Of a stretch of 64,000 bases of DNA, positions 1-64,000 are shown piece by piece. The stretch lies in NCBI RefSeq assembly GCF_040149665.1, contig NZ_JBEFLP010000001.1:2418001-2482000 (forward strand). Direction: 5' to 3'. Positions within the stretch are counted from its first letter, which is position 1; every line of letters starts with the position of its first letter. This DNA is from Sulfitobacter sp. HNIBRBA3233. Its GTDB lineage: Bacteria > Pseudomonadota > Alphaproteobacteria > Rhodobacterales > Rhodobacteraceae. Below the pieces are notes generated by a model. It was not told where the DNA came from. It saw nothing but the letters and a program-made list of their open reading frames with translations, and did no database searches. The position numbers and the translations under genes are program-made.

Positions 1-2
1 TC

Positions 3-437
3 ACTGACGAAGATGTGATCACCGGTCCGTCACTGATCTATTTCGGCTATACCTTCTGCCCGGATGTCTGCCCGCTGGACGTCAGCCGGAATGCCGAGGC
101 GATCGAGATACTGGAAGAGAACGGACAGACCGTCACGCCGGTTTTCATCACAGTGGACCCGGCGCGCGATACGACCGAGGTAGTCGGCGATTTTGCCGAT
201 GCGATGCATCCGCGTATGATCGGGCTGACAGGTAGCGACGCGCAGGTCGCGGCTGCGTCCAAGGCGTACCGCACCTATTACAAGGCGCATCCGCCGGTGG
301 ATGGTGAGTACCTCGTCGATCATTCGACATTCAGCTATCTTGTGACGCCGGAACACGGGTTCGTCGATTTCTTCCGCCGCGACCTGACGCCTGCGCAACT
401 TGCCGAAAAGCTGTCGTGCTACGTTGACCGGATTTGA
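3..437 (+). CDS. senC: SCO1/SenC (PrrC) family copper protein, 5' end missing
   Basis: The reading frame is open from base 3, so the gene begins before the window; the GTG at 15 is internal. The visible part is the thioredoxin-like SCO domain with the copper site FCPDVCP (CxxxC) and the downstream conserved histidine in DHSTFSYL. SCO/SenC proteins are membrane-anchored periplasmic copper chaperones or redox proteins for cytochrome c oxidase assembly; in Rhodobacter this one (SenC/PrrC) also influences RegB/RegA (PrrB/PrrA) signalling. The gene is followed after 69 bases by regA in the same direction, the classic senC-regA order, which supports the assignment. The membrane anchor would lie upstream and cannot be seen. 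Confidence 0.92.
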   Translation, partial: TDEDVITGPSLIYFGYTFCPDVCPLDVSRNAEAIEILEENGQTVTPVFITVDPARDTTEVVGDFADAMHPRMIGLTGSDAQVAAASKAYRTYYKAHPPVDGEYLVDHSTFSYLVTPEHGFVDFFRRDLTPAQLAEKLSCYVDRI

Positions 438-506
438 CCGGGCGCGAGGCCGATCCATATTGCAGGTCAATGAAACAGACTTCTTTGCCACGAGGCGTAA
501 CAGATT

Positions 507-1061
507 ATGCAACCGGACCAAGTGAGTGAGATCGGGCCAGACAAGTCGCTTTTGCTGGTCGACGATGATGAACCCTTTCTGCGCCGCCTCGCCAAGGCGA
601 TGGAAAAGCGCGGATTCGAAGTTGAAACAGCCGATTCAGTGGCGGCAGGCAGTGCGATCGCCACAGCGCGCCCACCCGCCTACGCGGTTTGCGATCTGCG
701 GCTTGAGGACGGAAACGGCCTCGATATCGTGGAAATCCTGCGCGAGAAGCGGCCCGATGCCCGTGTTGTGGTGCTGACCGGCTACGGCGCAATCGCCACG
801 GCGGTTGCCGCGGTGAAAATCGGCGCGACGGACTATCTGTCCAAGCCGGCGGATGCGACGGATATCACGAACGCGCTTCTGGCCAATGGCGACGACCTTC
901 CGCCGCCGCCCGAAAACCCGATGAGCGCGGACCGCGTACGCTGGGAACATATCCAGCGGGTGTTTGAGCTGTGCGACCGGAACGTGTCTGAGACTGCCCG
1001 CAGGCTGAACATGCACCGCCGGACGCTGCAGCGGATCCTCGCAAAACGCAGCCCGCGCTAG
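507..1061 (+). CDS. regA: redox response regulator RegA/PrrA/ActR
   Basis: A 184-residue two-domain regulator. Residues about 14-125 form the receiver domain with the acidic pocket at LLLVDDDEP, the phosphorylation site Asp63 (VCDLRLEDG), Thr91 and Lys113 (LSKP). A proline run at 132-135 is the linker typical of RegA, followed by a Fis-type helix-turn-helix at about 158-180 (NVSETARRLNMHRRTLQRI). RegA is the DNA-binding partner of the redox kinase RegB and globally controls photosynthesis, respiration, nitrogen and carbon metabolism in alphaproteobacteria. It follows senC as in Rhodobacter. The hvrA gene that follows regA in Rhodobacter capsulatus is not here; a convergent GNAT/HD pair occupies that position. 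RegB would be expected beyond the left edge. Confidence 0.96.
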   Translation: MQPDQVSEIGPDKSLLLVDDDEPFLRRLAKAMEKRGFEVETADSVAAGSAIATARPPAYAVCDLRLEDGNGLDIVEILREKRPDARVVVLTGYGAIATAVAAVKIGATDYLSKPADATDITNALLANGDDLPPPPENPMSADRVRWEHIQRVFELCDRNVSETARRLNMHRRTLQRILAKRSPR

Positions 1062-1543
1062 ACGTCGTAGCGCTTGAGACGTTTGTCGACGGCTGTGCCG
1101 TCGGCCAGCGTGTAACCCTCGATCGTTCCGTAGTCGCGAAAACCGCGACTTTGGTAATAGGTCAGTCCACCGTCATTGTCGGCGCGGATATTGGCCCTGA
1201 TCCAGCTGTATCCCAGTGACTTTGCCGCTTTGGCCGTGGCGGCAAACAGGGCCGACCCGATCCCGAGGCCGGTCTGCCCCTGTTGTACGAAAGTGGCGAT
1301 TTCGGCGGCGTCGGGGGGCAGTTGATCGCTGGGTTCGATCCATTGGAAGCCGACCACACGTTCCTGCGCGTCGAGCGCCACATGCCACGCGGACCTGTCG
1401 GGATCCACAGCCATCCATTCTGCCAGATCTTCGCCGGTGACGGGCCGCACAAGAGCCGTCGTGCCGCCGGCTTCGATGATCTGGTTCAGCAGCAGGGCCA
1501 TGGATCCGGTATCCAGACCCATTGCACGGCGCACGTTGATCAC
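1058..1543 (-). CDS. GNAT-family N-acetyltransferase
   Basis: A 161-residue protein with the GNAT acetyl-CoA-binding signature QTGLGIGSALF at about residues 92-102 and the usual C-terminal YYQSRGF segment. It probably moves an acetyl group from acetyl-CoA to an amine, but the substrate cannot be told from sequence. The start is GTG at 1543, which overlaps the stop of the upstream HD-domain gene by four bases (GTGA), so the two are translationally coupled. Its 3' end overlaps the end of regA by four bases on the opposite strand. Family is clear; function is open. Confidence 0.85.
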   Translation of the reverse strand: MINVRRAMGLDTGSMALLLNQIIEAGGTTALVRPVTGEDLAEWMAVDPDRSAWHVALDAQERVVGFQWIEPSDQLPPDAAEIATFVQQGQTGLGIGSALFAATAKAAKSLGYSWIRANIRADNDGGLTYYQSRGFRDYGTIEGYTLADGTAVDKRLKRYDV

Positions 1544-2136
1544 GGCATCTGTTCCAGCAGTTGCGCGTGCCTGGCGGTGAAATCGCGCCGCACCTCGACA
1601 GGCGGGCGCAGCATGATGCGCAGGCCTTCCTTCAGCGCCTCATCGGGTTTTCCGAAGAACCTTGTCGCTTCGGCTTCTGAAAATCCGGCAATCTCGACCG
1701 CTTCCATCCACGCGCTGATCCGGTCCGCGCGCTTGATCTGCTTCTTGACGGATGCGGGCACTTTCGCGGGCAGGCCGAAGCGGATGTGGATCGCGGCTTC
1801 CAGCCGTTCGTCGAGTTTCCCGTAATCCGGCCCAATTGCCGCCTTCACGGGCGAGATCATGTCGCCGATCACGTATTCGGGCGCGTCATGCAAGAGTGCC
1901 GCAAGGCGCCATTTGACCGGCGCTGACGGTGCGATCCGGCCGAAAATCGTCTCAACAAGCAATGAGTGTTCGGCCACCGTGTAGGCGAAATCGCCGCGCG
2001 TCTGACCGTTCCACCGCGCCACGAAGGCGAGACCGTGGGCGATATCGTCTATTTCGATATCCACCGGTGTCGGGTCCAGAAGGTCCAGCCTGCGACCGGA
2101 TAACATGCGCTGCCAGGCGCGGGGTTGTTGTGCCAT
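1540..2136 (-). CDS. HD-domain phosphohydrolase (YfbR-like)
   Basis: A 198-residue HD protein. The metal ligands are visible as His57 (AEHSLL) and the His83-Asp84 pair (ALLHDAPEYVIGD), an arrangement resembling YfbR-like 5'-deoxynucleotidases and related HD hydrolases. Such proteins cleave phosphate from nucleotides with a divalent metal; the substrate here is not known. It is the first gene of a two-gene operon with the GNAT gene (four-base overlap) and is divergent from a small secreted protein gene across a 97-base AT-rich gap that must hold both promoters. Confidence 0.82.
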   Translation of the reverse strand: MAQQPRAWQRMLSGRRLDLLDPTPVDIEIDDIAHGLAFVARWNGQTRGDFAYTVAEHSLLVETIFGRIAPSAPVKWRLAALLHDAPEYVIGDMISPVKAAIGPDYGKLDERLEAAIHIRFGLPAKVPASVKKQIKRADRISAWMEAVEIAGFSEAEATRFFGKPDEALKEGLRIMLRPPVEVRRDFTARHAQLLEQMP

Positions 2137-2233
2137 CGTCGGCTCCCGTTTCGCGAAAACGCGATTGGTTCCAAAAATTATTATCGGAACATTTTGTTAT
2201 TAATCGGGTTTTTCCTGCAACAAGGAGATAGAG
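2137..2233. promoter_or_regulatory. AT-rich divergent promoter region with a split inverted repeat
   Basis: This gap separates two divergently transcribed genes and is markedly AT-rich at 2170-2205. It carries an inverted repeat GTTCC (2168-2172) and GGAAC (2186-2190) separated by 13 bases. An AAGGAG-type ribosome site precedes the plus-strand gene at 2221-2228. No regulator can be named. Confidence 0.35.
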
Positions 2234-2539
2234 ATGAAAACCCTTTTCGCCATGATCGCTACAGCTTCCGCTATCGGTTCCGCTGCCGCCGCCCAAGAGG
2301 TCTGCATGAGCGCTGCGGAAATGCAATCCTCTTTGATCGACTGGTACGGTGAAGAACCCGTCGCTGGTCCGTCGCCCGACAACACCCGTCTTTGGGTATC
2401 TGACGCCTCAGGTACATGGACGCTTGTCCGCACGATGGCCGATGGTGCCGCCTGCGTTGAAGCGACGGGTGAAAACTGGTCGCCCGGCCGTGACGCCAGC
2501 GAAATGCTTGCCGCTCTGGAAGCCCGCGACAAAGGCTGA
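2234..2539 (+). CDS. small secreted protein of unknown function
   Basis: A 101-residue protein with a clear Sec signal peptide (residues 1-20, alanine-rich, ending AAA before QEVC). The mature part is about 80 residues with just two cysteines (Cys24 and Cys74), which could form one disulfide in the periplasm, and a WxxW-rich middle (DTWTLVRT-like region about 60-68). I do not recognise a family. It is preceded by a good ribosome site (CAAGGAGATAGAG, about 2219-2231) and lies just upstream of the ahcY leader in the same direction, so the two could share a transcript. The clean signal peptide and ribosome site argue that it is real. Confidence 0.7.
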   Translation: MKTLFAMIATASAIGSAAAAQEVCMSAAEMQSSLIDWYGEEPVAGPSPDNTRLWVSDASGTWTLVRTMADGAACVEATGENWSPGRDASEMLAALEARDKG

Positions 2540-2551
2540 GACAATCAGCCT

Positions 2552-2571
2552 CTGCGCCATTTATTGCGCAG
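2552..2571 (+). other. small hairpin upstream of ahcY leader structure
   Basis: CTGCGC (2552-2557) pairs with GCGCAG (2566-2571) around an eight-base AT-rich loop. It lies 13 bases after the stop of the secreted-protein gene and directly before the larger ahcY leader structure. There is no T tract after it, so it is not an ordinary terminator. Confidence 0.4.
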
Positions 2572-2580
2572 GACAAGTCT

Positions 2581-2623
2581 CGGTGGTATGCGCCCTTCAA
2601 CAGTTCATGAAGGAGTGCCACCG
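2581..2623 (+). promoter_or_regulatory. structured ahcY leader that hides the ribosome-binding site
   Basis: Two nested perfect helices can form here. The outer pairs CGGTGG (2581-2586) with CCACCG (2618-2623), ending exactly at the base before the ahcY start codon. The inner pairs CCTTCA (2594-2599) with TGAAGG (2608-2613), around an eight-base loop. The Shine-Dalgarno AAGGAG (2610-2615) overlaps the inner stem, so the fold would block initiation. The gene makes S-adenosylhomocysteine hydrolase, so an SAH- or SAM-responsive element is a natural idea. From memory the sequence does not match the core of the known SAH riboswitch or the SAM/SAH class. Confidence 0.5.
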
Positions 2624-4009
2624 ATGGCCAACGACTACATCGTGAAAGATATCAATCTCGCCGAATATGGTCGCAAAGAGCTTGATATCGCGGAAACGGA
2701 AATGCCCGGGCTGATGGCGCTGCGCGAAGAGTACGGCGAAAGCAAGCCGCTCGCAGGTGCGCGCATCGTCGGATCGCTGCATATGACCATCCAGACAGCC
2801 GTGCTGATCGAAACGCTTGTCGCGCTGGGCGCGGACGTGCGCTGGGCATCGTGCAACATCTTCTCGACACAAGACCACGCCGCTGCGGCCATTGCCGCTG
2901 GCGGAACGCCTGTGTTCGCGATCAAGGGCCAGACACTGGAAGAGCATTGGGATTACCTCGACAAATCCTTCATGTTCGAAGACGGCCCCAACCTGATCCT
3001 CGACGATGGTGGTGACGCGACGCTCTACATCCTGCTCGGTGCGCGGATCGAGGGCGGTGAGGAATTCGGCGTTGCGACATCCGAGGAAGAGGAAGTCATC
3101 CAGAAGCAGATCAAGAAGCGGATGGAAGCCTCCCCCGGCTGGTTCACCAAGATGAAAGACCAGATCAAGGGCGTGTCGGAAGAAACGACAACCGGTGTTC
3201 ACCGTCTCTACGATCTGAAAAAGAATGGCGGCCTGCCTTTCCCTGCGATCAACGTGAACGACAGCGTCACCAAGTCGAAGTTTGACAACAAGTACGGCTG
3301 CAAGGAATCGCTGGTGGACGGCATCCGCCGCGCGACCGACACGATGATGGCGGGCAAGGTTGCCGTGGTCATGGGCTATGGCGATGTGGGCAAGGGCTCT
3401 GCCGCGTCCCTGCGCGGCGCCGGTGCCCGCGTGAAGGTGACCGAGGTCGACCCGATCTGCGCCCTTCAGGCCGCCATGGACGGCTTTGAGGTGGTGCTGC
3501 TGGAAGATGTCGTCTCCTCGGCGGATATCTTCATCACCACCACCGGCAACAAGGACGTGATCCGCATCGAGCACATGCGCGAGATGAAGGATATGGCCAT
3601 CGTCGGCAACATCGGTCACTTCGATAACGAAATTCAGGTGGCCAGCCTGAGAAACCACAAGTGGACAAACATCAAGGAACAGGTGGACATGATCGAGATG
3701 CCTTCGGGCAACCGTATCATCCTGCTGTCCGAGGGCCGTCTGCTGAACCTCGGCAACGCCACGGGCCACCCGTCCTTCGTGATGTCCGCGTCCTTCACCA
3801 ACCAGGTGCTGGCGCAGATCGAGCTGTGGAAGAACGGCGGCCAGTACGAGAACGACGTCTATATCCTGCCCAAGCATCTCGACGAGAAGGTTGCGCGCCT
3901 GCATCTCGACCGGATCGGTGTGAAGCTGTCCAAGCTCGACCCCGAGCAGGCCGCCTATATCGGGGTTTCCCCCGAAGGGCCGTTCAAGCCGGAACACTAC
4001 CGCTACTGA
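2624..4009 (+). CDS. ahcY: adenosylhomocysteinase
   Basis: A 461-residue S-adenosylhomocysteine hydrolase. It cleaves SAH to adenosine and homocysteine in the cytoplasm, removing the product inhibitor of methyltransferases and feeding methionine recycling. The NAD-binding motif [13 protein letters not shown], the substrate-domain segments [15 protein letters not shown] and DDGGDATL, and the C-terminal [11 protein letters not shown] followed by KPEHYRY are all diagnostic. The start at 2624 ([10 protein letters not shown]) is chosen because AAGGAG at 2610-2615 is well spaced; the frame is open 60 bases further upstream. Linkage to senC-regA is conserved in Rhodobacter and relatives. A strong hairpin terminator follows. 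Confidence 0.98.
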
Positions 4010-4046
4010 CCGGTCTTCAGTACATCCGAAAACCGTGAATGCGCAG

Positions 4047-4080
4047 CGCCGCCCGGGCTTCTCGGGCGGCGGTTGCGTTT
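4047..4080 (+). terminator. ahcY terminator
   Basis: A nine-base-pair GC stem, CGCCGCCCG (4047-4055) with CGGGCGGCG (4063-4071), is followed by a loose T-containing tail (GTTGCGTTT). It sits 38 bases after the ahcY stop. Confidence 0.7.
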
Positions 4081-4201
4081 GGGGGCCAGCCAATGCGGGG
4101 AAAACCGCAGGAAAAATTCCTTTTTCCGTCGAAATTTTATGCTTAGTCTTCCCGTCGAAGACCGGCAAAACGCCGGTTGCCACAGCCGGGAGATTGGAAA
4201 T

Positions 4202-4543
4202 ATGGGCAAACGCGACGAGTGGATTCAGAAATACGCCGACGATCTGCGTAACAAATGCGGCATGGAGCCGGACATGGACCTGCTGACAAAGGTCACCATC
4301 GGATGTGGTCCATCCATTTATAACGCCGACGCCCAGACCGTTGCGGGCAGCGACACCGCAGAGCTGAATACCGTCAAGGAAAACTTCCTGATGAAGAAGC
4401 TCGGCCTGCCCGACGACGAAAGCCTGATGGGCGGCATCCAGAAGGTGATCGAAACCTATGGCCGCTCCGAGCGCAACAAATATCGCGCCGTCGTCTACTA
4501 CATGCTGACAAAACATTTCGGCAAGGAATCGGTTTACAACTGA
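4202..4543 (+). CDS. DUF2853 family protein
   Basis: A 113-residue soluble protein beginning MGKRDEWIQKYADDLRNKCG and ending YYMLTKHFGKESVYN, which fits the DUF2853 family in length and content (a helical bundle with a central FLMKKLGLPDDE segment). The cellular role is not known. The start at 4202 has a GGGAGA ribosome site about nine bases upstream; the frame extends 129 bases further upstream, but that part runs back into the terminator region and lacks a good site. It is a single gene bounded by the ahcY terminator and its own strong terminator. Confidence 0.85.
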   Translation: MGKRDEWIQKYADDLRNKCGMEPDMDLLTKVTIGCGPSIYNADAQTVAGSDTAELNTVKENFLMKKLGLPDDESLMGGIQKVIETYGRSERNKYRAVVYYMLTKHFGKESVYN

Positions 4544-4560
4544 TCTGCCGCGACGACCGG

Positions 4561-4595
4561 ATGCGCCCGCCCGCAGGGGCGGGTGCATTCATTTT
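4561..4595 (+). terminator. terminator of the DUF2853 gene
   Basis: A 12-pair stem (4561-4572 with 4577-4588, one G-T wobble) closed by a GCAG loop and followed by TCATTTT. It begins 17 bases after the gene's stop codon. Confidence 0.85.
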
Positions 4596-4620
4596 GAAGA
4601 AAAGACAACATACTGATTTC

Positions 4621-4756
4621 TTGAAAAAATCCTGCCCTTGGACTATCCAATCCAAACGGTCAGGATGGCCAGAGCGAATTTTGTCATACGTGTGCGGGGT
4701 TATGGGAGCGCACGGGGTGAGAAAGGGTTCTGGCTGGGGTGCCGGAACCCTTTTTT
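4621..4756 (+). ncRNA. candidate small RNA with own promoter and terminator
   Basis: Between two terminators there is a promoter-like pair, TTGAAA (4621-4626) and TATCCA (4644-4649) with 17-base spacing, predicting a start near 4656. About 100 bases on, a 13-pair stem (4722-4734 with 4741-4753) is followed by further T residues (4754-4756). A second small stem, GTGCG (4692-4696) with CGCAC (4709-4713), lies in between. No open frame of note is present. The last hairpin may instead, or also, end the opposing tsaD operon, whose final stop is at 4788. No known RNA family was recognised. Confidence 0.4.
4722..4756. terminator. bidirectional hairpin between convergent units
   Basis: AAAGGGTTCTGGC (4722-4734) pairs with GCCGGAACCCTTT (4741-4753, one wobble). 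The T run is longer on the plus strand (six in all, three beyond the stem), and only three, all inside the stem, on the minus strand. It can serve the candidate plus-strand RNA and, less well, the minus-strand tsaD-gpsA-yciI-EVE operon. Confidence 0.75.
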
Positions 4757-4787
4757 CGTTGGTCTTCGGAAAACCGCCGATCTGTAT

Positions 4788-5207
4788 CTAGGGATCTGTC
4801 TGCCCCAACTCACAGACGATGCGCCATTCCTCTTCTGTCACCGGCTGGACCGACAGGCGGCTGTTCTTGACCAGAACCATTTCGTCCAGCCGCCCGTCCG
4901 CCTTGATGTCGTCCAGCGTGACGGCCTGCTTGAACGGGCGCACCGCCTTGATGTCCACGCATTCCCAACGTTCGTCTTCGGTGGTGCTGTCGGGATGTGC
5001 CTCGGCGCAGACCTCTACAATGCCGACAACCGCCCGTTCTTTCTGCGAATGGTAGAAAAAACCGCGATCGCCCGTCTTCATCTCGCGCATGAAATTGCGT
5101 GCCTGATAGTTTCGCACGCCATCCCATTCCTCGCCTTGTTCACCGCGTGCGACCTGATCGTCCCAGCCCCAGACGGAGGGTTCTGATTTGAAAAGCCAGT
5201 AGGCCAT
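4788..5207 (-). CDS. EVE domain protein (thymocyte nuclear protein 1-like)
   Basis: A 139-residue protein starting MAYWLFKSEPSVWGWDD, the hallmark opening of EVE proteins, followed by the GVRNYQARNFMREM and GFFYHSQKER segments. EVE domains share the PUA-like fold and bind modified nucleobases in DNA or RNA; the ligand of this bacterial housekeeping subgroup is not settled. The start is placed at 5207, where its ATG overlaps the yciI stop by one base, rather than at the upstream ATG at 5339 that would read through yciI. It is the last gene of the tsaD-gpsA-yciI-EVE operon. Confidence 0.92.
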   Translation of the reverse strand: MAYWLFKSEPSVWGWDDQVARGEQGEEWDGVRNYQARNFMREMKTGDRGFFYHSQKERAVVGIVEVCAEAHPDSTTEDERWECVDIKAVRPFKQAVTLDDIKADGRLDEMVLVKNSRLSVQPVTEEEWRIVCELGQTDP

Positions 5208-5479
5208 CAGCCGATCACCTTTTTCCATTCCGTCAGGCTGACGCTCTCGAAAAGGCCGGCCTTTGCGTAGGGATCCTGCGCTGCCCAGCTTTCTGCGGCC
5301 TTCATATCCGGCACATCCAGAACGATCATCGAACCGCACATTTCGCCATCCGCGTCGATCAGGGGACCGGCCAGATGCACGTGGTCGGTGCTTTTCAGAT
5401 ATTCCACATGGGCAGCGCGGTTTTCCTTGCGAACGTCCAGCGCACCCTGCTTGTCACGGGCCATCAGGCATACCAGCAT
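5207..5479 (-). CDS. YciI family protein
   Basis: A 90-residue YCII-domain protein (MLVCLMARDKQGALDVRKEN...) with the family's ferredoxin-like alpha/beta fold and the conserved HLAGPL and DPYAKAGLF segments (the latter a DPF/DPY-type motif of the active site). The biochemical role of the family is poorly defined; some members are small dehalogenase-like or degradative enzymes. It lies one base after the gpsA stop and overlaps the EVE gene by one base, so all four genes are probably co-translated. Confidence 0.88.
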   Translation of the reverse strand: MLVCLMARDKQGALDVRKENRAAHVEYLKSTDHVHLAGPLIDADGEMCGSMIVLDVPDMKAAESWAAQDPYAKAGLFESVSLTEWKKVIG

Positions 5480-5480
5480 C

Positions 5481-6428
5481 TCATTCCTCCTTGAGCGGTC
5501 GGTTCAGAAGCGCATCCATCGCTTCGCGTACATCTAAGACGTTATCGAGCAGTCCGGCAACGGCGCTGGTGATCGGCAGGTCCAGACCCGCCTCGCGGGC
5601 CAGCCTGTGCACGGCGCGGGCGGTCGCGGCGCCCTCGACCGTGGTCGAAGCGTCAAAGCTTTCGCCGCGCCCCAGACTGAGGCCGAGGCGATAGTTGCGC
5701 GACTGTTCGGATGTGCAGGTAAGCGTCAGGTCACCGAAGCCCGACAGGCCGGCCAGCGTATCGGGGTCCGCTCCGCGCTGGGCGGCCAGACGCTGCATTT
5801 CCGCAAAGCCACGGGTCATCAGGGCCGCGCGCGCGCTTTCACCCAGACCCGCGCCCATCGCCGCGCCGCAGGCAATCGCGACGACATTCTTCAGCGCGCC
5901 ACCCAGTTCGGCACCGGCCGTGTCCGTTGTCCGGTAAAGCCTGAGTGTCGTCGTGGTCAGGCGCTTTTGCAATTCCGCGCCATCCTTGGCGACGGCGAGA
6001 GTCAGGGCCGTGGGCAGCCCCTTGGCGATATCGGCGGCAAAGCTGGGTCCGGTCAGGATTGCCGCGCTGGCCTGTGGCAGGACGCTCCGGATAACCTCGA
6101 CCGGTCCGGCCCCGGTCGAGATCTCGATCCCCTTGCAGCAGGCGACCAAGGTTTTGCCGGTCAACTGATCCTGCGCCTCCTCCAGGAAGCCCCGCAGTTT
6201 TTGCATCGGCAGACACAACAGCAGTATTTCGGCAGTGCAGGCGCGCGCCAGATCGTCGGTTACTATTACATTCGCGGGCAGCTTGTGACAGGGCAGGCGG
6301 CGCGTGTTCTCGCGGCTGTCCTGCATATCGCCCACATCGCGTGCCCATAGGGTGACGGCGCTGTTCCGGCCCAACGCGATGGCAAGCGCCGTGCCGAAGG
6401 CCCCGGCCCCGAGGATCGCAACATTCAT
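5481..6428 (-). CDS. gpsA: glycerol-3-phosphate dehydrogenase [NAD(P)+]
   Basis: A 315-residue cytoplasmic enzyme that reduces dihydroxyacetone phosphate to sn-glycerol-3-phosphate for phospholipid synthesis. The N-terminal Rossmann motif ([16 protein letters not shown]), the [10 protein letters not shown] segment, the catalytic lysine region [15 protein letters not shown] and [16 protein letters not shown] are typical. The start at 6428 overlaps the tsaD stop by four bases (ATGA); an in-frame ATG at 6488 lies inside tsaD and is rejected. It is the second gene of the tsaD operon. Confidence 0.97.
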
Positions 6429-7510
6429 GCCTTCGCTCCCTTCTTGCCGCTGCCCAGCATCGCCGGTGCGGTGGCGTCCAATGGCCATCGCGGGCGCGCG
6501 GCCAGCGTCAGCCCATCCGGTGCGCGGTGCGGCATCTGTTCCAATGCCGCATAGGCGATCATCGCGGCGTTATCGGTACACAGGGCCAGGGGCGGTGCGA
6601 CAAGCGTGGCACCGAATTCAGCGGCAACAGTCTCTAACCCGCTGCGAATGGCCTTGTTCGCGGCAACACCGCCGGCGATGCAGATGCTGCGTATTTCGGT
6701 AAGAGGTGCATATTCGGCCATGGCGCGACGCGCCTTTTCCACCAGCACATCGACCACGGCGGCCTGAAATCCAGCAGAAAGATCCGCCTGATCGACGGCC
6801 TTCAGCGCATTGGCCTGCATCAGCTTGTCGCGCTGGCGCAGCACTGCGGTTTTCAGACCCGAGAAGGACATATCGCAACCGGCACGGTCAAGAAGCGGGC
6901 GGGGCAGGGCGAACCGCTCCGCATCCCCGTCGCGCGCGCGGCTTTCGATCGCAGGGCCACCGGGCTGGGGCAGGCTCAGCAACCGCGCAACCTTGTCGAA
7001 GGCCTCTCCGGGGGCGTCGTCGATTGTCCCGCCGATCCGACGGAACTCCTGCGGGCCCGAGACGATCAGGAACTGGCAATGCCCACCTGACACCAGCAGC
7101 ATCAGGTAGGGAAACGGCACCGCATCCGTCAGCCGTGGTGTCAGCGCGTGCCCCGCCAGATGGTTCACCCCGTAGAGCGGCAGGCCCCGCGCCATGGCAA
7201 TCCCCTTGGCGCACATGACGCCCGACACCACGCCGCCGATCAGGCCCGGGCCGGCGGTCACGGCGATGGCGTCGATTTCGGCGAGGGTCAGCTGTGCCTC
7301 CTCCAATGCGCGTGCAACGCAATCGTCCAGACGCTCGGCGTGGGCGCGCGCCGCGATTTCGGGCACCACACCGCCGAAATCCGCGTGCAGCGCGGTCTGG
7401 TTTTGCACCACGGAGGACATCACCGCAGCCGCACCGGCGGACCCGCGCACGACCGCCGCCGCCGTATCGTCGCAGCTGCTTTCGATGCCCAACACTGTGC
7501 GCTCTGTCAT
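6425..7510 (-). CDS. tsaD: tRNA N6-adenosine threonylcarbamoyltransferase
   Basis: A 361-residue member of the Kae1/TsaD (YgjD) ASKHA family. It transfers threonylcarbamoyl to A37 of tRNAs that read ANN codons, working with TsaB, TsaC and TsaE. The N-terminus ([11 protein letters not shown]), the metal-binding histidines His117 and His121 ([11 protein letters not shown]), the VSGGHCQF loop and the C-terminal [11 protein letters not shown] are all present. It leads a four-gene operon and is divergent from hemD across an 85-base gap. Confidence 0.98.
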
Positions 7511-7595
7511 CAGGTTCTACCGGATTGAGTTGTATGACGTTTGACGTGGAGGTATCACTCCGGGGCCCGGCAAACAATCCAGAGAGCGTCCCGCC

Positions 7596-8297
7596 ATGCG
7601 ACAGCCCACGCTCATCCTTACCCGTCCGCAGGCCAGCGCGGAACGGTTCGCGGAATCGCTTGATCCCGCTGCGCTGAAGGGTGTGCAACTGCTGATCGCT
7701 CCTCTTATGCGCATCGATCCGGTGGGACCGCCACCAGCCGTTGCCGAAGGCCAAGGTGCGGTCTTCACCTCCGTTCAGGGCGTTTACCATGCCCCGCAGG
7801 GCGCGGGCCGACCGGCGTGGTGCGTGGGGCAGGCGACCACGCGGGTGGCGGTTGCCGCCGGCTGGCGGGCGGTGCAGGCGGGCGAGACGGCAGAGCAATT
7901 GATCGCAACGCTGCTTGCCAGCCCTCCGGACAGGCCGCTTCAGCATATCTGCGGCGAACACCAGCGCGGCGATATCGCCGAAAATCTGGCCACCGCCGGC
8001 TTGAATATCCGCCGGACGGTGGCCTACCGGCAAACCCTGCTCAGGCTTGGCGATGCTGCCCGTGCCGCGCTGGGCGGTCCCGCCATCGTGCCCCTGTTTT
8101 CACCTCGGACGGCGCTACAATTCGCGCAGCAGGCTCCCGAAAATCTGGCGAATGTGCATATTGTGGCCCTGAGCGACGCCGTTGCAGAGAATTTGGGAAA
8201 CCTTCGGGCTGCAGAACTGTTGGTAACGCAGGCACCGACAGGTGCGAGTATGCTGAAAACAGTTGAAATGCTTTGCACAAGCCTCACCTCTGCTTGA
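7596..8297 (+). CDS. hemD: uroporphyrinogen-III synthase
   Basis: A 233-residue protein beginning LTRPQASAERFAESL and containing the GAVFTSVQGV and FSPRTALQFAQ segments typical of HemD. The enzyme cyclises hydroxymethylbilane to uroporphyrinogen III for heme, siroheme and cobalamin. Overall conservation in this family is low, so the call also rests on position: it heads hemD-mic60-hemY, a gene order repeatedly seen in alphaproteobacteria. hemC is not adjacent. A 37-base gap precedes mic60, consistent with one transcript. Confidence 0.9.
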   Translation: MRQPTLILTRPQASAERFAESLDPAALKGVQLLIAPLMRIDPVGPPPAVAEGQGAVFTSVQGVYHAPQGAGRPAWCVGQATTRVAVAAGWRAVQAGETAEQLIATLLASPPDRPLQHICGEHQRGDIAENLATAGLNIRRTVAYRQTLLRLGDAARAALGGPAIVPLFSPRTALQFAQQAPENLANVHIVALSDAVAENLGNLRAAELLVTQAPTGASMLKTVEMLCTSLTSA

Positions 8298-8334
8298 GAG
8301 GCTTGACTTGCACAGCTAAGGTCTGAGGACCAAT

Positions 8335-9681
8335 GTGTTGGTTATGAAAGAATCGAAGAAGGTAAGTGCGGTGGCTTCAGCGAAGAAAACAGGGCCCTCC
8401 AAGGCCAAATCGTCGACGAAGAAACCGGCCGAGCCGAAACCGGAGGACATGACCAGCCTCGAAAACACGCCCGACGGCGGGGACGAAGCCCCGAAGGCGG
8501 CAGAGGTGGAATCCGCGAATAAGACGACCGAAGCCGCGCCTGCAAAGGTGGAAAAGATCGAAGTGACGACTGCGGCAGTCGTATCGGGATCCGCCAAGGC
8601 GTCTGCCACCGATGATGCGTCCGATGCGAAACCCATTGAAGGCGTGGTGCCCGCAGCCAAGCCCGACGCGGACAAGACAGAAGAAACCAAGGGCGAAGCG
8701 ACATCGACACCGCTCGCCGATACGACGCACCCTGTGCCCGCACCGGTGGCAGCGGAAACATCGCCGCGCAACAACACTTTCCTTCCGCTGGTTCTGGGCG
8801 GGATCATTGCGGGTGTGATCGGTTTCGCCGCGGCGGAATACGACCTGCTGACCGGCACCGCCGGAGACGATCCGGCCATCGCCCTTCAGGAAGAGATCAA
8901 CACACAGAACGACAGGATCGCAGCGCTTGAACAGGCCGAACCTGCGCCGGTGGAGGCCCCAACGGTCGACCTGTCACAGATCGAGACACAGCTTGCCGAT
9001 CTTGAAACCCGCCTGACCGAGCTTGAAAACCGTCCGGTCGTCACGCCGCCCGAAGGCATGGACGCCGAAGAGGCCGAAGCCTACATCACCGAGCTTTCCG
9101 ATCTGCAACGGGCTGTCCAGCAGCAGCGGTCTGAGATCGAGGATCTGATCGCGAACGCCCGCAGTGTCGAAGCTGCAACCGCCGAAGCTGCGCGCGCGGC
9201 GAATGCCCGTGCAGCCCTGACCAAGATCGTATCCGCCATCGACGCGGGCCAGCCTTTCAACGAAGACCTTGAAACGCTGAGCGACGCGGAGGGAGAGACC
9301 GTCGAACCCGCGCTACAGGACGCCGCATTGGACGGCGTTGCAACTCTTGCGGAATTGCAGACAGAGTATCCCGATCAGGCCCGTGCTGCGCTGTCTGCCT
9401 CCCGCGCAGCGGGCGAGGAAGGCCAGGGCGTTGGCGGATTTCTGAAACGCCAGCTTGGTGTCCGGTCTGTCACACCGCGTGAAGGTGACAACCCCGATGC
9501 AATCCTGTCGCGGGCCGAAGCGGCGGTTCAGCAAGGCGATCTCGATACCGCGCTTGCCGAACTAGATGCTTTGCCAGACGCGGGCAAGTCCGCGATGAGC
9601 GAATGGATCGCAGCGGCACAGGCGCGGGTCGATGCCCGCGAGGCCGCCGACGCGATGGCACAACGCCTGACGGCAGACTAA
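8335..9681 (+). CDS. mic60: alphaproteobacterial Mic60 (mitofilin-like) membrane protein
   Basis: A 448-residue protein with a lysine/alanine/proline-rich cytoplasmic stretch (1-145), one transmembrane helix (about 149-167), a periplasmic coiled coil (about 180-300) and a C-terminal mitofilin-like domain. Alphaproteobacterial Mic60, encoded in hem clusters, bends inner membranes and may link them to the outer membrane; it is the relative of the mitochondrial cristae-junction protein. The start could be GTG 8335, TTG 8338 or ATG 8344. The only Shine-Dalgarno-like run (GAGGA, 8325-8329) is best spaced for 8335 or 8338, so I use 8335. The C-terminal third has TPR-like helices (SRAEAAVQQGDLDTALAELD). 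Confidence 0.88.
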   Translation: MLVMKESKKVSAVASAKKTGPSKAKSSTKKPAEPKPEDMTSLENTPDGGDEAPKAAEVESANKTTEAAPAKVEKIEVTTAAVVSGSAKASATDDASDAKPIEGVVPAAKPDADKTEETKGEATSTPLADTTHPVPAPVAAETSPRNNTFLPLVLGGIIAGVIGFAAAEYDLLTGTAGDDPAIALQEEINTQNDRIAALEQAEPAPVEAPTVDLSQIETQLADLETRLTELENRPVVTPPEGMDAEEAEAYITELSDLQRAVQQQRSEIEDLIANARSVEAATAEAARAANARAALTKIVSAIDAGQPFNEDLETLSDAEGETVEPALQDAALDGVATLAELQTEYPDQARAALSASRAAGEEGQGVGGFLKRQLGVRSVTPREGDNPDAILSRAEAAVQQGDLDTALAELDALPDAGKSAMSEWIAAAQARVDAREAADAMAQRLTAD

Positions 9682-9693
9682 GGAAAGAAGAAT

Positions 9694-11211
9694 ATGCTCT
9701 GGTCCCTGATCAAAATCATTCTGTTTGTCGGTATCGTGGGTGCCCTTGCATGGGGTGCCGGCTTCTTGCTGGAATCACAGGGCGGGATGCAGATCCGCGC
9801 TATGGGGCTTGAGCTGAATCTGGGTCCGCTCCAGACCGTTCTGATGGTCATCGCCTTGCTGGTCGCACTCTGGCTGCTGCTCAAGATCGTGGGCCTTCTG
9901 GTGGCGGTTCTGAAATTCATCAACGGCGATGAAACGGCGCTGTCGCGGTATTTCGACCGCAACCGCGAGCGTAAGGGCTATGCCGCCCTGTCCGAAGGTC
10001 TGATGGCGCTGGCCAGCGGCGAGGGCCGCGTGGCGCTTGCCAAGGCAGCGAAAGCGGACAAGTATCTCGATCGCCCGGAGCTGACGAACCTTCTGATCGC
10101 GCAGGCGGCGGAAATGGCCGGCGACCGCAAGAAGGCGGAAGAAACCTATCGCAAGCTTGTCGAGAACGAAAAAACCCGTTTCGTCGGGGTTCGCGGCATC
10201 ATGAAACAAAAGCTTGCCGAAGGGGATACCGACACCGCGCTGGAGCTTGCGAAGAAGGCATTCGCCCTCAAGCCCAAGCACGAGGAAACCGGCGATGTCC
10301 TGCTGCGCCTTCAGGCCGAGAAAGAGGACTGGACCGGCGCGCGCAAGACGCTGAGCACGAAGCTGCGCAATGGCCAGATGCCCCGCGATGTTCACAAGCG
10401 GCGCGACGCTGTGCTTGCCCTGTCCGAAGCCAAGGACATCGTGGACGAGGATAGCAGCATCGAGGCGCGCGAGACCGCGATCGAAGCCAACCGTCTTTCG
10501 CCTGATCTGATCCCCGCTGCCGTGATGGCGGCGAAAAGCTATATCAAGCAGGGGAAGCCCCGCTACGCCACGCGCGTTCTCAAGAAAGCGTGGGAAGCGC
10601 GCCCGCATCCCGATCTTGCCGCCGCCTTCGCTGCCATTGCTCCGGACGAGACGCCGAACCAGCGGATCAAGCGCTTTGCGACCCTGACGCGGATCAATCC
10701 CGATCATCCGGAGACAAGGATGCTTTCCGCCGAACTTCACATCGCCGCCGAGGATTTCCCGGCCGCCCGCCGTGCGCTGGGCGACCTTGTCGAGAAGGAC
10801 CCGGATGCGCGTTCCGTGACCCTGATGGCCGCGATCGAGCGGGGCGAAGGGGCCTCCGATCAGGTCGTGCGCGGATGGCTTGCACGGGCGCTGTCGGTGC
10901 CGCGTGGCCCGCAGTGGATCTGCGAGAACTGCCAGCATATCCATGTCGAGTGGAAGCCGATCTGCGAGAACTGCTCGAGCTTCGATACGCTGGAATGGAA
11001 GCGCCCGCCGCATTCCGATGTCGCCATGCCGGCAGGAGCGCAGATGCTTCCGCTGATCGTTGGCGCGCTCGATGACAAGTCCGGCGCGAACGACGTCAGC
11101 CCCGTCCCGACAGAGACAAATACGATCGAAGAGGCAGAGATCATCGAGGATGACGCCGAGATCCCTGACGAGGCGGACAAGAAAGAAACCGAGAAAACCA
11201 GCGGTTCATAG
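9694..11211 (+). CDS. HemY-N domain TPR membrane protein with C-terminal zinc ribbon
   Basis: A 505-residue protein with two N-terminal transmembrane helices (about 5-25 and 47-73), the HemY N-terminal domain, a long TPR region (about 100-390) and a zinc-ribbon made by Cys410/Cys413 and Cys424/Cys427 (WICENC...PICENC). It is the alphaproteobacterial protein labelled HemY in hem clusters, unrelated to protoporphyrinogen oxidase. The TM-TPR-zinc-ribbon plan recalls LapB (YciM), whose rubredoxin-like module docks on its TPRs; that comparison is my inference. The C-terminal tail is very acidic. Start at 9694 has GGAAAGAAGA upstream, 12 bases after the mic60 stop. It may scaffold heme or envelope enzymes. 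Confidence 0.85.
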   Translation: MLWSLIKIILFVGIVGALAWGAGFLLESQGGMQIRAMGLELNLGPLQTVLMVIALLVALWLLLKIVGLLVAVLKFINGDETALSRYFDRNRERKGYAALSEGLMALASGEGRVALAKAAKADKYLDRPELTNLLIAQAAEMAGDRKKAEETYRKLVENEKTRFVGVRGIMKQKLAEGDTDTALELAKKAFALKPKHEETGDVLLRLQAEKEDWTGARKTLSTKLRNGQMPRDVHKRRDAVLALSEAKDIVDEDSSIEARETAIEANRLSPDLIPAAVMAAKSYIKQGKPRYATRVLKKAWEARPHPDLAAAFAAIAPDETPNQRIKRFATLTRINPDHPETRMLSAELHIAAEDFPAARRALGDLVEKDPDARSVTLMAAIERGEGASDQVVRGWLARALSVPRGPQWICENCQHIHVEWKPICENCSSFDTLEWKRPPHSDVAMPAGAQMLPLIVGALDDKSGANDVSPVPTETNTIEEAEIIEDDAEIPDEADKKETEKTSGS

Positions 11212-11547
11212 TCTGATCCGGACACGTCCCGGTGGGTGATTCCTTGCCGGCAATGTGAGCCGCGCGAGCAGGTGGACTAAGCCGCCTGCCTTCTCGCTGC
11301 CTGAGCATACCTGTGACGCTGGAAGCCGCCAATTCGGCAATCGCGCCTCCGGCTCTGATGCTGGTCGTCCGCGCGCTCTAATACCGATCCGTCTGATTGA
11401 CCGCCAAGCTGGCGCGTCCGGCTCGCTGGCTGGCAACCGGCGAACCGGTACCGCCAATCAGCCGCTGGTCGTGATGCGCCCCTCATCGGCGCGCATCAGA
11501 TAAGCCCAGCGGTGGAAAGATCGCGCTTCGTCCGCGCGTTCTGCCTT
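11212..11547. other. 336-base convergent gap with degenerate repeats, no gene seen
   Basis: This gap lies between two convergent genes. Short frames in it (for example minus 11206-11457) have arginine/proline-rich random-looking translations and no ribosome site. It does hold three loosely similar units starting at CCGCCAA (about 11326, 11401 and 11450), two followed by a CTCCGGCT/GTCCGGCT and CTGG-rich stretch, and a hairpin TGATGCGC (11472-11479) with GCGCATCA (11491-11498). No T-run terminator is obvious for either neighbour. It may be a decayed gene or an old repeat. Confidence 0.45.
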
Positions 11548-14014
<2,467 letters not shown>

Positions 14015-14058
14015 GTCACGCGACGACCACAAGATTTTGTGTCACCGCGCAGCGTCTG

Positions 14059-15156
14059 TCATCCCGAAACACGGATCGCGGAAAGACCCTCGTTTTCGGT
14101 CACCAGAAGGGTCTGCGCCCGCCCGCCCATCGCCTCGAATAACCCGTCCTCGGTCCCGGTCATCCACGCCTGCGCACCCAGCGCCGAGATTTCGTCGTAG
14201 AGCGCCGCACGACGCCCAGCATCAAGGTGCGCCGCGACTTCGTCGAGCAGCAGAAGCGGCGCGGCACCGAAATCTGCGGCCAAAGCACGGGCATTGGCAA
14301 GGATGAGGGACACGAGCAGCGCTTTTTGTTCTCCGGTGGAGCAATCGCGGGCCGCGATCCCCTTCGCGGTGTAGATCGCGTTCAGATCCGCGCGGTGGGG
14401 GCCGATCAGGGTGCGACCGGCCGCCAGGTCCCGCGACCGTGTCGCTGAATAGGCATCGCGCAACGCGGCGGTGTCGGCGGGCATGTCGCATTCCAGCGAA
14501 AGGGTGGCCGTGGGAAAGGATGTTTCCGCCGCGTCCTGCGCCGCCGCAAGGGCCGCAAGCGCCTGAAGCCGATTGTGATGGATCGCGGCGCCGGCCTCGG
14601 CCATGCTGGCCTCCAGCGCGGCGTACCACGACGGTTCGCGGACCATGTCTTTCAGCAGCCGGTTGCGTTCGCGCATCGCCTTTTCGTACGTCAGCGACAG
14701 TTCCGCGTGGTCGGGCAGAAAGCTCAGGGTCATGCGATCAAGAAAGCGGCGGCGTCCTTCGGCCCCTTCGATCCACAGGCGATCCATCGACGGGATCAGC
14801 CACAGGACCCGCGCGATCCGGCCCAATGCCGTCTGCGGCGTGGGTTTCCCGTCGATGCGGGTCTGCCTTGCGGCCCCGCGTTCTGACACGATCTCGATCT
14901 CGTGCAGGCCCGTGGGGCCGTGCAGCACGCAGGTGATCTTCCAGCCCAGTGCCTCGGGCCGTCTGGTCATGTCTTCTGCGCTGGCACGGCGCAGGCCGCG
15001 CCCCGGCGACAGCAGCGACAGGGCCTCGAGGATATTGGTCTTGCCCGCGCCGTTGTTGCCGTGGATTGCGACCGGGCGCGAATCCACAGCGATCACCGCG
15101 CGTTTGTGGCTGCGGTAGTGACTGAGCGTCAGATCGGAAAGATAGAGACCCGGCAT
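14059..15156 (-). CDS. recF: DNA replication and repair protein RecF
   Basis: A 365-residue SMC-like ATPase. Walker A is AIHGNNGAGKTNILEALSLL (about residues 30-49), the signature region is DCSTGEQKALLVSLILANA and Walker B is PLLLLDEVAAHLD near the C-terminus. RecF helps load RecA at single-strand gaps with RecO and RecR, and is commonly co-located with dnaN and gyrB. It lies 62 bases after dnaN in the same direction and is followed by gyrB with its own promoter. Confidence 0.97.
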   Translation of the reverse strand: MPGLYLSDLTLSHYRSHKRAVIAVDSRPVAIHGNNGAGKTNILEALSLLSPGRGLRRASAEDMTRRPEALGWKITCVLHGPTGLHEIEIVSERGAARQTRIDGKPTPQTALGRIARVLWLIPSMDRLWIEGAEGRRRFLDRMTLSFLPDHAELSLTYEKAMRERNRLLKDMVREPSWYAALEASMAEAGAAIHHNRLQALAALAAAQDAAETSFPTATLSLECDMPADTAALRDAYSATRSRDLAAGRTLIGPHRADLNAIYTAKGIAARDCSTGEQKALLVSLILANARALAADFGAAPLLLLDEVAAHLDAGRRAALYDEISALGAQAWMTGTEDGLFEAMGGRAQTLLVTENEGLSAIRVSG

Positions 15157-15218
15157 CGCTCAGGTCTCGTAATGGGGCAGGGAGCGCGGCAGTCGCGGTG
15201 GAAATGACGGAATCGCCG

Positions 15219-16337
15219 TCACACCCGCATCGGCATGACGACGTATACTGCCGATGTATCGGTGCCTTCGCGCATCAGCGTCGGATCGCCCGAGGAATTG
15301 AACAGGAACACGGCGTTCTCGCGATCGACCTGGCTGGCGATCTCGAGCAGGTATTTGGCGTTGAACCCGATCTCGAGCCGTTCATCGGAATAGGCAACGG
15401 CAAGCTCTTCTTCCGCCGCACCGCTGTCGGGCGCGTTGACCGACAGAATCAGACGGTCCTCGTCGAGCTGCAGCTTCACCGCCCGCGAGCGTTCCGATGA
15501 AACAGTGGCCACACGGTCCACCGCGCGGGCGAAATCGGCTGCGTCCACTTCCAGCTTGCGGGTGTTTCCCTGCGGGATCACGCGTGTGTAATCGGGGAAG
15601 GTACCGTCGATCACTTTCGATGTCAGCGTGATCTGTGGTGTGGCAAAGCGGACCTTCGTCTCGGAGACGGAGACCGCGATCTGCATGTCGTCGTCCTCCA
15701 GCAGCTTGCGCAATTCACCGACGGTCTTGCGCGGTACGATCACGCCGGGCATGTCGGCAGCCCCTTCGGGCATATCCGCGTCGATCCGGGCAAGGCGGTG
15801 ACCGTCTGTCGCCACGCAGCGCAGCATCTTGCCACCATCGCCATCGGCGATGTGCATGTAGACACCGTTCAGGTAATAGCGCGTCTCTTCTGTCGAGATC
15901 GCGAATTTGGATTTATCGAACAGCCGCCGCAAGACAGCCGCATTGGCCGAGAAGTTGGAGGCGTATTCCGACGATGCCATCACCGGAAAGTCCTCTTTCG
16001 GCAAGGTGGCAAGCGAGAAGTTCGAGCGACCGGCCTCGACCGTCAGACGGCCTGCCGCGCTGTCGGCGGTCAGCGACACAAGCGATCCATCGGGCAGCTT
16101 GCGGACGATCTCGTGCAGGGTCGTTGCCGATACGGTTGTCGCCCCTGCGCGTTCGACCTGTGCGGGCGCGCTGTCGACCACCTCGATATCGAGGTCGGTC
16201 GCGCGGAACGACACATCGCTGCCTTCGGCTTCGATCAGAACGTTCGCGAGGATCGGAATTGTGTTGCGCCGCTCCACAACAGACTGCGCCTGCGATACGG
16301 CCTTGAGCAAGGCGGCGCGTTCGATGCTGATCTTCAT
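15219..16337 (-). CDS. dnaN: DNA polymerase III subunit beta (sliding clamp)
   Basis: A 372-residue clamp protein, the family's usual length, starting MKISIERAALLKAVSQAQSV and ending VYVVMPMRV, which are the characteristic ends of beta clamps. It forms a dimeric ring that holds replicative polymerase on DNA and recruits other clamp-binding proteins. It follows dnaA after 189 bases, separated by a terminator-like hairpin, so it probably also has a promoter of its own. Confidence 0.99.
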   Translation of the reverse strand: MKISIERAALLKAVSQAQSVVERRNTIPILANVLIEAEGSDVSFRATDLDIEVVDSAPAQVERAGATTVSATTLHEIVRKLPDGSLVSLTADSAAGRLTVEAGRSNFSLATLPKEDFPVMASSEYASNFSANAAVLRRLFDKSKFAISTEETRYYLNGVYMHIADGDGGKMLRCVATDGHRLARIDADMPEGAADMPGVIVPRKTVGELRKLLEDDDMQIAVSVSETKVRFATPQITLTSKVIDGTFPDYTRVIPQGNTRKLEVDAADFARAVDRVATVSSERSRAVKLQLDEDRLILSVNAPDSGAAEEELAVAYSDERLEIGFNAKYLLEIASQVDRENAVFLFNSSGDPTLMREGTDTSAVYVVMPMRV

Positions 16338-16418
16338 GTGCCTACTCCATAGCGACAGTCCGGGAACGGCACGTTACCCGCTTCGCATGCAATCACAAGA
16401 CATAAGGCCGCAATACGT

Positions 16419-16446
16419 AAAAACGCGGCCCTCTTGGGGCCGCGTT
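16419..16446 (-). terminator. dnaA terminator
   Basis: On the minus strand a ten-pair stem (16437-16446 with 16422-16431) closed by a five-base loop is followed by a T run (complement of A 16419-16423). It is about 80 bases after the dnaA stop, before dnaN. Confidence 0.85.
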
Positions 16447-16526
16447 GTGGCATCGCTGCACCGCGCCAAAGCGCGAAATCCGACTGTTTGATCTTCAATA
16501 TCTGCGTGGCGCCTGTCGGCGGTGGC

Positions 16527-17933
16527 TCAGGCCTCCAGCGCGCGGCGCAAAAGCTCGAGATCCTCGGCGATCTGACCGTCCGAGATGCGCAGTTCTTCAA
16601 TCCGTTTGACGCCGTGCATGACTGTGGTGTGGTCGCGCCCGCCGAAGCGACGCCCGATTTCCGGCAGCGACCGGCTGGTCATCTGTTTGCACAGATACAT
16701 CGCGACCTGACGCGGGCGGGCGTAGCTGCGCAGCCGCTTGGGGCCGATCATGTCGCTCAGGCGGATGTTGTAATGCTCGCTGACTTTCCTCTGGATTTCC
16801 TCGACCGTGATCTTGCGTTCCGAGGCCCGCAACACATCGGCGAGGCAATCCTGCGTCAGTTCCATATCGATCTTGCGCCCCACCAGCGACGCGAAGGCGA
16901 AGAGGCGCGTCAGAGCACCTTCCAGAACGCGGACGTTCGTGGAAATGCGGTGGGCGAGGAATTCGAGAATGCCGCCGTCCATATCAAGTTCCGGATAGGT
17001 GCGGCGGTGGTTTTCCACCTTGTTCTGCAGAATTCCCAAGCGCAGTTCGTAGTCTGTCGGGTGCAGGTCCACGACAAGGCCGCACTGGAGCCGCGATTTC
17101 ACGCGCTCTTCCAGATCCTTGATCTGGTCGGGCGCGCGGTCGGCGGAAATGATGATCTGCTTGCCCTGATCGACCAGCGCATTGAAGGTGTGGAAGAATT
17201 CTTCCTGCGTGCTGTCCTTGCCGGCGATGAACTGAACGTCATCCACCATCAGCACGTCGACAGATCGGAAGATTTCCTTGAAATCCATCATCTTGCGGTC
17301 GCGCAGGGCCTGCACGAAACGGTACATGAACTGTTCCGCCGAAAGGTAGAGAACATTCAGGTCCGGCTGGCGCACCATCAGTTCCTGCGCGATGGCGTGC
17401 ATCAGGTGGGTCTTGCCCAGTCCGACGCCACCGTAAAGGAAAAGCGGATTGAACGTGACGGGGCCACCTTCGGCGACACGGCGGGCCGCCGCGTGGGCCA
17501 GCTCGTTCGGTTTGCCGACAACGAAAGTGTCAAAGGTAAAACGCGCTTCGAGCGGCGCGGCATAGGGGGCGACACCGGGACGGCGGCTTTGGATCTTGGA
17601 GGTTGCCGTGTCGGCGACGGAACCGGAGGATGCCTGGCCGGAGGTGTCCTGTGCAGCTTTGTGGGTGGTGCCGGGGGCTACGCTGCGATCACGGTTGGCG
17701 ACAGAGAAATTCAGCCGCGACAGCGTTTTGTCGTAGGCTTTCATTTCGTGCAGGATCAGGTCCGAGAAATTCTGGCTGACGTAATTTCCGAAGAAGGTTG
17801 TCGGCACGCTGATCGTCGCGATTCCGTCTTCGGACTGTTTCAGCTTCAGCGGGTCGATCCACGTCGTGTAGTTGTTCTGCCCAACGGTTTTGAGAAGTCT
17901 TTGCTTAACATTGCCCCAATCCTCACGCGTCAT
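16527..17933 (-). CDS. dnaA: chromosomal replication initiator protein DnaA
   Basis: A 468-residue DnaA with domain I (MTREDWGNVKQRLLKTVGQ), a low-complexity linker (about 85-130), the AAA+ domain with Walker A GGVGLGKTHLMHAIA and Walker B DVLMVDDVQFI, and the C-terminal DNA-binding signature GGRDHTTVMHGVKRIEEL. It binds DnaA boxes and melts oriC. The start is at 17933 (MTREDW); the frame stays open 63 bases upstream without a good site. It has a long leader (17934 to about 18258) containing a terminator-like hairpin. I saw no DnaA-box cluster beside it, so oriC is probably elsewhere. Confidence 0.99.
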   Translation of the reverse strand: MTREDWGNVKQRLLKTVGQNNYTTWIDPLKLKQSEDGIATISVPTTFFGNYVSQNFSDLILHEMKAYDKTLSRLNFSVANRDRSVAPGTTHKAAQDTSGQASSGSVADTATSKIQSRRPGVAPYAAPLEARFTFDTFVVGKPNELAHAAARRVAEGGPVTFNPLFLYGGVGLGKTHLMHAIAQELMVRQPDLNVLYLSAEQFMYRFVQALRDRKMMDFKEIFRSVDVLMVDDVQFIAGKDSTQEEFFHTFNALVDQGKQIIISADRAPDQIKDLEERVKSRLQCGLVVDLHPTDYELRLGILQNKVENHRRTYPELDMDGGILEFLAHRISTNVRVLEGALTRLFAFASLVGRKIDMELTQDCLADVLRASERKITVEEIQRKVSEHYNIRLSDMIGPKRLRSYARPRQVAMYLCKQMTSRSLPEIGRRFGGRDHTTVMHGVKRIEELRISDGQIAEDLELLRRALEA

Positions 17934-17994
17934 AGTCACTCTACCACCTATCAAATGTGCCGCCCCCGCGGCTATCCCGACCCGACCACAAGAC

Positions 17995-18029
17995 AAAAGG
18001 GAGCCGCCCGGTCCCGGCGGGATCGGCTC
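17995..18029 (-). terminator. terminator-like (attenuator) hairpin in the dnaA leader
   Basis: GAGCCG (18001-18006) pairs with CGGCTC (18024-18029), and CCCG (18007-18010) with CGGG (18018-18021), giving a ten-pair stem with a two-base bulge. On the minus strand it is followed by CCTTTTGTCTT. It lies between the predicted promoter and the dnaA start, so it could attenuate dnaA or end a short leader RNA. Confidence 0.45.
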
Positions 18030-18264
18030 TGCCCTGCGGACATTGCATATGATTCAGCCGACCATCCTGCGCACGGGCGCATTGGATAATGTCGAACGTC
18101 ATCGTTCTCATCATGTGACAGAGCAAACGTGCTGGCAGCAGCATTCGCATGCCTTGATCGGTCCCCAACAGAACAATCAAAGCGCTTCACGGACGGTGCG
18201 CCACCTCTAGCAAAATGGTGCGATGTCCTGAGGCCTGTCCCCCCGCGACACGAGTCGCACCGTT

Positions 18265-18294
18265 TAAGTACCAAGTTGCGAGAGCGCCTTTCAA
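18265..18294 (-). promoter_or_regulatory. probable dnaA promoter
   Basis: On the minus strand TTGAAA (18289-18294) and TACTTA (18265-18270) are spaced by 18 bases. The -35 element overlaps the palindrome at 18291-18311. The implied start is near 18258, over 300 bases before the dnaA ATG. Confidence 0.4.
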
Positions 18295-18311
18295 CATATC
18301 TTATATGTTGA
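18291..18311. repeat. perfect palindrome overlapping the dnaA promoter
   Basis: TCAACATAT (18291-18299) and ATATGTTGA (18303-18311) form perfect nine-base inverted arms around a three-base centre. It overlaps the -35 element of the probable dnaA promoter, a position suited to a repressor or activator. It does not match an Fnr or CtrA consensus. Confidence 0.6.
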
Positions 18312-18363
18312 CTCTGATAATCCATGAAAAGAATCTCGGAGCGCATTTTTTCTGCCCCATGAC

Positions 18364-18394
18364 GAAAAAAGGCGCCCCGAAGCGGGACGCCTTT
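18364..18394 (-). terminator. rpsT terminator
   Basis: On the minus strand a stem with arms AAAGGCG and CGCCTTT, extended by CCCG/CGGG and closed by a short loop, is followed by a run of T (complement of A 18365-18370), 22 bases after the rpsT stop. Confidence 0.9.
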
Positions 18395-18415
18395 GCAATC
18401 AGAGCGGTAGCCAGA

Positions 18416-18679
18416 TCAGCCGAGGGATTTGACCCGCGCGGCCAGGCGCGACATTTTCCGCGCGGCTGTGTTCTTGTGGAAAACGCCTTTTGTGACGCCA
18501 CGCATCAGCTCGGGCTGAGCGGCGCGCAGGGCGTTTGTTGCGGCTTCCTTGTCACCGGATGCGATCGCCTCTTCGACGGTACGCAGGTAGGTACGGATGC
18601 GCGAACGACGCGCTTTGTTGACTGCAAAACGCTTTTCGTTCTGACGGGCGCGTTTCTTCGCCTGTGGGGAGTTTGCCAT
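18416..18679 (-). CDS. rpsT: 30S ribosomal protein S20
   Basis: An 87-residue, very basic protein starting [20 protein letters not shown], the standard S20 opening, and ending AARVKSLG. S20 is a primary binder of 16S rRNA. Its place just upstream of dnaA on the same strand is conserved in Rhodobacterales. It is a single-gene unit with its own promoter, a leader of about 100 bases and a strong terminator. Confidence 0.98.
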
Positions 18680-18793
18680 GTGCGATCACCTTTCGTGAGT
18701 ATCGAGTATATGTGGCGCGACGCCAAACCCGGACCGGATGAAACCGATAGGTGATTCTAGCCTGAGCGGGCTGCACGCGCATGTATGAGGCGG

Positions 18794-18823
18794 CGTATAA
18801 CCGCTGGAGTGACGAGATGTAAA
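18794..18823 (-). promoter_or_regulatory. probable rpsT promoter
   Basis: On the minus strand TTTACA (18818-18823) and TATACG (18794-18799) are spaced by 18 bases, predicting a start near 18787 and a leader of about 108 bases before the S20 start codon. Confidence 0.45.
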
Positions 18824-18888
18824 GCGGCGTCTTGGTGGTCTTGCGTATCCGCGACCTTCCGGAACGATCCGGCGGTATCGGCCGCGGT

Positions 18889-19665
18889 CTACCTGTCGCG
18901 GAATTGCGCTTCGCGTTTTTCCAGAAACGCGCCCATGCCTTCTTTCTGGTCTTCGGTGTTGAACAGGGCATGGAACATGCGCCGTTCGAACAGAAGACCT
19001 TCGCGCAGGGGCACTTCGTAGGACCGGTTTACCGCTTCCTTGACGACCATGACGGAGATCATGGATTTCTCCGCGATCTTCTGGGCCGCCCCCTGTGCTT
19101 CGTCCATCAGTTTCTTCACCGGTACAACGCGGGACACCAGCCCCGAACGTTCCGCTTCTTCGGCGTCCATGAAGCGGCCTGTCAGGTTCATGTCCATCGC
19201 CTTGGATTTACCGACAAGGCGGGTCAGACGCTGGGTGCCGCCGATGCCGGCCACCACGCCCAGATTGATTTCGGGCTGGCCGAACTTGGCGCTTTCGGAG
19301 GCGATGATGAAATCGCACATCATTGCCAGTTCGCAACCACCGCCCAGCGCGTAGCCGCTGACGGCTGCGATGATCGGTTTGCGGATGCGCATGATCTGGT
19401 CCGTTTCGGGTGTGAACAGATCCCCGCTGAACACATCGACAAAGCTCTTGTCTTTCATCATCGCGATGTCGGCACCGGCGGCGAAGGCCTTTTCCGAGCC
19501 GGTGATGATGATGCAGCGAACCTTGTCGTTGCCCTGACAGCCTTTCAGGCAGTCGGCCAGTTCGCTCATCAATTGATCATTCAGGGCATTCAGCGCATCG
19601 GGCCGGTTCAGCGTGATCGTGGCCACGTGATTGTCGACATCCAGAACGATCGTTTCATAAGCCAT
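18889..19665 (-). CDS. enoyl-CoA hydratase (crotonase family)
   Basis: A 258-residue crotonase. The oxyanion-hole segments KAFAAGADIAMM and SGYALGGGCELAMMCDF, and the catalytic glutamates in FGQPEINLGVVAG and the preceding GGGCE, match true enoyl-CoA hydratases. It adds water to 2-enoyl-CoA in fatty-acid oxidation. The start is taken at MAYETIVLD (19665), with the conserved N-terminus, rather than 33 bases upstream. It stands alone between rpsT and mutM; no beta-oxidation partner is adjacent, although a thiolase lies 3.4 kb away on the same strand. Confidence 0.93.
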   Translation of the reverse strand: MAYETIVLDVDNHVATITLNRPDALNALNDQLMSELADCLKGCQGNDKVRCIIITGSEKAFAAGADIAMMKDKSFVDVFSGDLFTPETDQIMRIRKPIIAAVSGYALGGGCELAMMCDFIIASESAKFGQPEINLGVVAGIGGTQRLTRLVGKSKAMDMNLTGRFMDAEEAERSGLVSRVVPVKKLMDEAQGAAQKIAEKSMISVMVVKEAVNRSYEVPLREGLLFERRMFHALFNTEDQKEGMGAFLEKREAQFRDR

Positions 19666-19728
19666 GTCAGACGGCCTTTCGTTGTTGCTCAGAAACATGT
19701 GCTTATCACGGCGCGAAGACGGATCAAG

Positions 19729-20580
19729 CTATCTTTGACACACCGGACAGTAGAACGATGACCGCCCCGATTGCACTATGCGTGTGACAACGCCGTCACA
19801 TCCGGTGCGTTTGCACGGCTGTCCCTCGCGGCCGTAGACATCGAACGAATGCTGGAAATACCCAAGCTCTCCATCGGCTTGCTTGAAGTCGCGCAGGCTT
19901 GATCCGCCCGCTTCGATCGCTTCTTCCAGCACGGTCCGGATGATCGGAACCAGCGACTTTACAAGCTCTGCACCGATGCGTCCGGCTTTGCGTGCAGGGT
20001 GGATACCGCCACGGAAAAGCGCTTCGCAGACATAGATATTGCCCAATCCGGCGACAATTCTCTGGTCCAGCAGGGCGGATTTGACCGGTGCCTTGCGCCC
20101 TCGGAAGGCCTCCAGAAGAATCATCTCGTCGAATCCGTTGCCCAGAGGTTCGGGCCCGATGTCCGCCAGCAACTTGTGCGTCTCGGCGCCGTCTGTCGCC
20201 ATCAGGTCCATGGCCCCGAAACGGCGCGGGTCATTGAAGGTGATCCGCGCGCCATTGCCCATATGCAGAACGACGTGGTCGTGTTTTTCGGGCGCGGGAT
20301 GGTCGTGCACGAACCGGCCCAGCGGATCGCCCGACACCAGCATGCGCCCCGACATGCCCAGATGGATCAACAGCGTCTCGCCCGAACCGAGATCGGCAAG
20401 GATGTATTTCGACCGCCTGCGCAGGCGCTCCACCTGCTGTCCGGTCAGCCGTTCGGCCATATGCATCGGGAAAGGCCAGCGCAGATCGGGCCGGTTTACG
20501 TCCGCCCGTTCGATGGTCTGGCCTTCCATGACAGGAGCAAGGCCGCGGCGCACGGTTTCAACCTCTGGCAATTCTGGCAT
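19729..20580 (-). CDS. mutM: formamidopyrimidine-DNA glycosylase
   Basis: A 283-residue Fpg/MutM. After the initiator Met come the catalytic Pro and Glu of [14 protein letters not shown]. The H2TH region ([11 protein letters not shown]) and the C-terminal zinc finger ([13 protein letters not shown]...SFYCPVCQR) are intact. It excises 8-oxoguanine and other oxidised purines and nicks the strand. It is divergent from ubiE across 89 bases. Confidence 0.97.
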
Positions 20581-20669
20581 CGCGGCTCCTTCGGGTCTGC
20601 GGCAAATGGCGGTTTGTATCTGGCTTTCTGAGGCTATATCTGGGGTCTGACAAGCGCAGGACCAATGCC

Positions 20670-21413
20670 ATGACCGACAAGACCACGCATTTCGGTGCGC
20701 AGACCATCCCCGAGGATGAAAAGGCGGGCCGCGTCCGTACCCTGTTCACGGATGTGGCGAACAAATACGACATCATGAACGACGTGATGAGCGTGGGCAT
20801 CCACCGCATCTGGAAAGAGGCGATGATGGACTGGCTTGCGCCGCGTGCGGGCCAGAAGCTTCTGGATGTGGCGGGTGGCACCGGCGATGTTTCTTTCAAG
20901 TTCCTGAAACGCGCGGGATCGGGCCACGCGACCGTTTGCGACCTGACCGAAGGGATGCTGGTCGAAGGCCGCAAGCGCGCCGAAGCCGAGGAGATGCAGC
21001 ACAGCCTCGATTGGGTTGTGGGTGACGCGATGCACCTGCCTTTCGAGGATAACACCTTTGACGTCTACACGATCTCTTTCGGCATCCGGAACGTGACCCG
21101 CCCGCAAGAGGCGTTGAACGAGGCGTTTCGCGTTCTCAGACCCGGTGGGCGTCTGATGGTGCTGGAGTTTAGCCAGCTGCCAAATCCGATGATGCAAAAG
21201 GCCTATGACCTTTACAGCTTCAACGTGATCCCCCGCATGGGCCAGCTGATCGCGAATGACCGCGACAGCTATCAGTATCTCGTCGAATCGATCCGGAATT
21301 TCCCCGATCAGGAAACATTCCTCGGCATGGTGCGCGAGGCCGGTTTCGAGAATGCGAAATACCGCAACCTGTCCATGGGGATTGCCTGTCTCCATTCGGG
21401 TTGGAAAATCTGA
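20670..21413 (+). CDS. ubiE: ubiquinone biosynthesis C-methyltransferase UbiE
   Basis: A 247-residue SAM-dependent methyltransferase. The opening [23 protein letters not shown] and motif [16 protein letters not shown], together with [20 protein letters not shown], are specific for UbiE/COQ5. It methylates the demethoxy-quinol ring during ubiquinone synthesis. The start at 20670 gives the expected N-terminus. It lies 68 bases before ubiB in the same direction, a common ubi operon order. Confidence 0.97.
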
Positions 21414-21481
21414 TGCGCGGAATTCTGTGCCTGTCACACCCGTGGTCCGGGCCCCTCTGCTTGTCCCGCGGGGGGATATAG

Positions 21482-23014
21482 ATGCGCGGACCGCACAACA
21501 TCTGGCGGCTGGTGCGGACCGGCGCGACGCTGGAACGCACGGGTGCGATGAACGTCGTGCTCGATGCGTTCGAAGCGCCTGCCCCCGTGCGGTTTCTTGC
21601 GCGGACACTGGCGTTGCCGTTCAAGTTTCTGGGCTACAAGGGTGATCCGAACTTGCCCGCCGCGACCCGCGCGCTGACAGCGCTGGGGCCTGCCTACATC
21701 AAGTTCGGTCAGGTCTTGTCGACCCGCCCCGACGTGGTGGGCGAGGACATGGCGCTGCAACTGCGCATCCTTCAGGACAAACTGCCGCCCTTCGATATCG
21801 AAACCGCCAAGGCGTCGGTGGAAAAGGAACTCGGTGCGCCGATCGACACGATCTTTTCCGAATTCTCCGAGCCGGTGGCCGCGGCGTCGATTGCACAGGT
21901 GCACCGCGCGCGGCTCGCGCACACCGGCGAGGACGTCGCTGTAAAGGTGCTGCGCCCCGGGGTGGAGCGTGCCTTCCGCAAGGATGTCGATGCCTTCTAT
22001 CTGGCCGCACGTATGGTCGAGCTTTTCTCGCCGGGCTCGCGCCGCTTGCGGCCCATGGATGTGATCGAACACTTCGATGGCGTGGTTCGGGGGGAGCTGG
22101 ATCTGCGGCTCGAATCCTCCGCCGCATCGGAATTTGCCCATAATACCAAAGATGACAGCGGCTTCGACCTGCCGCAGATCAAATGGGATTATTCGGGCCG
22201 CCGCGTGATGACCCTGACCTGGGCCGAAGGGGTGCCCATGGGCGACAACGCGGCCATCGACGCCGCGGGCCACGACAGGGTCGAACTGAGCGAACGTATC
22301 CTTGCGCTGTTTTTGCAGCATGCCCTGCGGGACGGATATTTTCACGGCGACATGCATCAGGGTAACCTCAAGGTTGCGCCGAACGGGGATATCATCGCAC
22401 TTGATTTCGGCATCATGGGCCACATCGACGAATACACCCGCCGCGTATACGCCGAGATCCTCTATGGCTTCATCCGCAAGGATTACAAACGGGTGGCCGA
22501 AGTCCATTTCGAGGCAGGCTACGTGCCCGCAGACAAGGACATCGACGAGTTTGCCCGCGCCCTGCGCGCGGTGGGCGAGCCGATTTTCGGCATGGACGCC
22601 AGCCGCATCTCGATGGCGCGGCTTCTGTCCTATCTCTTCGAGGTGACCGAGCGCTTCGGCATGGAAACCCGGACCGAGCTTATCCTGCTCCAGCGGACCA
22701 TGGTCGTGGTCGAAGGGGTCGCACGGTCCCTTAATCCGCAGATGAACATCTGGCAGGTCGCAGCGCCGGTTGTGACCGATTACATCAGCAAATCCATTGG
22801 CCCAAAGGCAGTGGTCAGCGATCTGGCCCGCACCGCGCGCGTCCTGTCACGGTTCGGCCCGCGTCTGCCCGCGCTGGTCGAGGCCGCGTTGATCCGTCAG
22901 GCCGAAACACATGAACCCGCGCGCAGGCCGTTCCGGCGCTGGCTCGCGCTGTCGGCTGTGGGCGGTGCGGCCTCCGCGACAGCGCTGATCATGCTGGTCG
23001 AGGCGCTGACCTGA
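21482..23014 (+). CDS. ubiB: UbiB, ABC1-type atypical kinase for ubiquinone synthesis
   Basis: A 510-residue ADCK/UbiB protein. The family-specific KxGQ motif (AYIKFGQVLSTRPDV), the A-rich loop replacing the glycine loop, the catalytic-loop GYFHGDMHQGNL and the DFGIMG metal motif are present, and a hydrophobic C-terminal segment (about 488-508) anchors it in the membrane. UbiB is an ATPase required for ubiquinone synthesis, perhaps for moving lipid precursors. The start at 21482 follows a GGGGGGAT run. It pairs with ubiE upstream. Confidence 0.96.
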   Translation: MRGPHNIWRLVRTGATLERTGAMNVVLDAFEAPAPVRFLARTLALPFKFLGYKGDPNLPAATRALTALGPAYIKFGQVLSTRPDVVGEDMALQLRILQDKLPPFDIETAKASVEKELGAPIDTIFSEFSEPVAAASIAQVHRARLAHTGEDVAVKVLRPGVERAFRKDVDAFYLAARMVELFSPGSRRLRPMDVIEHFDGVVRGELDLRLESSAASEFAHNTKDDSGFDLPQIKWDYSGRRVMTLTWAEGVPMGDNAAIDAAGHDRVELSERILALFLQHALRDGYFHGDMHQGNLKVAPNGDIIALDFGIMGHIDEYTRRVYAEILYGFIRKDYKRVAEVHFEAGYVPADKDIDEFARALRAVGEPIFGMDASRISMARLLSYLFEVTERFGMETRTELILLQRTMVVVEGVARSLNPQMNIWQVAAPVVTDYISKSIGPKAVVSDLARTARVLSRFGPRLPALVEAALIRQAETHEPARRPFRRWLALSAVGGAASATALIMLVEALT

Positions 23015-23066
23015 TCTTTCTTTCCGGGGGTGGGTGCGAGGGGCAGGCCCCCCCGCTCCCGCTCCA

Positions 23067-24245
23067 TTACATGCGCTCGATGGCCAGTGCGATGCCCTGA
23101 CCGCCGCCGATGCACATCGTGATCAGCGCGCGCTTGCCGCCGATCCGCTCCAGTTCGTAAAGCGCCTTCACGGTGATGATCGCGCCGGTCGCACCGACGG
23201 GATGCCCCAAGGCGATGGCACCGCCGTTCGGGTTAACCTTCGCGGGGTCGAAATCCAGCGCCTTGCTGACGGCGAGCGCCTGCGCTGCGAAGGCTTCATT
23301 CGATTCGATCACGTCGAAATCATCTGCCTTGAGACCGGTTTTCTCCAACAGCTTCGTCACGGCAGGGATGGGGCCGATGCCCATCACCTCGGGACGCACA
23401 CCCGCGTGCGCATATCCGATGACCCGCGCGCGTGGCGTCAGCCCGGCGGCCTCTGCGGCTGAGGCGCGCGCCAGCACCAGTGCGGCCGCGCCGTCGTTGA
23501 TCCCCGATGCGTTGCCCGCCGTGACCGACCCGTCCTTGCGAAAGACAGGGCGCAGACCTGCGAGCTTTTCCATCGACGTGGCCTTGGGGTGCTCGTCGGT
23601 GTCGAAGGCAACAGTCTCGCGGCCCTTCTTGACCTCGACGGGAACGATCTGTTCGGCAAAGCGGCCATCGGCGATGGCGGCGGCGGCGCGTTCCTGGCTC
23701 AGAAGGGCGAAGGCATCCTGCTGCTCACGGCTGACATCATGTTCGTCCGATACGTTCTCGGCGGTCACGCCCATGTGGCCGGTGCCGAAGGGGCAGTTCA
23801 GCGTTCCGAGCATCATATCGAGCGCCTTCACGTCGCCCATTTTCTGGCCCCACCGCGCGGCAGGCAGGATAAAGGGCGACCGGCTCATGTTCTCGGCCCC
23901 GCCGGCGAGCGCGAAATCCGCGTCGCCCAGCATCAGGGATTGCGCGGCAGAGACGATGGCCTGCACGCCCGACCCGCACAGGCGGTTCACGTTCATGGCG
24001 GGCACGGCGTCGGGCACACCCGCCTCGATGGCGGCCACGCGGCTGAGATACATGTCACGCGGTTCGGTGTTGATGACGTTGCCGAACACGACATGGCCGA
24101 TCTGGCCCGCCTCCACACCCGCACGCTTCAAAGCTTCCTTGGCGACCGTCGCACCCAGCGCCGTCGGTGGCGTCCCGGCAAGGCTTCCGCCGAAGGTGCC
24201 GATTGCAGTCCGGGCGCCGCCCAGAATGACGATTTCGTCTGACAT
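23067..24245 (-). CDS. acetyl-CoA acetyltransferase (thiolase)
   Basis: A 392-residue thiolase. The nucleophilic cysteine is in [11 protein letters not shown] (about residue 90), with GHPVGATGA and the C-terminal CIGGGQGIA carrying the other catalytic residues. Length and motifs fit biosynthetic acetoacetyl-CoA thiolase (AtoB/PhaA type), which condenses two acetyl-CoA for polyhydroxybutyrate or works in reverse for butyrate use. No phaB or atoDA neighbour is present, so the pathway is undecided. It is divergent from kbl across 161 bases. Confidence 0.93.
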
Positions 24246-24406
24246 GTCTTTCTCCTGTCTATTTCGGAGGGAATATGCCGAGCGTCCCGCAGAATGTCAG
24301 CCCATATATTCGGCCATGGCCCGCCGCGCGCCCGCGCCCGATTTCCAGACCGTGCCGCGTTCGTATAGACCGGTACACGTCACCGCAGCATTCAAAGAGG
24401 CGCGCC

Positions 24407-25594
24407 ATGTCCAGCAGCTTTCTCGATCATCTGTCCCGCACCCGCGACCACATCGAGGCGGAGGGTCTCTTGAAAAGCGAACGCGCCTTCACCTCGCCGC
24501 AGAAGCCGCGATTGCGGATCGGGGACCGCGACATCATCAACCTGTGTGCGAACAACTATCTGGGTCTGGCCAACCATCCCGATCTGATCGCCGCTGCGCA
24601 GGATGCCATGGCAAGCCACGGTTTCGGAATGGCATCCGTGCGGTTCATTTGCGGGACGCAGGACATTCATCTTGAGCTGGAAAGGCGGCTGGCGCGGTAT
24701 CTGGGCATGGAGGACGCGATCCTTTTCGCCGCCTGCTTTGACGCCAACGGCGGCCTGTTCGAGCCGCTTTTGGGGCCGGAAGACGCAATCGTGTCGGATG
24801 CCCTGAACCATGCCAGCATCATCGACGGCATTCGCCTGTGCAAGGCGAGGCGCTATCGCTACGCCAATAACGATATGGCGGATCTGGAGGCGCAGCTGTC
24901 GCAGGCCCGCGCGGACGGTGCGCGGTTTGTGATGATTGCGACGGACGGGGTGTTCAGCATGGACGGCACCCTTGCCGATCTGCCCGAGATTACACGCCTT
25001 GCCGCGCTCTATGACGCGCAGGTGATGGTGGATGACTGTCACGCCACCGGCGTCATGGGGCCGCAGGGCCGTGGGACTGCGGCCCATGCCGGTGTGGCGG
25101 TCGATATCCTGACCGGAACGCTGGGCAAGGCGCTGGGCGGCGGCATCGGCGGCTATATCGCAGGACCGCAGCAGGTGATCGACATCCTCAGACAGCGCGC
25201 GCGGCCCTATCTGTTCTCGAACTCCCTGCCGCCGGGGATCGTCGCCGCAGGTCTGACCGCGCTTGATATGGTCGAGGCCGGGGACGACCTGCGCGCGCAG
25301 CTTTGGGAGAATACCGCCTATTGGCGCGCGGGCCTTGGAAAACTGGGCTTTGAGGTGATGCCGGGGACGCATCCGATCGTTCCTGTTCTGCTCGGCGAGG
25401 CGCGCGCGGCGCAGCAGATGTCGGCGCTTCTGATGGCGGAAGGTGTCTATGCGACCGGATTTTTCTATCCGGTCGTGCCGATGGGCCAGGCTAGGATACG
25501 AACCCAGATGAGCGCGGCGATGACCCGCGACGATCTCGACCGCGCGCTTGCGGCCTTTGAGCGCGCGGGCCGCGCCTGCGGCATCCTGTCGTGA
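24407..25594 (+). CDS. kbl: glycine C-acetyltransferase (2-amino-3-ketobutyrate CoA ligase)
   Basis: A 395-residue alpha-oxoamine synthase. The [26 protein letters not shown] and PLP-lysine segment [14 protein letters not shown] are diagnostic, and overall resemblance is to Kbl. It converts 2-amino-3-ketobutyrate and CoA to glycine and acetyl-CoA, the second step of threonine breakdown. The start at 24407 follows AAAGAGG at 24394-24400; the frame extends upstream to 24275 without a good site. The usual partner tdh is not adjacent here; an App1-type phosphatase gene follows after 52 bases. Confidence 0.94.
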
Positions 25595-25646
25595 CTGCTT
25601 TTGCCCGCAGGCGCGAACGTTTTGCGCTGCGATGCGTTGCACCGCA

Positions 25647-26672
25647 ATGATCAGGAATATTCTTCACCGCGTCGCGTATCGGGCCGAACGCGTCATCGAC
25701 AGGTTCGCCCAGAACCGCGACAGCCGCCGCATCATCGAGCCCTATCTGGGCTATGCCGAACCCGGCCATATCGTATTGCGCGGGCGCGTCCTGACCGCCC
25801 TGCGGCGGAACAAGCCGAAACCCACCCAGTCGCGTTGGACCAATTTCCGGCAGATGGTGTCGCTGTTCATGACCGACGAGGTTGCCGACGTCGCCGTCGA
25901 GGCGGAAGGCTTCAGCACCCGCACCGACGAAGAGGGGTATTTCACACTGCACCTGCCGATCTTGGCAAAACCGGGCTGGTCGGAATACACGGTCACGATC
26001 CCCGATCAGTCGGTATCGGCTGTTTGTCCGGTCATGGTACCCGACCGTGCTGCGGATTTCGGTGTTATCTCCGACATTGACGATACGGTGCTGGAAACTG
26101 GCGCGTATTCCCTGCTCCGCAATCTCTGGACGTCGCTGACGGGCAACGCGATGACGCGCCGTATTTTCCCCGACGCGGTGGCGTTTCTGGACGATCTGCA
26201 CGCGGATGGACGCAATCCGGTCTATTTCGTCAGCTCCAGCCCGTGGAACCTGCATCATTTTCTTCTGCGTATTTTCGATCTGGCAAGTCTGGTCCGCGCC
26301 CCGATGTTCCTGCGTGATCTCGGGGTAAGCGAGGACAAGTTCATCAGCGGGACCCACGGATCACACAAGGGGAGTGCCGTCGATCTGTTGATGAAGGCCA
26401 ATCCGGAACTGGCCTATGTGCTGGTCGGGGACACCGGGCAGCATGATGCGTCCGTTTACCGTGATGCAATCGCCCGCCACCCGGGACGTGTTCTGGCGGT
26501 TGTTCTGCGTGAACCGGGCCCCGGACCGGACGAAGAGGGAAAGGCAGCGATCCGTCAGATCGAGGGATCGGGCGTTCCCGTTTTCCACGCCCCCGGTTTT
26601 GAAGGCTTTTCCGATCAAATCTTCGCGCTGCTGCCTGCGACTATGGCGGGCAACCGGTCCGGTCAGGGCTGA
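25647..26672 (+). CDS. App1-type phosphatase domain protein (DUF2183)
   Basis: A 341-residue protein. The C-terminal half has the App1 catalytic-domain signature: DIDDTVLETG (the DxDxT nucleophile motif of HAD-like phosphatases), YFVSSSPWNLHHFL, and LVGDTGQHD. The yeast relative App1 is a phosphatidate phosphatase; bacterial members are uncharacterised. No signal peptide is seen, so it is probably cytoplasmic. The start is uncertain: ATG 25647 (MIRNILHRVAYRAERV) is used, with ATG 25632 as an alternative. Its 3' end overlaps the convergent phosphatase gene by ten bases. Confidence 0.82.
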   Translation: MIRNILHRVAYRAERVIDRFAQNRDSRRIIEPYLGYAEPGHIVLRGRVLTALRRNKPKPTQSRWTNFRQMVSLFMTDEVADVAVEAEGFSTRTDEEGYFTLHLPILAKPGWSEYTVTIPDQSVSAVCPVMVPDRAADFGVISDIDDTVLETGAYSLLRNLWTSLTGNAMTRRIFPDAVAFLDDLHADGRNPVYFVSSSPWNLHHFLLRIFDLASLVRAPMFLRDLGVSEDKFISGTHGSHKGSAVDLLMKANPELAYVLVGDTGQHDASVYRDAIARHPGRVLAVVLREPGPGPDEEGKAAIRQIEGSGVPVFHAPGFEGFSDQIFALLPATMAGNRSGQG

Positions 26673-27397
26673 GGCGACAGTCGAACCCGCCCTTTGTCGG
26701 TCAGTTGCCAGCAGTCCGTGCCCTCGATCGCCACGGCGGCCAGCGGATTGCCGTATCCGGCGCCTGCGTCGATATTGATCCGGTTGCCGTAATGTGTGGC
26801 GGTATCGACAGGCGTGTGCCCGTGCACGACCAGCTTTCCGTGGTCACTGTCGTCTTGGTGGAATTCCTTGCGGATCCACAGCAGGTCCTGCTCGGCCTGA
26901 TGGTCGAGCATTATGCCCGGCCTGATCCCCGCATGGGCAAAGAACAGGCTGTCGGTCTGGTGGCAGAAAGGCAGCGTGCGCAGGAAGTCCACATGCGCCT
27001 TGGGCACCGCCTCGCGGGCGCGGGCGTGGACGGCGATCAGACGCTCCTGCGGCTTCATGTCGATCCCGTAGGAGGCGAGCGTCGTATCGCCCCCCAGACG
27101 CGGATGCAGCCAGTAAAGGCCGATGGGGAGCACCGCGTCGTGTCTTGGATAGGCTTCGAGAAACCATTCGAACATCCGGTCATGGTTGCCCTTCAGACAG
27201 GTCCATGGCTTGCCCGCGGCGCGCCCTTCGATCAGGTGGTTGATCACACCGGCGCTGTCCGGACCGCGATCGGTGTAGTCGCCGATGAACACGATGTCCG
27301 CGTCGGCCCCTCCGTCCGCCTCGATCAGGGACAGCACGCGCAACAGTTCATCCAGCTGTCCGTGAATATCACCAATTGCGTAGATCGGTCTGGTCAT
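26663..27397 (-). CDS. PPP-family metallophosphatase
   Basis: A 244-residue calcineurin-like phosphatase. All metal-binding motifs are present: GDIHGQLDEL, GDYTDRGPDSAG, LKGNHDRM and HGHTPVD. This is the bacterial PPP type (Ser/Thr phosphatase or diadenosine tetraphosphatase-like); substrate is unknown. It is a single gene, upstream of nothing obvious, separated from serA by serA's strong terminator and overlapping the App1 gene tail by ten bases. Confidence 0.9.
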   Translation of the reverse strand: MTRPIYAIGDIHGQLDELLRVLSLIEADGGADADIVFIGDYTDRGPDSAGVINHLIEGRAAGKPWTCLKGNHDRMFEWFLEAYPRHDAVLPIGLYWLHPRLGGDTTLASYGIDMKPQERLIAVHARAREAVPKAHVDFLRTLPFCHQTDSLFFAHAGIRPGIMLDHQAEQDLLWIRKEFHQDDSDHGKLVVHGHTPVDTATHYGNRINIDAGAGYGNPLAAVAIEGTDCWQLTDKGRVRLSPQP

Positions 27398-27415
27398 GGA
27401 AAGCCCTTTGAGCAG

Positions 27416-27449
27416 AAAAAACGCGGCCCTTCCGGAGAAAGGGCCGCGA
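27416..27449 (-). terminator. serA terminator
   Basis: On the minus strand a ten-pair stem with arms CGCGGCCCTT and AAGGGCCGCG is followed by TTTTTT (complement of A 27416-27421), about 27 bases after the serA stop. Confidence 0.92.
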
Positions 27450-27475
27450 CAGGGAACGGTATATGCCCCGAAGGG

Positions 27476-29071
27476 TCAAGCGACGTCGAATTCCAGAACC
27501 TTCACCTGACGGAACAGCCCGGTTTCCTTGAGCTTGTCCAGAACCGGTGCCGGTACGGGTTCGTCGACGTACAGAAGCGCGATGGCCTCGCCGTGGGCTG
27601 CGGACCGTCCAAGGGTGAAGTTGGCGATGTTCACGCCGTTTTCGCCCATGGTGTTGCCCAGCGCACCGATGATGCCGGGCACGTCTTCGTTGGTGGTATA
27701 GACCATATGCGCGCCGACCTCGGCGTCGATATTGATGCCCTTGATCTGGATGAAACGCGGCTTGCCGTCGGAGAAGACGGTACCGGCGATGGACCGTTCG
27801 CGTTTCTCGGTCACGACCGTGACTTTGACATAGCCTTCGAAGGCGCCGGATTTATCCTGATTGGTGGTAGAGATCTTGATCCCTTTTTCCTTGGCCACAA
27901 CGGGGGCGGACACCATGTTCACGTCCGGATTCGCACGTTTCATGATGCCTGCGACAACGCCGCAGTTCAGCGCGGCGAGGTTCATGTCGGAAACCACACC
28001 GTCATAGAGGATGTTGATCGCCTTGATCGGCTCGTCCGTGAGCTGGCCGATGAAAGATCCCAGGTGCCCCGCAAGCTTCAGCCACGGGCCCATGACCTTG
28101 GCCTCCTCGGCGGTGACCGAAGGCATGTTCAACGCGTTGGTGACAGCGCCGGTCAGCAGGTAGTCGGACATCTGCTCGGCGACTTGCAGGGCTACGTTTT
28201 CCTGTGCTTCGGATGTCGCCGCTCCGAGGTGGGGGGTGCAGACGACGTTGGGCAGGTTGAACAGCGGGTTTTCCTTGGCGGGCTCTTCCTTGAACACGTC
28301 GAAGGCGGCACCGGCGATATGCCCGGACTTCAACAGGTCGGCCAGCGCTTCCTCGTCCACCAGACCGCCACGGGCACAGTTGATGATGCGCACGCCTTTC
28401 TTGGTCTTCCCGAGGTTTTCGCGGCTCAGGATATTGGCTGTCTGATCGGTGAAGGGAACGTGCAGGGTGATGAAATCGGCCCGCTTCAGCAGCTCGTCCA
28501 GTTCGACTTTTTCAACGCCCATCTTGCGGGCCTTTTCCTCGCCGAGGAAGGGGTCGTAGGCCACGACTTTCATCTTCAGGCCGCGCGCACGATCGCAGAC
28601 GATACCGCCAATGTTGCCAGCGCCGATCACGCCAAGGGTCTTGCCGGTGAGCTCGACGCCCATGAACTTCGATTTTTCCCATTTGCCGGCGTGGGTGGAT
28701 GCGCTGGCTTCGGGGATCTGGCGGGCGACGGCGAACATCATCGCAATCGCGTGCTCGGCTGTGGTGATCATGTTGCCGAAGGGCGTGTTCATGACGATCA
28801 CACCCTGTTTGGAAGCCGCTTCCTTGTCGATGTTGTCGGTTCCGATCCCGGCGCGGCCGATCACTTTGAGGTTCGGGGCATTGGCGAGAATCTTGTCCGT
28901 TACCTTGGTCGCGGAGCGGATCGCCAGACCGTCGTAGTTGCCGATGACTTCGGCCAGCTTGTCCTTGTCCTTGCCGAGGTCCGGCTGGAAATCGACGTCG
29001 ATACCGCGGTCCTTGAAGATCTGGACGGCGGCATCGGAGAGTTTGTCGGAGATGAGTACTTTGGGGGCCAT
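27476..29071 (-). CDS. serA: D-3-phosphoglycerate dehydrogenase
   Basis: A 531-residue long-form SerA: substrate and NAD domains (GVIGAGNIGGIVCDRARG; catalytic VCTPHLGAATSEAQEN), the intervening ASB domain (about 320-450) and a C-terminal ACT domain (DVPGIIGALGNTMGENGVNIANF). It oxidises 3-phosphoglycerate in the first step of serine synthesis; the ACT domain usually senses serine. It follows serC after 98 bases that contain an iterated palindrome, so the two may be one operon. Confidence 0.98.
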   Translation of the reverse strand: MAPKVLISDKLSDAAVQIFKDRGIDVDFQPDLGKDKDKLAEVIGNYDGLAIRSATKVTDKILANAPNLKVIGRAGIGTDNIDKEAASKQGVIVMNTPFGNMITTAEHAIAMMFAVARQIPEASASTHAGKWEKSKFMGVELTGKTLGVIGAGNIGGIVCDRARGLKMKVVAYDPFLGEEKARKMGVEKVELDELLKRADFITLHVPFTDQTANILSRENLGKTKKGVRIINCARGGLVDEEALADLLKSGHIAGAAFDVFKEEPAKENPLFNLPNVVCTPHLGAATSEAQENVALQVAEQMSDYLLTGAVTNALNMPSVTAEEAKVMGPWLKLAGHLGSFIGQLTDEPIKAINILYDGVVSDMNLAALNCGVVAGIMKRANPDVNMVSAPVVAKEKGIKISTTNQDKSGAFEGYVKVTVVTEKRERSIAGTVFSDGKPRFIQIKGINIDAEVGAHMVYTTNEDVPGIIGALGNTMGENGVNIANFTLGRSAAHGEAIALLYVDEPVPAPVLDKLKETGLFRQVKVLEFDVA

Positions 29072-29105
29072 TGTATGGATCCTTTTGCGGAAGTGCAGTG
29101 AGGGG

Positions 29106-29163
29106 GCTCCTCGCTACGCTGCGCGCGCTCCTCGCGAGGAGCGGCTGCAAGCCAGCGAGGAGC
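29106..29163. repeat. iterated GCTCCTCGC palindrome between serC and serA
   Basis: A perfect 16-base palindrome (29127-29142, GCTCCTCGCGAGGAGC) is flanked by an outer pair GCTCCTCGCT (29106-29115) and AGCGAGGAGC (29154-29163) set symmetrically around it at 11 bases on each side. The same nonamer therefore occurs four times in alternating orientation. It lies in the serC-serA gap and could fold as nested hairpins in the transcript. Confidence 0.85.
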
Positions 29164-29169
29164 GTCTGA

Positions 29170-30315
29170 TCAGGTCTGGTTGGCGATTTCGGTCTCGAAC
29201 GCCCAGGCAAGCCAGGGAAGCATCGCTTCGATATCCGAGGTTTCGACTGTTGCACCGCACCAGATGCGCAGGCCCGGAGGGGCATCCCGATAGGCACCGA
29301 TGTCCAATGCGACATCTTCATCGCCAAGCCGCTTTGCGACAGCCTTGGCGAAGGCCGGACCGTCAGCGATGCGATCGTCCGTGAACTTCAGGCAGACCGA
29401 GGTGTTCGACCTCGTCGCCGGATCGACCGCGAGGAAATCCACCCAGTCATGCGCTTCAACGAAGCGGGTGATCGCGGCGGTATTGGCATCTGCCCGGCCG
29501 ATCAGGCCGTTCAGACCACCGACATCCTGCGCCCAATCGAGCGCCAGCAGGTAATCCTCAACGCACATCATGGAGGGCGTGTTGATCGTCTCGCCCACGA
29601 AAATGCCCTCGATCAGCTTTCCGCCCTTGGTCAGGCGGAAAACCTTCGGCAACGGCCAGGCGGGCGTGTAGCTTTCAAGCCTCTCTACAGCGCGGGGGCT
29701 GAGGATCAGCATACCGTGCGCCGCTTCACCGCCCAGAACCTTCTGCCAGCTGTAGGTGGTTACGTCCAAACGGTCCCACGGCAAGTCTACGGCGAAGGCT
29801 GCGGATGTCGCATCGCAGAGCGTCAGGCCCTTGCGGTCTGCGGGAATGTCGAAGGCCGCCGGAACGCGGACACCGGATGTCGTGCCGTTCCAAGTAAAGC
29901 AGACATCATTGTCGAAGTTGACCGAGGCCAGATCGACAATCTCGCCGTAATCCGCGGTCTTTACCGTCGCATCCAGCTTCAGCTGCTTGATCGCATCGGT
30001 GACCCAGCCGGATCCGAAACTTTCCCAGGCCAGCATCTCGACATGGCGTTCGCCTAGCAGGTTCCACATCGCCATTTCATAGGCACCGGTGTCAGAGCCG
30101 GGCACGATGCCGATGCGGTAGTCTTCTGGAATGCCGAGGATCGCGCGCGTCTTTTCGATCGCTTCCTTCAGCTTTGCCTTGCCGGGTGCGGCGCGGTGGC
30201 TGCGTCCCAGAGGTGCGTCGGCAAGCCGGGCAAGATCAAATTTGGGGGGTTTGGCGCAGGGGCCGGAGGAGAAGCGCGGATTTGCCGGCCGCGCGGCCGG
30301 TTGTGCGATAGTCAT
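29170..30315 (-). CDS. serC: phosphoserine aminotransferase (alphaproteobacterial type)
   Basis: A 381-residue PLP enzyme starting [20 protein letters not shown], with [10 protein letters not shown], the [13 protein letters not shown] motif and the PLP-lysine segment [15 protein letters not shown]. It transaminates phosphohydroxypyruvate with glutamate to give phosphoserine, the second step after SerA. The start at 30315 is set by the conserved N-terminus; the frame runs open upstream through serB's opposite strand and is not coding there. It is divergent from serB. Confidence 0.97.
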
Positions 30316-30472
30316 TTCTGCTACCCTTTCAGATAAGCGCCCTTCGTTGGGGAAGGGTGTCCCGCGGATGGAGTTAGAACGCTTCCGGCACTGGCACAAG
30401 CGTCTATTCGGGGCTAGAACGCCGTTCGATCGCCTTTTTGCGACCTCCCTGACGCTGATCGGAAACCTGCCC

Positions 30473-31351
30473 ATGTATTTTGCCGTCCTTCTCACCTCGC
30501 CCAAAGCGCCCTCTCTTGAGCGGTCGCTTGTTGATTCGCTGCGCAATGCGTGGGGCGGAGGCGATGCGGACTGGCTCGCTATCGACGAAGCCGCCGAATT
30601 CCCGCTCGACAGGATTCCCGCGAATTTCGAGGAAGTCTGGCAAAGCTGCCAGTCGATGGGTGTCGATGTGGTCATCGTCCCTGCACAGGGGCGGCGAAAG
30701 CGGATGCTGCTGGCGGATATGGACAGCACGATGATCGAACAGGAATGCATCGACGAGCTGGCGGATGAGGCCGGGGTCGGCGCGCATGTCAAAGACATCA
30801 CGGCCCGCGCGATGAACGGCGAAATCGGTTTCGAAGGCGCGCTGCGCGAGCGGGTCGGTCTGCTGAAGGACCTGCCGGTCACCGTGATCGACAAGGTGCT
30901 GAACGAACGGATCACCCTGATGCCCGGCGCGCAGGCGCTTCTGGGGACGATGAAGGCCTCGGGCGCTTTCGCAGCGCTTGTGTCCGGCGGCTTCACCAGC
31001 TTCACCGACCGCATTGCCACCACTCTGGGGTTCGATACCCACCGCGCCAACCGGCTTCTGTCCCATGATGGCGTCCTGACCGGGACGGTGGCCGAACCGA
31101 TCCTCGGTCGCGAAGCCAAGGTCGACGCGCTGGAGCAGTTCACCCGCGATCTGGGCATCACCGACGCCGATGTCATCGCCGTGGGCGACGGCGCGAACGA
31201 TCTGGGGATGCTGACCCGCGCGGGGCTGGGCGTCGCCCTGCACGCCAAGCCTGCGGTCGCCGCACAGTGCAATGTCAGGATCAATCACGGCGATCTGACA
31301 TCGCTTCTCTATGTTCAGGGCTACGCGAAGACTGATTTCATCGCCGGCTGA
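30473..31351 (+). CDS. serB: phosphoserine phosphatase
   Basis: A 292-residue enzyme. The HAD motifs are [20 protein letters not shown] (nucleophile Asp in DMDST), [12 protein letters not shown] and [11 protein letters not shown]. It hydrolyses phosphoserine to serine, the last step of the pathway begun by SerA and SerC on the opposite strand. The start at 30473 ([13 protein letters not shown]) fits the family N-terminus and has GGAAA upstream; the longer open frame reaches into serC and is rejected. The three genes together form a complete serine locus. Confidence 0.96.
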
Positions 31352-31424
31352 GCGCTGAATTCAGAGCGTCAGGGGCCCCGCGCAAGCGCAGGGCCGCCGC
31401 AACACGTCCGGCAAGAAGGGAAGA

Positions 31425-32405
31425 TCACAGAAGGCCGGCGGCGGGTTTGAGGATACCGGTCTCTGTGCCGCGCCAGTTGCGGATGGGCGCATTGATCCGT
31501 TTCAGCGTGGCAGGGTGGTTTGCATCAAGCGCACCAAGCCGGACAAGAAGGGCCGCAATCGCGGCTTCGGCGGCGCGGGTGGTGCCGCAAGCGGCTTTCA
31601 GCGCGATGCCGATTTTACGTTCGGGCCAGATCGCGATGAAGAATCCCTCCGCACCGGTCTTCAATGCGACCTTGCCACCCGTGGCGCGCATCAGTTCGGT
31701 GCAGGCGCGTCCCTCACCCGCGACCAGTTCGGGATGCAGGCGCATGGCCTGATGCAGTTGCGCCTCGGCGCTGTCTTCGGGTGCGGCAGCAAAGCGCGCC
31801 ATCGCGCGGGCGATACCGTGCAGGCTGGCCGCGGGATTTGGCGCGGAGCAGCCGTCGATACCGAAACCGGGGCTGGTCTCGCCGGTCACATCCTCGAACG
31901 CATCGAGACAGGCGCGCTGAACCGGATGATCGGGATCGACGTATTCCGGCCCCGCCCCCAGATGCCGTGCCAGAGTCAGAAATCCCGCGTGTTTGCCCGA
32001 GCAGTTGTTGTGGATCTGGCACGGGCTCTCACCGGCGCGGATCTGCGCCTCCAGCAGGCCGCGGTCGCGGGTTTCCTGCGCCCCGCAGCGAAAGGCGTCA
32101 TCGCTGAGCCCGAGGTCTTTCATCCACGCGCCGACCTTCTCCACATGGATCGGTGCGCCCTCGTGCGAGGCGCAGGCAAGGGCGAGCTGTTCGGTGCCGA
32201 GCCCGTGGGATTTTGCCGCACCCGACCGCAGAAGGGGCAGCGCCTGGATCATCTTCGACGAACTGCGCGGCAACACGGTGACCGTCGGATCACCCCAGGC
32301 TTCCACGATCTCTCCCTTGGCGTCGCAGATCACGGCGTGGCCTGAATGAACGCTCTCGAGGAATGGTCCGCGCCAGATTTCGGCGAAGGGATGTGGGGCT
32401 GTCAT
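31425..32405 (-). CDS. L-asparaginase, Rhizobium etli AnsA/ReAV type
   Basis: A 326-residue member of the COG4448 asparaginase family, unrelated to the E. coli enzymes. Residues matching the described ReAV catalytic and zinc sites are in place: Ser48 and Lys51 (PRSSSKM), Ser80 (CASHEG), Cys135 and Lys138 (NNCSGKHAG) and Cys186 (IDGCSAPNP). It deamidates asparagine to aspartate and ammonia. The start at 32405 (MTAPHPFAEIWRGP) is chosen over an ATG at 32450. It is divergent from the IalB gene across 193 bases. Confidence 0.92.
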   Translation of the reverse strand: MTAPHPFAEIWRGPFLESVHSGHAVICDAKGEIVEAWGDPTVTVLPRSSSKMIQALPLLRSGAAKSHGLGTEQLALACASHEGAPIHVEKVGAWMKDLGLSDDAFRCGAQETRDRGLLEAQIRAGESPCQIHNNCSGKHAGFLTLARHLGAGPEYVDPDHPVQRACLDAFEDVTGETSPGFGIDGCSAPNPAASLHGIARAMARFAAAPEDSAEAQLHQAMRLHPELVAGEGRACTELMRATGGKVALKTGAEGFFIAIWPERKIGIALKAACGTTRAAEAAIAALLVRLGALDANHPATLKRINAPIRNWRGTETGILKPAAGLL

Positions 32406-32598
32406 GGTAGCTGTCCTTTGAGTCGGTATATATGGGCAAAAACCCGCCAATCAGGGTTTCGTCACTCGCTTCTTTCGCGCTATGGTGCTTGTTGTCGTCA
32501 GAAAGGCAACCCGAGGCGGTGACAAGGGCCAATAACACTGGCCAGCGGTCCGGGAAAATCAGGTTTGAGGCATCACGAACGGCTGGAGAAGTATAAAG

Positions 32599-33129
32599 AT
32601 GGGACTTTTTAAAACGGGTTTGAGTGCTGCTGCGATGACGGTTCTGGTAACCGGCAGCGTCTGGGCGCAGGATCAGAGCACCAATCGCGTTGCGGCGAAA
32701 ACCGATTGGAGCGTCTTTGTCGAGGACAACCCGACAGAGTGCTGGGGCGTTTCGACCCCGAAAGAGTCCGTGAACTCGCGCGATGGTCGTGTGGTCGCGG
32801 TGAACCGGGGGCAAACCCTGTTGATGGTCTTCTACCGTCCCAGCGCCGGGGCCAGTGGTCAGGTTGCGTTTACCGGCGGCTATCCCTTTGCCAGCGGATC
32901 CACCGTTACGGCAGAGATTTCCGGCGAAACCTACCAGATGTTCACCGAAGGCGAATGGGCGTGGCCCGCGACCACATCCGATGATGCCAAGATGATCGCC
33001 GCGATGAAGCGCGGCGCGGATGCCAAGCTGACCGGCGTCTCGAGCCGTGGCACACAGACCGAAGACACGTTTTCCCTGCTGGGCTTTACCGCCGCGGTCG
33101 AAGATGCGGAGAAGCGCTGCGGCGGCTGA
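32599..33129 (+). CDS. invasion-associated locus B (IalB) family protein
   Basis: A 176-residue exported protein with a signal peptide (residues 1-23, ending VWA before QDQST). The mature part, starting with DWSVFVEDNPTECWGVSTP and containing two cysteines (in TECWG and at the EKRCGG terminus), fits the IalB family (COG5342) of small periplasmic proteins found throughout alphaproteobacteria. Despite the name, from Bartonella, its role in free-living marine bacteria is unknown. It is a single gene with its own terminator. Confidence 0.88.
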   Translation: MGLFKTGLSAAAMTVLVTGSVWAQDQSTNRVAAKTDWSVFVEDNPTECWGVSTPKESVNSRDGRVVAVNRGQTLLMVFYRPSAGASGQVAFTGGYPFASGSTVTAEISGETYQMFTEGEWAWPATTSDDAKMIAAMKRGADAKLTGVSSRGTQTEDTFSLLGFTAAVEDAEKRCGG

Positions 33130-33152
33130 TCCCTCACGTCATTCTTCAAGCG

Positions 33153-33180
33153 GCCCTGCCTCTAACGGCGGGGCTGTTTT
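33153..33180 (+). terminator. terminator of the IalB gene
   Basis: GCCCTGCC (33153-33160) pairs with GGCGGGGC (33167-33174, one wobble) around a six-base loop, followed by TGTTTT. It is 23 bases after the stop codon. Confidence 0.85.
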
Positions 33181-33234
33181 CATTTCGGGGACCGAGCCCC
33201 TATATACGCAGCAGCAATCAGAGGAATCGATCCT

Positions 33235-34422
33235 ATGTCCGCTCCGCAAGCCCCGATTACACAGGATGTTCACACCATCCCACGCAAACTGCCCGATGGT
33301 CCGCAGAACCTTGTCGGTCTGACCCGCGATGCCATGCGTGATGCGCTGATCGCGATCGGTACGCCCGAGAAGCAGGCGAAGATGCGTGTGGGGCAGATCT
33401 GGCAGTGGATCTACCAGTGGGGCGTGCGCGATTTTGATGCGATGACCAATCTGTCCAAGGCATTCCGCGCGCAACTTGCCGAGCATTTCGTGGTTGCGGT
33501 GCCGGAGGTCGTTTCGCGGCTGATCAGCGAGGACGGAACCCGCAAGTACCTTGTGCGCATCGCGGGCGGTCACGAGGTCGAGGTTGTCTATATCCCCGAA
33601 GAAGACCGCGGCACGCTTTGCGTGTCCAGTCAGGTCGGCTGCACCCTGACCTGTTCGTTCTGCCATACCGGCACCCAGAAGCTGGTGCGCAACCTGACTG
33701 CCGGAGAGATCATCGGCCAGGTGATGGTAGCGCGGGACGATCTGGACGAATGGCCCCAGACCGGCACGCGCACCTACGAGGCGCGGCGCCTGTCGAACAT
33801 CGTGCTGATGGGCATGGGCGAGCCGCTTTATAATTTCGAGAATGTGCGCGATGCGATGAAGATCGCGATGGACCCCGAAGGCATCCAGTTGAGCCGCCGG
33901 CGGATCACCCTGTCGACCTCTGGCGTGGTGCCCGAAATCGCCCGCACCGCGCAGGAAATCGGCTGCCAGCTTGCGGTGTCTTTCCATGCCACCACCGATG
34001 AGGTGCGCAACCAGCTCGTGCCGATCAACAAGCGCTGGAACATCGAAACATTGCTGGATGCGCTGCGTGAATATCCCAAGGTGTCGAACTCCGAGCGGAT
34101 CACCTTCGAATACGTGATGCTCGACGGGATCAACGACAGTGACGCGGATGCGCACCGGTTGATGAAGCTGATCGAAGGCATCCCCGCAAAGATCAACCTG
34201 ATCCCGTTCAACGAATGGCCGGGTGCGCCTTACAAGCGGTCGTCGAACAACCGGATTCGCGCGTTTGCGGACATTGTGCACAACGCTGGGTATGCTTCGC
34301 CGGTGCGCAAGCCGCGTGGCGAGGATATCATGGCCGCCTGCGGCCAGCTGAAATCCGAAACGGAACGGGTTCGCAAATCACGCAAGCAGATCGAGGCCGA
34401 GGCAGGCGTTTCACGCGGCTGA
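33235..34422 (+). CDS. rlmN: 23S rRNA (adenine2503-C2)-methyltransferase, radical SAM
   Basis: A 395-residue RlmN. The radical-SAM cluster cysteines are Cys136, Cys140 and Cys143 ([12 protein letters not shown]), with [14 protein letters not shown] and the C-terminal [15 protein letters not shown] carrying the catalytic cysteine. It methylates A2503 of 23S rRNA and A37 of some tRNAs, improving translation fidelity. The start follows AGAGGAATCGATCCT (about 33220-33234). It is followed after 58 bases by ktrA, with a hairpin over the ktrA ribosome site. Confidence 0.97.
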
Positions 34423-34456
34423 ACGGCCCCCCTTGCAAAACGGCGGTTTCGCGTCA

Positions 34457-34474
34457 TCTCCTTCCGAAAGGAGG
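34457..34474 (+). promoter_or_regulatory. hairpin sequestering the ktrA Shine-Dalgarno
   Basis: CTCCTT (34458-34463) pairs perfectly with AAGGAG (34468-34473) around a CCGA tetraloop, with a T-G wobble closing the stem. The 3' arm is the ktrA ribosome-binding site itself (AAAGGAGG, 34467-34474), six bases before the ATG. The site is unusually strong and is fully base-paired when the hairpin forms. Confidence 0.6.
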
Positions 34475-34480
34475 CCCGCT

Positions 34481-35140
34481 ATGGCGTCTAAACACTCCTC
34501 GTTTGTTGTGATCGGTCTGGGTGCTTTCGGCAGTACTGTGGCGCATGACCTGTCGCGCTTTGGCCATCACGTCACGGGAATAGATATTTCCGAACGCGCC
34601 GTTTCCGGCATCGCGGACAAGATCGACCGCACCATGATCCTCGATGCGCGCGACGATCAGGCCCTGCGCGAAGCAGGCATCGACATCTGCGATGTCGGTG
34701 TCGTCGCAATCGCCGACGATATCGAGGCGAGCATCCTTGCGACCATTACCCTCAAGACATTGGGCATCGGCAAGATCTGGGCAAAAGCGGCATCGAAAAA
34801 CCACCACCGCATCCTGTCGCGACTGGGGGTGGATCGTGTCGTCTATCCCGAAAAGGAAGTCGGCCAGCACATCGCGCAGATGCTGCACAACCCGATGGTG
34901 CGCGACTATGTCAGCCTCGGCAACGGGCAGCATGTCGTGAACTTCAGGGTGCCCGAAAAGCTTCAGGATTGCACGCTTTCGGAACTGAGCTACGGCAAGC
35001 ACGACCTGCGCTGTATCGGCGTGCTGCGCGGGACAAAGTTTCTGGGCCACGAAGGATCGGGGATCACGCTCGAGGAGGACGACCTTTTGCTGCTGCTCGG
35101 TGAGCGGGACGATCTGCGTGACTTTACCGGCAGCCTTTGA
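34481..35140 (+). CDS. ktrA: potassium channel regulatory subunit KtrA/TrkA-type (RCK)
   Basis: A 219-residue single-RCK protein: Rossmann domain with FVVIGLGAFGSTVAHDLSRFGHHVTGID, then a TrkA-C ligand-binding domain (about 135-215). One RCK unit of this length is typical of KtrA; TrkA has two. It binds nucleotides and gates the KtrB channel at the membrane. The start at 34481 (MASKHSSFVV) is set by the strong AAAGGAGG site; a frame start at 34433 is rejected. The stop overlaps the ktrB ATG by one base. Confidence 0.93.
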   Translation: MASKHSSFVVIGLGAFGSTVAHDLSRFGHHVTGIDISERAVSGIADKIDRTMILDARDDQALREAGIDICDVGVVAIADDIEASILATITLKTLGIGKIWAKAASKNHHRILSRLGVDRVVYPEKEVGQHIAQMLHNPMVRDYVSLGNGQHVVNFRVPEKLQDCTLSELSYGKHDLRCIGVLRGTKFLGHEGSGITLEEDDLLLLLGERDDLRDFTGSL

Positions 35141-36483
35141 TGGTGCGTAGGACGTTTCAGCTGTCACTGGCCCGCAAAAGGGTCAGCCCTCCGGCGATTC
35201 TTGCCATCTTGTACGCGCTTTTCATCTTTTTCGGCGCGCTGCTTTTGTTGATGCCTTTCAGCAATACCGGCGGTCTGTCCTTCAGCGACACATTGTTTAC
35301 ATCGGCATCCGCCGTGACGGTGACCGGCCTGATCGTCGTCGATACCGGCAGCCAGTACACCTTGGTCGGGCAGATCATCATCACGGTCCTCATTCAGTTG
35401 GGCGGTCTGGGGCTGATGACCTTTGCCGCGCTGCTGCTGTCGATGCTGGGGATGCGGATCGGGATGCCTCAGCGGCTGGTTCTGAGCGACGAGTTGGGCC
35501 AGACATCCCTCAGCGATCTTCTCGCGCTGGTGCGTATTGTGGCCTTCGTCGCTTTCGGGGTCGAGGCGGTGGGGACCGCGCTGCTGATGTTCGTCTTCGT
35601 GCCCGAATTCGGCTGGGCACAGGGGTTCTGGCAGGCGTTGTTCCACACGATCTCGGCGTTCAACAACGCGGGATTCTCGTTATTTTCCGATAGCCTGACA
35701 CGGTATGTCGACGATCCTGTCGTCAACATCACCATTACCGCGCTGTTCATTCTGGGCGGCTTGGGATTCGTGGTGCTGGCGGATCTCAACGAACGGCGTG
35801 GCTGGAAGCATTTGACCCTGCACAGCAAGCTGATGCTGGTGGGCAGCCTGTGTTTGATCCTCTGGGCCTTCGTGACTTTCGCGGCGATGGAGTGGAACAA
35901 CCCCGGCACGCTTGGCGCACTGCACGGCACCGGCGCGCGGCTTTGGGCGTCGTGGTTTCAGGCGGTCACACCGCGCACGGCGGGTTTCAACACGCTGGAC
36001 TACGCGCAGATGCATGACAGTACCACGCTGGTGACGATCCTTCTGATGCTGGTGGGGGGTGGCCCTTCCTCGACCGCCGGAGGGATCAAGGTGACCACCC
36101 TGATCGTTCTGATCCTCGCGACGATTGCCTTCTTCCGGCGCAGCGAGAAGCTGCACGTTTTCGGACGCAGTCTGGGGATCGAGGAAATCTCAAAGGTGCT
36201 GGCGCTGACCGCGCTCAGCCTGTTTCTGGTCGCGATGGGGCTTTTCCTGATCCTGTTGACCTGGCGCGGTGATTTTCTGGATCTGCTGTTCGAGGTCTGT
36301 TCGGCCTTCGGAACCGTGGGCCTTTCGCGTGGCGCCACCGGTGATCTGGATACGCTGGGACGCGTGGTTATCGTTCTGCTGATGTTCGCCGGGCGGCTTG
36401 GCCCCCTGACGCTGGGCTTCTTTCTGGCAACGCGGTCCATATCGCGAATCAACTATCCGAAGGGCAAAATCTTTCTCGGGTAG
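35140..36483 (+). CDS. ktrB: potassium uptake channel KtrB/TrkH family
   Basis: A 447-residue integral membrane protein of the TrkH/KtrB/HKT superfamily, with repeated membrane-pore-membrane units; pore-loop glycine regions are seen at SAVTVTGLIVVDTG, SAFNNAGFSLFSD, TPRTAGFNTLDY and SAFGTVGLSRGATG, one per repeat. It takes up potassium (often with sodium coupling) under control of the RCK protein encoded just upstream. The ATG at 35140 shares its A with the ktrA stop; a TTG at 35137 is a weaker alternative. Together they form a complete KtrAB system. Confidence 0.94.
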   Translation: MVRRTFQLSLARKRVSPPAILAILYALFIFFGALLLLMPFSNTGGLSFSDTLFTSASAVTVTGLIVVDTGSQYTLVGQIIITVLIQLGGLGLMTFAALLLSMLGMRIGMPQRLVLSDELGQTSLSDLLALVRIVAFVAFGVEAVGTALLMFVFVPEFGWAQGFWQALFHTISAFNNAGFSLFSDSLTRYVDDPVVNITITALFILGGLGFVVLADLNERRGWKHLTLHSKLMLVGSLCLILWAFVTFAAMEWNNPGTLGALHGTGARLWASWFQAVTPRTAGFNTLDYAQMHDSTTLVTILLMLVGGGPSSTAGGIKVTTLIVLILATIAFFRRSEKLHVFGRSLGIEEISKVLALTALSLFLVAMGLFLILLTWRGDFLDLLFEVCSAFGTVGLSRGATGDLDTLGRVVIVLLMFAGRLGPLTLGFFLATRSISRINYPKGKIFLG

Positions 36484-36648
36484 GCGGATCACAACCGGGG
36501 CGCGAATTTCCGGCGTTTCCCGCGCCGAAACTATGATCGCTCAACCGTTGAGGATTCAAATACCTCTGTTCCGCCACAATCGTTGCCGAATCCTGCCATT
36601 CTGCCTGTCCAGACTGTTTCTCAAGATGGTTCAATAAGGAGAGAGACG

Positions 36649-36864
36649 ATGTCTGTTATTATTCACAACGATGCGTTTGTTACCCGCGACATCATGAATA
36701 TCGTCACGCGTGAACGCGAGATTGCCCTGTCCACGCGCGAGTGGAAACACCGGCTGGCCGGTTACGGCTACAACATCCGGGATACGGACGACGGGCAGCA
36801 CGTGCTGGAAACACTGCCGCATCACGTGCCCCTGTGCGTCCTGCCCGACGAGATGTTTGCCTGA
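36649..36864 (+). CDS. small protein of unknown function (71 aa)
   Basis: A 71-residue protein, MSVIIHNDAFVTRDIMNIVT at its start, containing a basic middle (REWKHRLAGYGYNIRD) and a C-terminus with HHVPLCVLPDEMFA. The start at 36649 has a strong AAGGAGAG site (36636-36643), so it is likely expressed, whereas the longer frame from 36583 has none. No family recognised; no signal peptide or membrane helix. A 165-base gap upstream probably holds its promoter. It converges on the LOG gene with only seven bases between stops. Confidence 0.7.
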   Translation: MSVIIHNDAFVTRDIMNIVTREREIALSTREWKHRLAGYGYNIRDTDDGQHVLETLPHHVPLCVLPDEMFA

Positions 36865-36871
36865 CCAGCGC

Positions 36872-37714
36872 TTAGCGGCCGGGCACGGAGGTTCGCGCGG
36901 GCTGCTCGTTCCAGGTCTCGATGACCTCGACGGCTTCTGTTGCGGTTTCGACGAAACGGAAGAGATCCAGATCCTCGTCGGAAATTGTGCCGGCTTCGGC
37001 CAGCGCGTCCCAGTTGATGATCCGCTCCCAGAAGGCGCGGCCGAACAACAGGAACGGCACCCGCTGCATGCGGCCTGTCTGTATCAGGGTCAGCGCCTCG
37101 AACAGTTCGTCCATGGTGCCGAACCCGCCCGGGAAGACGCAGATCGCCTTGGCGCGCATCAGGAAATGCATTTTGCGGATCGCGAAATAGTGGAAGTTGA
37201 AACACAGATCCGGTGTGACGTATTCATTCGGCGCCTGTTCGAACGGCAGCACGATGTTCAGACCGATGGAGACGCCGCCGGCGTCCACAGCGCCTCGGTT
37301 GCCTGCCTCCATCACGCCCGGCCCGCCGCCGGTCACGATAACGTCCTCGCGTCCGGCGCTTTCATTTGATTTGAGCGTCATCAGCCGCGCGAATTCACGC
37401 GCCTCGTCGTAGAAATGGGACAGGTCGGCCAGTGTTTTGGTCCGGGCCTTGTCCTTGTCCGCCGGTTTCGGGATCCGCGCGCCGCCGAACAGGACGATGG
37501 TCGAGCTCACACCGTATTCGTCCAGCATCATTTCCGGCTTCAGCAGTTCGAGTTGCAGGCGCACGGGACGCAATTCTTCGCGACAAAGAAAATCCTTGTC
37601 GGCAAAGGCCAGGCGGTAGGCGGGCGATTGCGTTTGTGGCGTAACGGGCACGCCGTCTGCGGCGTTGCGGTCACTGTGCGCGTCGCGCAGGGGGTGGCGG
37701 TGCTTCTGGTTCAT
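36872..37714 (-). CDS. LOG family protein (TIGR00730-type Rossmann fold)
   Basis: A 280-residue protein with the two LOG hallmarks: [18 protein letters not shown] and [14 protein letters not shown] (PGGxGTxxE). LOG proteins are phosphoribohydrolases that release the base from nucleoside monophosphates, including cytokinin ribotides; in most bacteria they serve nucleotide salvage or are uncharacterised. It has an N-terminal extension of about 80 residues before the core, as in the longer subclass. The start at 37714 ([13 protein letters not shown]) is used instead of an upstream frame start at 37789. It is divergent from dapD. Confidence 0.9.
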
Positions 37715-37873
37715 CAGGGTCTCCGGGAAAGGCTGCCGTTTTTTGGCACCTTGCACATCTTTTGCGATGCTGACCACGGGCGAATGCACCGGCGGGCGTG
37801 CTCCAGATTGCGCGTGGGGGCTGGCGCGCGTATAGCGCTACCCAACCATTATCTTGATGAGGAAGATCCGACC

Positions 37874-38701
37874 ATGTCCAATGCACAGCTTGAGACCGCA
37901 ATCGAAGCCGCGTGGGATGACCGCGATAGCATTACATCCGCAACCGGCGGCGAAACCCGCGAGGCTATCGAGGCCACGCTGAACGCCCTCGACAGTGGCA
38001 AGCTGCGCGTGGCCGAACGGGGCGAGGACAGCACATGGCACGTCAACCAGTGGGCCAAGAAAGCGGTTCTGCTGGGCTTCCGCATCAAGGACATGGCACC
38101 GCAGTCCGGTGGCCCGCAGGGCAGCAGCTGGTGGGACAAGGTCGACAGCAAGTTCCTGGGCTGGGGCGAGACGGATTGGAAAGACGCCGGTTTCCGTGCC
38201 GTTCCCAACTGCGTTGTGCGCAAGTCCGCCTATATCGCGCCCGGTGTGGTGCTGATGCCGTCTTTTGTGAACCTAGGTGCCTACGTCGACGAAGGCACCA
38301 TGGTCGATACATGGGCAACCGTGGGCTCCTGCGCGCAGATCGGCAAGAATGTGCACCTGTCGGGCGGCGTAGGCATCGGCGGTGTGCTTGAGCCGATGCA
38401 GGCAGGGCCGACCATCATCGAGGACAACTGTTTCATCGGTGCGCGCTCGGAAGTTGTCGAAGGCTGCATCATCCGTGAAGGGTCCGTTCTGGGCATGGGT
38501 GTTTTCATCGGCCAGTCGACCAAGATCGTGGATCGCGAAACCGGCGAGATCATGTATGGCGAGGTGCCCGCAGGTTCGGTCGTGGTTGCCGGCACGATGC
38601 CGTCCAAGAACAACGTGAGCCTCTACTGCGCCGTCATCGTCAAGCGGGTGGACGAGCGGACCCGCTCGAAGACCTCGATCAACGAGCTGCTGCGCACCTG
38701 A
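37874..38701 (+). CDS. dapD: tetrahydrodipicolinate N-succinyltransferase
   Basis: A 275-residue left-handed beta-helix (hexapeptide repeat) enzyme, with the DapD-specific segments [42 protein letters not shown] and [20 protein letters not shown]. It uses succinyl-CoA to succinylate tetrahydrodipicolinate in the meso-diaminopimelate and lysine pathway; DapE, the next step but one, is encoded 4 kb downstream. The start at 37874 ([14 protein letters not shown]) is the conserved N-terminus; the frame is open upstream but noncoding. Confidence 0.98.
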
Positions 38702-38705
38702 TCGG

Positions 38706-39056
38706 ATGCGTCGGGCGCTATACGCGATACTTGTAGCCATTCCCGGGGCGGTTTTCGCCTCGGGTCCATATGACGGGCTTTACCGTCCGCAGGGCGCGCC
38801 CGACTGGGATTGCCGATCCATCGGGCAGCCCTCCGGTGCCATTGCCATCGCGAACGGATCGCTGATTGCCGTGGAGAGCAGGTGCAGCCTGCGCGACCCC
38901 AAACCGGTCCGGGGGATGACCGCGACGCTGTTCGATATGGTCTGCGACGGCAAGGTCGGACATTGGGAGGAACGTGTTATGATCCTCGACACCCCCGACG
39001 GCATCGCGATGATTCGTGGAAAAGGACCGATTGCGCTTCTTTCCAGTTGCCGCTGA
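38706..39056 (+). CDS. secreted protein of unknown function (116 aa)
   Basis: A 116-residue protein with a signal peptide (residues 1-18, ending VFA before SGPYDGLYRP). Mature part is about 98 residues with four cysteines (in WDCRSIG, SRCSLRD, MVCDGK and SSCR), consistent with two disulfides in the periplasm. I do not recognise a family. It starts four bases after dapD and is almost certainly co-transcribed with it. A small membrane protein gene follows after 56 bases. Confidence 0.78.
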   Translation: MRRALYAILVAIPGAVFASGPYDGLYRPQGAPDWDCRSIGQPSGAIAIANGSLIAVESRCSLRDPKPVRGMTATLFDMVCDGKVGHWEERVMILDTPDGIAMIRGKGPIALLSSCR

Positions 39057-39112
39057 CGGAACTGCGGGGTCGGTGGCCGCGTTGGGCCGCCAGACATCAA
39101 AAGGAGATGACC

Positions 39113-39367
39113 ATGACCGGCATCGGTTGGTTCGCAGCTATCATCATCGGGGCCCTTGCAGGCTGGATCGCCGAAAAGATCATGAAAACGGATCACAGCC
39201 TGATCCTGAACATCATCCTGGGTATATTGGGTGCGGTCGTTTTCAACTTCATCCTGATGACGATTTTCGGATCCACGCTGGGTGGCTGGATCGGCCAGCT
39301 TTTCGTCGGTGTCGTGGGCGCCTGCCTGTTGATCGCCCTCGGCCAGATGATCAAGAAACGCGGTTAG
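39113..39367 (+). CDS. GlsB/YeaQ/YmgE family membrane protein
   Basis: An 84-residue protein with three predicted membrane helices (MTGIGWFAAIIIGALAGWIA; ILNIILGILGAVVFNFILM; QLFVGVVGACLLIALGQ). It fits the transglycosylase-associated protein family (GlsB/YeaQ/YmgE), linked to general stress in other bacteria but without known enzyme activity. AAGGAG at 39101-39106 fits ATG 39113 better than the in-frame ATG at 39107. It is in the dapD transcription direction. Confidence 0.85.
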   Translation: MTGIGWFAAIIIGALAGWIAEKIMKTDHSLILNIILGILGAVVFNFILMTIFGSTLGGWIGQLFVGVVGACLLIALGQMIKKRG

Positions 39368-39406
39368 GCCTTTTCAAATCCGCAACGCGCAGCTACGGCA
39401 TGATCC

Positions 39407-39778
39407 ATGGCTGACAAGAAATCCGACAAGAAACCAAAACGCCAGCAGGTCTATACCCTGCTGGTCCAGATCGGTCGCAAAGATGGCGATGGCCTGCCCA
39501 AGGATGCAACCGGGGCGGGCCTTGTCTGTTTCGCCTCCGGTGTGGACGAGGCCGAAGCCGTGCGCGAAACCGTTGCGATCCTGAAGCAGGCGGATACGGC
39601 GCCGCTGGATGTCACCGGCTACGGCACGCTTGCCGAACGTGAGGCGGACGGTCAGGAGATCGACGAGGACGAGCGCGCCCTGATGCAGCGCGCGCTCGAC
39701 GAGAATTCGGTTATCGTGGCGCAGATGACGCCCTTTTTCGGGGATGAAACCATCAGCGACATGGCCGACGACGACTGA
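39407..39778 (+). CDS. conserved hypothetical protein (123 aa)
   Basis: A 123-residue soluble protein with a lysine-rich N-terminus (MADKKSDKKPKRQQVYTLLV), a central alpha/beta segment (VDEAEAVRETVAILKQADTAPLDVTGYG) and an acidic C-terminus ending MADDD. No family recognised. The even distribution of hydrophobic residues and the plausible domain suggest a real protein. It is the last plus-strand gene before the Hint pair, one base from the converging gene's stop at 39779. Confidence 0.7.
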   Translation: MADKKSDKKPKRQQVYTLLVQIGRKDGDGLPKDATGAGLVCFASGVDEAEAVRETVAILKQADTAPLDVTGYGTLAEREADGQEIDEDERALMQRALDENSVIVAQMTPFFGDETISDMADDD

Positions 39779-40873
39779 TCAGGCCGCCCGGCGTTTCGCC
39801 AGATGGATCGCTTCGAACCACTTGAGAACCTTATAAGACGGCTGGGCGTGTTCCGGCAGGTCCTGACGGTCTACGCCGAACAGCACGCTTGACGCCAGCT
39901 GATGCGCGTCGCGGCGCATCCGCCCGATGTACATGCTTTCCAACGGGGCGCCCGCCGCAAGGATCGGTTCGTGCTGCGGCAGGATCAGCTGGCAATAGCT
40001 GATGGTGTGGCCCCACGCTTCTTCCCGCGCGGCAAAGCCGTTCACCAGATGGCGCGCGGGCGTAAGAACCTTTTCGCAGGCAAACAGATAATCCACCTCC
40101 GGCCCGTCGACGACGACATGCTGGTTGGGCGCAATGATGATGTCCTGCTGCAGCCCGAAATAGGGCGCGCGAAAACGGATCGGGGCAAAGCTGCCCCGCG
40201 CGGGCACGGTGCGCGACACGTTATGCAGGACCGGAACGACCGTGCCGTCCGCCGCATAGACGGTATCGCCGCGCTTCAGCGTGCCCGCGTTGCGATACCC
40301 CCAAGGCGTCGCGATCGGCGTATCGGGCGCAAGGGTCGGGCCCGGGCCGATCGGTTCGATCTGGTTCGACAGGGCTGCGAAAATCATGTCGGGCGCGTAT
40401 TCCACCGTCTCGCGGCCCAGCATCAGGTCGCGCAGATCCGCGAGTGTCAGGGGCAGCGGATTTTCGACGGCGACCGATGTCACATCCGTCTCGCCTGCGC
40501 GCTCCAGCGTCAGCCGGCCCCAGTTGTACTTGATGTCCCACGCATAGGTCAGCCGAAGCACTTCGGCGCGGCCCGCGTTCTTGTGGGCGATGGCGGCATG
40601 GGCGATCCGGTCGCCCTGAACGTGAACCATCGACACGCCGCCACCGGGGATGGCCTGAAAGATCAGGCTGCGATGTTGCGGATGCGGATTGGTGTAGCCA
40701 AACAGGGCCTGCGGCTTGGCATCTTCCGCAACGGCGGTTTCAAACACGATCGAGCCACGGTTCAGCACCTGATCGGGCCGGTCGGGACAGACCGGATCGG
40801 TGCGTTTGCCGCTGCCAAGACCGTGCAGGGAAAAGCGACGCTCGGAGGCGTCTGTAAGAGCGAGCCAAGTCAT
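39779..40873 (-). CDS. Hint-domain protein with missing catalytic cysteine
   Basis: A 364-residue protein whose middle and C-terminal part is a Hedgehog/intein (Hint) domain. The block APDTPIATPWGYRNAGTLKRGDTVYAADG aligns with the Hint start of the upstream gene, but the position of the nucleophilic cysteine is Thr180 (TLAPDT in place of CFVAGT). The later segments (ISPLHR-like APNQHVVVDGPEV, FACEKVLTPARHLVNG) are kept. The N-terminal 170 residues have no recognised domain. No signal peptide. It follows the other Hint gene with one base between them. Confidence 0.82.
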   Translation of the reverse strand: MTWLALTDASERRFSLHGLGSGKRTDPVCPDRPDQVLNRGSIVFETAVAEDAKPQALFGYTNPHPQHRSLIFQAIPGGGVSMVHVQGDRIAHAAIAHKNAGRAEVLRLTYAWDIKYNWGRLTLERAGETDVTSVAVENPLPLTLADLRDLMLGRETVEYAPDMIFAALSNQIEPIGPGPTLAPDTPIATPWGYRNAGTLKRGDTVYAADGTVVPVLHNVSRTVPARGSFAPIRFRAPYFGLQQDIIIAPNQHVVVDGPEVDYLFACEKVLTPARHLVNGFAAREEAWGHTISYCQLILPQHEPILAAGAPLESMYIGRMRRDAHQLASSVLFGVDRQDLPEHAQPSYKVLKWFEAIHLAKRRAA

Positions 40874-40874
40874 T

Positions 40875-42455
40875 TCATGCCACCTTTGCTGCGCGCAGCA
40901 GCTCTGCTTCGTAACGTTTCAGAGTGCGGCGTGCCGCAGTTGGAAAGCCGGTCCCCGTTTCGGGGTCCAGTTCGGGGAAGAGGCTGTAGATCTCGTTGAC
41001 GGTGCTTTCTTCGAAGCTGCCGGCGGTCTGGGGGCCGGGCAGGAAGCTTTCGGTCTCCAGCCCTTCCGAAAACACCACCTGATGACGGTCGAACAGCAGG
41101 TGGACATAGGTCACCTCTCCGCCTTCGCGGCGGGTGATCGAGCGGTCGTTGACCAGATCGCGCGCCGCGACCAGAACCTCCGGTTCACCGAACAGAAGCT
41201 CTGCCAGATTGTCGCGGATCAGCACCCGGTGCAGCGGCGATACCAGCAGATCGCGGTGCTGGCCCAGCGTGCCTGCGTGGATATGGATAGGCGCATGGCT
41301 GCCTTGGGCCGCGACTGTCCGCGATCCGGTCCAGCGCAGCGGTTGCGGGCCCTCGTCCTTGGTCATCACAAGATCGCCGGGGGTCAGGGTTTCGACCCTG
41401 CGGTCCCCGGAGGGGGTTGCGATCAGTGTCCCGGCAACAAAGCACGGCACCGACGTCGCGTTGACAAATCCCGTGTCCGAGACGCTGCCATTGCTGACGG
41501 TGTAGGTGAAGTTGAAGTTTTCCTGATCCCCGTCACCCTGCACGCTGAAGGTGCCGTTTTCGTTCAACGTGACGATCTGGCCGGTGGGCAGGGTCACCGC
41601 CACCCCGACGACGGCAGGTTGGCCGTTGATATGGGTGATGGTCAGCGTACCCGGACCATTGTTGATGTCGTTGCTCAGCACATCAAGAATGGTAGTCCCG
41701 TCCGGATAGACGTTCACATCGTCAGAGATCGCAACCAGCGCGGTCTGCACCGACCCGCCAGCGATGAGAACGTTGGAATCGTAGTTGCTGTCGGCGACGT
41801 CGGCGATCGCGATCCGCATGGAGTTCACGACGTCGGGGTTCACGAACATCGTCAGCGTCATCGTGATGGTAAAGCCGTCCATCTCGGTGTTGTAATCGTC
41901 CGTCTGGTTGTTGACGTACATGTTTATGTTGTTGATCGTGTTGATGTTTCCAGGGTCCGTATCCCCGTCACCGACATCAAGTTCGACCTGCTGGCCATTG
42001 ATCCAGACGCCGAAAAAATCCTGATAGATCGAGTTTTCGAATTCGGGATACTCTTCGGAAGAGAAGACGAATTGCATCGTCATGACCGACGAATCCGGAA
42101 TGAAATCGATATCCAGAGTGGCGGCGTCATAGGTCGCGGTACCGGCGGCATTGTTGTACTGGCTGTACCCGCTTGTGCCGTAGGTATTGGTCGAGGTGTT
42201 GGTTGACTGGTTGGACTGGCCGCTGGAGTTGGTGAAATCCTGCACTTCTCCCGTCGACAGGATCACGCCGGTGTCGCCGGGCGTCACGCCGGGAGCGACT
42301 GCATCGCCGTTGGAATAGATACCCGCACTGTCGATGTCGCCGTAGTACGTCGCGCCGGTGACGGTCACGCCCGTGCCGAAAATCTCCTGCGCCATCTCCA
42401 GTGCGGAAGTCCCCTCTCGGACCGTCTGGATGGGAAGCTCTGATGCCGCTACCAT
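40875..42455 (-). CDS. choice-of-anchor L protein with autoprocessing Hint domain
   Basis: A 526-residue protein. Residues about 10-235 form a choice-of-anchor L domain (FSSEEYPEFENSIYQDFFGV is typical), about 240-335 a cadherin-like repeat (SNDINNGPGTLTITHINGQP; acidic, calcium-type) and 338-480 a Hint domain starting at Cys338 (CFVAGTLIATPSGDRRVETL) with SPLHRVLI. It is rich in Asn, Thr and Asp. This is the plan of Roseobacter surface or secreted repeat proteins; no Sec signal peptide, so a type I route is likely. The start at 42455 has GAGG eight bases upstream; GTG 42494 is possible. Confidence 0.88.
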   Translation of the reverse strand: MVAASELPIQTVREGTSALEMAQEIFGTGVTVTGATYYGDIDSAGIYSNGDAVAPGVTPGDTGVILSTGEVQDFTNSSGQSNQSTNTSTNTYGTSGYSQYNNAAGTATYDAATLDIDFIPDSSVMTMQFVFSSEEYPEFENSIYQDFFGVWINGQQVELDVGDGDTDPGNINTINNINMYVNNQTDDYNTEMDGFTITMTLTMFVNPDVVNSMRIAIADVADSNYDSNVLIAGGSVQTALVAISDDVNVYPDGTTILDVLSNDINNGPGTLTITHINGQPAVVGVAVTLPTGQIVTLNENGTFSVQGDGDQENFNFTYTVSNGSVSDTGFVNATSVPCFVAGTLIATPSGDRRVETLTPGDLVMTKDEGPQPLRWTGSRTVAAQGSHAPIHIHAGTLGQHRDLLVSPLHRVLIRDNLAELLFGEPEVLVAARDLVNDRSITRREGGEVTYVHLLFDRHQVVFSEGLETESFLPGPQTAGSFEESTVNEIYSLFPELDPETGTGFPTAARRTLKRYEAELLRAAKVA

Positions 42456-42726
42456 GTATTTGCCTCGAACAGGTGTCGAGACAGCACAAGCCACAGCCGG
42501 ACCTGACGCGTGCGTCTTTGGTCCTCGATGTCTTTTGCAAAGTGATTCCGCCCCTGTTTTCAGGTGACGAAAGCTGCTTCTGCCCTGCCTCGGGTCATTT
42601 ATTATGCTCCAAGCTTACCACAGATTTTATTCAAATGAAGCGGTTTTCGAAAGCCGCCGCGCCCCACTGGCACTTTTGGATTACAGAAGGGATAAGGGCG
42701 TCAGACCTCTGGAAAGGAGCCCCGAC
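42456..42726. other. 271-base divergent gap between the Hint pair and dapE
   Basis: This stretch holds no credible gene (the open frame at 42604 upstream of dapE has no family-like sequence). It is AT-richer near 42598-42650 than its surroundings. A strong AAAGGAG ribosome site for dapE lies at 42713-42719. No clear promoter pair could be chosen by eye. Confidence 0.4.
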
Positions 42727-43872
42727 ATGCCGCCAATCGACCCCGTGGATCTGACCGCACAACTGGTCCGCTGCCCCTCCGTCACGCCCGAGGATGCGGG
42801 CGCGCTGGATATTCTGCATGATCTTCTCAGCGATGCGGGGTTTACCTGCGGCTGGGCGGATCGCGGCGGTATTCGCAACCTGTTCGCCCGTTGGGGAACG
42901 CCCGGAAACACGAAAAGCTTCGGGTTCAACGGCCATACCGATGTTGTCCCCGTGGGTGACGAAGGGGCGTGGACAAAGCCGCCCTTCGGCGCCGAGATCC
43001 ATGATGGTGTGATGTACGGGCGCGGCACGACGGACATGAAATCCGGTGTTGCCGCCTTCGCTGCGGCGGCGGTCGATTTCGTGACCGATACGCCGCCGGA
43101 TGGCTCCATCGTGATCGCGATTACCGGTGACGAGGAAGGCGAGAGCGTCGATGGCACCCTCGCGTTGCTGGACTATATGGAGCAGCACGGGGAACGGATG
43201 GATGTCTGCCTTGTGGGCGAACCAACCTGCCCCGAAAACATGGGTGACATGATCAAGATCGGCAGGCGCGGGTCGATGACCGTGAAATTCCGCGTGATCG
43301 GCAAACAGGGCCATTCGGCATATCCCCATCGCGCCCTTAACCCGCTGCCGGCGATGGTATCGCTGATGGACCGCCTCGCGCGCCGCACCCTTGACGAGGG
43401 GACAGAGCATTTCGACCCCTCGACACTGGCCGTGGTTACCGTGGACACTGGCAACGCGGCCACCAACGTGATCCCCGCCGACTGCACCGCCGCCGTGAAC
43501 ATCCGCTTCAACGACACCCATACCGGCGCAAGCCTGACCGAATGGATCGAGACCGAGGTCCATAGAGTTCGGGAAGAGTTTTCCGTCGAGGTCACCACCC
43601 AGGTGAAGATTTCGGGCGAAAGCTTTATCACGCCGCCCGGCGATCTGTCGTCGCTGGTGGCAACGGCTGTCGAAGCGGAAACCGGGGTCGCACCCGTCCT
43701 TTCGACCAGCGGCGGGACGTCGGATGCGCGGTTTGTGAAATCCCATTGTCCGGTGGTCGAATTCGGCCTTGTCGGTCAGTCGATGCATCAGGTCGACGAA
43801 CACGTGCGCGTGGAGCACATCCACCAGCTCAAGGCGATCTACGCGCGGATCCTGGCGGATTACTTCGTATGA
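42727..43872 (+). CDS. dapE: succinyl-diaminopimelate desuccinylase
   Basis: A 381-residue M20 metallopeptidase. The zinc-site motifs [27 protein letters not shown] and [11 protein letters not shown], and [11 protein letters not shown], are those of DapE. It removes succinate from N-succinyl-LL-diaminopimelate, two steps after DapD in the meso-DAP/lysine pathway. The start is set at 42727 by AAAGGAG at 42713-42719 and the family N-terminus ([21 protein letters not shown]). The GNAT gene overlaps its stop by four bases. Confidence 0.97.
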
Positions 43873-44285
43873 TCCTGATCGCGCCGACCACCGATACCGC
43901 CACCTGCTACGCGCTGCGCCACGAGGTTTTCGTCGTCGAACAGGGTTATTCCGCCGAAGGCGAGGTCGACGCGCTGGATCCTGTCAGCCACCACTTGCTG
44001 GCCTGGGACGAAGAAACGCCGGTGGCCACCGCGCGCATCTACATGGACGGTGATACGGCCAAGATCGGCCGCGTCTGCGTGGTGCGTGCGCTGCGCGGTC
44101 GCGGCCTTGGCGCGGATCTGATCGACGCCGCGGTGGGCCGTGCAGGCCAGCTTGGCGCGTGGCGGGCGGTGCTGGGCGCGCAGGCCCACGCCGTGGGTTT
44201 CTACGAAAAGCTGGGGTTTCGCGCATTTGGCGCGCCCTACGATGACGAGGGCGAGCCGCACCAGATGATGGAACGGGCCCTGTGA
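43869..44285 (+). CDS. GNAT-family N-acetyltransferase
   Basis: A 138-residue GNAT protein with the acetyl-CoA loop [13 protein letters not shown] (about residues 77-89) and the C-terminal [13 protein letters not shown]. The N-terminal [22 protein letters not shown] segment resembles the ElaA-like subgroup. The substrate is not known. ATG 43869 overlaps the dapE stop (ATGA), and its own stop overlaps the next gene's GTG, giving a coupled dapE-GNAT-DUF2064 run. Confidence 0.9.
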
Positions 44286-44854
44286 TCCGGACGCTGGTGG
44301 TGATGCTCAAAGAACCGCATCCCGGCAGGGTAAAGACACGGCTTGGCCGCCAGATCGGCATGACCGACGCGGCGTGGTGGTTCCGGCACCAGACCACGCG
44401 CCTGCTGCGCCGTGTGGAGGACCCGCGCTGGCAGACCGTTCTTGCGGTCAGCCCGGACGCCGAGGGACTGGTCAGCCGTGTCTGGCCCGCCCATCTGCCG
44501 CGCATCGCGCAGGGGCGGGGTGATCTGGGGGACCGTATGCTCAGGGCGCTGCGCACGCCGCCGCACGGGCCGGTCTGTGTGATCGGTGCGGATATTCCTG
44601 ACATCGATCGCGCCCGCATCGCTGAAGCATTCGCCGCCTTGGGGAGCCACGACGCTGTCTTTGGACCGGCAGCCGATGGGGGTTACTGGCTTATCGGATT
44701 GAAACGCAGCCGCGCGATCCCGCCAGGCCTGTTCAGGGGCGTCAGGTGGTCGACGCGCCACGCGTTGGCCGACACGCTTGCCACGCTGCCGGACCACCGC
44801 ACCGCGCGGGTTGCCCGTTTGCGCGACGTCGATACCGCGGATGATCTGAAATAA
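44282..44854 (+). CDS. TIGR04282/DUF2064 glycosyltransferase-like protein
   Basis: A 190-residue protein with the family's MLKEPHPGRVKTRLGRQIG opening, a nucleotidyl/glycosyl-transferase A-type fold and the DxD-like region GADIPDIDRARI plus FGPAADGGYWLIGLK. Members are annotated as TIGR04282 arsenosugar-type glycosyltransferases, but no substrate is confirmed for this one. The start is GTG 44282, overlapping the GNAT stop by four bases. RNase R follows after 36 bases. Confidence 0.88.
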   Translation: MIRTLVVMLKEPHPGRVKTRLGRQIGMTDAAWWFRHQTTRLLRRVEDPRWQTVLAVSPDAEGLVSRVWPAHLPRIAQGRGDLGDRMLRALRTPPHGPVCVIGADIPDIDRARIAEAFAALGSHDAVFGPAADGGYWLIGLKRSRAIPPGLFRGVRWSTRHALADTLATLPDHRTARVARLRDVDTADDLK

Positions 44855-44890
44855 TGTGACCTCCCCCCATGGCCGTGCTACCTGCAAGGC

Positions 44891-47158
44891 ATGAGCAAGC
44901 TTCCCACCAAGACCGAGATCCTCGAATGGATCGAACAGAACCCGACCCTGACCGCCAAACGCGACATCGCCAAGGCCTTCGGGATCAAAGGTGCCGCGCG
45001 CATCGATCTCAAGCGGACCCTGAAGGAGCTTGAGGCCGAAGGGCATCTTGAGAAGCGCAAGAAAACCTATCGCGACCCCGATCGCCTGCCGCCGGTTTCG
45101 GTGCTGCTGGTCACGGGGCCGGACGGCGACGGCGATCTGTTCGCCAAGCCGATGGAGTGGCAGGGCGAGGGCAAGGAGCCCGTGGTTCTGGTCATACCGC
45201 GTGCCTCGGACCCGGCGCTGGGCGCGGGCGACCGCATCCTCGCGCGGCTGACGGCGGTCAAGGGGGAAGACCACCACTACGAGGCGCGGCTGATCCGCCG
45301 GATCGGCGCGAACCCGCGCCGGATCGTGGGCATTTTCCGCGTCCGCAGCGAAGGTGGTCGTATCCAGCCGATCGACAAGGGGTCGGACAAGGAATGGACC
45401 GTTGCCGACGACGCGACATACGGTGCAAAGGACGGCGAGCTGGTCGAGGCGGAACTGGCCGGACCGAAGGCCCGCATGGGTCTGCCGCGCGCGCGCATCG
45501 TCGAGCGGCTGGGCGATCCATCCGCGCCCAAGGCGGTATCGCTGATCGCGATCCACCAGCACGGTATCCCGGACAGCTTTCCCGATGACGTGATCGTTCA
45601 AGCGGATGCGGCGAAACCTGTGGGCCTGAAGGGCCGCGAGGATTTGCGCGATCTGCCGCTGATCACTATCGACCCGTCCGATGCACGCGATCACGACGAC
45701 GCGTGTTTTGCCGAACCGGATCCGAACCCGAAAAACCCCGGCGGCCATATCCTGTGGGTCGCGATTGCAGATGTCGCAGCCTACGTCACCCCCGGGTCCG
45801 CGCTGGACCGCGAGGCACGCAAGCGGGGCAATTCGACCTATTTTCCCGACCGCGTGGTGCCGATGCTGCCCGACCGGCTGTCGGGCGATCTGTGTTCGCT
45901 GCACGAAGGCGTCGAACGCGCCTGTATCGCGGTGCGCATGGTTCTGGACGCCGAAGGCAACAAGATCGCGCATGACTTCCACCGTGGCCTGATGCGCTCG
46001 CCCGCCAGCCTGCATTACGAAGAGGTGCAGGCCGCGATTGACGGCGCACCAAATGAACGCACCGAAGACCTGCTGGAGCCGGTACTCAAGCCGCTCTACG
46101 CTGCCTACGCCGCGCTGAAATCCGCGCGGACCCGCCGCCAACCCCTCGATCTCGATCTGCCCGAGCGCCGGATCGAACTGGATGAGGACGGCACCGTGCG
46201 TTCGGTCCGTTTCCGCGACCGGCTGGACGCACACAAGCTGATCGAGGAATTCATGGTTCTGGCGAATGTCGCCGCCGCCGAGACGCTGATCGCGAAGAAG
46301 GTGCCGCTGCTGTTCCGCACCCACGAAGAGCCTACGCCGGAAAAGCTCGAAGCGCTGCGCGAGACCGCGCAGGCATCGGGCTACACGCTGGCCAAGGGGC
46401 AGGTGTTGCAGACATCGCATCTGAACCGCCTGCTGGATCAGGCGGCAGGCAGCGACGACGCCGAGTTGATCAACCTGTCAACCCTGCGGTCCATGACGCA
46501 GGCCTACTACGGCCCGCAGCACATCGGCCATTTCGGCCTCGCCCTGCGGTCCTATGCACATTTCACCTCACCGATCCGCCGCTATGCGGACCTGATCGTG
46601 CACCGCGCCCTGATTACCGCGCACGGTTGGGGCAAGGACGGCCTGTCCCCCGAAGACATCGAGGACATCGAGGCCACGGGCAACCACATCTCGGACACCG
46701 AAAGACGGTCGATGGTGGCAGAGCGGGACACCACCGACCGCTACCTTGCCGCCTTCCTGTCGGAACGTATCGGCGACGAGATGACCGGCCGTGTCAGCGG
46801 TGTCGCCCGTTTCGGCGCCTTCGTGAAACTGGACGAGACGGGCGCGGACGGTCTGATCCCGATGCGCAATCTGGGGCGCGAGTATTTCCACCACGACGCC
46901 GATGCCGGAACGCTGATGGGATCCGATACAGGCATGACCATCGGGTTGGGCCAGCGGGTAACCGTGCGACTGGCCGAAGTGACCCCGGTGACAGGCGGTA
47001 TCGCACTCGAGCTTCTGGAGATCGGTGACGAACAGGTCAAACAGGGCCGCCAGAGCCCGGCAGGGCGCACGCCCCGACGCAAGGGCGCCCACGCCAAGGC
47101 AAAGAAGGCCGCGCGCGCGAAAAAGGCGAAACGCAAGGTGTCGCGCACGCGCAAATGA
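44891..47158 (+). CDS. rnr: ribonuclease R
   Basis: A 755-residue RNase II/R family exonuclease. It has an N-terminal winged helix (about 1-70), cold-shock domains, the RNB catalytic domain with the acidic motif DPSDARDHDDACF and PIRRYADLIVHRAL, an S1 domain (about 640-720) and a strongly basic C-terminal tail (from about 722), which is typical of RNase R rather than RNase II. It degrades structured RNA 3' to 5' and is important in rRNA and tmRNA turnover. Confidence 0.96.
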   Translation: MSKLPTKTEILEWIEQNPTLTAKRDIAKAFGIKGAARIDLKRTLKELEAEGHLEKRKKTYRDPDRLPPVSVLLVTGPDGDGDLFAKPMEWQGEGKEPVVLVIPRASDPALGAGDRILARLTAVKGEDHHYEARLIRRIGANPRRIVGIFRVRSEGGRIQPIDKGSDKEWTVADDATYGAKDGELVEAELAGPKARMGLPRARIVERLGDPSAPKAVSLIAIHQHGIPDSFPDDVIVQADAAKPVGLKGREDLRDLPLITIDPSDARDHDDACFAEPDPNPKNPGGHILWVAIADVAAYVTPGSALDREARKRGNSTYFPDRVVPMLPDRLSGDLCSLHEGVERACIAVRMVLDAEGNKIAHDFHRGLMRSPASLHYEEVQAAIDGAPNERTEDLLEPVLKPLYAAYAALKSARTRRQPLDLDLPERRIELDEDGTVRSVRFRDRLDAHKLIEEFMVLANVAAAETLIAKKVPLLFRTHEEPTPEKLEALRETAQASGYTLAKGQVLQTSHLNRLLDQAAGSDDAELINLSTLRSMTQAYYGPQHIGHFGLALRSYAHFTSPIRRYADLIVHRALITAHGWGKDGLSPEDIEDIEATGNHISDTERRSMVAERDTTDRYLAAFLSERIGDEMTGRVSGVARFGAFVKLDETGADGLIPMRNLGREYFHHDADAGTLMGSDTGMTIGLGQRVTVRLAEVTPVTGGIALELLEIGDEQVKQGRQSPAGRTPRRKGAHAKAKKAARAKKAKRKVSRTRK

Positions 47159-47265
47159 CCGCGTTGCGGGATTGTGCCGAAAGATCCGGGCGGCAGATGT
47201 TGCCCGTATCCTGACGAATGGATTGCCTCTAGACTGGAAACAGTATCGAGAGTGTGATTGAGCCA

Positions 47266-48486
47266 ATGAAGAAATACCCCTTTATTATCATGGCCTTGCT
47301 GGCATCTCCCGCTCAGGCGGAAACGACAGCCCAACCGGCCCCCGATCAGGCAGGGCGACCGGCCAGCATGGAGCAATGGATCACGGATTTCCGGCCCCGG
47401 GCGCTGGAAGCAGGTATCACCGGCGCGGTTTACGACCGGCACATGCAGGACCTTTCCTTTGATCCTCTGGTCGTCGAACGCGACAGGAACCAGTCCGAAT
47501 TCACCAAGACGATCTGGGAGTATCTGTCGACCGCCGTATCGGACCTGAGGGTCGCGAACGGCCGTGCCGCATTGGACAAACAGCGCGAGGCGTTGACGGA
47601 CATCGAAGCGGAATATGGCGTGCCTGCGCAGATCGTCGCTGCAATCTGGGGGTTGGAAAGCGCCTATGGCACCTTCCGTGGCAGCGATCCTGTCCTGCGG
47701 TCCATGGCATCGCTTGCCTACGATGCCCGCCGTGCGGCGTTCTTCGAAGCGCAGGTGATTGCCGCTCTCGATATCCTGCAATCGGGTGATACCACCGCCG
47801 CGTCCCTGACCGGCAGCTGGGCGGGCGCAATGGGGCATACGCAGTTCATGCCGACCTCTTTCATCGACCATGCCGTCGACTGGACTGGTGACGGCAAACG
47901 CGACATCTGGGGCGATGACCCGCGCGATGCGCTGGCATCCACGGCGGCCTATCTGAAGAAAAACGGCTGGACGACGGGCCAGCCCTGGGGCGTTGAGGTG
48001 CGGCTGCCCGAAGGGTTCGATTACCTGCTGGCCAGCCGCGACGTGCGCAAGCCCGCCGCCGATTGGGCCGCGCTCGGCGTGACCGATACCGGCGGCGAAC
48101 CGGTTCGCGACCACGGCCTGGCCTCGATCCTGCTGCCCGCAGGGGCTGAAGGCGCTGCTTTCATGATCTTCGATAACTTCGAAGTACTGGAAAGCTACAA
48201 CACGGCAGATGCCTATGTGATCGCCGTGGGGCACCTTGCGGATCGTATCGTTGGTGCCGGCCCGCTGAAAGGCAGCTGGCCCACGCAGGATCGCGCGCTC
48301 AGCTTTGATGAAAGGATCGAGCTGCAGGAACGGCTCACGCAGGCGGGGTTCGACACGCAGATGATCGATGCGAAAATCGGGCCGCTGACGATCAATGCGG
48401 TGCGGGGCTGGCAGGTATCAAAGGGTTTGCTACCGGACGGCTATGCCTCTCCGCGACTGCTGGAACGGTTGCGCAAGGATCCCTGA
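47266..48486 (+). CDS. lytic murein transglycosylase, MltB-like
   Basis: A 406-residue exported enzyme. After a signal peptide (MKKYPFIIMALLASPAQA) comes an SLT_2 (MltB-type) domain with the catalytic glutamate in IVAAIWGLESAYG and GAMGHTQFMPTSF, then a C-terminal peptidoglycan-binding repeat (ELQERLTQAGFDTQMIDAKI). It cleaves glycan strands to 1,6-anhydro-MurNAc products. The ATG at 47266 begins the signal peptide; a GTG at 47254 is an in-frame alternative. A strong bidirectional terminator follows. Confidence 0.94.
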   Translation: MKKYPFIIMALLASPAQAETTAQPAPDQAGRPASMEQWITDFRPRALEAGITGAVYDRHMQDLSFDPLVVERDRNQSEFTKTIWEYLSTAVSDLRVANGRAALDKQREALTDIEAEYGVPAQIVAAIWGLESAYGTFRGSDPVLRSMASLAYDARRAAFFEAQVIAALDILQSGDTTAASLTGSWAGAMGHTQFMPTSFIDHAVDWTGDGKRDIWGDDPRDALASTAAYLKKNGWTTGQPWGVEVRLPEGFDYLLASRDVRKPAADWAALGVTDTGGEPVRDHGLASILLPAGAEGAAFMIFDNFEVLESYNTADAYVIAVGHLADRIVGAGPLKGSWPTQDRALSFDERIELQERLTQAGFDTQMIDAKIGPLTINAVRGWQVSKGLLPDGYASPRLLERLRKDP

Positions 48487-48496
48487 GGCGACCAAT

Positions 48497-48533
48497 AAAA
48501 AAGCCCCCGACACGCGGTTGGGGGCTTTTTTTG
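48497..48533. terminator. bidirectional terminator between transglycosylase and ABC operon
   Basis: AAAAAAGCCCCC (48497-48508) pairs with GGGGGCTTTTTT (48520-48531), giving A and T tracts on both sides, so it can stop the plus-strand transglycosylase transcript and the minus-strand ABC transporter operon. Confidence 0.95.
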
Positions 48534-48551
48534 TTTCGGTGTCCGAAGCGA

Positions 48552-49727
48552 TCAGCCGGGGCTCATCCCGCGAAGCCGCTCGGAGCGTCGGCGCAGGATC
48601 TCGACCACCGTCAGCAGGCAGATCGAGATCGCCACAAGGATCGTCGCCACCGCAAGGATGGTTGGGCTGATCTGCTCGCGAAGGCCGGTGAACATCTGCC
48701 AGGGCAGTGTCTTCTGACCCGCGGAGCCGACGAACAGCACGACCACCACCTCGTCGAAGGACGTGATGAAGGCGAACAGGCCCCCGGAAATCACGCCGGG
48801 CAGGATCAGCGGCATCTGCACGCGGAAGAAGGTGGTGACCGGATTGGCCCCCATGTTCGCCGCAGCCCGCGTCAGTGACCGGTCAAAGCCGACCAGCGTC
48901 GCGGTGACCGTGATGATGACAAACGGAATGCCCAGCGCCGCGTGGGCCAGCACCACGCCGACATATGTCCCCTGCAGGCCGATGCGGCTGTAGAAGAAGT
49001 ACATGCCCGCCGCCGAGATGATCAGCGGAACGATCATCGGCGAGATCAAGATCGCCATGATCGCACGACGGAACGGGACGTGCGGCTGGCTCAGCCCGAT
49101 TGCGGCCAGCGTACCGAAGCTGACGGACAGCAGTGTCGCCACCGGCGCGATCTTGACCGAGTTCCAGAGTGCGTTCTGCCAGTCATCGTTGGTAAAGAAG
49201 TCGCGGTAATGCTTGAGCGAATATCCCTCGGGATCGAACCGCAGCATTTCGGGGGTGAAGGTAAAGAAGTTCTCGGCATTGAAGCTGAGCGGCATCACCA
49301 CGAGGATCGGTGTGATGAGGAAGACGAAAATCGCACCACAGATCACGCGGAACGCGAAATGCCAGAGCACCTGCATCGGTGTCAGATATGGCGGGATTTT
49401 CGCACGGTAGCGTCCTTCAGACAGCCAGAAGGTCATAAATCCGAAGAACCAGCCGAAAAAGCCGCCGACGACCACGCCGGGGATACCTGCGATGAAGTAC
49501 CCTGCAATGGCCATCACGACGAACAGCGCCCAGCGGCCGGTCTTTTCATTGCCGAACTTGACCAATGCGAAGGCGGCAATCGCCATGAGGATCGCGCCGG
49601 CGATGACCCCGAGCGGGATCGAACCCTGCCCGGCACCGATGAAGATGCCGAAGAATGCGCCGAACGCTGCCACAACCGAGACGTAGAAACTCGGTTCGGT
49701 ACGGGAGATGGGTGTAAGTGCAACCAT
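48552..49727 (-). CDS. polyamine-type ABC transporter permease (PotC-like, extended)
   Basis: A 391-residue permease with the EAA-loop motif (RAAANMGANPVTTFFRVQMPLILP) and the fold of PotC/YdcV-type permeases in its C-terminal 270 residues. The N-terminal 115 residues add about three extra glycine-rich membrane helices (SVVAAFGAFFGIFIGAG; GVIAGAILMAIAAF; YFIAGIPGVVVGGFFGWFFG) not found in ordinary PotC. It is the last gene of an ATPase-SBP-permease-permease operon on the minus strand, eleven bases after the partner permease. Confidence 0.9.
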   Translation of the reverse strand: MVALTPISRTEPSFYVSVVAAFGAFFGIFIGAGQGSIPLGVIAGAILMAIAAFALVKFGNEKTGRWALFVVMAIAGYFIAGIPGVVVGGFFGWFFGFMTFWLSEGRYRAKIPPYLTPMQVLWHFAFRVICGAIFVFLITPILVVMPLSFNAENFFTFTPEMLRFDPEGYSLKHYRDFFTNDDWQNALWNSVKIAPVATLLSVSFGTLAAIGLSQPHVPFRRAIMAILISPMIVPLIISAAGMYFFYSRIGLQGTYVGVVLAHAALGIPFVIITVTATLVGFDRSLTRAAANMGANPVTTFFRVQMPLILPGVISGGLFAFITSFDEVVVVLFVGSAGQKTLPWQMFTGLREQISPTILAVATILVAISICLLTVVEILRRRSERLRGMSPG

Positions 49728-49738
49728 GATACTGCTCC

Positions 49739-51445
49739 TTATCCGAGTTTCACGTTATCGATGCCGACGATCTTGTCGTAGGCGTAGTAGAGTATGAGAA
49801 CCGCAGCCAGCAGGATCGCCCCGAGCGCAGCCGCCAGTCCCCAGTTGAGCGAGCTTGAAATATGGTAGGCAATGCGGTTCGAGATGAACGTACCGCTTGT
49901 ACCGCCCACGATTTCAGGCGTGATGTAGTAGCCGATGGCGAGGATGAACACGAGGATCGACCCCGCGCCGATTCCGGGCACCGACTGCGGGAAGTAGACA
50001 CGCCAGAAAGCGGTCCAGTTCGTCGCCCCGAGGCTCTTGGCAGCCCGAAGATAGCTTGGCTGGATCGTCTGCATGACGGAGTACATCGGCAGGATCATGA
50101 AGGGCAGCAGGATGTGGGTCATCGCGATGATCGTACCGGTCTGGTTGTTGATCAGCACCAGCCTGTCCGCATCCGCGACAAGCCCCAGCCAGACCAGCGT
50201 ATCGTTGATGACACCCTGCTGTTGCAGCATCACCTTCCACGCCGAGGTTCGCACCAGAAGCGATGTCCAGAACGGCAGCAGCACGAGGATCATCAGCAGG
50301 TTGGCGGTGCGCGACGGCAGGTTGGCAAGGATCCAGGCCACCGGATATCCGAGCAGGATGCACGACGCCGTGATCGCGACCGACATCACCATCGTGCGCC
50401 AGAACAGGATCCCGTAGATACGTTCGTCTTCGGGGCGAAGCTCGGCGCCGTCTGCGGATTTCTGCATGTCGACGGAATTGAGGAAGTAACCGGTCGTCAG
50501 ATCGGGGGAATAGATCTTGATGGTCTGCCAGACATCGAGACTGTGCCAGTCCTCGTCGATCTCGCGGAAGGCCGCGACGTAGTCAACGGTTTCGAAATCA
50601 GGCGCGGCCTCGGCTGCGGCCTTGATCTCGGCGGCGGCAGGGCCGCTGTAGCTTGCGATCTGGCTCGCCGTTTCACCGGTCAGGTCTTCGTAGAAAGAGG
50701 AATATACGATTGCCCACGGATCTTCGTCGTAGAGGTTATCCTCGTCTTCGAGCTGGATGAAATCCGCGAAACGCTGGTACGCGGCAGCGGTATTGGGCAG
50801 CATATCCGCGATCCCGTCACGCATTTCGAAACGGGGCTGGGCGGTGTCACTGTCTTCGTCCCATGACTGGATGGCCGACAGCCAGCTGTCGCTGCCCATG
50901 AAGCTGTTCCAGTTCTCGCCGTCTTCCCAGAACTCGTTCAGGTCCTCGAACTGGTCCTGATAGACCTCTCCCATATCCTCGACGCTGCGCCCGGACTTGC
51001 GGAAGAGCGACGACATGCCGGTCAACTCGTAGTTCAGGCGGGACCCGAGGCGGGTGTGAAGCTTTGCTTCCTGAGCAAAGAAAATATCGTCGTAGAGGGC
51101 GCGGTATACGGTTTCACCGGGTAATTCGTTTCCGTTCGCGTCCCAGTCCTCCAGCGCCTCGGTCGTTTTCGGCAGCGTGTCGGACACGATGTCGTTTTCG
51201 ACGGATCGCCAGAGCATGTCCGCAATCGGTGCGATGAACGTGACCAGCACAAAGATCAAAAGCGGCGCGACCAGCATCAGGGCGCGTAGTTTTTGCATGC
51301 GCAGGGCGCGGTTCAGCGACCTTTTGAGCGGTGTTCCGTCCGCAGCCAGAACGCCTTTCTTCTTGCTTGCGGCATCGGAGGCGCGCATCGCATCGTCAGG
51401 CGTTGGCGCGGTATCAGCGGTTGTTGCGTCTTTGACGTCGCTCAT
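49739..51445 (-). CDS. polyamine-type ABC transporter permease (PotB-like) with large periplasmic insert
   Basis: A 568-residue PotB-like permease. One membrane helix (about 53-77) is followed by about 265 residues, acidic and without strong hydrophobic segments (81-345), before the usual cluster of helices that begins at about 347. The EAA loop (LRAAKSLGATNWTAFWRVYFPQ) is normal. Ordinary PotB has only a short loop there, so this one carries a periplasmic domain of roughly 200 extra residues. A 35-residue charged N-terminal tail precedes it. Confidence 0.9.
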   Translation of the reverse strand: MSDVKDATTADTAPTPDDAMRASDAASKKKGVLAADGTPLKRSLNRALRMQKLRALMLVAPLLIFVLVTFIAPIADMLWRSVENDIVSDTLPKTTEALEDWDANGNELPGETVYRALYDDIFFAQEAKLHTRLGSRLNYELTGMSSLFRKSGRSVEDMGEVYQDQFEDLNEFWEDGENWNSFMGSDSWLSAIQSWDEDSDTAQPRFEMRDGIADMLPNTAAAYQRFADFIQLEDEDNLYDEDPWAIVYSSFYEDLTGETASQIASYSGPAAAEIKAAAEAAPDFETVDYVAAFREIDEDWHSLDVWQTIKIYSPDLTTGYFLNSVDMQKSADGAELRPEDERIYGILFWRTMVMSVAITASCILLGYPVAWILANLPSRTANLLMILVLLPFWTSLLVRTSAWKVMLQQQGVINDTLVWLGLVADADRLVLINNQTGTIIAMTHILLPFMILPMYSVMQTIQPSYLRAAKSLGATNWTAFWRVYFPQSVPGIGAGSILVFILAIGYYITPEIVGGTSGTFISNRIAYHISSSLNWGLAAALGAILLAAVLILYYAYDKIVGIDNVKLG

Positions 51446-51505
51446 AGAATCCCCGTCGGTTGCTTTTGTTATTGGTAAATGGACTAACGAATGAACCTAA
51501 AGCGA

Positions 51506-51528
51506 GAGAGGGCCAAACTGGCCCTCTC
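51506..51528 (-). other. intercistronic hairpin after the SBP gene
   Basis: GAGAGGGCC (51506-51514) pairs perfectly with GGCCCTCTC (51520-51528) around a five-base loop. It lies 20 bases after the stop of the binding-protein gene and 60 before the permease, with no T run. Such stems commonly protect the binding-protein mRNA and lower permease expression. Confidence 0.75.
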
Positions 51529-51548
51529 CCTGAAGTTTCATGCGGGGC

Positions 51549-52661
51549 TTATTGAACCAGCCACGCTTGGAATTTCGCGTCGATATCGTCGCGGTAGTCA
51601 GCCCAGAACTCGTAGTTGTAGAGGAACGTGTTCTCGGAGTTCGCTGGATCGGTTGGCATGTGTGGTGCCATATCGATACCCAGCTCGGCGTGCTGACCCA
51701 CCAGCGGAGCGGACGACTTACGCGCCGGACCGTAGGAGATGTAAGCAGCCTGATCTGCCAGACGCTGTGTGTCTGTCGCGAACTTGATGAAGTCTTTCGC
51801 ACGGGCCACACGCTCGTCGCTCAGACCGGTTGGGATGATCCAGCCGTCAAGGTCGAACATCTGCGCGTCCCAGAGCATACCGATAGGCTGGTCCTGCTCT
51901 ACGATCGCCGAGAAGAGGCGGCCGTTATAGGTCGAGCCCATGAAGATTTCGCCATCGGCCAGCAGCTGTGGCGTGTCGGCGCCTGCGGACCACCAGATCA
52001 CGTCGTCCTTGATCGTGTCGAGCTTGGCAAGGGCGCGGTCCTGACCTTCTTCGGTTGCGAGAACGTCATAGATTTCGTCCTTGGCGACACCGTCGCAGAG
52101 CAGAGCCCATTCCATGTTGGCGATCGGACGCTTTTCGAGCGAACGCTTGCCTGGATATGTCTCGAGGTCGAAGATCGAGCAGACATCGCTTGGCGCGTCG
52201 ACACCTTCAGGCACCATGTCCGTACGGTAGCCGAATGTGGTCGAGTACACGATCTGCGGGATGAAGCAGTCAGAGACCAGCAGGTCGCCAAAATCGTCTT
52301 CGGCGGATGTGCCGTCAGGTGCTGCTGCAAGGTCTTCTTCCGGGTCGATTTCCATCGCCAGACCTTCGTCGCACAGGCGGATCGCGTCAGCGGCAACCAC
52401 GTCGACGACATCCCATGTCACGTTACCCGCTTCGTTCATCGCGCGGAGCTTCGCAACGGCTTCGGCCGAGGATTCGTCGTTGATGATCGAGACGCCGGTC
52501 TTTTCCATGTAGGGCTCGTGATAAGCCTTCTGCTGGCTGTTGGAGTATGCACCACCCCAGGACACGATCGTCATTTCGTTGGCCATGTGACCGTCAGCGT
52601 GCGACATGCCAGCCGCAACTGTCAGAGCGGTTGATGCCATCAGCATTTTTGTCAGTTTCAT
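51549..52661 (-). CDS. ABC transporter substrate-binding protein, spermidine/putrescine type
   Basis: A 370-residue periplasmic binding protein with a signal peptide (about 1-22, ending SHA before DGHMANEM). The mature N-terminus (MTIVSWGGAYSNSQQKAYHEPYMEKTGV) and later TWDVVDVVAADAIRLCDEG identify the PotD/PotF-like family of extracellular solute-binding proteins. The exact ligand (putrescine, spermidine or another cationic amine) is not decided by sequence alone. It is the second gene of the operon, 122 bases after the ATPase gene. Confidence 0.93.
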   Translation of the reverse strand: MKLTKMLMASTALTVAAGMSHADGHMANEMTIVSWGGAYSNSQQKAYHEPYMEKTGVSIINDESSAEAVAKLRAMNEAGNVTWDVVDVVAADAIRLCDEGLAMEIDPEEDLAAAPDGTSAEDDFGDLLVSDCFIPQIVYSTTFGYRTDMVPEGVDAPSDVCSIFDLETYPGKRSLEKRPIANMEWALLCDGVAKDEIYDVLATEEGQDRALAKLDTIKDDVIWWSAGADTPQLLADGEIFMGSTYNGRLFSAIVEQDQPIGMLWDAQMFDLDGWIIPTGLSDERVARAKDFIKFATDTQRLADQAAYISYGPARKSSAPLVGQHAELGIDMAPHMPTDPANSENTFLYNYEFWADYRDDIDAKFQAWLVQ

Positions 52662-52783
52662 TAGTAGTTCTCCCAGTTATAACCCGTTGTAGGAAAACCG
52701 AGACTGCAACAACGGGCTTGGCTGCAGCCCCTGTACCATCACGCCGCCCGTAGGCGACGCGACATGTTACTATTGCTCGGGCG

Positions 52784-53884
52784 TCAGGCGTCCAACGCCC
52801 GGCAGTCTTGTGGCAACCAGCCGATCTTGACCTTCTCGCCCGGTTTCAGGCGGACCTGATCGGCCCGGTTACGTGTCTTGACGATAAAGTCATCGCGGCC
52901 AGCCACTTTCAGGCGCGTACGGAACACGTCACCCATATAGATGAACTCGAGGACCTCTGCGTCAAGGGTATGTGCTTCGGGGCCCAGTTCGGGATTGAAT
53001 TCAACCCGTTCGGGGCGGATGGAAAGTGTTGTCTTGTCGCCGACGGACCCGACGTTGACGGGCAGGGCGTCGATCTGTTCGCCGGTGCCGTCCAGCTTCA
53101 CGACGCACTGGTCGCCGTTCAGCTTTACGACTTCGCCTTTCAGCGTGTTGTTCTCGCCGATGAACTGCGCGACGAAGCTGTTCTTGGGCCGCTCGTAGAG
53201 CTCATCCGGCGGCGCAAGCTGCTGGATGCGGCCGTCGTCGAACACGGCGACGCGGTCGGACATTGTCAGCGCTTCGGTCTGGTCGTGGGTCACGTAGACC
53301 ACGGTGATGCCCAGTTCATGCGCCAGATTCGTGATTTCGAACTGAAGCGATTCGCGCAGCTGCTTGTCGAGAGCGCCGAGCGGTTCGTCCATGAGGACCA
53401 GTTCGGGTTCGAACACCAGCGCGCGCGCCAGCGCGATACGCTGTTGCTGACCGCCGGAAAGCTGCGCGGGGCGGCGTCCGGCAAAATCGTTCATCTGCAC
53501 CATTCCGAGCGCGCGCTGGATCTTGCCCTCGCGGTCGGATTTCGACATGCCGCGCACTTCCAGCGGGAAGGAAAGGTTTTCCGCCACCGTCATGTGCGGG
53601 AACAGCGCATAGTTCTGGAAAACCATGCCGATACCACGCTTGTGGGGCGGGATATTGTTGATGGACTTGCCACCAAGGCGGATATCGCCGTGGGTGGCAG
53701 TCTCGAACCCTGCGAGCATCATCAGACAGGTCGTCTTGCCCGAGCCCGAGGGGCCAAGCATCGTCAGAAACTCGCCCTTCGGCATGCTGAGGTTGAGATC
53801 CTTAACGACGAGGGTCTCCCCATCGTAGCTTTTCTGTACGCGATCAAACTCGACGAAAGCGTCGTTGTTCTCTGTATCCGCCAA
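52784..53884 (-). CDS. ABC transporter ATP-binding protein, polyamine type (PotA-like)
   Basis: A 366-residue ATPase with Walker A (LGPSGSGKTTCLMML), signature (LSGGQQQRIALARAL), Walker B (LVLMDEPLGALD) and the H-loop (VYVTHDQTEALTMSD), followed by a TOBE domain (about 285-365). It energises the importer encoded downstream on the same strand. It heads the four-gene operon, unlike the potFGHI unit where the binding protein comes first. Confidence 0.96.
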   Translation of the reverse strand: MADTENNDAFVEFDRVQKSYDGETLVVKDLNLSMPKGEFLTMLGPSGSGKTTCLMMLAGFETATHGDIRLGGKSINNIPPHKRGIGMVFQNYALFPHMTVAENLSFPLEVRGMSKSDREGKIQRALGMVQMNDFAGRRPAQLSGGQQQRIALARALVFEPELVLMDEPLGALDKQLRESLQFEITNLAHELGITVVYVTHDQTEALTMSDRVAVFDDGRIQQLAPPDELYERPKNSFVAQFIGENNTLKGEVVKLNGDQCVVKLDGTGEQIDALPVNVGSVGDKTTLSIRPERVEFNPELGPEAHTLDAEVLEFIYMGDVFRTRLKVAGRDDFIVKTRNRADQVRLKPGEKVKIGWLPQDCRALDA

Positions 53885-53999
53885 TTTTTGGCTCCCCGTG
53901 TACGTTTCTTGTCTGTCGTCTAATTAGCGTGGGACTATTCCCATGCTGACAGCGCTTTGCAACTGGATAACGCGGGTTTTCCTAAAACTGGGGGCATTA

Positions 54000-54044
54000 C
54001 AGGCGATTTTCCTTCGAAATGACAAATTTCGGGAAAATCGCCTG
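54000..54044. repeat. long imperfect palindrome upstream of the ABC operon
   Basis: CAGGCGATTTTCC (54000-54012) pairs with GGAAAATCGCCTG (54032-54044), and CGAAAT (54015-54020) with ATTTCG (54026-54031), giving a 19-pair stem with a two-base bulge. It lies between the aminotransferase 3' end and the ATPase start. No T run follows on either strand. Confidence 0.85.
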
Positions 54045-54087
54045 CTCAATGACTGATATTTGAGCGCTCGCGCCCAAAACGGGTGCG

Positions 54088-55485
54088 TCAGGACGCCGCT
54101 TTCAGCATGTCTTTTTCCATAAGCGCGCTGTAGGTGTCGTCGAGCGCCTTGACCGCGCGGGTCTGGAAAATGTCGATTTCTTCGGGCGTGATGACCAGCG
54201 GTGGAGAGATGATCATCCGGTCTCCGACGTGGCGCATGACCAGATCGTTTGCGAAACACCGCTCGCGACACATGAAGCCGACGGTCCCTGCCTCCATCGC
54301 GAATTTGGCGCGGGTTTCCTTGTGCGGCGTCAGCGGCAGTGATGCCATCATGCCGCATACATTCATGCCACCGACCAGCGGATGCTCTGCCAGCACCTCA
54401 AGTGCGGCGTGCAGTGCGGGACCAGCCACATTATTCACATGGTCGAGGATGTTTTCCTCCTGCAGGATGCGAAGGTTCTCCAGCGCGACGGCGGCACAGA
54501 CAGGGTGGCCCGAATAGGTGTAGCCGTGGTTGAATTCGCAGGCATTGATCACTTCGGCGACCTCGTCGCAGACGATCGAGCCGCCGATGGGGGCGTAGCC
54601 GCTGCTCAGCCCCTTGGCGATGGTCATGATATGCGGCTTGATCCCCATGGTGGTGCTGCCGAACCAGTTGCCGGTCCGACCGAAGCCACAGATCACCTCG
54701 TCCGCGATGATCAGGACATTATGCTTTTCGCAGATGCGCTGGATTTCGGGCCAGTAGGTGCTGGGCGGCACGATAACGCCGCCTGCGCCCTGAACGGGTT
54801 CCGCGATAAAGGCCGCGACCTTATCCGCGCCCAGCTCCTCGATCTTGGCCTCAAGCTCACGCGCACGCGCGAGGCCGAAATCCTCGGGCGTCATGTCGCC
54901 GCCTTCGGCCCACCAGTCGGGCTGGTTGATGTGGTGGATGCCCGGGATCGGCATTCCGCCCTGTTCGTGCATGTATGTCATGCCGCCCATGCTGCCCGAC
55001 CCCATGGTGGACCCGTGATAGGCGTTCTTGCGGCTGATGATGTGGGATTTCTCCGGATGGCCCTTCTGCGCCCAATAGGTGCGGACCATGCGCAGGTTGG
55101 TGTCGTTCGCTTCCGATCCGGACCCGGCGAAAAAAACGTGGTTCAGATGATCGGGGGCAAGCTTTGCCAGTTCGGCCGCCAGTTCGATTGCGGGCGTATG
55201 TGTCGTGTTGAAGAACGTGTTGTAGAACGGCAGCTCAAGCATCTGGCGCGACGCGACGTCGACCATTTCCTGACGGCCGTAGCCGATGTTGACGCACCAC
55301 AGACCGGACATCGCATCGAGGATCTGATTGCCCTCGCTGTCTTTGAGGAACACGCCTTTGCCGCTCTTGATTACGCGCACGCCGCGGTCGCGGAGTTCGT
55401 CGTTGGTGGTGAAGGGGTGCATGTGATGGGCGGCGTCCAGCGCCTGTAGTTCGGCGGTCGGCATGTGATTGGTCGGAGTGGACAT
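54088..55485 (-). CDS. class III aminotransferase, putrescine/omega-amino acid type
   Basis: A 465-residue PLP-dependent class III aminotransferase: GSEANDTNLRMVRTYW, DEVICGFGRTGNWFG and the lysine segment IMTIAKGLSSGYAPIGG. It resembles omega-amino acid/putrescine-pyruvate aminotransferases (SpuC/PauC-like), which convert putrescine to 4-aminobutyraldehyde using pyruvate. The start at 55485 (MSTPTNHMPTAELQ) follows AAAAAGGGGG; a frame start at 55536 is rejected. It is divergent from potF, and its position between two polyamine importers supports a polyamine role. Confidence 0.9.
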   Translation of the reverse strand: MSTPTNHMPTAELQALDAAHHMHPFTTNDELRDRGVRVIKSGKGVFLKDSEGNQILDAMSGLWCVNIGYGRQEMVDVASRQMLELPFYNTFFNTTHTPAIELAAELAKLAPDHLNHVFFAGSGSEANDTNLRMVRTYWAQKGHPEKSHIISRKNAYHGSTMGSGSMGGMTYMHEQGGMPIPGIHHINQPDWWAEGGDMTPEDFGLARARELEAKIEELGADKVAAFIAEPVQGAGGVIVPPSTYWPEIQRICEKHNVLIIADEVICGFGRTGNWFGSTTMGIKPHIMTIAKGLSSGYAPIGGSIVCDEVAEVINACEFNHGYTYSGHPVCAAVALENLRILQEENILDHVNNVAGPALHAALEVLAEHPLVGGMNVCGMMASLPLTPHKETRAKFAMEAGTVGFMCRERCFANDLVMRHVGDRMIISPPLVITPEEIDIFQTRAVKALDDTYSALMEKDMLKAAS

Positions 55486-55731
55486 GAAAGCCCCCTTTTT
55501 TAAACTGTAAGGATTTGCCCCCAGAAATATGATCAAATTTTTTCGAGGTCAATCAAAGACCCGCGGCTGGGCGGTTTTTGCAAGCATACTTGGCCAGAGC
55601 GGCGATTAAATCTTGCGCGCGACCGCAGCGATCCTGCGCCGTGATGATTGAATCACCTTGCCGCCTCGCCCAAAGTTTGATCACATTACGCGCAATGCCG
55701 GCTGAACCGGCTGTGTCTAAGGGAGTACGTA
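55486..55731. promoter_or_regulatory. divergent control region between aminotransferase and potF
   Basis: This 246-base gap serves two divergent polyamine genes. TGATCAAA (55530-55537) near the aminotransferase start and its exact reverse complement TTTGATCA (55676-55683) near potF face outward, one per promoter. A further inverted repeat, GTGAT (55641-55645) with ATCAC (55652-55656), lies between them. Stretches at 55501-55545 are AT-rich. These suit a shared regulator, but none can be named. Confidence 0.5.
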
Positions 55732-56817
55732 ATGACCAATCAAGTTATCACCGGCGCCACACTTGTGGCGCTTCTCGCCGGTGCTGCCGCCGCGGACGAA
55801 GTACGGGTCTACAACTGGTCCGACTATATCGACGAGGAACTGCTGACGAAGTTCGAGGAAGAGACCGGCATCGACCTGATCTATGACGTCTTCGACAGCA
55901 ACGAAGTGCTGGAAACGAAAATGCTTGCCGGTGGTTCGGGCTACGATGTGGTCGTGCCGTCGGGAACCTTCCTGCAGCGCCAGATCACTGCCGGCGCGTT
56001 CCAGAAGCTCGATACGGAAAAGCTGCCGAATCTCAGCAACATGTGGGACGTGGTAACCGACCGCACAGAACAGTACGATCCCGACAACGCCTATTCCATC
56101 AACTACATGTGGGGCACCACAGGCATCGGCGCGAACGTCGGCAAGGTTCAGGAGATCCTGGGCGAAGACGCACCGATCGATTCGCTTGAACTGGTCATGA
56201 ACCCCGCGAACATGGAAAAGCTGGCCGATTGTGGGGTGCATTTCCTCGATGCTCCGGCCGAGATGATCCCGATGGCGCTGAAATACATCGGCGAAGATCC
56301 CGACAGCCATGACCCCGAGGTGATTGCCAAGGCCGAGGAAGCGCTGCTGGCGATCCGCCCCTACATCCAGAAATTCCACAGCTCGGAATATATCAACGCG
56401 CTGGCAAACGGTGACATCTGCGTCGCGGTCGGCTGGTCCGGTGACATTCTTCAGGCGCGCGACCGTGCGGCCGAAGCCGACAACGGTGTCGAAATCGCGT
56501 ATCACGCACCCAAGGAAGGTGCGCAGATGTGGTTCGACCAGATGGCGATTCCGGTCGACGCGCCAAACCCTGATGCGGCCCACACCTTCCTGAACTTCAT
56601 CATGGATGCGCAGAACATGGCTGCTGCATCCAACTATGTGTATTACGCCAACGGCAACAAGGCGTCGCAGGAATATCTCGTCGAGGACGTGATTGAGGAT
56701 CCGGCGATCTACCCGGATGAGGACACGCTTGAAAACCTGTTCACCACCACGCCCTATCCGCCGAACGTTCAGCGGGTCGTGACGCGTACATGGACCAAGA
56801 TCAAATCCGGCACCTGA
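55732..56817 (+). CDS. potF: putrescine-binding periplasmic protein
   Basis: A 361-residue solute-binding protein. Signal peptide about 1-20 (ends GAAAA before DEVRVYNWSDYI). The mature opening VRVYNWSDYIDEELL, the YDVFDSNEVLETKMLAG segment and WGTTGIGANVGKV identify PotF/PotD-type polyamine-binding proteins, nearest to PotF in organisation because it heads potFGHI. It delivers the polyamine to the PotHI channel. A GGGAG ribosome site lies about ten bases before the start. Confidence 0.93.
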   Translation: MTNQVITGATLVALLAGAAAADEVRVYNWSDYIDEELLTKFEEETGIDLIYDVFDSNEVLETKMLAGGSGYDVVVPSGTFLQRQITAGAFQKLDTEKLPNLSNMWDVVTDRTEQYDPDNAYSINYMWGTTGIGANVGKVQEILGEDAPIDSLELVMNPANMEKLADCGVHFLDAPAEMIPMALKYIGEDPDSHDPEVIAKAEEALLAIRPYIQKFHSSEYINALANGDICVAVGWSGDILQARDRAAEADNGVEIAYHAPKEGAQMWFDQMAIPVDAPNPDAAHTFLNFIMDAQNMAAASNYVYYANGNKASQEYLVEDVIEDPAIYPDEDTLENLFTTTPYPPNVQRVVTRTWTKIKSGT

Positions 56818-56889
56818 TCTGATCTGCATCCGAAGGGGCGGCCATGGCGCCGCCCCTTCGCCACCTTTCCTGCCTAGGAAGATATCCGC

Positions 56890-58017
56890 GTGAGCATTCC
56901 CGTCTTCGCCCCTTGGGACGATCCGAACGAAAAGCCCTTGATCCGTTTCAAGAACGTGACCAAGCGGTTTGGTAGTTTTACCGCAATCGATGACCTGACC
57001 CTCGATATCTACGCGAAGGAATTTTTCGCCCTGCTGGGTCCGTCGGGCTGCGGCAAGACGACGATGATGCGTATGCTCGCGGGATTCGAGACCGTGACAG
57101 AAGGCAAGATTGAACTGGCCGGACAGGATATCGCCGGCGTGCCGCCGAACAAGCGCGCCGTGAACATGATGTTCCAGTCCTACGCGCTGTTTCCGCACCT
57201 GTCGGTCTGGGACAATATCGCCTTCGGCCTCAAACGCGACAAGAAGCCGAAAGACGAGATCGCAAACCGCGTCTCCGAAATGCTCAAGCTGACGCGACTG
57301 GAAAAATTCGCCGCGCGCAAGCCGCACCAGATTTCCGGCGGCCAGCGACAGCGCGTTGCCCTCGCGCGGTCCCTCGCGAAAGCGCCGAAACTCCTGCTGC
57401 TGGACGAGCCTCTGGGCGCGCTGGACGCAAAGCTGCGTCAGGACACGCAGTTCGAATTGATGGACATTCAGGAGAAGACCGGCACCACCTTCGTGATCGT
57501 GACCCACGATCAGGAAGAAGCGATGACTGTCGCCTCGCGCGTGGCTGTCATGGACGAAGGGCGCGTGATGCAGGTGTCGACGCCTGCCGAAATCTACGAG
57601 ACGCCCAACAGCGTCTATGTCGCCGATTTCATCGGTGACGTGAACATCATCAGCGGCACGGCGAAAGCGGCAGACGACGGTGTGTATTTCATTGACTGGG
57701 CCGTGAACCAGCCGCCGCTGCTCGCGACCTCCGAAAAGCCGTTCAGCGAAGGGCAGGAATGCCACCTTGCGATCCGCCCCGAGAAAATCGCGATCTCGAA
57801 GGAAAAGCCGGCCGAGGCTGAGAATGCGGTCGAGGGAAAGGTGCTCGATATCGCGTATCTGGGAAACCTGTCGACCTATCACGTCGAACTTCCGGGCGGT
57901 CAGATCCTTAAGGCGCAGACCGCCAACACCCGCCGCATCGCGCGCCGCGACATCACATGGGAAGACCCGGTTTGGATCCGCTGGAACAAGACCGCAGGGG
58001 TTCTGTTGGAGAAATGA
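56890..58017 (+). CDS. potG: putrescine ABC transporter ATP-binding protein
   Basis: A 375-residue ATPase with Walker A (LGPSGCGKTTMMRML), signature (ISGGQRQRVALARSL), Walker B (LLLLDEPLGALDAKL), H-loop (VIVTHDQEEAMTVAS) and a C-terminal TOBE region (about 290-370). It powers the importer. The start is GTG at 56890, 72 bases after potF. The operon order F-G-H-I and direction are as in other potFGHI units. Confidence 0.95.
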   Translation: MSIPVFAPWDDPNEKPLIRFKNVTKRFGSFTAIDDLTLDIYAKEFFALLGPSGCGKTTMMRMLAGFETVTEGKIELAGQDIAGVPPNKRAVNMMFQSYALFPHLSVWDNIAFGLKRDKKPKDEIANRVSEMLKLTRLEKFAARKPHQISGGQRQRVALARSLAKAPKLLLLDEPLGALDAKLRQDTQFELMDIQEKTGTTFVIVTHDQEEAMTVASRVAVMDEGRVMQVSTPAEIYETPNSVYVADFIGDVNIISGTAKAADDGVYFIDWAVNQPPLLATSEKPFSEGQECHLAIRPEKIAISKEKPAEAENAVEGKVLDIAYLGNLSTYHVELPGGQILKAQTANTRRIARRDITWEDPVWIRWNKTAGVLLEK

Positions 58018-58108
58018 AAACACCGGCGCTGACATGCCTGCGCGACTTGCGCCCCCTCGGGGGCCAGCAATCCGCACATCCGGCAGCCGCCGCACAGGGT
58101 CTGTCGTA

Positions 58109-58984
58109 ATGCGCCGTTTTGCCCTGATCGCGGTGCCCTATGCGTGGCTTCTCGCTCTCTTTCTCGTCCCGTTCCTGATCGTCTTCAAGATATCCTTGTC
58201 GGACATCGCGCTTGCGATCCCGCCCTACACGCCCACGATGGAGGACGGTCTGGGCGCGCTGATCGAAGGGCTCGATTTCGAAAACTTCTGGTTCCTGACC
58301 ACCGACGATCTCTATTACAAGGCGTATCTCAGCAGCCTCCAGATCGCGATTCTGTCGACGTTGCTGACGCTGCTGGTGGGTTATCCGATGGCCTACGGCA
58401 TGGCCCGTGCGCCCGAAGAATGGCGGGCCACGCTGATGATGCTGGTGATCCTTCCGTTCTGGACGTCGTTCCTGATCCGCGTCTATTCGTGGATGGGCAT
58501 TCTCAGCAACGAAGGTCTGCTGAACCAGTTCCTGCTCTGGCTTGGCCTCATCAACGAGCCGCTGACGATCCTGAATACCAATGTCGCGGTCTATATCGGC
58601 ATCGTTTACACATATCTTCCGTTCATGATCCTTCCCATCTACGCACAGCTTGACCGGATGGACGACAGCCTGATCGAAGCCGCCGAGGACCTCGGCTGTT
58701 CGCGGCTCTCGGCGTTCTGGCTGGTTACCGTCCCCCTGTCGCGCAGCGGCATCATCGCGGGCTGTTTTCTGGTCTTCATCCCGGCGCTGGGCGAATTCGT
58801 GATCCCCTCGCTGCTGGGCGGATCGGGGACGCTGATGATCGGCAAGGTGCTGTTCGAGGAATTCTTCAACAACCGCGATTGGCCGGTGGCTTCTGCCGTT
58901 GCGGTCATCCTTCTGCTGATCCTGATCGTGCCCATCGTGCTGTTCCAGCGTAACCAGCAAAAGCAGGCGGAGGCCGAAACATGA
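58109..58984 (+). CDS. potH: putrescine ABC transporter permease
   Basis: A 291-residue permease with six membrane helices and the EAA loop (EAAEDLGCSRLSAFWLVTVPLSRSG). It forms the channel with PotI. The start is uncertain: ATG 58109 (MRRFALIAVPYAWLLALF) starts at the first helix and is used here, but ATG 58034 would add a 25-residue basic tail. The gap to potG is then 91 bases. Its stop overlaps the potI start by four bases. Confidence 0.92.
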   Translation: MRRFALIAVPYAWLLALFLVPFLIVFKISLSDIALAIPPYTPTMEDGLGALIEGLDFENFWFLTTDDLYYKAYLSSLQIAILSTLLTLLVGYPMAYGMARAPEEWRATLMMLVILPFWTSFLIRVYSWMGILSNEGLLNQFLLWLGLINEPLTILNTNVAVYIGIVYTYLPFMILPIYAQLDRMDDSLIEAAEDLGCSRLSAFWLVTVPLSRSGIIAGCFLVFIPALGEFVIPSLLGGSGTLMIGKVLFEEFFNNRDWPVASAVAVILLLILIVPIVLFQRNQQKQAEAET

Positions 58985-59802
58985 AGCGTATGTCCGCCTT
59001 CAACGTCACCTCGCTTACGCTGGGATTTGCGTTTCTCTACCTGCCGATGGTGCTGCTGATCATCTACAGCTTCAACGAATCGAAGCTGGTCACCGTCTGG
59101 GCGGGCTTTTCCACCAAGTGGTACGGAGAGCTTTTGCGCGACGAGGCGTTTCTGGACGCTGCCTGGGTCACGCTGAAAGTCGCCGTGATCTCGTCGACCT
59201 TCGCCACCGTTCTGGGCACCATGGCCGCCTACGTTCTGGTCAACTCGGGGCGATTTCTGGGCCGCACCCTGTTTTCGGGTATGATCTACGCGCCGCTGGT
59301 GATGCCAGAGGTAATCACCGGCCTGTCGCTCTTGCTGCTGTTCATCGGGATCGGGCTGGACCGGGGCGTTCTGACCATCGTTCTGGCGCATACGACGTTT
59401 TCAATGTGCTACGTTTCGGTCGTGGTCTCGTCGCGGCTGGTCAGTTTCGATCGCTCGCTCGAGGAAGCCGCCCTCGATCTGGGGTGCAGCCGGTTCGATG
59501 CGTTCCGGCTCGTCACGTTGCCGATTATCGCGCCTGCCGTGATCTCGGGATGGTTGCTGGCGTTTACACTGTCTCTCGACGATCTGGTCATCGCGAGTTT
59601 TGTGGCAGGGCCAAGTTCGACAACCCTGCCGATCAAGATCTGGAGCGCGGTCCGTCTGGGCGTCACGCCCGAGATCAACGCGCTGTCGACCATCATGATC
59701 GGGATCGTCACCGTTGGCGTGATTTCGGCGTCTCTGATTTCCAAACGCAAGGCGGTCCGCGATGCCGCCGATATACGTGCCGCCGAACGTGCCACGGCAT
59801 GA
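58981..59802 (+). CDS. potI: putrescine ABC transporter permease
   Basis: A 273-residue permease, partner of PotH, with six membrane helices and the EAA loop (EEAALDLGCSRFDAFRLVTLPIIAP). ATG 58981 overlaps the potH stop (ATGA) and its own stop overlaps the start of the FAD oxidase, so potH-potI-oxidase are translationally coupled. Confidence 0.95.
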   Translation: MKRMSAFNVTSLTLGFAFLYLPMVLLIIYSFNESKLVTVWAGFSTKWYGELLRDEAFLDAAWVTLKVAVISSTFATVLGTMAAYVLVNSGRFLGRTLFSGMIYAPLVMPEVITGLSLLLLFIGIGLDRGVLTIVLAHTTFSMCYVSVVVSSRLVSFDRSLEEAALDLGCSRFDAFRLVTLPIIAPAVISGWLLAFTLSLDDLVIASFVAGPSSTTLPIKIWSAVRLGVTPEINALSTIMIGIVTVGVISASLISKRKAVRDAADIRAAERATA

Positions 59803-61127
59803 GGCGGATTTTCGACGACTACGCCTATAGCGACGCGCCGCGCGCCGGATGCTGGTGGGATGCGACCTGCGACATCGCGGACCGCTCCTCGCTGGAGCGG
59901 TCGGTGGATACCGACGTGGCCATCATCGGGGCGGGCTTTACCGGCCTTTCCGCCGCGCTGCATCTGGCCCAGGCTGGCATATCCGTGGTGGTGCTTGACG
60001 AAAAGCGCATCGGCTGGGGCGCGTCCGGGCGCAACGGCGGCTTTTGTTGTCTTGGCGGCGCGATGGCCTCCGATGACGCGCTGGACCACCGGTTCGGCAA
60101 GAACGGCAGGATCGCGTGGCGCCGAACCGAACTAGAAGCGACGCGGCTGGTCGACCGGCTGGTGCAGGCGAACGGTCTGGACGTGGATCGCCACTCCGAC
60201 GGAGAGACCTGTCTGGCGCATCGTCCCAAGGACATGGACGACCTGCGCGAGGACGCCTTGCGCATCCCCGAGAATTACGGCGTCGATTGCGACCTGATCG
60301 ACAAAAGCGATCTGCCGGCGCAGGGGATGAACGGCCCCTTTCACGGCGCGTTGAACATTCGTGCGGGTTTCGGGCTGAACCCGCGCAAATACATCGCGGG
60401 TCTTGCCACCGCTGCCGAAAACGCAGGTGCGCGGATTCACGAACGCAGCGCGGTGACGCAGTTGGTCAGGGCCGGCACCCGCTGGAAACTGACGGTTGGC
60501 GAAAACACCGTGACCGCGGACCGCGTGATCATCGCCACGAACGGCTACTCCGCCGAGGATCTGCCCGACTGGTTGTCGGCGCGGTACCTTCCAAGCCAGT
60601 CGAACGTGATTGTCACCCGCGCCCTGACCGACGACGAACTTGCGGCGCAAGGCTGGACAACGGATCAGATGGCCTATGACAGCCGCCGGTTGCTGCATTA
60701 CTTTCGCCTGATGCCGGATCGCCGGTTCCTCTTCGGCATGCGCGGCGGGATCATGACCGGCACCGGCGCCGAGGCCCGCGCCCGCGCGCGCATTCGGCAG
60801 GATTTCGACAGGATGTTTCCCGCATGGAAGTCGGTCGAGGTCTCGCACGGCTGGTCCGGCATGGTCAGCATCGCCCGCGATATGCTGCCGTTTGTCGGCG
60901 CTCTGCCGGATCATCCCGGTCTGTTCGCGGGCCTGTGCTATCATGGCAACGGCGTCGCGATGGGCAGCTACAGCGGTGCGATCCTCGCTGATCTCGTGCA
61001 GGACAAGCAGCCCAATCTTGCCTATCCCCTCGCCATGCAGCAGCCGCTGCGGCGATACCCCTTTGGCCGTTTCCGCCGTGCGATCATGCCGTTCGTCTAT
61101 GCGGCTTTCGCTTTCGGCGACCGCTAA
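59799..61127 (+). CDS. FAD-dependent oxidoreductase, gamma-glutamylputrescine oxidase-like
   Basis: A 442-residue DAO/PuuB-type flavoprotein. The dinucleotide fold is VAIIGAGFTGLSAALHLAQAG and the family segment GWGASGRNGGFCCLGG follows; the C-terminal FAGLCYHGNGVAMGSYSG is the second FAD motif. Nearest are PuuB-like oxidases, which oxidise gamma-glutamylputrescine. The gene overlaps potI by four bases, tying it to polyamine uptake. A puuA (ligase) gene is not in the window, so it might act on free putrescine or another amine. The 3' end overlaps convergent flgD by four bases. Confidence 0.88.
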   Translation: MRRIFDDYAYSDAPRAGCWWDATCDIADRSSLERSVDTDVAIIGAGFTGLSAALHLAQAGISVVVLDEKRIGWGASGRNGGFCCLGGAMASDDALDHRFGKNGRIAWRRTELEATRLVDRLVQANGLDVDRHSDGETCLAHRPKDMDDLREDALRIPENYGVDCDLIDKSDLPAQGMNGPFHGALNIRAGFGLNPRKYIAGLATAAENAGARIHERSAVTQLVRAGTRWKLTVGENTVTADRVIIATNGYSAEDLPDWLSARYLPSQSNVIVTRALTDDELAAQGWTTDQMAYDSRRLLHYFRLMPDRRFLFGMRGGIMTGTGAEARARARIRQDFDRMFPAWKSVEVSHGWSGMVSIARDMLPFVGALPDHPGLFAGLCYHGNGVAMGSYSGAILADLVQDKQPNLAYPLAMQQPLRRYPFGRFRRAIMPFVYAAFAFGDR

Positions 61128-61795
61128 AGTGCCTCCCGCAGGGCTGTTATGCTATCGGCCTCTGCCACGCTGCCACCCGCAAAGATCACCTTTGCCCCTC
61201 CGTCTTCGGTGCGCACTTCCGTGATCCGCCCGTAGGTTGCCGCCCCGGTCGTTGGCAGGGGCGATCCGGCGGCGTCAAACGCCTCGACCTCGTAGCGGTA
61301 GAGCCCTTGGGGAAATGGCGTGCCGTCATCCTTTACCCCTGCCCAAAGCGCCTCTTGCGCATTCAGCGGCAGGGACCGGCGATCCACCACGCGGTTCTGT
61401 TCATCCAGCACAACAAGAGACAGCTCAGCGGCATTCGGAGGGGGATCGGGCAGGATCGTGACCGGGCGTCCATCAAAATAGGTCGCGGATGTTGTGCGCG
61501 CCTCCATCCCGATCCATCCGGCAAGCTGACCCATTGTGCCGCCCCTCAGAGAGCCGGCAAGCGCCGAGAGCAGATCGTTGGACAGAACCTGCTGTTCGAC
61601 CATGGAAAACTGCGCCAGCTGGGCGGCGTATTCGGAACTGTCCAGCGGCTCCAGCGGATCCTGATACTCGGCCTGCGTGGTCAGCATCTTGATGAACGTC
61701 TCGAAATCGGACGACAGAACGGCCTTTGCCTGCGGGGCGTTTGCGGCGAGCGCAGCGCTGGGCGCGGCACCGAGGCTGGCGATCGGGTCAGTCAT
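61124..61795 (-). CDS. flgD: flagellar hook assembly (cap) protein FlgD
   Basis: A 223-residue FlgD. The N-terminal hook-cap segment FIKMLTTQAEYQDPLEPLDSSEYAAQLAQFS is diagnostic; the rest has the FlgD Ig-like and tudor-type folds. It caps the growing hook so that FlgE subunits polymerise. It follows fliK by nine bases on the same strand, and both are exported by the flagellar type III system. Confidence 0.95.
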   Translation of the reverse strand: MTDPIASLGAAPSAALAANAPQAKAVLSSDFETFIKMLTTQAEYQDPLEPLDSSEYAAQLAQFSMVEQQVLSNDLLSALAGSLRGGTMGQLAGWIGMEARTTSATYFDGRPVTILPDPPPNAAELSLVVLDEQNRVVDRRSLPLNAQEALWAGVKDDGTPFPQGLYRYEVEAFDAAGSPLPTTGAATYGRITEVRTEDGGAKVIFAGGSVAEADSITALREAL

Positions 61796-61804
61796 GTTTG
61801 CTCC

Positions 61805-63520
61805 TCACAGTCGAAGGTCGAGACCCGTCGAGGGCTCGTTTTGCAGGGTGACGGCGGTGGGCGTATCGGCGGAGGGCGTCGCGCCGCCATCGGACGTGAT
61901 CATTGCACTGTCGCCCTGGCCACCTTGCAGATTCTGTCCGCTATCCGCTCCTTTCCCGAAGGAAAAACTGATCGTCTCGAACCCCATGTGCCGGAAGCTT
62001 TGGCCCAGCTGGTCGATGTGCCGCCGCATCAGGTCGAGCGTTTCCGGACGCTCCGCGAGGATCTGGACGGTGATGTTACGCTCGTCGCGGGCGACCGAAA
62101 GCCGAACGCGCCCCAACTCTCGGGGGCTCATCACGATCTCGACCGGCTTTTGCGTGGCGGATGGCAGAATATCGACAAGCTGTCGCATGACCTGCGGCGC
62201 AGGTTCCGGACGCGGGGCGCCCTGTGCGGCGGATGTCTGACCCTGCGACAGGCGCGGTGGCTCCCAGACCAGATCGGTCATCGGTTCGGTCGCAATCAGC
62301 GATGATCCCTCGCCACTCTGACCTCCGGGGGGGGCTGGTGCTGCCACGGCCTGCACGATGCCTGTCGCGACGATAGCGCCCGATTTAGCGGGCAGCTGCA
62401 CGCCAACCTCCGCTAAGGGTGGATCCGCACGACGAGGAAGCCCTTCCCGAGGTGGGAGGTGCTGCGCCATCATCTTCGCGGTATCGCTTTCAGGTACCGG
62501 GGGATACCCGGCCTCGAAGGGCGAAAAGCCGTGGCTGGCGTGGGCGATTCCTGCAGGGGCGGGATGCCCGCCCGGATTGCCAGCGATCGCGCTGACTTCT
62601 GCGTGGCTCCTGAGGAGCCGCTGTTGCAACGCTGCGGCGACAGTGCTGGATGGATGCGCCTTTGGGTTACCTGCTGGCGCGGCGTTATCCGCTGTAACGG
62701 CCTCTATCGGATCGCTGAAGGAGGGGTCCGTGCTGGCCGGGGAGGCAACGCTGGAAAGAGACAGCCGGGCTTGTGGATCACGACCCGCTCCACTGCGCGC
62801 GCTGGTTTTCGTGGCTGCGGATTCGGACTCCGATCCGGCCCCCTGCGCGGATCGTCCGGCGATGGTAACGGGTGGCTGCCCGCTCGGTGCCTCTGAAGCG
62901 GCAGTCTTGCCCGCGGCGTGCGATTCTGCGCGGCCGGGAAAGTCACGACCGTTTGGAAGCCCACTGATTTCTGAGTTCTCGAGGGCATCAAGGCCAGGCG
63001 GGCTGACCGATCCATGCAGCATCCCCGCACGCCCCGACTGCTCTGAAGGGGACCGATCCGTCCGTGTTGGCACGGTCTGCCAACCGGTCGGGAAGCCCGC
63101 TGATACAGCCGGATGATCTGCTTCCAGAGGCGGAGCAGAGGCCGAACCTTCCTGAACGCGCGCCTCTTGCCCGTCCCGCACATCTTCGGCGCTTGTTGCT
63201 GCATCCTTTGCATTGTCGCCCGTGGATTTTTGCTCCGGCGCGGGCCGCGGTGCTGCGCTCTCGGCATCTGTATCCGACGTGGCCTTGTCTAGCCCATCCG
63301 CCGATCTCTCCTTGTCCCTTTCGACTGCGGACTTGCCACTGGATAGAGGTTGCCCCTGCGCTTTTGCCCGCTTTTCCAGGGCCGCCGCGACGACAAATTC
63401 CGCGAAGCTATTGTGTTTTGGCCGGTCTGTGGCAGCCGCCGGGTTTGCCGATGTCGTTGCGTCCGCACCGGCAGGGGGCGCGTGTGTAAGGGATATCGAG
63501 GTCTCGGAGAGAGAGTGCAT
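61805..63520 (-). CDS. fliK: flagellar hook-length control protein FliK
   Basis: A 571-residue protein, low-complexity and Pro/Ala/Ser-rich for about 430 residues, ending in the Flg_hook domain (MSPRELGRVRLSVARDERNI and RRHIDQLGQSFRHMG). It is the hook ruler that switches export to filament proteins. ATG 63520 is used because GAAAGG precedes it closely; ATG 63565 would add 15 residues that overlap the other side of the divergent promoter. It forms an operon with flgD and is divergent from the flgJ-like gene. Confidence 0.9.
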   Translation of the reverse strand: MHSLSETSISLTHAPPAGADATTSANPAAATDRPKHNSFAEFVVAAALEKRAKAQGQPLSSGKSAVERDKERSADGLDKATSDTDAESAAPRPAPEQKSTGDNAKDAATSAEDVRDGQEARVQEGSASAPPLEADHPAVSAGFPTGWQTVPTRTDRSPSEQSGRAGMLHGSVSPPGLDALENSEISGLPNGRDFPGRAESHAAGKTAASEAPSGQPPVTIAGRSAQGAGSESESAATKTSARSGAGRDPQARLSLSSVASPASTDPSFSDPIEAVTADNAAPAGNPKAHPSSTVAAALQQRLLRSHAEVSAIAGNPGGHPAPAGIAHASHGFSPFEAGYPPVPESDTAKMMAQHLPPREGLPRRADPPLAEVGVQLPAKSGAIVATGIVQAVAAPAPPGGQSGEGSSLIATEPMTDLVWEPPRLSQGQTSAAQGAPRPEPAPQVMRQLVDILPSATQKPVEIVMSPRELGRVRLSVARDERNITVQILAERPETLDLMRRHIDQLGQSFRHMGFETISFSFGKGADSGQNLQGGQGDSAMITSDGGATPSADTPTAVTLQNEPSTGLDLRL

Positions 63521-63636
63521 TCTGCGCCTTTCCGGTTGCGGTCTTTCTGGCGTGCAACATGACATCTGATCCTTACCGGTTGTTTACGGCTTCCCTGTCA
63601 TCCTCCGGAAAATCCGATCAATTTGAGGAGACTGAA

Positions 63637-63915
63637 ATGATTCCCCCCCTATCGAACACACAACCGGCGCAGGGCCTTGGCCCTGATCGCGACAAGGCAT
63701 TGATGGATGCCGCCAAGGAGCTTGAGGTGACATTCCTTGCGGAAATGCTGGAATCCGCCGGTCTGGGCGAGCCGAGCGAGACATTCGGGGGCGGCGCGGG
63801 AGAGGACCAGTTCGGATCGCTGCTTATCCAGCATCAGGCACGGTTTATCGTTGACGGGGGCGGTATCGGATTGGCCCAGACCCTTTTCGAGACATTGAAG
63901 GAGCGCGCGAAATGA
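63637..63915 (+). CDS. flgJ: flagellar rod-binding protein (FlgJ N-terminal domain only)
   Basis: A 92-residue protein made of the rod-binding domain alone (AKELEVTFLAEMLESAGLGEPSET and QFGSLLIQHQARFIVD), without the muramidase domain of enteric FlgJ, as is usual in alphaproteobacteria. It caps the periplasmic rod. The start at 63637 has GAGGAG at 63625-63630. Its stop overlaps the next gene by four bases. Confidence 0.88.
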   Translation: MIPPLSNTQPAQGLGPDRDKALMDAAKELEVTFLAEMLESAGLGEPSETFGGGAGEDQFGSLLIQHQARFIVDGGGIGLAQTLFETLKERAK

Positions 63916-64000
63916 CATCGGCTGCAAACCAGTTCGGCGAACTCGAAACCTTGCTCGAAGCCGAACGCGAGGCCCTTCTGGCCGGAGATCTCAGGCGCAT
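63912..64000 (+). CDS. FlgN-like flagellar chaperone, 3' end missing
   Basis: The first 29 residues (opening ATG at 63912) run off the right edge. The fragment LETLLEAEREALLAGDLRRI matches the start of FlgN-type chaperones, which bind hook-junction proteins FlgK and FlgL. It overlaps the flgJ stop by four bases, as expected for a flgJ-flgN pair. Confidence 0.65.
   Translation, partial: MTSAANQFGELETLLEAEREALLAGDLRR

Follow-up and report, generated by a model that had tools for sequence, protein, structure and literature searches.

Does the RNA in front of ahcY, the S-adenosylhomocysteine (SAH) hydrolase gene of Sulfitobacter sp. HNIBRBA3233, fold over its own ribosome-binding site, and what might such a fold do? 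The gene lies in a 64,000-nucleotide stretch of contig NZ_JBEFLP010000001.1 (positions 2,418,001 to 2,482,000), which we call the window and number from its first base. An initial annotation had proposed that two nested helices mask the Shine-Dalgarno (SD) site, with a third hairpin just upstream, as a possible switch sensing SAH or SAM, or a translational switch of another kind. The ahcY reading frame (461 aa, 2624-4009, plus strand, ATG at 2624) matched PF05221 (E 1.3e-143), which bears out the gene identity given there. The helices, the SD (AAGGAG, 2610-2615) and the ATG also sit where they had been placed, all on the plus strand. CGGTGG (2581-2586) pairs exactly with CCACCG (2618-2623) in the outer helix. 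In the inner helix CCTTCA (2594-2599) pairs exactly with TGAAGG (2608-2613), and this 3' arm overlaps the SD. The upstream hairpin (2552-2571) joins CTGCGC (2552-2557) exactly to GCGCAG (2566-2571). Folded alone, 2552-2640 gave a z of -3.7, with 1 of 200 shuffles equally stable. A small gene of 101 aa (2234-2539, plus strand) lies directly upstream of ahcY in the same direction; it has a signal-peptide-like start, as judged by eye, and matched no Pfam or NCBIfam family. A terminator scan found none between the two genes, and a transcript of the small gene could run into ahcY.

The sequence that carries the 5' arms also carries a conserved promoter. Of 255 distinct regions upstream of ahcY, 247 had a sigma70-type pattern of TTG, a 17-bp spacer and TGnTA (180 of 182 in the first batch and 67 of 73 in the second), with a spacer of 17 in all 247; the finder favoured spacer 17, in shuffles likewise, and the same scan matched 0.85% of mononucleotide shuffles. 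In the window this pattern places a -35 element, TTGCGC, at 2564-2569 and an extended -10, TG-g-TATGCG, at 2584-2592 (hexamer 2587-2592, with G at -7). Transcription is predicted to start at 2599-2600, the seventh base past the -10 hexamer, at a CAA initiator with A at +1 and +2. Among 146 leader representatives, all of which have the promoter by construction, A was found at +1, +2 and +3 in 66%, 82% and 62%, G at -7 in 72% and C at -6 in 69%. The Rhodobacteraceae ahcY promoters thus combine a strong G at -7, a GC-rich discriminator and a CAA start. In the sections of PMC8407463 that deal with alphaproteobacterial promoters, TA at -12/-11, a spacer that is most often 17 bp and a commonest -10-to-start gap of 6 bp are described, and T at -7 is absent in more than 60%. 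The same sections link the type without T at -7 to CarD, and the ahcY promoters resemble that type.

With a start at 2599-2600, as the position of the promoter implies, the 5' arms of both helices would therefore lie almost wholly upstream of the transcript. Only the last base of the inner 5' arm (-5 to +1) is downstream of the predicted +1, and the outer 5' arm, which covers promoter spacer and extended -10, would be promoter DNA. The 3' arm of the upstream hairpin overlaps the -35 element. The word leader is thus probably a misnomer for 2552-2598, most of which appears to be promoter. Little of the 5' arms would be present in RNA from this promoter, and a switch therefore cannot work as it was first drawn. 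There is a wider caution here: stable predicted leader folds can span a transcription start and then be missing from the main mRNA.

Upstream regions for comparison came from three sources: 80 named records, which were the best 80 of 585 relatives; the window's genus, in which 62 genomes were searched; and the best-scoring places in a family-wide draw, in which 280 of 295 genomes matched. Leaders had to have the promoter and 26 to 46 nt after the -10, which removed 13 of the 182 in the first set and 12 of the 73 in the second (6 of these 12 because the promoter was lacking), and loci without an identified ahcY start were left out (7 and 7). For most tests the leaders were reduced to representatives at 70-85% identity. 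In the main test the upstream piece of each leader was compared with pieces swapped in from other leaders, and scored by fold energy (where negative z is stabilising) or by stem score. One record in the collection, locus L027 (JAHVJD010000003.1), is titled Nocardioides marinus DP1N28-1. That label is probably wrong, because its ahcY locus is Rhodobacteraceae-like, with 90% AhcY identity.

The inner helix was kept as a pairing and not as a sequence. Its six pairs occurred at the exact positions of the window in 4 of 146 leaders, and the arms may shift. When a shift was allowed, the segment -6 to +6 in the window's genus complemented its own SD region better than those of other species (z 5.7, n=55); clustered at 65%, the same test gave z 3.7 (n=9) with a null parallel control. 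By ensemble energy, -12 to -1 folded with its own +1-to-ATG segment better than with swapped ones (z -4.2, n=31). Reversed, shuffled, far-spacer and codon controls of the energy test were null and the complemented one gave a weak z of -1.7; the shuffled one came to z -2.0 when leaders were clustered at 70%. The 5' arm in the genus mapped to -7 to +4 and the 3' arm to the SD, 16 to 5 nt before the ATG. CCTTCA-N8-TGAAGG is shared by the window and its nearest relatives, L217 and L082, with the arms kept and the loop changed; among species generally the inner arms differ in sequence and spacing and are still complementary, and the loops vary too. Two Roseovarius leaders, L006 and L008, carry TGCA-N9-TGCA and TTCA-N9-TGAA, respectively, so that both sides of one pair have changed around the same loop (by eye); the small gene was undetected at L008. 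An automatic search for paired changes in equal-length relatives returned one case, whose stem was not the SD hairpin. When 31 genus leaders were aligned with MAFFT and folded with RNAalifold, no hairpin was predicted, only three pairs in the start codon region; the inner arms are out of register in this alignment because their sequences and lengths, like those of the loops, differ. Judged from these comparisons of sequence, the inner helix is genuine, with arms that vary yet stay complementary.

The rest of the proposed fold fared differently. All six outer pairs were found in the window alone among the 146 representatives, and complementarity at the fixed outer positions was 0.377 for own and 0.378 for swapped partners. 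In the 28 genus leaders alone it was 0.345 against 0.310 for swaps (P=0.044), and in the 118 others P was 0.75. Within the leaders that have the small gene upstream, the outer region gave z +1.0, below the +1.3 of its parallel-complement control. Stems allowed to shift freely scored slightly above swaps (z about +2.4 in a new set of 59 leaders and in 70-75% clusters), and the parallel control of that test gave +1.8 to +1.9. A conserved outer helix was rejected on the fixed-pair comparison and the small-gene set. For the upstream hairpin, the stem test in the small-gene set gave z +0.35 and the energy z was +2.1 with and -1.9 without the small gene; neither test supports a conserved hairpin, and this candidate was rejected as well. 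Thus, of the nested pair that had been proposed, the inner region covaries where a codirectional small gene lies upstream and the outer one does not, and the third hairpin is present in the sequence but is without support as a structure.

Beyond the genus, the unsplit leaders gave mixed results. Inner energy z was -3.3 to -4.0 for the first 110 and -2.0 for the first 90 leaders of a longer list from other genera, and in the new set of 59 leaders, also unsplit, the inner test found nothing (z -0.4, against +2.6 for the parallel control). We therefore split the leaders by their upstream gene; this split was made after the unsplit new set had given nothing. A rough scoring of ORF orientation, before homology was used, had yielded nothing usable. 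Enough upstream DNA was available for 130 of the 230 usable leaders and not for the other 100, of which 60, picked by list position, formed a follow-up set; the classification thus covers 190 of the 230 loci. Homologs of the small gene were found upstream of ahcY at 70 of the 130 loci and 19 of the 60, in all 89 of 190 classified Rhodobacteraceae loci, and at 89 of 89 they were codirectional with ahcY. At loci without the small gene the upstream ORF was divergent in all 88 that could be placed, with 13 not placed (53 of 53 with 7 not placed, and 35 of 35 with 6 not placed, in the two sets).

This arrangement separated the leaders sharply. With the small gene (n=55), own pieces outscored swapped ones with an energy z of -7.8 and a stem z of +6.1, and the values were -0.2 and -0.3 without it (n=58). 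When other genera were taken by themselves, z was -5.5 with (n=33) and +0.5 without (n=49); the nine genus leaders without the small gene gave a stem z of +2.0 yet an energy z of -0.75. The contrast survived clustering at 60-70%, and at 70% the own piece exceeded expectation in 28 of 34 leaders with the small gene and 23 of 48 without. A strong hairpin, defined by an own residual under -2 kcal, was present in 30 of 69 leaders with and 4 of 59 without the small gene (128 leaders). The 5' arm in the small-gene set mapped to -13 to +3 and the 3' arm to about 20 to 1 nt before the ATG. Leaders outside the split repeated the pattern: those with the small gene gave z -4.1 (n=18, P=0.0001; reversed-sequence control -0.9) and those without z -1.3 (n=39, P=0.10; reversed-sequence control +0.3). 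All leaders of that set had been in the unsplit tests, and 9 of its 19 small-gene leaders came from the genus of first sighting; in other genera only, P was 0.015 (n=10). Covariation across relatives thus holds for the inner helix behind a codirectional small gene, and for neither the outer helix nor the third hairpin.

Neighbouring comparisons also scored. In the small-gene set the windows from -49 to -42 reached up to +2.7 and those from -41 to -30 gave +2.0 to +2.3, and -36 to -13 against -12 to -1 scored z -3.7 in leaders that have the small gene and -2.9 in those that lack it. The method therefore has a background, and no single z value should be given much weight; the contrast between the two groups is the stronger evidence. 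On the AhcY tree the label changed 28 times, and 8 contrasts fell on supported branches. These went the right way in 2.9-4.9 and the wrong way in 0-0.5 cases, varying by cut-off (about 5 to 0.4 at the mildest one), and were not significant (median sign P 0.125-0.25).

The predicted consequence for the ribosome site differed between the two groups. Behind the small gene, the mean SD unpaired probability was 0.417 in read-through RNA, 0.465 with swapped upstream sequence (P=0.022) and 0.566 in RNA from +1; without the small gene the values were 0.546, 0.514 and 0.571, respectively. In the genus alone the comparison with swapped upstream sequence gave P=0.093. For the window itself, the SD was unpaired with a probability of 0.17 in the long form and 0.37 in RNA from +1, where it was still partly paired through pairing with the ORF. 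Two further comparisons concern the RNA downstream of the start. In the set without the small gene, swapped segments paired better with the remainder of the leader than the native segment -1 to +7 did (z -3.3), and in other genera the same held for +2 to +8 (z -3.6). This under-pairing from about +1 onward probably marks the transcript boundary.

We consider it probable, though well short of assured, that ahcY has a promoter whose start lies inside the 5' arm of the hairpin, and that RNA reading through from upstream is masked, which would insulate ahcY from its neighbour. The 3' arm contains or abuts the SD and the 5' arm spans the putative start point. RNA reading through from the small codirectional gene would hold both arms, fold and hide the ribosome site of ahcY. 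RNA from the gene's own promoter (2599/2600) would keep no more of the 5' arm than its last base and would be translated freely. The hairpin would thus insulate the output of ahcY from the neighbour gene. The idea that the fold masks its own ribosome site is kept in this reading to the extent that the inner part, which appears to be under selection, can mask it; the 5' arms, however, lie upstream of the predicted start.

Two known arrangements resemble this one. In IS10/Tn10, RNA started outside the element reportedly folds back and hides the transposase start, a case associated with Davis, Simons and Kleckner in 1985. IS10/Tn10 is a mobile element with terminal inverted repeats, whereas ahcY is a resident metabolic gene. 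The other arrangement is that of phage T4 gene e (also soc, 49 and I-TevI), in which a hairpin masking the ribosome-binding site is bypassed by an internal late promoter, as proposed for ahcY. As set out in the relevant portion of PMC3014915, long gene e RNA started upstream forms a helix over the ribosome site, and the late promoters sit a short way upstream, inside the 5'-strand sequence, so that late RNA is missing this part and gets translated. At ahcY a helix over the SD or AUG was found in silico in the longer RNA, the promoter is placed so that RNA from the predicted +1 lacks the 5' strand, and the structure is kept in relatives with a codirectional upstream gene. Unlike the T4 genes, ahcY is a housekeeping gene on the chromosome. 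Its arrangement, known here from sequence analysis, uses a sigma70-type promoter and occurs in many Rhodobacteraceae, and its hairpin is clear or not according to the arrangement of the upstream gene.

Other readings have to be weighed against insulation. The hairpin might instead be a 3'-end element of the small-gene mRNA, an exonuclease barrier or a U-less terminator whose overlap with the SD is incidental. Two observations suit such an element: the signal stands out behind a codirectional gene, and mostly only a short gap separates the stop codon of that gene from the promoter. However, the genus 3' arm maps onto the SD, and the SD is less accessible in the long form than with swapped upstream sequence, as noted above. 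The terminator scan found no terminator-like site at 2590-2640, and leaders of the small-gene set had at most 5 T per 8 nt after +7, a value of 5 being reached in 13 of 55. We regard a 3'-end element as unlikely. An intrinsic terminator in the ordinary sense was rejected, as a scan of 2100-2900 found none at the hairpin and there was no U-tract of the kind required.

The structural evidence would be identical if the hairpin were a regulated switch on the bicistronic RNA, opened or closed by a small RNA, a protein or temperature. Such a switch is an improbable reading, given that +4 to +14 contains no conserved loop or binding sequence and that arms and loops vary between species. More doubtful again is the view that the pairing has no function and reflects inverted repeats made by template switching, or relatedness mistaken for covariation. 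It would agree with supported-branch contrasts that are not significant by themselves and with one neighbouring comparison in which both groups had a background z near -3; against it stand the strong with/without contrast, which was repeated outside the split and survived clustering, and controls that were mostly null.

An inverted repeat centred downstream of +1 could also be a DNA operator, a palindrome at +1 bound by a SahR- or MetR-like repressor, and SahR sites are 20-bp palindromes in the part of PMC4239095 that treats them. We give this reading very little weight: arm sequence and spacing change within one genus while complementarity stays, the MetR consensus in that part, ATGAA-N5-TTCAT, was unmatched by eye, and SahR is placed there, within Rhodobacterales, only in the two Hyphomonadaceae studied. 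With arms that differ and no conserved palindrome, a SahR or MetR operator was rejected. The same 2014 survey, in its Rhodobacterales section, lists MetR and SAM-SAH (before metK) in 13 of 15 genomes and SAM_alpha in 14 of 15 (PMC4239095).

Least credible of all is the SAH/SAM-responsive riboswitch in the ahcY leader that was proposed at the outset, which the identity of the gene recommends and which neither the covariance models, the leader core, the outer helix nor the position of the 5' arms upstream of the predicted start supports. An Rfam scan of 2100-2900 returned nothing at E<=10, in keeping with the remark made in the initial annotation that the core is unlike the known SAH or SAM/SAH riboswitches. 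Positions +4 to +14 held 0.02-0.11 bit each across the 146 representatives, which leaves no conserved ligand-binding core. RF01057 was found nowhere in the genome, in a search in which 14 control genomes gave no match either. The single RF01727 match in the window's genome (C1:1576588-1576638, 50.9 bits) adjoins an ORF that we take to be metK, and ahcY is without a match to either model; RF00521 also matched elsewhere in this genome. By published account, the SAH riboswitch (RF01057) precedes and controls ahcY in beta- and gammaproteobacteria (PMC4239095), and the SAM/SAH riboswitch (RF01727) belongs to Rhodobacterales, in the short leader of the SAM-cycle gene metK (PMC4239095, PMC2864571). 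A signal that depends on the direction of the upstream gene is, furthermore, not what a ligand switch for ahcY predicts. Both riboswitch classes were rejected, and with no aptamer-like core, variable arms and loops and an outer helix that is not conserved, the suggestion of SAH or SAM sensing is unsupported.

If insulation is correct, a trick of phage T4 and of transposons would have been carried over to a housekeeping gene, and the independent output of a gene lying close behind another with no terminator between them would be explained. The same gene in many species would then form a natural experiment in which the hairpin tracks the arrangement of the neighbour, and would supply a simple signature by which other genomes could be searched. 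Tentatively, and as a possibility that we would not yet expect to hold, resident genes with short-leader promoters may gain an anti-read-through hairpin across the start when the gene in front of them runs in the same direction and has no terminator, and lose it when that gene faces the other way. This would be a general insulation device of compact genomes that ties translation to the promoter of origin, with Rhodobacteraceae ahcY as one case. Among titles in the open-access literature we found no such arrangement described for a chromosomal housekeeping gene, which leaves novelty unproven.

The ahcY promoter class recurs at one other place. A strict form of the pattern had only two matches in the window's genome, at ahcY and at a gene (L302, C1:1583303-1583377, minus strand) that, from reading its protein, we take to be miaB and that shares the TTG-N17-TGnTA class. 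From reading the ORFs, miaB is divergent from its upstream gene in this genome. A set of 30 of the 59 matched genomes was used for miaB: 28 of 30 genus loci had the promoter class, and the energy test in the window's genus, a further control for the ahcY result, found no signal (z +0.2 to +0.9, 16-20 representatives). TTGCAAG was present at the -35 in 29 of 30 genus loci.

Three further features of the window were recorded. A DUF2853 protein (PF11015) is encoded 3' of ahcY at 4073-4543 (plus strand), and a GC-rich inverted repeat lies between the two genes, as seen by eye. In the window, only a serC leader RNA (RF00517) at 30316-30367 on the minus strand reached its Rfam gathering score (70.5 bits).
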